A stretch of DNA of 21,647 bases from positions 1 through 21,647 of IMG/VR virus record IMGVR_UViG_3300033143_003584; one strand, 5' to 3'. The position numbers were made by a program, and so were the translations under genes. The notes beneath the pieces were generated by a model, which saw nothing but the letters and a program-made list of their open reading frames with translations, was not told the origin of the DNA and searched no databases. Source of the DNA: a virus. How positions within the stretch are numbered: the stretch's first letter is position 1; the number at the start of each line of letters is the position of its first letter. This document shows positions 1 through 21,647 of this stretch, one piece after another.

Positions 1-91
1 TCCGTTTTTCCCTATTCTCCAATCTCTGCTGCTGCATATCCTCAACGATCTGGCTTACTACCTTTGAACTAGTAGTAATTAATTCACTCAT
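1..91 (-). CDS. N-terminal fragment of an unknown phage protein, cut by the left edge
   Basis: An ATG at 91-89 overlaps the stop of the cupin gene in an ATGA junction and opens a frame that runs off the left edge. Thirty codons are visible, starting MSELITTSSKVVSQIVEDMQ and continuing with a Q/R/E-rich stretch that looks helical or coiled. It follows the major capsid and cupin genes, where head-completion or tail genes normally begin, so a structural role is likely but is only inferred from position. The overlap and the open frame support a real gene; the family cannot be recognised from 30 residues. Confidence 0.6.
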   Translation of the reverse strand, partial: MSELITTSSKVVSQIVEDMQQQRLENREKR

Positions 92-438
92 TTTCCCTTC
101 ATGCCTCCATGTGTACGCCTGAAAATATCCTCACCTTTAAGCTCAACCTCATAGATTTCAAGGCATTCAACATCTGTTAAAGCTCTAAATTGATGATATA
201 TCCCAGGGCTTACTGTTGTAGATTCACCCGGCCAGATAACTGTTTCATCTGTAATGCCTTCATCTTTCCATATTTTAATTGCTAAATTTCCATTTATAAT
301 GAAAAACATATTGGACTTTTTCTTATGATAATGCTCTGAGCAAAATCCACCCTTCTTAATCTTCAGATGATTAACAGAAACGATCCCATTATTAAATATC
401 TCCTCGGTTTCACCCCAGACTTTCCCGGCTTTTGACAT
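88..438 (-). CDS. Cupin-fold protein (single-domain)
   Basis: A 116-residue single-domain cupin. Cupin motif 1 is seen as G31, H36, H38 and G50, and motif 2 as PG at 78-79 with H82. The position normally occupied by the metal-binding Glu of motif 1 is Asn43, so the metal site has two or three His but lacks the canonical acid. Related small cupins resemble mannose-6-phosphate isomerase C-terminal domains and bind sugars or metals; no substrate can be assigned here. A strong AGGAGG site lies 9 bases before the ATG. The gene sits between the major capsid gene and the next, edge-truncated gene, to which it is joined by an ATGA overlap. A cupin at this place in a head operon could be a virion component or a moron; this is inference. 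Confidence 0.8.
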   Translation of the reverse strand: MSKAGKVWGETEEIFNNGIVSVNHLKIKKGGFCSEHYHKKKSNMFFIINGNLAIKIWKDEGITDETVIWPGESTTVSPGIYHQFRALTDVECLEIYEVELKGEDIFRRTHGGMKGK

Positions 439-467
439 AATTCAGGCCTCCTGTAAATCAATTTAAG

Positions 468-499
468 CTAGGGAGCTAGCGTATAATCTAGCCCCCTAG
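468..499 (-). terminator. Stem-loop between major capsid and cupin genes
   Basis: CTAGGGAGCTAG (468-479) and CTAGCCCCCTAG (488-499) form a 12-bp stem with one G-U pair in the RNA and an 8-base loop. On the minus strand it lies directly after the capsid stop codon. It lacks a clean U-tract afterwards, so it may be a weak terminator or an mRNA-stabilising or processing hairpin that sets capsid expression apart from downstream genes. Confidence 0.45.
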
Positions 500-515
500 T
501 CTTTTAACCTCTCAA

Positions 516-1571
516 TTAAGCAATAGCACATCGCTCTTGCTGATCAGTATCTCCAACAGCTCCACCGTAGGCCATCCAGCCTGCAACAGTGTCAACATAT
601 GCAAGCATATCAAAATCAGTAAATGTAGTCAGATCCATGCGATAACCAGCTTTATATTTCTTCTTAGGAAGTACAACATGATATTCAGTAGTCGTAGCCA
701 GCATTGTAGTTGTGATCTGCCGGAAATTGTAATCAAGATGCTTCGGTGATCCTACATAATTATCCATCTGGAAATTCAAGGCCTGTTTTATTCGGCCTCT
801 TAACTGCAATGGTACTAATACGATAAATGATACATTGTCTGGTGAAATAGCATAGCCTTTATTAGCACAGGCCAGCATGATTGTTTGAGCAGCCAGATTC
901 ATTGTTGCAACATCCCGGCTTGCTGTATAACCACGGGTCCCGGCTGCTAAAGTATCTGCTCCAACCTGCCAGGCAATAGCTGCTTTAGTGGCTGCGGCTG
1001 CTTCAAATAATGCGTAGAAAGTTGCAGCCCGAATCCGGAAAGCCTCGTTTCTGAATTCAATGGCATTATCCTCGATAGTCCAATAGTCCTGATTGTCGAA
1101 AAGGCTGCGATGCCAGTTTAAAGCTCCACCGTAATAGTCGAAATAAACATAATCCTTATCACCTGACATCTGATATACTTTCAGTTTCTCTCCGGTCAGC
1201 ACTTTCTTGAATGTCAGCCCGCTTTGAGTGGTAACCATTGAAAAGCCATCCCGTCTGGAACCCGAATAATCTCTGATATCGAATATCTGCTCAAATCCGC
1301 TGTCGTAAAGCGGTACTTCATGGAATTTGTCAATTACTTCTTTCGGGGATGCCGGAAAGTCACCAAGTACAGTAAAAGCCTGCATTGCAGCTCGTTGAAA
1401 TTTTTTCTTTTCCTGGAATTTTTTGCTTATAGCGTCTGATCCTCTAAACCTTTCTGGAGTGAATAAATCCGGATAAGAAAAAGCAAACTGAAGCGCCTGA
1501 GCTAATACTTTTCGTTGTTTCGGGTTTTCGTGATCAAAATCATCCCAAGCTTTTTTTGTTAGTATTTGCAT
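516..1571 (-). CDS. Probable major capsid protein
   Basis: A 351-residue protein that I assign as the major capsid (HK97-fold) protein, mainly from position: it follows terminase, portal, the protease-scaffold and a DUF2190-like gene, and it has a typical coat-protein length. The sequence is rich in aromatic and polar residues. It has a long central Ala-rich helical stretch (about residues 180-230, with RAATFYALFEAAAATK) like the spine helix region of coat proteins, and a C-terminal part of beta-strand character ending GGAVGDTDQQERCAIA. The ATG is preceded by GGGAG inside the end of the preceding reading frame. A stem-loop follows the stop. No cleavage site for the protease can be assigned with certainty. 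Confidence 0.8.
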   Translation of the reverse strand: MQILTKKAWDDFDHENPKQRKVLAQALQFAFSYPDLFTPERFRGSDAISKKFQEKKKFQRAAMQAFTVLGDFPASPKEVIDKFHEVPLYDSGFEQIFDIRDYSGSRRDGFSMVTTQSGLTFKKVLTGEKLKVYQMSGDKDYVYFDYYGGALNWHRSLFDNQDYWTIEDNAIEFRNEAFRIRAATFYALFEAAAATKAAIAWQVGADTLAAGTRGYTASRDVATMNLAAQTIMLACANKGYAISPDNVSFIVLVPLQLRGRIKQALNFQMDNYVGSPKHLDYNFRQITTTMLATTTEYHVVLPKKKYKAGYRMDLTTFTDFDMLAYVDTVAGWMAYGGAVGDTDQQERCAIA

Positions 1572-1573
1572 TG

Positions 1574-1665
1574 TTATTCTCCCTGCGTGGCTTTGTCGCC
1601 CTTCAGATCTATTTCAACCGTAGTTGCCAGCTCTGCAGCCGGTTCAGTAGCAATCCCAATCCAGT
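1574..1665 (-). other. Out-of-frame C-terminal continuation of the DUF2190-like gene
   Basis: In the -1 frame relative to the upstream gene this stretch reads GYYWIGIATEPAAELATTVE then a short tail ending KATQGE and TAA at 1576-1574. It has no start codon of its own and restores the normal C-terminus of the DUF2190 family. It ends just upstream of the capsid ATG, and its last codons contain the capsid ribosome binding site (GGGAG), so the restored frame also gives the tight spacing seen elsewhere in this operon. Confidence 0.6.
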
Positions 1666-1998
1666 AATATCCGCTTCGATAAACCGACTAACAGGATTTC
1701 CCTGTATGCCGTCCCAATAAACTTTATCACCAGGAAGGAAATTCCAGCCGGTCTTAGCGACTTTATTAACTATAACCTTCTCAATGTGATAAACCAGTAC
1801 GCCTTCCTCACCCAATACCCGCTCTGCGGCTTTCTTGCAGCCATCTGAATCATACGTAATATCGGTAAAAAGTAAGCCTACTGTTTCCTGAATCATATAG
1901 AGCTTCCCTTCGTAATAGGTAACTCCTGCTTCAGCATGGGTGAATTTGAAACTTCGCCAATCACCCATAGGCGTTGATGTTCTAAAATTGTTTCCCAA
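1609..1998 (-). CDS. DUF2190-like capsid-associated protein, C-terminus apparently frameshifted
   Basis: The frame encodes 129 residues. Residues from about 20 to 108 look like the DUF2190 (COG5471) family of small head proteins: a Gly-Val/Tyr-Tyr-Glu-Gly start of the beta fold, a GLLFTDIT segment, then GDKVYWDG and GNPVSRF. The family is usually coded just before the major capsid protein, as here, and is thought to decorate or stabilise the capsid. The start is TTG (1998) because GGAG lies six bases upstream, while the later ATG has no site. After GNPVSRFIEA the reading frame turns into a Leu/Arg-rich tail (ITGLGLLLNRLQ) unlike the family. The -1 frame from the same point continues GYYWIGIATEPAAELATTVE and ends at 1574, as the family should. 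The deposited frame therefore probably carries a one-base loss in a G run or a frameshift site. Confidence 0.7.
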   Translation of the reverse strand: MGNNFRTSTPMGDWRSFKFTHAEAGVTYYEGKLYMIQETVGLLFTDITYDSDGCKKAAERVLGEEGVLVYHIEKVIVNKVAKTGWNFLPGDKVYWDGIQGNPVSRFIEADITGLGLLLNRLQSWQLRLK

Positions 1999-2024
1999 TT
2001 TCAGCTCCGGTCTTTGGTATTTGA

Positions 2025-2100
2025 TTCGCCCAGATAATTGACCAGATTATCTGCCGGTTTTCGCCCTAACAGCCTGGCAGCTGTCAGCCGGTTTTCGCCC
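2025..2100. repeat. Three short GCCGGTTTTCGCCC-like repeats in a 140-bp gap
   Basis: The gap 1999-2138 has GCCGGTTTTCGCCC at 2053-2066 and again at 2087-2100 (34-bp period), with a shorter TTCGCCCAGA at 2025-2034. There is no gene with a start codon in the gap. The minus-strand frame after the scaffold stop pair TAA-TAG is open for 42 further codons, and it contains the repeats as LGEN, LGRK and LGES. The repeats may be a protein-binding site or the remains of coding sequence. Confidence 0.5.
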
Positions 2101-2138
2101 AGACGGTAATGGTAGGAACCGCCTGCCGGGTAAAGCTA

Positions 2139-2651
2139 TTAATCAGGTATAAAGGAAGCATCTCCTTCGCCTTCTTCGTCTCCAGGCTCGGATCCGCCTT
2201 TTCCTTCTGTATTTTCTTCTGTCTTTTCTCCGTATATCTCATCAATTGTTTTCTGCTCATCTAACGTATCATCCATGAACTTGTCAACCTCTTTCTCAAG
2301 ATTCTCAACATCTTCTGGGATAAAATTAGATTTCTTTAGTGTAATAAATTTTACCTGCTTATCGTCAAGTTTGCGGTCCTTTATCTTCTTGCTGAATAGG
2401 TCGTTGGCCTTGATCTTAGCCCCTTCAATTCCTATTTCCTTGATCGTGCTCTCAAATTTAGCTTCTTTATCTTTCCATTCCTTCTCGCTCTGCTCAAATT
2501 TCTTCTCTAACCGCTCATATCGCTTGATATTCCCAGACTCCTGGAAATGTTCTTGAATCGCCTTGTTCTTTCCAATCTCATCCATAGAATAAAGCTCATC
2601 AATTTGAATACGGCCTTCTGTGATCGCTTCTTTGATTTCTTTAAGTGTCAT
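2139..2651 (-). CDS. Nested in-frame scaffold protein (internal start of the protease gene)
   Basis: Inside the protease-scaffold gene, the ATG at 2651-2649 begins MTLKEIKEAI at the junction between the two domains. It is preceded by AAGGAAGGTGGAAAAATG, which holds two ribosome-binding segments (AAGGA and AGGTG). This would yield a free 170-residue scaffold: Lys/Glu-rich helices followed by an acidic Gly/Glu tail. Phage protease genes commonly encode the scaffold this way, so both the long fusion and an excess of the short form would be made. The evidence is the position of the site exactly at the domain border; expression itself is inferred. Confidence 0.6.
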   Translation of the reverse strand: MTLKEIKEAITEGRIQIDELYSMDEIGKNKAIQEHFQESGNIKRYERLEKKFEQSEKEWKDKEAKFESTIKEIGIEGAKIKANDLFSKKIKDRKLDDKQVKFITLKKSNFIPEDVENLEKEVDKFMDDTLDEQKTIDEIYGEKTEENTEGKGGSEPGDEEGEGDASFIPD

Positions 2652-3239
2652 TTTTCCACCTTCCTTCTTACCATCGTCTTTTTTATTTGCAAATGCCTGA
2701 ATCTGTGAGAGCAGAGTAGCCCCCGCAAATCCCGGCGTTTCCATCTCTGAACTGCTCAAGGCAATCCCGGTTATATCCCCTACATCTACATCGTGAATCT
2801 CGTCTCGAATATCCGGGTCTGAAGTAACCACTATATCAGCTTCAATAGATGCAATATTTAAAGGTAGTTTTCTATAATCAGGATAAATGTAAGCAATAGC
2901 AATCGCACTCACTTTGTCCTTGACCGTTCTGACTGTCTTACCTACAACCTCACCTATCGTTTCCCTGCCGGCATGACTTGAATCTAGATTGTGACCGTGG
3001 AATATCTTTGTCCCGAATTGCAAATTTTTCCATAGCTTCTTTATAGCAGATGAGAACCAGGTCATAACCTTTTGGCCAATGCCAACGAAGGTTGCCTTCA
3101 CCTCGCCTTCATGTCCTACAACATAAGCCTGGAATAGCGGATGATCATCCTTTTGTTTAATCTCCTCGTACAGATTAGAGGGGATAATATTGAGGATCTC
3201 GGAGGCTGCCATATGCTGTAATTTTGCTAGTATTTTCAT
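2139..3239 (-). CDS. Prohead protease fused to scaffold protein
   Basis: A 366-residue two-part head maturation protein. The first about 180 residues look like a prohead serine protease: FHGHN (His81/His83 as catalytic His candidates), a GEVVGKTV strand, then VGDITGIALSSSEM with Ser162-164 as nucleophile candidates, followed by a Gly/Ala loop. The rest is a charged, Lys/Glu-rich helical domain (about 200-330) and a Gly/Glu tail, as in scaffold proteins. A protease-scaffold fusion between portal and capsid genes is a known arrangement (lambda C/Nu3, Mu I/Z). The ATG at 3239 is chosen because it overlaps the stop of the preceding 47-codon gene as ATGA; an ATG 24 bases upstream is also in frame but has no better site. 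An internal start for the scaffold alone is listed separately. Confidence 0.8.
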   Translation of the reverse strand: MKILAKLQHMAASEILNIIPSNLYEEIKQKDDHPLFQAYVVGHEGEVKATFVGIGQKVMTWFSSAIKKLWKNLQFGTKIFHGHNLDSSHAGRETIGEVVGKTVRTVKDKVSAIAIAYIYPDYRKLPLNIASIEADIVVTSDPDIRDEIHDVDVGDITGIALSSSEMETPGFAGATLLSQIQAFANKKDDGKKEGGKMTLKEIKEAITEGRIQIDELYSMDEIGKNKAIQEHFQESGNIKRYERLEKKFEQSEKEWKDKEAKFESTIKEIGIEGAKIKANDLFSKKIKDRKLDDKQVKFITLKKSNFIPEDVENLEKEVDKFMDDTLDEQKTIDEIYGEKTEENTEGKGGSEPGDEEGEGDASFIPD

Positions 3240-3379
3240 TTTATTGCTCTTTTTTCTAACCATTTTAAAAAATTATCCGGTGTATAATGGTTATCCTCAA
3301 GTTCTAAATTAAGGCGTTCTTCATTATATTCTTTTAGCAGCTGCTTAAATTCTAATAGGCTATATGATTTATCTATCAT
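3236..3379 (-). CDS. 47-residue small acidic/helical protein
   Basis: A short gene that exactly fills the space between two others, with ATGA overlaps at both ends: its ATG (3379) sits in the stop of the 95-residue gene, and its stop sits in the protease-scaffold ATG. The product begins MIDKSYSLLEFKQLLKEYNE and ends WLEKRAIK. It is charged, predicted helical and without membrane segments. The double overlap implies translational coupling and supports the downstream start chosen for the protease. No family is recognised. Confidence 0.65.
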   Translation of the reverse strand: MIDKSYSLLEFKQLLKEYNEERLNLELEDNHYTPDNFLKWLEKRAIK

Positions 3380-3663
3380 TTCTTCCCCTTAATAGTAGCC
3401 GGGATTACTTCATCATGTATATATTTTCTAGTTCCGACTATCATAACTTCAGGTTTAGTTATAATATTAACATTCGATGATTTTATCTTGCCCTCAACTT
3501 TCCTAGCTGTTATTTGGATAGTGACTATGGGATTGCGTTGCTCTAATCCGTATTCAATTTTTACGCCTTGAATCCCTTTTATTTCTTCTCCATCAATCTT
3601 TACTGTATTCCTGGGATCAATATCAGCTTCTCTACTTATTTCAATTAGCTTTGGTATGCTCAT
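3376..3663 (-). CDS. 95-residue hypothetical beta-rich protein of the head region
   Basis: The product starts MSIPKLIEISREADI, has IDGEEIKGIQGV, and continues with alternating Val/Ile strands (NPIVTIQITARKV and KPEVMIVGT). It is small, soluble and of beta-sheet character, and ends in a basic KGKK tail. The gene lies between portal and protease genes in a chain of ATGA overlaps. Small beta-rich proteins in this place can be head decoration or completion factors, but no family is recognised, so the role is open. Confidence 0.7.
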   Translation of the reverse strand: MSIPKLIEISREADIDPRNTVKIDGEEIKGIQGVKIEYGLEQRNPIVTIQITARKVEGKIKSSNVNIITKPEVMIVGTRKYIHDEVIPATIKGKK

Positions 3664-3803
3664 TGCTCCCTCATTTTCCCTTCAGCTAAAGCAGAAAGCT
3701 TATCAAATTCTTTCTTTGCTTTTTTATTTAGCATTGCCACTCTAAGTTTTATGCTAACAAGAAGAAAAACTAAGCACATAAGAAGCATTATTAACAACTT
3801 CAT
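3660..3803 (-). CDS. 47-residue single-pass membrane peptide
   Basis: The ATG at 3803 lies in the stop of the preceding basic protein gene (ATGA) and its own stop overlaps the ATG of the next gene, also as ATGA. The product starts with a hydrophobic segment (MKLLIMLLMCLVFLLVSIKL), which is one membrane helix, followed by a basic amphipathic tail of about 27 residues containing KKAKKEFDKLSALAEGK. Such a membrane peptide in the head operon is unusual. The double overlap supports a real gene; its function is unknown. Confidence 0.6.
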   Translation of the reverse strand: MKLLIMLLMCLVFLLVSIKLRVAMLNKKAKKEFDKLSALAEGKMREQ

Positions 3804-4030
3804 TTCTTCCCCTTCTTCTTAGCAGCCCTTGCCTTTGCCATACGCTTCTTAGCCATAGCCTTTTTGCTAAACTCCTCAATATTATGAGTCGTTATCAGAG
3901 GCCCGGCTGGCCCGACTAAAGGCTGCCCCTCGCCCAAATTCTTAACGCTTATCCCCCCTGTAGTCTTGTACCCAAGCTTTTTCCCTCGCTGGCTGTCCTT
4001 TTTAGCGTTTATATTTCTTGTTGTTATCAT
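3800..4030 (-). CDS. 76-residue highly basic hypothetical protein
   Basis: A small protein with a Lys/Arg-rich start (NAKKDSQRGKKLGYK), a central Gly/Pro segment (GEGQPLVGPAGPLITTHNIE) and a strongly basic tail of alternating Lys/Ala (AMAKKRMAKARAAKKKGKK). The charge suggests nucleic-acid or capsid-interior binding. It follows the MPYP-motif gene after one base and overlaps the next gene by ATGA. No family is recognised; a structural or DNA-binding role is only suggested by composition and location. Confidence 0.65.
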   Translation of the reverse strand: MITTRNINAKKDSQRGKKLGYKTTGGISVKNLGEGQPLVGPAGPLITTHNIEEFSKKAMAKKRMAKARAAKKKGKK

Positions 4031-4031
4031 A

Positions 4032-4268
4032 TCAATCTCCTGTAGCCGCTATAAACTTTCCGCCATGATCCTTACAATGCGCCCTTGCCTGAGCTACTGT
4101 CCAGGAATCAGCCGGATATAAATAGCTTCGTTCAGATGATCCTTTAGTACGTCCCGGCGCCCGGCCTATACGTACTATATAAGATTTACCGTTATGTGTG
4201 CGCTTCTGAGATCCTATCACTTTCAAATTTAAATTAATTTCACAGCTGTGATTATTCGGATACGGCAT
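4032..4268 (-). CDS. Small MPYPN-motif phage head-region protein
   Basis: A 78-residue protein starting MPYPNNHSCEINL and ending with a segment PADSWTVAQARAHCKDHGGK. The MPYPN-H-(A/S)C start and the W-T-x-x-x-A-R-x-x-x-x-x-H-x-G end occur together in a widespread phage domain, often fused to portal, protease or minor head proteins; here it stands alone. The start is the ATG at 4268, preceded by GGAGGAGGG, rather than an in-frame upstream ATG lacking such a site. The gene overlaps the portal stop by 17 bases. The role is unknown, but its fixed position beside portal and protease implies head assembly. Confidence 0.7.
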   Translation of the reverse strand: MPYPNNHSCEINLNLKVIGSQKRTHNGKSYIVRIGRAPGRTKGSSERSYLYPADSWTVAQARAHCKDHGGKFIAATGD

Positions 4269-5682
4269 TAGTCCCTCCTCCATCCCCGAATATTTCCTTA
4301 CTTGCCAAGTCAGTCTTTAAATCTTCATTTTCCTTCATAACCCGCTCAAATTCGCTTTTCTCTTTATCCTCCTTCCGCTTCTGTTCAGCCTCCATATCGA
4401 ACCCAGGCAGTTTCTCCTGGAATGCTTCATCTGAAATCTTACCCGCAATAGCAGCCGGTAAATAGATTTTCTCAATGTGTTCATACTGCTCCTTCGTTAT
4501 AATTGGAATAGTAACTTTAACTTTCTTTGGGTCCAGCTTCCGTAGCTCTGAATACTGAGCATTTAGCGCATTAGTCATTTCCATACCCTTTGCAATTACC
4601 TCATCATATGCCCCGATCCAAGTCTCCCGCTCTTTCAATGTCGATCCGCTTACAAGCTCCATGAGATTCTCCGAGGTTGAGCGGTTCGACATCAAATCAG
4701 GGAAGCCTAAAAAGTGAACTGGTATGCCAGTTGTACCGGATATCATCTTTGCAAGAGTCGTTATTTCCTTCTCCAGCGATTCTATACCCTTAATATCAGG
4801 GCTTGCAAATCCAAGCTTGCCAGTATGTACGAACATCTTTTTAATTTTCCAGTTTACCTTTGCAACTTCAGCCTTAACCTTTTTAGCAGTTTCGGCATTC
4901 TCAACTTCTATATGCGGGATAGGCGATGCAAACAACCGGTCAATCTCCCGCCAATCCCTCAAGGCTTTATCCAAATTTTCAACCTGTGTTAAGCATTTCA
5001 TGATCTTCGGAGCCGCTTCGTTTGGCTTACTTATCCGGCCCCCAAATTTCTTATATACAAATTCCTTCTCATTTAGTGTTTCGTTTTTATCTTTATCTTT
5101 CGGCTTCCAGGTTAACTTTGTATATTTAGTATAATCCTGCGGGTCTGTTTCCACTTTATATTTCTTATCTGTCCAGCTTATAAACCGGACTGTTATCATA
5201 TCAACATCTTTATCATCTACTTTCACTTTATCATGCGCAAGTTTCAGGGCAATTTTCCCCTCAATCTCAGCCTCTTTTGCAAACTCCTGAACTATCTCCT
5301 GGTCTAAATCATTATATTCTAAAAATCGTTTAGTCCATTCCACTTCCGCTTCTGCGCCTTCCTCAACCTCTACAACCTCCAGTCCTTCGCCTATAATAAA
5401 AGCAGCCCGGAGGTCAATAATACTCCCCGCTTGCAGTACGCCCCAATCAGCGGTTCCGACATATTTATTATTTATCTCCTCAACCGCGCCTGAATAAGAT
5501 GTATATTTATTCCCGACATAGCTTGATTTCGCTTCAGTCAGACTTAATAGATTATTTTTTACAAGCGCTTGGAGTTTTTTAACCTGCGTTTCAAGTCGTT
5601 CATGCCTGCCCTTCTGGAATTGCAGCCGTGTGCGCATTGCCTGGACATTTGTAATATCTTTAATCCCTTTAAAAATATTCAT
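4252..5682 (-). CDS. Portal protein
   Basis: A 476-residue protein directly downstream of the large terminase gene, with size, order and composition of phage portal proteins. It has an N-terminal helical, basic part (about 1-60), an alpha/beta core with WGVLQAGSIIDLRAAFIIGE and a TTGIPVHFLGFPDLMSN segment followed by ENLMELVSGSTLKERETW, characteristic of the portal clip and crown region, and a C-terminal charged tail (KEDKEKSEFERV). Portals form the dodecameric ring at the head vertex through which terminase pumps DNA. The start codon overlaps the terminase stop by one base. I cannot decide between portal subfamilies. Confidence 0.85.
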   Translation of the reverse strand: MNIFKGIKDITNVQAMRTRLQFQKGRHERLETQVKKLQALVKNNLLSLTEAKSSYVGNKYTSYSGAVEEINNKYVGTADWGVLQAGSIIDLRAAFIIGEGLEVVEVEEGAEAEVEWTKRFLEYNDLDQEIVQEFAKEAEIEGKIALKLAHDKVKVDDKDVDMITVRFISWTDKKYKVETDPQDYTKYTKLTWKPKDKDKNETLNEKEFVYKKFGGRISKPNEAAPKIMKCLTQVENLDKALRDWREIDRLFASPIPHIEVENAETAKKVKAEVAKVNWKIKKMFVHTGKLGFASPDIKGIESLEKEITTLAKMISGTTGIPVHFLGFPDLMSNRSTSENLMELVSGSTLKERETWIGAYDEVIAKGMEMTNALNAQYSELRKLDPKKVKVTIPIITKEQYEHIEKIYLPAAIAGKISDEAFQEKLPGFDMEAEQKRKEDKEKSEFERVMKENEDLKTDLASKEIFGDGGGTNAVSE

Positions 5683-6917
5683 TAGTACACTGCCCCCCCT
5701 ACCATTTCAGCAAATGCCTGCTCCGGCACTCTGCAATGAGTATCAATACCATATCTGACCGCATCCATATGATGATTGTTGATTTTCACTGGCTCTGGCA
5801 ATGGATTCCCCTCTTTATCCTCTTTATATTTATATCGCTTTCGTTCGCTTTCAATATGCTCAGACCCTTTTATAATATGTATCGTTTTACTCTTTAAAAA
5901 ATCTATGCCAGCTCTTACTGAATCCGGCCCTTTCTGACATGGCTTTATATTAAATCCCATCTCTGCGATCTCATCAATCGACTTAGGCTCGGCTGAATCT
6001 GCATATATATCCTCATATTCTGCTATACCTTTCTCTTTCATCTTAAATCCTAATTTCTGATTTGTCAACTTTGTTTCATGAATTACTTCCTCCAGCCAGA
6101 ACTCATCAGCCTTCCGGTATATCCGGTCTAGTGCTGCAGGATCTACGCTATACCCGAAATCAAGCCCGTAGAATATCTCATCATAAAACTTCCCTTCCGG
6201 TTTATCAACTACATCCCAGTTATATATGATCCCTTTAGCCAGCGCCCATTGGCCCAACCGGTAAATCGAGTAATACACCTTATCACCTAAGCGCTCAAGC
6301 TTTTTCAGGTACTCTCTACGCACTTCCTCAATCGGGTTATCCTCAACAGTTGAATGATGTATATATGAACCTTCAAGCTTACCTGGCCCGGTTTTAGGAT
6401 ATTCATCATAGAAAAACATGCTTTTAATCCAGGGACCGGCAGCCTCATCCGGGTTAAATGTCATGAGGATCTGCTTATAATATTTTGTTGGTTCCCTCAG
6501 CCGTAAATCAAGCTGTGTGAAGTCATTTAAGGAAAATTCAGTCGTCTCCTCAAGCCAATATGATGTTATCCCTTTAATCGACTTGATTTTATCCGGATCA
6601 TCTAAGCCGTCAAATAGCAGCTCATTTTTCTGACCCTGCGGATTGTAAAATATGATTATCCGGTCAACTTTGTTATGCGTATATTTAATCTCATTTTGAT
6701 TTAGCACATCTTCCATCACAGCCAGCACGGACTCCCGACATCTTGACCGCACCTTGCGCATAATGAGTATCCTGTGATTGCCTTCCTTCATGCAGCGATA
6801 AAAGACTTTCCTGGCTGCAAACTCTGATTTACCAGAGCCAGCCCCTCCGCATAGCAGTAGATATTGGCTATCATTCTCTAAGAGCGGCCGGAAGGATTCA
6901 CTTACCGTTATTTTCAT
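5682..6917 (-). CDS. terL: Terminase large subunit (PBSX-type)
   Basis: A 411-residue packaging motor and nuclease. Walker A is GGAGSGKS (24-31) and Walker B is SYWLEETTEF (119-128, catalytic Glu123/124). The nuclease domain shows the three acid sites D253 (GLDFGYS), D307 (YADSAEP) and D385 (NHHMDAVRYG). The arrangement fits the PBSX/Terminase_3 family: it cuts concatemers and drives DNA into the prohead. It is complete. AAAGGA lies upstream of the ATG, the gene overlaps the small-subunit gene by 20 bases, and portal follows with a one-base overlap. All catalytic motifs are present, so it should be active. Confidence 0.95.
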   Translation of the reverse strand: MKITVSESFRPLLENDSQYLLLCGGAGSGKSEFAARKVFYRCMKEGNHRILIMRKVRSRCRESVLAVMEDVLNQNEIKYTHNKVDRIIIFYNPQGQKNELLFDGLDDPDKIKSIKGITSYWLEETTEFSLNDFTQLDLRLREPTKYYKQILMTFNPDEAAGPWIKSMFFYDEYPKTGPGKLEGSYIHHSTVEDNPIEEVRREYLKKLERLGDKVYYSIYRLGQWALAKGIIYNWDVVDKPEGKFYDEIFYGLDFGYSVDPAALDRIYRKADEFWLEEVIHETKLTNQKLGFKMKEKGIAEYEDIYADSAEPKSIDEIAEMGFNIKPCQKGPDSVRAGIDFLKSKTIHIIKGSEHIESERKRYKYKEDKEGNPLPEPVKINNHHMDAVRYGIDTHCRVPEQAFAEMVGGAVY

Positions 6918-7254
6918 TTTTATCCTTTATGTGGATCGTCTCAACTATAAGCTTACTATCTATTTCACCTGAATGCTCTATGTCCTTTTTATCAGTCTGG
7001 TCTAATACCTGCTTTCCAAGCCATATAAGCATAGCAACATTACCCAGCATAGCAACTTCAAATTGCTTTTTTCGGAGCCGTATTTTACCCTGTTCCCTTC
7101 CTTTTTCAATAACCGTTGCAAATCGCCTGCTTATAGTAGATTTATTACAATCAAAAAAAGACGCAATTTCAGATGTAGTGCATCCATAAGAAGCTAATGC
7201 CTCAACCTGTTTAGCATCTATTTTTGTTAGTTTCCTTCCTGCTTTCTTTGCCAT
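6898..7254 (-). CDS. terS: Terminase small subunit (HTH protein)
   Basis: A 118-residue protein with an N-terminal helix-turn-helix at about residues 12-45 (IDAKQVEALASYGCTTSEIA with SISRRF-like recognition helix STISRRF), followed by helices for oligomerisation and a charged C-terminus. Its position directly before the large subunit and its HTH make it the small terminase subunit, which recognises the packaging site and recruits TerL. The HTH resembles those of resolvases and other small subunits, so specificity is unknown. Its ATG is directly next to the PAPS-reductase-like gene's stop. Confidence 0.85.
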   Translation of the reverse strand: MAKKAGRKLTKIDAKQVEALASYGCTTSEIASFFDCNKSTISRRFATVIEKGREQGKIRLRKKQFEVAMLGNVAMLIWLGKQVLDQTDKKDIEHSGEIDSKLIVETIHIKDKNENNGK

Positions 7255-8229
7255 TTATTTATTATATCCTAATATCGGCTTTTTCCTTGTAAAGTCAAAC
7301 AGCCAGGGCATATTTCTTGCTATATAGCGCAGGCCGCCTATTTCCTTGACGGCCATTTCAATCTGATTTAAATGAGCTTTATAACGGAGTGCCAGGATTA
7401 TCAAGCCGCCCCTCCATCCAACCATAAATTTATACCATGCTAATGGCCAAGTTTTTCTCAATATCCGGTAACCAGAATTTGTATATTGACTACCACCTCC
7501 ACAATATACACAACCTATAGTCTTGGCCCCTCTTGTCCGAGCCGGATGCTCTGGTAAATTATGTGCTTTGATATAGCCATTAATTTCAGCATCCGTCCAG
7601 CCATTTAAAGGATTAGCAACCCAGAGGTTATCTTTAACCTGGAAATATAAATCACCATCTTTTATATTTCTCAACCCTCTTAGATTGTCATCTGTCTTTC
7701 CCCGCTGCCCTGTAATCTGAACATTACAACCTGATTTTTTAGTCATTATCCTGGCTGGGACTATCTTCATTGCTCTACAGCATTCTGATACATTTATTTT
7801 AAACCCCATCTGTCCTCTATTTTTCTGCATCCAGATTCTTGCAGCCATCTTCCCTAGCATAGGCCAGCCTGTCGCTTTCCATTGCTCCATTGGAGTCCTA
7901 TTTGATACTGCTATTCTTAAATCCAGATTATAACTATTTGCTATTTTTTTAATATATTCCTCAGTTCCCGGATATTCCATTTGAGAATCAGCCCAGATTA
8001 TAGTTGGCTCATATCCGGCATTACACATTAAATCTAATAAAACTGAACTATCACTTCCACCGGAAAAAGCAAGGCAAGGCTTCCTGTTTGGTTTTAAAGC
8101 CCTTTCTATAACTGCCATTGATTGATCAACCCTATCTTTCCCCGCTATAGCAAATACAGTTTTTTCAGGATCCCGATGTGGGATCTTATACTCAGACTCA
8201 TTTGCTATTGCTTCGGCTAATTCATTCAT
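7255..8229 (-). CDS. PAPS-reductase-like (IbrA/DndC-type) protein
   Basis: A 324-residue PP-loop protein. It has SGGSDSS (56-62, ATP-pyrophosphatase loop), a WADSQMEYP segment, CC at 150-151 (ECCRAMKIVP), ITGQRGKTDDNLRG (172-185) and IGCVYC with C240/C243. The CC plus CxxC set is the [4Fe-4S] ligand pattern of assimilatory APS reductases, and WTDAEINGYIKAHNLP matches the conserved C-terminal region of PAPS reductases. Such proteins activate or transfer sulfur or nucleotides. In phages they occur beside ParB-like genes, as IbrA/IbrB, and related DndC acts in DNA phosphorothioation. The ATG at 8229 is chosen for its ATGA overlap with the ParB-like stop; an ATG 30 bases upstream is also in frame. 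The substrate is unknown. Confidence 0.85.
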   Translation of the reverse strand: MNELAEAIANESEYKIPHRDPEKTVFAIAGKDRVDQSMAVIERALKPNRKPCLAFSGGSDSSVLLDLMCNAGYEPTIIWADSQMEYPGTEEYIKKIANSYNLDLRIAVSNRTPMEQWKATGWPMLGKMAARIWMQKNRGQMGFKINVSECCRAMKIVPARIMTKKSGCNVQITGQRGKTDDNLRGLRNIKDGDLYFQVKDNLWVANPLNGWTDAEINGYIKAHNLPEHPARTRGAKTIGCVYCGGGSQYTNSGYRILRKTWPLAWYKFMVGWRGGLIILALRYKAHLNQIEMAVKEIGGLRYIARNMPWLFDFTRKKPILGYNK

Positions 8230-8729
8230 GGTATAAACTCGCATCCGCATTCTGGACATTTTACTTTCTCTTTCTCGGCTAATTTATCAAGCCGGGCCTG
8301 TTCTTTTACTTCACTTGGAGCAAAATCATCCAACATCCGGCCTATATTTATTGATTCACCTATATCAATATTGTAATCCTCTAATTCTATATCCTCAATA
8401 TGCGGATAAATCAATTCTGCTGCCATCTGATCATCCGTAGTCCCAATATTATCATTATCAGATAAGGCATATTTAATTTTACCAGCCTCGGAAGAAACTT
8501 CTACGACTGACAAATCAACCTCAGTATGTTTCAATTCCTGAAGTGCTCTAAGCCTCATATTACCACCTAAAACAATAAATTCCCCATTTTCAGCATAGGC
8601 AACCATCGGTTTATAAACCCCAAGCTCTGTAAGCTGCTTTAAGAGGCGTTTATAATCTTTTTTTTTGCTATTCCGGGGATTCTTATCCCAAGGCTTAACC
8701 TTTGATATCGGGACGGTTATGATATTCAT
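8226..8729 (-). CDS. ParB/Srx-fold protein (IbrB-like) with terminal zinc knuckle
   Basis: A 167-residue protein with a ParB-type N-terminal fold: the start ITVPISKVKPWDKNPRN (NPRN at 17-20) and the phosphate-binding motif GGNMRLRAL (55-63). The C-terminus ends CPECGCEFIP (C158, C161, C163), a possible zinc knuckle that could pair with another chain. ParB/sulfiredoxin-fold proteins bind and hydrolyse nucleotides; free-standing ones beside a PAPS-reductase-like gene, as IbrB with IbrA, are known in prophages and can alter gene expression. This pair lies next to the small terminase subunit and overlaps as ATGA, so it is translated as a unit. It lacks any HTH of plasmid ParB. Confidence 0.85.
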   Translation of the reverse strand: MNIITVPISKVKPWDKNPRNSKKKDYKRLLKQLTELGVYKPMVAYAENGEFIVLGGNMRLRALQELKHTEVDLSVVEVSSEAGKIKYALSDNDNIGTTDDQMAAELIYPHIEDIELEDYNIDIGESINIGRMLDDFAPSEVKEQARLDKLAEKEKVKCPECGCEFIP

Positions 8730-9029
8730 TCACTTCCCCTTACCTTTCATGCTGAATATTTTATTCCTATTATCTACAATCTGCTTCTCAAAATTAGATG
8801 TAATCTGTTTGCATTGAGCTTTCTGATTCTCCACATCAGTCTTTATGCTGCCTATATCTATTGCCATATCATCAACCTTTTCATCAGTTTTGCTTACGGT
8901 ATCTTTAATATCCTTTAAATCAATCCCATCTCCATTCCTCTTTTTTGTATCCCTAACAATTTTCAGCCAGCTTCCAATACTTGAAATCACAAGAACAATA
9001 ATACCACCTGTCGTAATTGGCTCTACCAT
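8730..9029 (-). CDS. Membrane-anchored coiled-coil protein (lysis-region, spanin-like)
   Basis: A 99-residue protein with one N-terminal membrane helix (GGIIVLVISSIGSWLKIV) followed by a long polar heptad-rich segment (about 35-95), i.e. a short N-in anchor with an extracytoplasmic or cytoplasmic coiled coil. It sits directly after a lipoprotein and a cell-wall hydrolase, and its design resembles an inner-membrane spanin (Rz-like), making a pair with the lipoprotein as outer-membrane partner. A hemolysin XhlA-like function is an alternative, but XhlA has its membrane segment at the C-terminus. The assignment is by topology and context only. Confidence 0.6.
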   Translation of the reverse strand: MVEPITTGGIIVLVISSIGSWLKIVRDTKKRNGDGIDLKDIKDTVSKTDEKVDDMAIDIGSIKTDVENQKAQCKQITSNFEKQIVDNRNKIFSMKGKGK

Positions 9030-9041
9030 TTAACTCTCCTG

Positions 9042-9326
9042 TTAATAAATTTCAATTCCATTAATCTCCAATAATCGTTTCATGCGCCAATATTGATAGA
9101 GGAAGCCTTTGGATACGATTGCTGGGTTTTTATCCTTGATCTCTGCCAATACATCGGTAGGAATAATCCCGTCTTTTATAAATCCGTATATCTCAATCTC
9201 ACCTATCTCTGTTGAAGGCGTGATTATGACCTGTGGCTTGCAAGCGCTAAGTAAGTAGAAGCTTGCGAACACGATCAGCATCGCCATCCAGGATAGCACG
9301 TTTGACCGCTTTTTTCGTTTTTGCAT
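9042..9326 (-). CDS. Small lipoprotein (spanin-like)
   Basis: A 94-residue protein with a basic start (MQKRKKRSNV), a hydrophobic core and the lipobox LSAC with Cys29, after which the mature chain (about 65 residues) contains a Pro-bearing short region and beta-like GEIEIYGF. It is therefore an exported lipoprotein. Next to a cell-wall hydrolase and a membrane coiled-coil protein it could be the outer-membrane spanin (Rz1-like). The ATG at 9326 is selected for AGGA five bases upstream, over the in-frame ATG 18 bases earlier. Its first 80 bases overlap the 52-residue gene in another frame. Spanin is an inference; other surface roles are possible. Confidence 0.65.
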   Translation of the reverse strand: MQKRKKRSNVLSWMAMLIVFASFYLLSACKPQVIITPSTEIGEIEIYGFIKDGIIPTDVLAEIKDKNPAIVSKGFLYQYWRMKRLLEINGIEIY

Positions 9327-9405
9327 TTTTCCTTTTTTTAACATATTTCCCTATATTTATAATTGCAGTCGTTAAAGCTGACAAAACATTGAATATTTTT
9401 TTCAT
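9247..9405 (-). CDS. 52-residue basic peptide overlapping the lipoprotein gene out of frame
   Basis: The ATG at 9405 overlaps the stop of the NlpC/P60 gene as ATGA, with GGAGATGAGG just before it. The frame runs to TAG at 9247, and so overlaps the first 80 bases of the lipoprotein gene in a different frame. The product has a weakly hydrophobic amphipathic start (MKKIFNVLSALTTAIINIGK), then a strongly basic stretch (KKRKNAKTKKAVKR) and a short end (LDGDADRVRKLLL). The coupling and site indicate a genuine gene; overlapping small lysis genes are common in phages. Its function is unknown; an amphipathic cationic peptide might act at the membrane. Confidence 0.6.
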   Translation of the reverse strand: MKKIFNVLSALTTAIINIGKYVKKRKNAKTKKAVKRAILDGDADRVRKLLLT

Positions 9406-9830
9406 CCCTCATCTCCAAACGGGTCGCATATCTTGTAACTATCCCCGTTGTACCCGATAGGTCGCAGCTTAACAAAGGCATTATCTCTTATAGCGTCCTT
9501 TGTTGTTTTGGTATCACCCCCGCCCCCGCAAGCCCCTATCACATAGCCATAATCATAAATCATCATAACGTGCCTTGCTCTACCGGCTTTGAACCAGAAA
9601 ATCAAGCATCCAGGGCGTATTTTATCACACTCAACCAGATTGTCTTTATATTTTAAATATAATCCATGCGCTGTATCATCGAATATATGAGGTAAAATGC
9701 CTACAGATTGTAGGACTTCAATCACCATACCGGAGCAGTCGAATCCCTCCAGGCTATCGTTTCCTCCGTATGAATAAGGCGTACCAAGCCAGCTCCAGAT
9801 GTACTTTAAGGCTAATTCCCTTCTAGTCAT
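9402..9830 (-). CDS. NlpC/P60-type cell-wall hydrolase (probable endolysin or virion lysin)
   Basis: A 142-residue NlpC/P60 cysteine peptidase. The catalytic Cys32 is in GFDCSGM and His87 in RHVMMI, 55 residues later. The third triad position would lie near VIGACGGGG (about 98-105), where a Gly replaces the usual His, Asn or Gln, so the third residue is non-canonical. Family members cleave peptide links in the cell wall. There is no signal peptide, which fits a holin-dependent endolysin. It starts a new transcription unit behind a probable promoter, with little space for a leader, and is coupled to the next gene. A role in virion entry is an alternative because head genes follow. Confidence 0.85.
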   Translation of the reverse strand: MTRRELALKYIWSWLGTPYSYGGNDSLEGFDCSGMVIEVLQSVGILPHIFDDTAHGLYLKYKDNLVECDKIRPGCLIFWFKAGRARHVMMIYDYGYVIGACGGGGDTKTTKDAIRDNAFVKLRPIGYNGDSYKICDPFGDEG

Positions 9831-9848
9831 TGTGTTGCCAATACAATA

Positions 9849-9877
9849 AACTTAAAATATCTTAATTAATTTGTCAA
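9849..9877 (-). promoter_or_regulatory. Probable promoter for lysis/head transcription unit
   Basis: On the minus strand TTGACA (9877-9872) is followed by a 17-base gap and TAAGTT (9854-9849). The -35 is perfect and the -10 is only 3 of 6. Transcription would begin near 9842, about 12 bases before the NlpC/P60 ATG, where no ribosome binding site is visible. All genes from 9830 to 1 could be read from here. The weak -10 suggests it may need an activator. Confidence 0.4.
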
Positions 9878-9901
9878 GAGATAAATTATTTTAAAATAAA
9901 C

Positions 9902-9930
9902 TTGTATTAAATCTAATTTTATTTTATAAT
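9902..9930 (+). promoter_or_regulatory. Plus-strand promoter giving a probable leaderless transcript
   Basis: TTGTAT (9902-9907), a 17-base gap and a perfect TATAAT (9925-9930) precede the ATG at 9937 by six bases. The start of transcription would coincide with the ATG, so the mRNA of the only plus-strand gene is likely leaderless; there is no standard ribosome binding site. It is divergent from the lysis/head promoter, and both lie in the AT-rich 106-bp gap 9831-9936. Confidence 0.6.
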
Positions 9931-9936
9931 AGAGAT

Positions 9937-10425
9937 ATGCGAAAATGTAAAGATTGTGGAAAAGTAAAAAATAGTAAAGATTTTTATTTAAATAATAAGG
10001 GTTATTATAGCCCTTATTGTAAAGAATGCCATAGAAAAAGAACTGCTCTCTGGCGGAAAAACAACCCCCAGAGATTTAAAGAACTTTGTGCAAAAGCAAT
10101 GGCAAAAAAAAGGACTAATCCTGATTATAGAAAAAGCCAGGCTGAATTTTACAGGAAATGGTATGCTAAATCTGGAAGAAAGAGGGCAAAAAATTATTCA
10201 GAAGTAAATAAATTATGGCAAAAATTAAATCCTGAAAAATGCAAAGCTTCAAAACTGGTAGAAATGGCCCTGAAAACGGGCAAACTTAAAAAATCAATCT
10301 ATTGTTCTGAATGTGGACATAAGCGGAAATTGGTTGGTCACCATGATAATTACGAATTCCCTCTTAAAGTTAGATGGCTTTGTTATTCTTGTCATAAAAA
10401 TATTCATAATAATAAAAATTTATAA
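9937..10425 (+). CDS. Zinc-binding HNH-like protein on the opposite strand
   Basis: The only plus-strand gene in the window, 162 residues. The first zinc site is C4, C7, C28, C31 (CKDCG...YCKECH) and the second is C123, C126, C150, C153 (CSECG...CYSCH) with HH at 135-136 and a final H157. The second half (GHHDNYEFPLKVRWLCYSCH) matches a recurrent phage domain related to HNH nucleases. Between them is a Lys/Arg-rich helical linker, suggesting nucleic-acid binding. Its lone opposite orientation, its own promoter and AT-richness fit a mobile HNH-like gene (moron or homing endonuclease type). Whether it cuts DNA is not certain because the HNH Asn is not obvious. Confidence 0.75.
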   Translation: MRKCKDCGKVKNSKDFYLNNKGYYSPYCKECHRKRTALWRKNNPQRFKELCAKAMAKKRTNPDYRKSQAEFYRKWYAKSGRKRAKNYSEVNKLWQKLNPEKCKASKLVEMALKTGKLKKSIYCSECGHKRKLVGHHDNYEFPLKVRWLCYSCHKNIHNNKNL

Positions 10426-10437
10426 AGAAAATAAGAC

Positions 10438-10459
10438 ATAATAAAAAAAACTTTATTAT
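10438..10459. terminator. AT-only hairpin between two convergent genes
   Basis: ATAATAAA (10438-10445) and TTTATTAT (10452-10459) form an 8-bp stem around AAAAAC, in the 34-bp gap between convergent genes ending at 10425 and 10460. It could serve as a weak bidirectional terminator. It has no GC pairs, so it would be unstable, and the call is tentative. Confidence 0.3.
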
Positions 10460-10843
10460 TCACTCCGCCGCATTAGAAAAACTTGTATCATTTACCCATC
10501 TGCCATTACTGTACATTTTTTCTTTCGCAGCTTTACAAGCCGGACATAAAGAATATTTTGGATGCTGGCCAGGTTTAGGATAAAACATCTTATTACAATG
10601 ATTATTCCAGCACTTTATTTTAGCCCTCTTTCGCTGCCCTGGCACATTCGTATTGCCGCCTTTGCTATGCCAACAACTCTTACATATACCAGATTTATTA
10701 AAATCTGTAATCGGGTTGCCGCAGATGATACAATGTTTATTTCCCTTTCTTTCCATATTCTTAATCTTCTTAGCACAGGAAAGACAGAAGCCAGTCGTCC
10801 CCGCACCCTTTATGGGCTTGCCGCATTCTTTACAGGTTGGCAT
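10460..10843 (-). CDS. Triple zinc-ribbon protein
   Basis: A 127-residue protein with three CxxC...CxxC-type modules: C4, C7, C20, C23; C38, C41, C54, C57; and C78, C83, C100, C103 (the last with a longer first loop). Small basic segments join them. It should bind three zinc ions and act in nucleic-acid or protein contacts. AGGAGG lies before the ATG, and the gene follows the membrane gene after one base. It faces the plus-strand zinc protein tail-to-tail; the two share no clear homology. The role is unknown. Confidence 0.75.
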   Translation of the reverse strand: MPTCKECGKPIKGAGTTGFCLSCAKKIKNMERKGNKHCIICGNPITDFNKSGICKSCWHSKGGNTNVPGQRKRAKIKCWNNHCNKMFYPKPGQHPKYSLCPACKAAKEKMYSNGRWVNDTSFSNAAE

Positions 10844-10844
10844 C

Positions 10845-11051
10845 TCATCCTCCTATAACCAGAAATATTATAAATCTTACAAATACAGCTAATGCAAATA
10901 CTGTAAATGCGATGTAAAGCGTCCAGTTAAATAAATCATACCAGAAATATTTATTGTGATAATAAGCAATCCCAGCCCCAGCCCAGCCAATAAATGAGAT
11001 AATTCCAAATACCCATAAGCACCAGTTAGCTATTATTTTTGCTTCTTGCAT
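10845..11051 (-). CDS. 68-residue two-pass membrane protein
   Basis: It has two membrane helices (WCLWVFGIISFIGWAGAGI and LYIAFTVFALAVFVRFIIFL) separated by a short Tyr/Trp/Asn-rich loop (YYHNKYFWYDLFNW). An AAGGAAAACC site precedes the ATG. The gene overlaps the end of the signal-peptide membrane gene by 26 bases. Such small two-pass proteins near membrane genes are often holins or antiholins, but nothing specific identifies it. With the upstream membrane protein it may form a membrane-acting pair. Confidence 0.65.
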   Translation of the reverse strand: MQEAKIIANWCLWVFGIISFIGWAGAGIAYYHNKYFWYDLFNWTLYIAFTVFALAVFVRFIIFLVIGG

Positions 11052-11676
11052 GGTTTTCCTTCTTTAGATACCCCATTTTTTTTAATTCTTCTTTAATCAA
11101 AGCTAAAATTAAATCTCCCATATAATCCCAAAGGCATTTTTCCCTATATATATAAACTAACCACGATCTTATCTGTGCTATGGCAACCTTGCGATTGAGC
11201 TTATCAGATGGCGGTAATCCCATAGGAAGCCTATAATCAAAAGCATCGGATATTTCCTTTTTTTGCAAATCAACTGTATCAATAAATTCTTTATCTCGCT
11301 TATCAAGCTTTTCTGTAAAATATTTAATCATTATTTCTCCTTTGGCCGAAAATTTGTAAATTCCATTAGCAGTTAAAAATACCGCTATAGAATAAATCAG
11401 CAACGACCAAATCGTAAATGTACCAGCCGTAACCAACGCAAATGCAGAGGCAGCAATCGCAACAACAGCAGAAATCACATAGGCCAGCACTCCAGCCGCT
11501 TTCAGTAGCCGCTTTAACAGCTCAGTCGCAGCAGCAACAGACAGCCCCCCAACTCCAGTTAAAAGGATTATCTGCACGAATGCAGAATCAAACTGCGGGG
11601 CTTCTGCTTCAGCCTGGGCCATTGCAACTACTGAGATCATCAGCACAAAAAACAATAATAAGGTAAATTTCTTCAT
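11026..11676 (-). CDS. Signal-peptide multi-pass membrane protein (holin-like candidate)
   Basis: A 216-residue protein with a typical signal peptide (MKKFTLLLFFVLMISVVAMA, then QAEA), two or three membrane helices (about residues 35-50, 63-84 and 86-103) and a cytoplasmic or soluble C-terminal half rich in charge that contains LDKRDKEFIDTV. A strong GGAGGTG site precedes the ATG. The layout resembles some exported phage membrane proteins called holins, but the large C-terminal domain is atypical. Its position well upstream of the endolysin leaves the function open; it might instead act in superinfection control. Confidence 0.6.
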   Translation of the reverse strand: MKKFTLLLFFVLMISVVAMAQAEAEAPQFDSAFVQIILLTGVGGLSVAAATELLKRLLKAAGVLAYVISAVVAIAASAFALVTAGTFTIWSLLIYSIAVFLTANGIYKFSAKGEIMIKYFTEKLDKRDKEFIDTVDLQKKEISDAFDYRLPMGLPPSDKLNRKVAIAQIRSWLVYIYREKCLWDYMGDLILALIKEELKKMGYLKKENHARSKNNS

Positions 11677-11691
11677 TTCTTTTTCACCTCC

Positions 11692-11922
11692 TTAGAGCCT
11701 TTTCGGCTCCGGTTGATTATAATAATTTTTCAATACGTCAATTACCTGCTCAACGTATACCCCGGCAAAATAAGTATGTAGCTTTTTATAACATGCTAGG
11801 GTTGGTGATAGGTTAATCTCCATTTGATGTCCGTCTTCCTCATCCCATTCCTCGATTTCCTTATAGCTGTTTTCGTGTACGATGTCGATGACATCATTTG
11901 TCATTTCTTTAATTGATTTCAT
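11692..11922 (-). CDS. 76-residue acidic hypothetical protein
   Basis: A small acidic soluble protein beginning MKSIKEMTNDVIDIV, with EIEEWDEEDG and a helical end containing YFAGVYVEQVIDVLKNYY. Its start lies inside the last 14 bases of the preceding coiled-coil gene. Its stop lies directly before GGAGGTG, the site of the next gene. No domain is recognised. It belongs to the chain of small early/middle genes and is probably translated by coupling because its own ribosome binding site is poor. Confidence 0.6.
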   Translation of the reverse strand: MKSIKEMTNDVIDIVHENSYKEIEEWDEEDGHQMEINLSPTLACYKKLHTYFAGVYVEQVIDVLKNYYNQPEPKRL

Positions 11923-12067
11923 ATTTTTTTTTCTTTTTTAATTCCTTTCTCAATCTTTTATTTTCTTCGATTAATCGGGCATTCTCCGTTAATACGGAAA
12001 AAAGCAAATCCCGCATTTCCTTCTCTTTCTGCTCTAACATATAAAACGGGTCTTCGTGTTCATCCAT
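11909..12067 (-). CDS. 52-residue coiled-coil protein
   Basis: A start ATG at 12067 is preceded by GGGGAGGAGGG and lies inside the end of the preceding gene. The product begins MDEHEDPFYMLEQKEKEMRD and continues as one long polar helix with leucines at heptad spacing and a KKKKK end. It is soluble and likely to form a coiled coil, possibly with the neighbouring membrane-anchored coiled coil. The excellent ribosome binding site supports it; the family is unknown. Confidence 0.6.
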   Translation of the reverse strand: MDEHEDPFYMLEQKEKEMRDLLFSVLTENARLIEENKRLRKELKKKKKYEIN

Positions 12068-12347
12068 TTCCCTCCTCCCCCTTACTCAATTCAAGCTGAA
12101 GCCTCCGCAAATCCTCCCGCTCTAATTTTAGCTGCTCAATGTGGAGGATAAGTTGCTGGGTTAAGTCGTCAATCTTGGCTTTATCCTTTACAATCTCATC
12201 AACCTGGGCTTGGAGGTCAGATTGGTCATGTCCGATTTCACTGTCATAGCGCAAGGCCACTATTATCACCCCAACAATAACCCCGATAAGCAAGCCAGCA
12301 ATAAAAATGCCTATTAACACTATTGCCTTATATTCTTTATCTGTCAT
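12060..12347 (-). CDS. Membrane-anchored coiled-coil protein
   Basis: A 95-residue protein with one N-terminal membrane helix (VLIGIFIAGLLIGVIVGVII) and a polar heptad-rich chain to the C-terminus (SDLQAQVDEI to LQLELSKGEE). This is the classic shape of Rz-like inner-membrane spanins, but it lies far from the hydrolase gene and without a lipoprotein next to it, so the role is uncertain. It begins with an ATGA overlap to the QLELF-motif protein and overlaps the following coiled-coil gene by eight bases. Confidence 0.6.
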   Translation of the reverse strand: MTDKEYKAIVLIGIFIAGLLIGVIVGVIIVALRYDSEIGHDQSDLQAQVDEIVKDKAKIDDLTQQLILHIEQLKLEREDLRRLQLELSKGEEGNG

Positions 12348-12706
12348 TTTAACCTCCGCTCAGTCTCAAATAGCTCCAATTGCTCTACATCCTTCGCAAG
12401 CTCAGGGTGTGCATCTCGGACCCGGTTGAATCGCTCGAATAGTGGAATCGCCTTTTTCCTCAGATAGTCCCGGTACTCCAGGATTTCCTCTTTCCTAACC
12501 GGATAGAATCCGCCCTTATCACAAGTGCAGATGGGAAGCTGGCTATATATCTGGCGAAATTGGCGGTCTGTTATGTCTGGCCACCGGTCCCATTTGTTTT
12601 CCCATATTGATTGATAATTATATTTAAAAATAAAGTTACCCCTTGTAATAGCATTCTCTTTCCCTGAATGATACTCTTTATAAAGCCTTAAAATAATTTC
12701 TTTCAT
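12344..12706 (-). CDS. Conserved hypothetical protein with a C-terminal clamp-binding-like motif
   Basis: A 120-residue, predicted helical protein with a conserved core (ITDRQFRQIYSQLPICTC and GGFYPVRKEEILEYRDYLRK). Its C-terminus contains QLELF at 109-113, a close match to the QL[SD]LF beta-sliding-clamp binding consensus. A winged-helix-like fold with Gly-Phe-Tyr-Pro is typical of a phage family of unknown role near replication genes. It could bind the host beta clamp. AGGAGG lies upstream. The motif is seen; binding is inference. Confidence 0.7.
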   Translation of the reverse strand: MKEIILRLYKEYHSGKENAITRGNFIFKYNYQSIWENKWDRWPDITDRQFRQIYSQLPICTCDKGGFYPVRKEEILEYRDYLRKKAIPLFERFNRVRDAHPELAKDVEQLELFETERRLK

Positions 12707-12718
12707 CCTCTCCTCCTT

Positions 12719-12796
12719 TTACCTTAAAAATAATGCAAAGCACAGGGCTATTGCAAAAAAAAATAAAGCTGCCATTAATAATTTTTTCCTTCTCAT
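12719..12796 (-). CDS. 25-residue membrane peptide
   Basis: The ATG at 12796 overlaps the stop of the upstream 30-codon gene as ATGA and has AGGAGGAAGG before it. The product is MRRKKLLMAALFFFAIALCF plus five residues: a basic start and one hydrophobic helix. It is a plausible membrane peptide, like a small antiholin or membrane modulator. The overlap and a good site support it, but at this size chance cannot be excluded. Confidence 0.45.
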   Translation of the reverse strand: MRRKKLLMAALFFFAIALCFALFLR

Positions 12797-12885
12797 CCCT
12801 TCCTCCTATGATCCATGAAATGAAGCATTCCCCACATCCAACCTAAAAGAAACGTTAAAGCCATAGCTGCGTATAGTTTTTCCAT
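12793..12885 (-). CDS. 30-residue membrane peptide
   Basis: It begins directly at the RusA stop (TAATG overlap; GAGGAAGGG upstream) and ends in an ATGA overlap with the next peptide gene. The product MEKLYAAMALTFLLGWMWGM then LHFMDHRRKG has one hydrophobic helix rich in Met/Trp and a basic tail, so it is probably membrane-bound. Coupling at both ends supports translation; no function can be given. Confidence 0.5.
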   Translation of the reverse strand: MEKLYAAMALTFLLGWMWGMLHFMDHRRKG

Positions 12886-13283
12886 TATTTCCCTTCCTCA
12901 ACTAAGTAAATCACAATCTCTGTCCTCGGATTTTTCGCATCTGTGTACTGGAAATACTTAGATTCTAAATACTTGGGGCTATCTCTCCACACTAAGCCCA
13001 TCCGCTCAAGCTGATCGCGGAGGTATTTCATTCCACCTGATAGATTATCGCTATCAATTTTCCGGGGCCTATATGAATAAAAATGAACAATCCGCTTTTC
13101 CTCCGGCTTTGCCTTGTATTGTTCCTCATGAGCAGCAGCCAGTAATAGCATATTCCAGTAATCCTTTTTCATTTCAATAATTTTATAATATTCATACTGC
13201 AGCCAGCGTGCTATCTGATTCTGGGATGGGGTTACTATTCCGGGTAATACAATCTTTAGGGGGAACAGCTTATTTTTACTCAT
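12885..13283 (-). CDS. rusA: RusA-family Holliday junction resolvase
   Basis: A 132-residue RusA-type endonuclease that cuts four-way DNA junctions symmetrically. The active acids are seen as D77 and D79 in IDSDN, D90 in GGMKYLRDQL and D101 in WRDSP (in other RusA proteins this last is often Asp-Asp-Ser). The start is an ATGA overlap with the membrane-peptide gene. In phages it resolves recombination and replication intermediates before packaging. It goes with the Rad52-like and exonuclease genes upstream. All key acids appear present. Confidence 0.85.
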   Translation of the reverse strand: MSKNKLFPLKIVLPGIVTPSQNQIARWLQYEYYKIIEMKKDYWNMLLLAAAHEEQYKAKPEEKRIVHFYSYRPRKIDSDNLSGGMKYLRDQLERMGLVWRDSPKYLESKYFQYTDAKNPRTEIVIYLVEEGK

Positions 13284-13402
13284 TTATCCCCCAATAAAAA
13301 CCCAAGTATAATCACCGGAAACATTATAATCCCAGCTATAATAACAACTAGTATTATCACAATTGTCATATATATCCGGCAAAATAATTCAAATATTTTC
13401 AC
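13280..13402 (-). CDS. 40-residue membrane peptide with GTG start
   Basis: A GTG at 13402 preceded by GGAGGATAAA opens a 40-codon frame ending in an ATGA overlap with RusA. The product is hydrophobic with a long helical segment MTIVIILVVIIAGIIMFPVI, so it is a single- or double-span membrane peptide. The strong ribosome binding site and the overlap support it despite the non-ATG start. No family is known to me. Confidence 0.55.
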   Translation of the reverse strand: MKIFELFCRIYMTIVIILVVIIAGIIMFPVIILGFLLGDK

Positions 13403-13403
13403 T

Positions 13404-13604
13404 TTATCCTCCCCCAGAAACACATCTTGCTACCGCTGTATTAACATCCCGTATTTCAAGTTTCCCCCATTCATACGGCTCCCGTCCATTTTCTTTTATG
13501 ATTAATTTGCGAGCTTGTTTCTCATTCTTTGCAATAGCGAATGCCAACCCTGAATAATAATCTGGATTATATTCTGTCCAGATAAATAATTTTGCATTTT
13601 TCAT
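13404..13604 (-). CDS. 66-residue hypothetical protein, conserved phage type
   Basis: A short alpha/beta protein: KLFIWTEYNPDYYSGLAFAIA (positions 4-24, one of a small phage family with K-L-F-x-W then a G-x-A-x-A segment), then EKQARKLIIKENGR and a C-terminal Gly-rich end. It starts with an ATGA overlap to the preceding gene. The function is unknown; it is among early replication genes. Confidence 0.65.
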   Translation of the reverse strand: MKNAKLFIWTEYNPDYYSGLAFAIAKNEKQARKLIIKENGREPYEWGKLEIRDVNTAVARCVSGGG

Positions 13605-13888
13605 TTTATAACCTCTTCTTTAAGAATTTTACTCCAATAAAAATTACCAATCTGCTTTTTACTCAAAGCCCTTGCATACCAAAATCCACCAATAAACCCT
13701 TTATTCTTTATCTGCATAATCCTTTGAAAAGTTACAGAATCTTTTGTGTAATATTTATATTCAAAATTTCCTTCATATGCCGTAATTGAGGGGGAATTAT
13801 AACCACTCCCCTCGTATGTATAATTATATACTCTTTTTAGCACAAATCTAAGTTTTGCCTTTTTATACCATCCCTTTCTTTTTCTCAT
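13601..13888 (-). CDS. 95-residue basic, aromatic hypothetical protein
   Basis: A Lys/Tyr/Phe-rich protein (MRKRKGWYKKAKLRFVLKRV and further segments FEYKYYTKDSVTFQRIMQI, IGGFWYARALSKKQIG). It is basic and could bind nucleic acid. ATGA overlaps at both ends fix the start and tie it to the small coiled protein upstream and the conserved small protein downstream. No family is recognised. Confidence 0.6.
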   Translation of the reverse strand: MRKRKGWYKKAKLRFVLKRVYNYTYEGSGYNSPSITAYEGNFEYKYYTKDSVTFQRIMQIKNKGFIGGFWYARALSKKQIGNFYWSKILKEEVIK

Positions 13889-14076
13889 TTTATAACATCC
13901 CCCTTACTATCTATAAAATGTCCATCCACAACTATCTGTGCTTTTGGAATAAACTCAAGTTTTAAATGTTTTACTAATGCGTTAAGTTCATCCCTTAACT
14001 CATCATAAGAATTCTCTAGGCTCATAGTGCGCTTATTTACATTATTCATCTTTTCTTCTAATGTAGGTTCTTTCAT
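13885..14076 (-). CDS. 63-residue helical hypothetical protein
   Basis: The N-terminal two thirds (LEEKMNNVNKRTMSLENSYD through DELNALVKHLKL) is a likely coiled coil; the end (AQIVVDGHFIDSKGDVIK) is beta-like. It begins nine bases after the replisome organizer stop and ends in an ATGA overlap. The function is unknown. Confidence 0.6.
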   Translation of the reverse strand: MKEPTLEEKMNNVNKRTMSLENSYDELRDELNALVKHLKLEFIPKAQIVVDGHFIDSKGDVIK

Positions 14077-14085
14077 TTTATCTTC

Positions 14086-14832
14086 TTATAACCTCGCAGT
14101 ATATTTAAAATCTTTATGCTCCCTCCACTTATCAGACCGCAGCCAGGTTGAAGCATATTTTTTCCTTTTATCGAAATTATTAACCAGCCTTTCATATTTT
14201 AAATAATCAGCCTCCCCCCAAAGTGCTTTTATTAACTCATCTTTACCTATTTTTTTTCGTAGTGCTTTAAATGCTTTATATGCCGTTCCTTTATCCCCTA
14301 TTGGATTTTTAGAATTTCCCATAGCTTTATAACCTTCCCAGAATTCTTCAAATTCTTCTTCTAATTCGGTTTTTTTAGGCGATGGTTTTTCGGGTGTATG
14401 TTTATTTAACTTCTCTTTACTTATATTAACTTCTCTTATGGTGGCGTCCTCCTGGATAACTCCTGGAGTAATGATGGAACCTTTCGATGGGGCTGGTATT
14501 TTTGAATCACTTTCCCGGTCTCTTCTAATACTTTGCAGTTCATTGAATTTTGTAAATTGAAGATAATTTTCCCCATTTACTGAATAAAGAATTATTAATT
14601 TTGCATCATTTAATATATCAATAAGGCTGCTAATTTTCCTTAATGACATTGATTTAACTTTTGGGAATATATGGCCTTTTATAATTTCAATATCAGCAGA
14701 ATGCCTACCCTCTACATCAAGCCAGGGAATTAACCAAGTGTATAAAAGACGTGCTGAATCAGATTTTAATTTACCTAATTTTTTACTTTCTGATATAACC
14801 CTTTTTAACATACGCCCTTCAGCCATTGTCAT
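14086..14832 (-). CDS. Replisome organizer-type replication protein
   Basis: A 248-residue phage replication initiation protein. The N-terminal third has MAEGRMLKRVISESKKLGKL, then SARLLYTWLIPWLDVEGRHS and IIKGHIFPKV, which is the typical winged-helix start of replisome organizers. The middle is a Pro/Ser/Lys linker (about 125-160) and the C-terminus carries a helical EFWEGYKAM...KALRKKIGKDEL domain with WLRSDKWREH, reminiscent of DnaD/DnaT-like helicase loaders. It should recognise the origin and recruit the host helicase. It overlaps the preceding nuclease-like gene by 14 bases; a second ATG two codons in is also possible. Confidence 0.8.
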   Translation of the reverse strand: MTMAEGRMLKRVISESKKLGKLKSDSARLLYTWLIPWLDVEGRHSADIEIIKGHIFPKVKSMSLRKISSLIDILNDAKLIILYSVNGENYLQFTKFNELQSIRRDRESDSKIPAPSKGSIITPGVIQEDATIREVNISKEKLNKHTPEKPSPKKTELEEEFEEFWEGYKAMGNSKNPIGDKGTAYKAFKALRKKIGKDELIKALWGEADYLKYERLVNNFDKRKKYASTWLRSDKWREHKDFKYTARL

Positions 14833-15424
14833 TTAATCCTTTAATATTTTCTAAAGAAAATTTTAAATATTTATTGTCAAAATATTTCCTATTAATGATA
14901 AAATTAAATGTAGTTTTTTGCTCATCTGTTAGGGTTTTATTAATTCTTATTTCTTTAGGATTAGTGTAATTTCCAATCCACTTTCCTATTCCTTTCCGGA
15001 TATCCTCAAAACAGAATCTATATACTTCATTTTTTAAAGGAGCATAATATAATAAATATTTCGCTGGTGATCTAAAAGCCCATCCTAAATAATGAATTGA
15101 ATCAGATTTAACAAAATGATTTATTCTCATAAATTCAAACAAGAAATTCTCACTAATCCCTAAATTTTTATCTGATTTTATTTCTGCCAATCTTAATTTT
15201 CCATCTATATTTTCAATTATAATATCTGCATCAAGTCTCTGAGTTATTCTCCATTCTCTAACATCAATTACATTTCTTACATTATCTTTTAAACTTTTAA
15301 GCCATTTAATAACAATCTCTTCAGCCTTTTTTCCTTTATTCATTAATTCACCATTATAAGATTTTTCTGGTTTTATAAGGTTCCCATAATTTAAAAATAA
15401 ATCAGGATCATTATGATCATTCAT
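14819..15424 (-). CDS. PD-(D/E)XK-like nuclease-fold protein
   Basis: A 201-residue protein with a region resembling the PD-(D/E)XK nuclease core: NKGKKAEEIVIKWLKS (acid at 35/36 in the first helix), ITQRLDADIIIENIDG (D65/D67) and LRLAEIKSDK (E81, K83). The ATG at 15424 is picked for GGGGG a suitable distance upstream; earlier in-frame ATGs at 15442 and 15430 exist. It lies between an adenine methyltransferase and the replication initiator and overlaps both. It might be a restriction-like partner of the methyltransferase or a DNA-processing enzyme. The remaining half (after residue 95) is unrelated to any domain I recognise. Confidence 0.55.
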   Translation of the reverse strand: MNDHNDPDLFLNYGNLIKPEKSYNGELMNKGKKAEEIVIKWLKSLKDNVRNVIDVREWRITQRLDADIIIENIDGKLRLAEIKSDKNLGISENFLFEFMRINHFVKSDSIHYLGWAFRSPAKYLLYYAPLKNEVYRFCFEDIRKGIGKWIGNYTNPKEIRINKTLTDEQKTTFNFIINRKYFDNKYLKFSLENIKGLNDNG

Positions 15425-16412
15425 ATTCATTCCCCCAACCATCCCATTCTATTCTTTTTTCTCTTGCAAAAAGTTCTAAATATGGACCTGAATACATTTC
15501 TTCTATAATTTCATAAAGTTCTTCAGGTTTTTTTGAATGTTTAGATTTTATTGAAGATATGATAGAAGGAAAAAGTTTTTTCGGTAAAAAAGAACCCTTT
15601 GCCGCTATAAATAAAAGTTCATGCTGCCCATAACAATAAAATCCTAATTTCCCATATGTTGATTTATCTTTTATCCATGCCATATTTGTCTTATATTCAA
15701 AACCCCAGGCTTCACATACTTCTAAGCCTTCTTTTAAAAAAGAATTCGGAACCCATAAAAACAAAACTGCATTCTCAGTTGTTCTTGAATTAACTGGTAA
15801 ATCACATATCTCATCTAAAGACATAGTTTTATAATGTTTTTCAGCGCTCCCACCTAACCCGGAATTATCAAATTGCCAGGGTGGGTCTGCATAAATTACC
15901 GAATATTTTTCAGGTTCATTGGCAAGTCTTATTTTCTCTTGCTGATTTCTTTTATATTCTTCAACAAGCCCTTTTAATTCCCTAACTGATAAATTATCTT
16001 TTTCAGCTTGCTTTAAAAGCTCCTGCATTTTTTCTTTATCTGGCTTTTTTGACAATTCAAGTTTGTCGGCTATTTCTTCTATTTGTTTAATAGAGGCGAC
16101 TTCTTTATGATGCGACCAAGAAAGAATCTTGTTACGTAACAAGATTTCATATTTTTCAGAAATACTTTTAAAGGTCATAAGGCTTGTTTTGTCCATTCCT
16201 AATATTTTTTCAGCTTCTTTATAAAGCCCATCTCCATAATGTTTTTTACCATCTTTCAGCCAATCCCCTATAGCCCATTGCTTAGCTTCATCAACTCGCT
16301 TTAAAATTTCTCCATATTTTCGCCATTCATCAAGAGTAGATTGTCTTATTATTTCTGTCCCTACAAAAGTTGTTAAATATGCGCTTGTTCTTAATTGAAG
16401 TTCATCGCTCAA
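15417..16412 (-). CDS. MT-A70-family adenine methyltransferase with N-terminal helical DNA-binding domain
   Basis: A 331-residue protein. The first about 155 residues are helical and charged (WAIGDWLKDGKKHYGDGLYK ... SWSHHKEVASIKQ ... LSVRELKGLVEE), like domains found before phage MT-A70 enzymes. The catalytic domain has the N6-adenine methyltransferase motif DPPW (176-179) in VIYADPPWQFDNSGLGGSAE, then KHYKTMS, a FLWVP segment and ELLFIAAKG. It should methylate adenine in DNA to evade host restriction or to regulate. The start is TTG (16412) with AAAGGAG at good spacing. A promoter and structured leader lie upstream. Confidence 0.9.
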   Translation of the reverse strand: MSDELQLRTSAYLTTFVGTEIIRQSTLDEWRKYGEILKRVDEAKQWAIGDWLKDGKKHYGDGLYKEAEKILGMDKTSLMTFKSISEKYEILLRNKILSWSHHKEVASIKQIEEIADKLELSKKPDKEKMQELLKQAEKDNLSVRELKGLVEEYKRNQQEKIRLANEPEKYSVIYADPPWQFDNSGLGGSAEKHYKTMSLDEICDLPVNSRTTENAVLFLWVPNSFLKEGLEVCEAWGFEYKTNMAWIKDKSTYGKLGFYCYGQHELLFIAAKGSFLPKKLFPSIISSIKSKHSKKPEELYEIIEEMYSGPYLELFAREKRIEWDGWGNEYE

Positions 16413-16430
16413 TTATTTCTCCTTTAATAT

Positions 16431-16504
16431 AAAAAAGCCCGCCTGCAGCTGAGCCACCAAGTCTGCCGATAAGGCAGAAAAGATTGGACTACAAGACGGG
16501 CTTT
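16431..16504 (-). terminator. Branched stem-loop with U-tract before the methyltransferase
   Basis: On the minus strand AAAGCCCG and CGGGCTTT (16504-16497 and 16441-16434) form an 8-bp outer stem, with an inner hairpin TCTGCC-TTATC-GGCAGA (16478-16462) and a run of six U at the end (16436-16431). It begins about 30 bases after the expected transcription start of the promoter at 16570-16542 and lies directly before the methyltransferase ribosome binding site. It is an intrinsic terminator or attenuator, or the 3' end of a small RNA. Confidence 0.55.
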
Positions 16505-16541
16505 ATTGTTATTTCTCATTTTCTTGGTAGCTCATACTCAT

Positions 16542-16570
16542 ATACTATAACGCCTCATATTTAATGTCAA
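16542..16570 (-). promoter_or_regulatory. Promoter upstream of the methyltransferase
   Basis: TTGACA (16570-16565), a 17-base gap and TAGTAT (16547-16542) on the minus strand. The -35 is perfect, the -10 is 4 of 6. It lies after the exonuclease terminator and would drive the methyltransferase and following genes. The -10 overlaps TATACTAT (16541-16548 on the plus strand), the same half-site as in the regulator operators at 19868-19899. Confidence 0.6.
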
Positions 16571-16571
16571 G

Positions 16572-16640
16572 AAAAAAAAGGGCGCAGGCCTAAAAAAGGT
16601 GTCAAGGAGGATATGTGAGGTTTACCCACACCTGCGCCCT
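16572..16640 (-). terminator. Strong intrinsic terminator after the exonuclease gene
   Basis: A perfect 10-bp GC-rich stem (AGGGCGCAGG/CCTGCGCCCT, 16640-16631 with 16588-16579) encloses 42 bases and is followed by a run of U (16579-16572). It begins 12 bases after the exonuclease stop, so it ends the recombination operon. The long loop contains CCTCCTT, the exact complement of a Shine-Dalgarno sequence, and AGGTGT/ACACCT that can extend the stem. Confidence 0.8.
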
Positions 16641-16651
16641 GGTTTGTCATG

Positions 16652-17311
16652 TTATTTCAGCCCCTTTTTAAGCTGATAAATGCTTAAGCAATTCCTAAAT
16701 ATCTTCCACGCTATATCTAAATGGTCGCTGCCTATCTTCTTCTCAACAAATGACTCATCTCCTGTACGTGGAATATTTAATATCCGAACTGATTCAACCT
16801 TATGCCCATTCTCAAGTAATAGCTGCCTATAGGCTGTAACTTGAATCACCATCTCCTGATATATGCCGCTTCCAGTTTTAAGGTCTATAAGCTCTACCAC
16901 TCCATCAACTTTAGCAAATATATCAGCCGTCCCTCCGTAAAAGTACTTCTCCGATACTAAAGGCGCTTCAATAAGTATAGGCTCAATCTTCTTGCCCTTC
17001 GCCCATTCAAAATATGATAACGCTGAATTCTCCGCAGCGGCGATCTGGTTTTTACTATAATCATCCGTATCCGTCTTTATACCCTGAAGATGATCTGTAA
17101 CTATTGCATGCGCCAGCGTCCCGATAGCTGCTTTATCGTCAACATATTTAGTCGTGTCAATTCCCTGCAGCCCCATCCGGTTGGCCCAATTAATCAAGAC
17201 TCGCTTACTCCAGCCCAACTCTCCAGTAAATGTTGTTACCCCTGGGACCCGCTTACCGGATTTTAGCTTATAAACTATGTGTGCTTTGTGTTTTTTAGAA
17301 GGGGAGGGCAT
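16652..17311 (-). CDS. PD-(D/E)XK exonuclease (Cas4/RecB-like)
   Basis: A 219-residue nuclease. Motifs: GTLAHAIVTDHL (His68), LIEAPLV (E115), YGGTADIFAKVD (D130), VELIDLKTG (D143, K145) and VIQVTAYRQLL (Gln157, Tyr161). These are the H, E/D, D, ExK and QxxxY elements of the RecB/Cas4 family. Paired with the Rad52-like annealing protein upstream it would degrade one strand of broken DNA to make single strands for annealing, as lambda Exo does for Beta. The ATG at 17311 has AGGAG seven bases before it, better than the in-frame TTG six bases upstream. It overlaps the Rad52-like stop and is followed by a strong terminator. Confidence 0.85.
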   Translation of the reverse strand: MPSPSKKHKAHIVYKLKSGKRVPGVTTFTGELGWSKRVLINWANRMGLQGIDTTKYVDDKAAIGTLAHAIVTDHLQGIKTDTDDYSKNQIAAAENSALSYFEWAKGKKIEPILIEAPLVSEKYFYGGTADIFAKVDGVVELIDLKTGSGIYQEMVIQVTAYRQLLLENGHKVESVRILNIPRTGDESFVEKKIGSDHLDIAWKIFRNCLSIYQLKKGLK

Positions 17312-18131
17312 CGTCAATCTCCTGATAAGCCTTAATCATTAGCGCATACATTTTTGGCATACTTACATCCGGGATCATGTTGGATTTTTTATAGCCAGCA
17401 TCTTCTAAAATCTTATAATACTCTACATCTCCTATAGCCTTTTTAATCTTGCCAAAATATTCTAAAGCTTCAAATTTAGTTACCTTACGCTCTGTGCCAT
17501 CAGTCATTATAAGCGTTATATCCCGGAAGCCATCTGCGGTATCAACTTCGGGATATGACTCAAATCCAGCCTCATCCGATATTCCCTCATTTGATTCTGC
17601 TGCTGGATCCGGAGCCGGACCCTTATCTTTCTTTTTGCCATTACCATTTTTAGCTTTAGTAACTCCACTATAAACATCCCAAGCTATGCCCAACATTGAG
17701 GCGGCTTTTTTTGTCGCATCACTTTGAGCCGATTTTAAATCATCTGCGATATCAATAACATCCCCTCCACCTTTTTTCCGCTTAACATCGCTTCCGCCAA
17801 AGGCATCCTTGGATACTTCTGTCCCATCTCCAAACCGCACCTTTAATCTAAGATGAACATAAACTTGAGTTTTCCCGATTTCTTTATCAATTATTTCTAC
17901 GCTCCAATTGAATCCGAATATCGCATTTAACATAGCAATCACATAATTAATATTGACATAATCGAACAACTTCCCGCCTCGACCTTCTCGCTTCTGTATA
18001 TAGCACTCCGGAGTCATGCTTGCCAATGCTTTAACCTGTTCAGCTGTCGCCATACCAGTTACAGCAAGTGGCATCTTATCTTTACCTACGTGGACAATCT
18101 GTATATCTGATTTTTTCTTTGCTTCTGTCAT
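17295..18131 (-). CDS. Rad52/Rad22-like single-strand annealing protein
   Basis: A 278-residue recombinase. Its N-terminal core (about 45-160) has YVNINYVIAMLNAIFGFNWS, DAFGGSD and DLKSAQSDATKKAASMLGIA, the signature of Rad52-type annealing proteins. A Lys/Gly/Ala linker (about 160-200) leads to a helical end that terminates in EIDDALPF, very like the acidic tip of single-stranded DNA-binding proteins (DDDIPF). The protein would coat and anneal single strands made by the exonuclease downstream, with which it overlaps. The SSB-like tail may recruit host SSB-interacting partners. Family from sequence; partner binding is inference. Confidence 0.85.
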   Translation of the reverse strand: MTEAKKKSDIQIVHVGKDKMPLAVTGMATAEQVKALASMTPECYIQKREGRGGKLFDYVNINYVIAMLNAIFGFNWSVEIIDKEIGKTQVYVHLRLKVRFGDGTEVSKDAFGGSDVKRKKGGGDVIDIADDLKSAQSDATKKAASMLGIAWDVYSGVTKAKNGNGKKKDKGPAPDPAAESNEGISDEAGFESYPEVDTADGFRDITLIMTDGTERKVTKFEALEYFGKIKKAIGDVEYYKILEDAGYKKSNMIPDVSMPKMYALMIKAYQEIDDALPF

Positions 18132-18142
18132 TTTAGCCTACC

Positions 18143-18373
18143 TTAAAAATCCACATCAGAATTTGATTCAGCTTGCTGTTGCTGTGGTTTAGGCTTATCT
18201 TCAGCGATTAAGATATCAAGTGCGGGGGATTTTTCGTGGTCAGATTTATTTTTAAATAATAAAATGCTAACACCTGGCCCCAGAATTACCGGACAAGGTA
18301 AATCTATTCGGCCTTTAAAATATACAGTCTCATCTTCTTTTTCATACCGCCAAACACTTCCAATTTTAAGCAT
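18143..18373 (-). CDS. 76-residue hypothetical protein with acidic tail (DUF736-like fold possible)
   Basis: A small beta-rich protein (KIGSVWRYEKEDETVYFKGR, then LPCPVILGPGVSILLFKN and SPALDILIAED) with a Gln/Pro/Lys linker and the acidic end ESNSDVDF. The opening KIGSVW and the closing SPALDILIAED resemble the DUF736 type. It lies just before the Rad52-like gene, and its C-terminus ends in acidic residues and Phe like SSB tips. It could be a small single-stranded DNA-binding accessory; this is not proven. Confidence 0.6.
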   Translation of the reverse strand: MLKIGSVWRYEKEDETVYFKGRIDLPCPVILGPGVSILLFKNKSDHEKSPALDILIAEDKPKPQQQQAESNSDVDF

Positions 18374-18388
18374 TTTATTTCTCCTTTT

Positions 18389-18595
18389 TTATTTAAAAAT
18401 CTCATCTTGACATTCCTGGCATAAGCCGGAAAGTAGATATTCTCTTTCGCTTAAACCATCTCTAAATTGCTTTATTTTTTTCTTACAAGAAATGCAGATT
18501 CTTTTTTTCCTTGCTTCAGATTGGCTCATCCCAAAAATTCCTTTAGCCATATTCTCTGTTGCTTCTTGAAGCCTTGCTGATTTTTTAACTGTCAT
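18389..18595 (-). CDS. 68-residue zinc-ribbon protein, conserved phage family
   Basis: The C-terminal half has C33/C36 and C59/C62 (ICISCKKKIKQFRDGLSERE and SGLCQECQDEIF), a compact zinc ribbon with the F-R-D-x-L-S-x-R-E-Y core common to a phage family of unknown role. The start is a short helical segment (KSARLQEATENMAKGIFGMS). It precedes the SSB-like and Rad52-like genes in the recombination operon. It may bind DNA or a replication protein; no activity is known. Confidence 0.7.
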   Translation of the reverse strand: MTVKKSARLQEATENMAKGIFGMSQSEARKKRICISCKKKIKQFRDGLSEREYLLSGLCQECQDEIFK

Positions 18596-18612
18596 TTAAT
18601 CCTCCTTTATTT

Positions 18613-18813
18613 TCATGGGTTTAAACCTACACGCTTGCTGGCGACGGCTGCGTTGATATGCTTTTTCTTCTCGGCCATAACTTTAGAATAATAGGCTCCC
18701 ATCTTTGTGTCGCTCCTGAAAAAGGGGTCGCCTGCCGGCGCGAATCTCCATTTCCTTAAAAGTTCTTCATAGGACGCGTTGTCAATCCATTCTTTCATGC
18801 TCTTTATACTCAT
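18613..18813 (-). CDS. 66-residue conserved phage protein (KWRFAPAGDPFF family)
   Basis: A small helical protein with SYEELLRKWRFAPAGDPFF, a motif shared by a widespread phage family whose members read WRFAP-x-GDP-x-F, followed by GAYYSKVMAEKK and the end ASKRVGLNP. A clear AAAGGAGG site precedes the ATG. Its fixed place among early replication and recombination genes suggests a DNA metabolism role; none is demonstrated. Confidence 0.75.
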   Translation of the reverse strand: MSIKSMKEWIDNASYEELLRKWRFAPAGDPFFRSDTKMGAYYSKVMAEKKKHINAAVASKRVGLNP

Positions 18814-18829
18814 TTAATCCTCCTTTAAG

Positions 18830-18858
18830 TTGACAAAGGATGCTTAACCATATATATT
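18830..18858 (+). promoter_or_regulatory. Plus-strand promoter facing an intergenic hairpin
   Basis: TTGACA (18830-18835), a 17-base gap and TATATT (18853-18858): perfect -35 and 5 of 6 at -10, in the 165-bp gap 18814-18978 and pointing against all neighbouring genes. Transcription would begin near 18865 and meet a hairpin at 18892-18919. Confidence 0.45.
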
Positions 18859-18864
18859 ATTCAT

Positions 18865-18928
18865 ATATTAATTTTCATCCTTTTGATTTGCCCCCTCTTT
18901 TAACTCCTTTTAAGAGGGGTCTTTCTCT
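18865..18928 (+). ncRNA. Candidate small antisense-oriented RNA ending in a hairpin
   Basis: From the predicted start near 18865 a transcript of about 60 bases would end in CCCCTCTT (18892-18899), a 12-base loop and AAGAGGGG (18912-18919), followed by TCTTTCTCT. The loop contains CTCCTT, complementary to AAGGAG ribosome binding sites. No frame with a start and length fits this strand. Alternatively the hairpin belongs to the minus-strand message. Expression is unproven. Confidence 0.3.
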
Positions 18929-18973
18929 ACCGTAATTCTTTCCCAATTTGAAATTAATCCATATAACCTCCAT
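18875..18973 (-). CDS. Possible 32-residue basic peptide
   Basis: An ATG at 18973 five bases after the stop of the upstream gene opens a 32-codon frame: MEVIWINFKLGKNYGRERPL and a basic Gly/Lys end. No ribosome binding site is visible, so it would depend on coupling. The frame passes through the 18892-18919 hairpin, which also offers a non-coding reading of the region. Low confidence. Confidence 0.3.
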   Translation of the reverse strand: MEVIWINFKLGKNYGRERPLLKGVKRGGKSKG

Positions 18974-18978
18974 GTTAA

Positions 18979-19344
18979 TCATTTCAATAACCGTACAGGC
19001 AATTCTATGATTTTCAAATCTGCAATAAACTTCTCACAATCTACAGCCTCTCCAATAAGGGTATTTTCCAATTCCTTATGTTTTTTAATTTCCTTTTTTA
19101 AAGTTTCTGCTCTATCATGCGTTGTGTTCTTTATCCATTTTATCAACTCTATACTTGTGTTATAAGCATCCTCAATCGTCAAAAGGATAAACCCAGGATC
19201 ACCTTCTCTTCCTATAATAGTGCCGCCTAACCCCTGGGTAACTTGAATCATCAACCCCTTTTCCTTGCCGCCCCAAAAGGATGTAAATTGCAAATCTACT
19301 CCCTTCCTCCCCGTATTTTCGATTGTTTTTAATTCTGTACTCAT
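18979..19344 (-). CDS. 121-residue conserved hypothetical protein of the early region
   Basis: It begins MSTELKTIENTGRKGVDLQF, has a Gly-rich beta part (FWGGKEKGLMIQVTQGLGG, then GDPGFILLTIEDA) and ends in a long charged helix (RAETLKKEIKKHKELENTLI and further). An AAGGAGGT site precedes the ATG. The beta plus coiled-helix shape is seen in many phage early proteins of unknown role. The gene ends before the gap with the plus-strand promoter. Confidence 0.65.
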   Translation of the reverse strand: MSTELKTIENTGRKGVDLQFTSFWGGKEKGLMIQVTQGLGGTIIGREGDPGFILLTIEDAYNTSIELIKWIKNTTHDRAETLKKEIKKHKELENTLIGEAVDCEKFIADLKIIELPVRLLK

Positions 19345-19364
19345 TTTATCTTACCTCCTTCGTT

Positions 19365-19433
19365 TTATTCATTATCTGATAATATCTCCAAAATCCTTTT
19401 TAGACCAAGTAGAATTCCTTGTAAGGTGGTCAT
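19365..19433 (-). CDS. Possible 22-residue peptide
   Basis: An ATG (19433) in the stop of the upstream gene (ATGA) opens a frame of 22 codons, MTTLQGILLGLKRILEILSD then NE, ending 20 bases before the next gene's ATG. It is amphipathic helical. The overlap and its fit between two genes favour translation, but such a short frame can arise by chance. Confidence 0.4.
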   Translation of the reverse strand: MTTLQGILLGLKRILEILSDNE

Positions 19434-19546
19434 TTCCTCAAATCCTCTTTAAGCTTTTTAGCCAGCTTCATGATCAAATCCCTGCCAATAAAGATCAGGA
19501 ATACATCAGCTAAAAGTAGGATGATAAGGATTGTTTTGATGGTCAT
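19430..19546 (-). CDS. 38-residue single-pass membrane peptide
   Basis: The ATG (19546) overlaps the regulator gene stop as ATGA. The product has a hydrophobic helix TIKTILIILLLADVFLIFIG and a basic helical tail (MKLAKKLKEDLRK). It is a small membrane peptide coded directly behind the regulator and presumably transcribed with it. Its stop overlaps the next ATG. No family is recognised. Confidence 0.6.
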   Translation of the reverse strand: MTIKTILIILLLADVFLIFIGRDLIMKLAKKLKEDLRK

Positions 19547-19842
19547 GTCAACCGCTCCAGCTTATCTTGTAATTTTTTAATATCTTCTTTCAATTCATGT
19601 TTTTTAATATCACTGAGCTTTATTAACCCTAAATATTCAGCAACCCTCAAAGCAAGTTCATCTGAAGGTTCTACTGTTTTTTTTTGCCAATTTAACAGTG
19701 TTAGATATGTTATCCGGCATTCCTTAGCAGTCTTCCACTTTGACAATCCTTTCTTTTTTAACAATGCCTTAAGGTTATTGCCTGTGATTTTTGATTTAAG
19801 CAATATTAAATCTTTATTGCTTGCCTTGTTACTTACATTCAT
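19543..19842 (-). CDS. XRE/Cro-like helix-turn-helix regulator with C-terminal coiled coil
   Basis: A 99-residue DNA-binding protein. The HTH spans about 22-72 (LKALLKKKGLSKWKTAKECR as first helices, ITYLTLLNWQKK as recognition region, ELALRVAEYLGL), like phage Cro/CI proteins. The end (DIKKHELKEDIKKLQDKLER) is a short coiled coil for dimerisation. GGAG lies nine bases before the ATG. Its promoter carries palindromic operators, so it probably controls its own synthesis. There is no protease-sensitive C-terminal domain, so it is a Cro-like regulator more than a lysogeny repressor. Confidence 0.75.
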   Translation of the reverse strand: MNVSNKASNKDLILLKSKITGNNLKALLKKKGLSKWKTAKECRITYLTLLNWQKKTVEPSDELALRVAEYLGLIKLSDIKKHELKEDIKKLQDKLERLT

Positions 19843-19867
19843 AGTTTTTAGCTCCTATACATGATTA

Positions 19868-19899
19868 TATACTATTTATCATATACTATAGATAGTATA
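19868..19899. promoter_or_regulatory. Palindromic operator pair in the regulator promoter
   Basis: O1 is the perfect palindrome TATACTATAGATAGTATA (19882-19899), lying in the spacer of the promoter. O2 is TATACTATTTATCATATA (19868-19885), with two mismatches, centred 14 bp away and overlapping the -10. Both are suited to dimer binding by an HTH protein and would block the promoter, giving autoregulation. Confidence 0.6.
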
Positions 19900-19906
19900 C
19901 TGTCAA
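19878..19906 (-). promoter_or_regulatory. Near-consensus promoter of the HTH regulator
   Basis: Minus-strand TTGACA (19906-19901), 17 bases, TATGAT (19883-19878). Expected start near 19871, giving a leader of about 30 bases to the ATG at 19842. The best promoter of the window together with its operators. Confidence 0.7.
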
Positions 19907-19914
19907 CAAATTTC

Positions 19915-20049
19915 TCACCCCTTCCGCCTCCAATCCCCGCTCTTCCTCCGCCAGCCCCGCCGGATCTCTTTCCAGAGTGCCACTATACAGAGCAGCAGGG
20001 CTATAAAGATTAAGCTGGATGATATAGTTTTGGCGATTAGCTCGGTCAT
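19915..20049 (-). CDS. 44-residue single-pass membrane peptide
   Basis: An ATG (20049) overlaps the upstream stop as ATGA. The product has a hydrophobic helix (ISSSLIFIALLLCIVALW) and a very basic, Arg/Trp-rich tail (KEIRRGWRRKSGDWRRKG). It should sit in the membrane with the tail in the cytoplasm. It ends just upstream of the regulator promoter, so it closes the small early operon. No family is known to me. Confidence 0.6.
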   Translation of the reverse strand: MTELIAKTISSSLIFIALLLCIVALWKEIRRGWRRKSGDWRRKG

Positions 20050-20243
20050 TTATTTCCTCTTTCTTTTAAGTGCCAAACTATACCCAAATACATATCCAAA
20101 ACAAAGCATATAAACATCAATCCAGCCCAAATTAATTCCCCTGTAATAATATTTAGACACATTACCAAGAAACAAAATGCTCCTACAGTAAATCCAATCC
20201 ATTTAAATTTAAGCCTTATTGTCGATGTATTTTTCATTGACAT
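20046..20243 (-). CDS. 65-residue two-pass membrane protein
   Basis: Two hydrophobic segments (WIGFTVGAFCFLVMCLNIIT and LIWAGLMFICFVLDMYLGIV) with a short turn and a basic end, so two membrane spans. GGAGG precedes the ATG. It overlaps the next membrane peptide by ATGA. A small early membrane protein of this kind may alter the host envelope or exclude other phages; this is speculation and no family is recognised. Confidence 0.65.
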   Translation of the reverse strand: MSMKNTSTIRLKFKWIGFTVGAFCFLVMCLNIITGELIWAGLMFICFVLDMYLGIVWHLKERGNK

Positions 20244-20246
20244 TAT

Positions 20247-20447
20247 TCAACCCTCCTTTAATATAATATCATTAAGATTCATATCTAAAACAAGCTGTCC
20301 AGTATGCCGACCAAAGAACACAACCTCAGCGCGCCTTAATTCTACTTTCCCATTATACCTGAAAGGCTCGATTTCTTTGATAATCTCAACCGGAGTTCCA
20401 TATTTTGTTTTGCCTTTGAGTCCTGGGATTATTTTAATTTCTGTCAT
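20247..20447 (-). CDS. 66-residue hypothetical protein
   Basis: A small beta-rich protein (MTEIKIIPGLKGKTKYGTPV, then VELRRAEVVFFGRHTGQLV and LNDIILKEG). The start lies inside the end of the upstream membrane-protein gene. It is soluble with balanced charge. The function is unknown; it belongs to the early operon behind the promoter at 20968. Confidence 0.6.
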   Translation of the reverse strand: MTEIKIIPGLKGKTKYGTPVEIIKEIEPFRYNGKVELRRAEVVFFGRHTGQLVLDMNLNDIILKEG

Positions 20448-20583
20448 TTTTAGTTATTAACACAATTAATAAATAAATTGTTATTCCCGCCGATAAGTTG
20501 CCCTCGACAAGAAAAAGAAACATTGCACCTATGCCTAATAAGCAAGGCAGGGTCTCTGACCAAAAAGAATCTCTTAACTTCAT
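20434..20583 (-). CDS. 49-residue membrane peptide (two segments)
   Basis: A start ATG (20583) with GAGGTG six bases upstream. The product has two hydrophobic segments (LPCLLGIGAMFLFLVE and SAGITIYLLIVLIT) separated by Gly/Asn, and a polar end (KNDRN). It overlaps the next gene by 14 bases. The good site supports it. No family is recognised. Confidence 0.6.
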   Translation of the reverse strand: MKLRDSFWSETLPCLLGIGAMFLFLVEGNLSAGITIYLLIVLITKNDRN

Positions 20584-20586
20584 GTT

Positions 20587-20715
20587 TCACCTCATATAAT
20601 TTAATTGATATTGCCTAATCTTCCTCTCTCCGATCCGCTTCTGTTCCCGGATAACAACGCCCAGTACTTTTTTATCTATAGCAGATAGCTTAACTTTTTT
20701 TGTTTTCTTTTTCAT
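20587..20715 (-). CDS. 42-residue basic peptide
   Basis: The ATG (20715) is in an ATGA overlap with the stop of the upstream gene. The product MKKKTKKVKLSAIDKKVLGV and a Gln/Arg-rich helix (IREQKRIGERKIRQYQLNYM) is strongly basic and may bind nucleic acid. The frame ends just before the next gene's ribosome binding site. Supported by the overlap; function unknown. Confidence 0.55.
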   Translation of the reverse strand: MKKKTKKVKLSAIDKKVLGVVIREQKRIGERKIRQYQLNYMR

Positions 20716-20909
20716 TTCACCACCCCGGAACTATTTATTTTGATAATCAAATTGTGTATTTCGGTAATCGTCTTAGCCTTTAGATATCGCATTTCTTTAG
20801 GACTCAAGGTATCGCCTATAACTCTTTTTGCCATATGTTGGATTTGGTTTTCTGTGTAGAATAGAAAAACGTCCTCATCTGGGCTATAAAGTAGATGTTT
20901 GAATTTCAT
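20712..20909 (-). CDS. 65-residue hypothetical early protein
   Basis: First gene behind the promoter at 20968-20941, with a GGAG site. The product begins MKFKHLLYSPDEDVFLFYTE, has MAKRVIGDTLSPKEMRYLKA and ends in an amphipathic helix (ITEIHNLIIKINSSGVVK). It is soluble, alpha/beta and without a recognised domain. Its early, first position suggests a host-interaction role, unproven. Confidence 0.6.
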   Translation of the reverse strand: MKFKHLLYSPDEDVFLFYTENQIQHMAKRVIGDTLSPKEMRYLKAKTITEIHNLIIKINSSGVVK

Positions 20910-20940
20910 CCTTTTCTCCTTTCATTGTTTTATATAACCT

Positions 20941-20968
20941 ATTATATATAAAATACACCCAATGTCAA
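20941..20968 (-). promoter_or_regulatory. Early promoter
   Basis: Minus-strand TTGACA (20968-20963), a 16-base gap and TATAAT (20946-20941), both perfect. Start near 20934, about 25 bases before the ATG at 20909. It should drive the small early genes from 20909 to 19915. The 110-bp repeats lie just upstream. Confidence 0.7.
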
Positions 20969-21004
20969 GGAAAAAATACAATTATTTTAAAATAAAGTTT
21001 AACT

Positions 21005-21114
21005 GTTTTTTGATGATTTTTTCTCTCTAATCGGATTTTTGGTTTCAAATGAGAAACTAACTTTTAAAGGTAAAAAATAACCAAAAATCGCATGAACTGA
21101 GTTTAACTGATTTT
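21005..21114. repeat. 110-bp exact direct repeat, copy 1
   Basis: Copy 1 of a perfect 110-bp direct repeat, 154 bases upstream of copy 2. It contains the 11-bp inverted pair GATTTTTGGTT (21034-21044) / AACCAAAAATC (21079-21089) and the small hairpin GTTTC/GAAAC. It has stops in all frames of coding length, so it is not a coding duplication. Confidence 0.9.
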
Positions 21115-21158
21115 GATGATCTTGAATTTAAATTTGAAACTGAAAATGAGATTACAGG

Positions 21159-21268
21159 GTTTTTTGATGATTTTTTCTCTCTAATCGGATTTTTGGTTTC
21201 AAATGAGAAACTAACTTTTAAAGGTAAAAAATAACCAAAAATCGCATGAACTGAGTTTAACTGATTTT
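21159..21268. repeat. 110-bp exact direct repeat, copy 2
   Basis: Identical copy of 21005-21114, with inverted pair at 21188-21198 and 21233-21243. The 44-base spacer between copies is not repeated. The next gene ends 49 bases further on. Confidence 0.9.
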
Positions 21269-21316
21269 TGATTTTTCCATAGATGAGGTAAATTAGCCCA
21301 TTTCAGGCAAAAATGG

Positions 21317-21647
21317 TCATTTCTGCTCTAATCCGGCCTTAATTCCATCAATAAAAGCCTTTACCCGGCTCCAATCAAGCTCAGATTCCTTCATGAACTC
21401 CATGTATATACCCTTAGTTCCATCTTTTTTCTGCAAGCAATCTATAGGTAGATAAGCAGATATTACAGACCGTCCCTTTTTTTTATATTTTATGTGCAAT
21501 AAATTTTGTGCATCGAAGGTTTGCTGATTATTACCTACGTGATACTGCCCTATCCCGGCGCCCTTACCAATTAAATTACCATGCTCATCTTTACCACACC
21601 CGCAATCTTCGTGAAATCTCTGAGGTGTGCTTTTCGGGAAATTCGCT
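21317..21647 (-). CDS. C-terminal part of an unknown protein, cut by the right edge
   Basis: A frame without a start in the window runs from the right edge to a stop at 21317 and gives 109 complete codons. A short in-frame TTG (21499) is not a good start because the frame continues upstream to the edge. The visible part begins with polar residues, has a Cys-Gly-Cys-Gly segment (HEDCGCGKDEHG), then beta and helical stretches (GRSVISAYLPIDCLQKK, ELDWSRVKAFIDGIKAGL). No domain is recognised. Confidence 0.6.
   Translation of the reverse strand, partial: ANFPKSTPQRFHEDCGCGKDEHGNLIGKGAGIGQYHVGNNQQTFDAQNLLHIKYKKKGRSVISAYLPIDCLQKKDGTKGIYMEFMKESELDWSRVKAFIDGIKAGLEQK

Follow-up and report, generated by a model that had tools for sequence, protein, structure and literature searches.

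Probable recent duplication behind an exact 110-bp direct repeat upstream of an uncultured tailed phage's early promoter

The spacer that precedes the early promoter in an uncultured tailed phage contains an exact direct repeat of 110 bp. The repeat most likely reflects a recent duplication and not a conserved site for replication initiation or packaging. The stretch of DNA that was analyzed, hereafter the window, is a 21,647-base IMG/VR phage contig (21.6 kb), a fragment with nearly all of its genes on the minus strand. The repeat is real and exact in the assembled sequence and specific to this contig, and we judge the chances slightly better than even that it is a recent duplication in a fast-evolving spacer, possibly functionless itself. 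On one side of it a minus-strand gene (21317-21646) ends, and on the other is the early-gene sigma-70 promoter (20968-20941, minus strand; TTGACA-16-TATAAT), which matches the sigma-70 hexamers at 12 of 12 positions and has its promoter-side DNA kept in relatives; an earlier, sequence-only reading of this DNA was thus correct in placing the repeat upstream of an early promoter. The first early gene (20712-20909, minus strand), encoding a 65-aa protein without an assigned function, has homologues in three relatives. The last gene before the spacer is represented by its 3′ part (109 aa), its start lying beyond the contig end; no relative of it was found, and it is probably the end of the late genes. 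The right third of the window had no matches among named phages. No intrinsic terminator was found within 19000-21647 and no tRNA or tmRNA was found, and Rfam searches at gathering and permissive thresholds returned only chance matches in the repeat block.

The two copies, R1 (21005-21114) and R2 (21159-21268), are identical at all 110 of 110 bases and have a GC content of 26%; the 44-bp unique spacer U (21115-21158) separates them. The runner-up exact direct repeat in the window is just 18 bp long, which places the 110-bp repeat far beyond chance. The sequence-only reading had described an exact 110-bp repeat at 20998-21275, coordinates that are right to within a few bases, with copies 154 bases apart; that figure is the start-to-start distance, whereas the intervening gap is 44 bases. 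The 11-bp inverted pair that it reported, GATTTTTGGTT/AACCAAAAATC, is present in both copies, spanning 21034-21089 in the first (arms 21034-21044 and 21079-21089, with a 34-bp loop) and 21188-21243 in the second (arms 21188-21198 and 21233-21243). Its third, partial copy of a module can be recognized in part: AGTTTAACTG, an AGTT-T-AACT near-palindrome, occurs three times in the whole window, at 20996-21005, 21100-21109, and 21254-21263, and TTTTGATGAT occurs at 21008, 21111, and 21162 and nowhere else in the window, but only the first two places have the complete, joined module. U showed no significant alignment with the repeat unit beyond the shared motif end, and the possibility that U is a degenerate copy of the unit was rejected, with 48 of 500 shuffles scoring equally well. 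The block contains no ORF of at least 40 aa with an ATG, GTG, or TTG start and is apparently noncoding, as had been proposed.

Relatives were sought using the early genes as queries. The first early gene identified G003 (loci L004 and L007, 20.4 kb) and the more distant G004, and another early gene identified G005 (locus L012, 57.4 kb; IMGVR_UViG_3300033145_001062, 57,433 bases). G005 has a 114-base exact end overlap, probably the sign of a whole genome assembled as a circle, which would make it the complete representative of an otherwise fragmentary phage group. Near-identity to parts of the window was also seen in two short contigs, neither of which reaches the repeat. Both G003 and G005 show partial collinearity with the window and keep the promoter and the first early genes. 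The promoter-side DNA at 20912-20988 is 80% identical to L007:537-616 of G003; conservation with G003 runs through the early genes and promoter and ends at 20988, within a few bases of the first AGTTTAACTG. The same spacer in G003 and G005 is about 110-130 bp long and repeat-free, and before the early promoter it contains an AT-rich element of ~90 bp (L004:427-520 and L012:3095-3180) that is about 80% alike in the two, with a local alignment score of 106 compared with ~30 for window-repeat comparisons, shuffles, and unrelated pairs. Neither the repeat unit nor U aligned with this element better than shuffles did, and the element had no convincing match elsewhere in the window. The repeat-free spacers and the unrelated element of G003 and G005 show that the repeat is not a conserved group feature; judged by sequence comparison with these two relatives, this phage is the only one of those seen to have it. 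Two different exact stretches of the unit had no match in 2.9 million viral contigs and one exact stretch had none in 84,980 species genomes, exact-pattern scans being blind to diverged copies. BLASTN of the repeat gave only short phage matches with E values of 0.1 or worse and no plasmid matches. A recent duplication, one of the proposals of the sequence-only reading, fits the exact identity of the copies, their absence from both promoter-keeping relatives, and the lack of a copy in the searched collections.

From the repeat, its place, and its absence from the two relatives, all directly observed, we infer both the recency of the event and a mechanism for it. An AT-rich, apparently noncoding spacer separates the end of one transcription unit (gene 21317-21646) from the early promoter, and in this phage that spacer would have been replaced, or have diverged past recognition, relative to its relatives. 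A 110-bp part of it would then have been copied in direct orientation, probably by recombination or by template switching during replication. No essential function dependent on the repeat need be assumed, and the tripling of the AGTTTAACTG near-palindrome upstream of the promoter may be a side effect of the copying, by which a regulator site was possibly duplicated. Some observations sit awkwardly with this account. Had the event been a simple tandem duplication, the 44-bp U would be found on both sides. It is not, so the event would have been more complex or old copies would have been lost. The phage encodes a Rad52-type annealing protein (17295-18131, minus strand), which should delete direct repeats, and exact retention could therefore mean selection rather than recency. 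Against a recent duplication without function it can also be said that the comparison is with two relatives and that spacers evolve fast even when they are functional.

The main functional rival to a recent duplication is an operator array, in which a phage or host regulator would bind the AGTT-T-AACT near-palindromes at 20996, 21100, and 21254, loop the distant copies together, and control the early promoter at 20968-20941. We regard this as unlikely. The three AGTTTAACTG copies upstream of the promoter are confined within the window to this spot, the nearest lies 28 bp upstream of the -35 hexamer, and the early operon encodes a small helix-turn-helix (HTH) protein (19543-19842; HTH_3-like, below Pfam's cut-off). 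Phage operator arrays before early promoters are similar in that a near-palindrome recurs ahead of a strong sigma-70 promoter, but here the copies are 100-150 bp apart inside long duplicated DNA and the motif is not kept in relatives. The sequence-only reading had suggested such a regulator-binding array, and one may exist, but neither relative has AGTTTAACT in its homologous spacer (L007 has none, and G005 has one copy far from the spacer), even though G003 and G005 do encode HTH homologues with 36-37% identity. The promoter of the HTH gene itself has an inverted repeat of different sequence (19868-19899), and of the two spacings, 104 and 154 bp, at least one is not a whole number of helical turns. 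Operators may change along with their regulators, which tempers the weight of the motif's absence from relatives.

It is improbable, in our estimation, that a functional element peculiar to this phage, such as a repeated operator or a second origin, took the place of the conserved element of its relatives; if it did, two unrelated sequences would do one job at a fixed genome position. We give the same low credence to the spacer starting replication, either as the sole origin or as a second one resembling oriR of phage SPP1; the initiator would then bind the repeats, and the AT-rich DNA would serve for unwinding. SPP1 was the only useful literature parallel found for the repeat. The SPP1 initiator recognizes direct repeats at two places, oriL within its own gene (gene 38) and the intergenic oriR, which is noncoding and AT-rich and lies where transcription units meet (PMC6316719). 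The block examined here is alike in being noncoding, AT-rich (26% GC), and located at a transcription-unit boundary, with direct repeats near AT-rich DNA and an initiator gene elsewhere that has its own repeats. The likeness ends there: oriR and oriL share initiator-bound repeats, whereas the spacer with its 110-bp repeat has no word of at least 10 bases in common with the initiator gene, and the repeat architecture is missing altogether from the spacers of G003 and G005.

The origin of lambda-type phages is usually located in the linker part of the initiator gene. The replication-initiation gene of the window (14086-14832, minus strand; PHROG replication initiation protein, E = 1.7e-16) has AAGAGAAGTTAA twice in its linker (12-bp unit, 14406-14437), and at the corresponding linker place its homologue in G005 has a 15-bp unit repeated 3.4 times (42890-42940 of the reverse complement); both are candidate origin iterons. 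A lambda O-type origin within the initiator gene fits these linker repeats, a likeness that concerns gene 14086-14832 and not the 110-bp repeat. GC skew has one sign throughout and is uninformative about an origin because nearly all genes lie on one strand. The suggestion of the sequence-only reading that the repeat may be an origin is not supported: the initiator gene and its homologue have linker repeats of their own, which have no sequence in common with the 110-bp repeat. As an explanation, a spacer origin is thus weakened, with SPP1 as its best parallel.

Creation of the duplication, or alteration of its copy number, by the metagenome assembler is less probable still: the repeat is known from a single contig, no second contig spans the site, and 110 bp is near common k-mer sizes, but each copy has distinct unique flanks and the 44-bp middle is unique, unlike a simple collapse or end-joining error. 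A packaging site, also proposed by the sequence-only reading, is not supported: the terminase genes (5682-7254; small subunit 6898-7254 and large subunit 5682-6917, both minus strand) lie 14 kb from the repeat, and nothing ties it to them. Just before the terminase genes, a ParB-N-like protein (8226-8729, minus strand) adjoins a protein at 7255-8259 (minus strand) that by eye only resembles PAPS-reductase/phosphoadenosine sulfotransferase-type enzymes, and both are kept in G003 with 70-88% identity. A phage attachment site (attP) was rejected and is unlikely because no integrase family (PF00589 or PF00239) was detected in the window, which is a fragment, in G003, or in the probably complete G005.

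A cruciform or RNA hairpin was likewise rejected, whole-copy RNA and DNA folds being no better than those of shuffles (z of -1.2 to +0.7); the 56-base hairpin of copy 1 alone (21034-21089) has a predicted DNA folding energy of about -6.6 kcal/mol (z about -1.6). Phasing of AA/TT is modest, with 23 to 109 of 500 shuffles as strong or stronger. The bend predicted from wedge values is also modest, being equalled or exceeded in 23 to 85 of 300 shuffles, and the window has more strongly curved parts elsewhere. A coding remnant is very improbable: the plus strand is open for 57 codons (21061-21231) with a codon score of 0.105, a value that real genes can have (their 5th percentile is -0.007), and the minus strand is open for 81 codons across the block, but that score is also inside the range of noncoding frames (95th percentile 0.144), equally long runs arise in 12% (plus) and 6% (minus) of duplication-keeping shuffles, and there is neither a start codon nor any match to a family, phage, or plasmid with an E value below 0.8. 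As a separate observation, an exact second copy of AATTATTTTAAAATAAA (9884-9900) stands at 20980-20996, next to the repeat block. The sole long plus-strand gene of the window (9937-10425), in a low-GC island, has a zinc-finger/HNH-like motif pattern and looks like a free-standing HNH endonuclease insertion.

Elsewhere in the window is a noncoding block that is more notable than the 110-bp repeat. Located on the minus strand at 16639-16430, between the exonuclease gene (16652-17317, minus strand) and a gene for a DNA methyltransferase family protein, presumably of the adenine type (15417-16412, minus strand), it is kept in G005 with 88% identity and in G003 with 72%. Its minus strand begins with a GC-rich terminator-like hairpin and T-run (16639-16572), followed by promoter-like hexamers TTGACA/TATAGTAT (about 16570-16540) and by a candidate small RNA of ~100 nt (16533-16430) that ends in a terminator-like GC stem and T-run. 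Among the three sequences, one 11-pair helix has six compensatory changes between the window and G003 and is paired in all cells, compared with 33-54% of cells for slid versions of the same helix. A second 11-pair helix crosses the first, implying a pseudoknot or alternative folds. There was no Rfam match at threshold for the candidate RNA, which, from covariation and conservation in the alignment, may be a conserved structured phage small RNA.

If the 110-bp repeat were functional, a regulatory or replication element would have been swapped for an unrelated one while its genome position stayed fixed. If, as is most likely, the repeat is an ordinary duplication, it matters little in itself: the late-to-early spacer of this phage group would be one that changes fast, and the case would serve as a warning against calling every noncoding direct repeat an origin.
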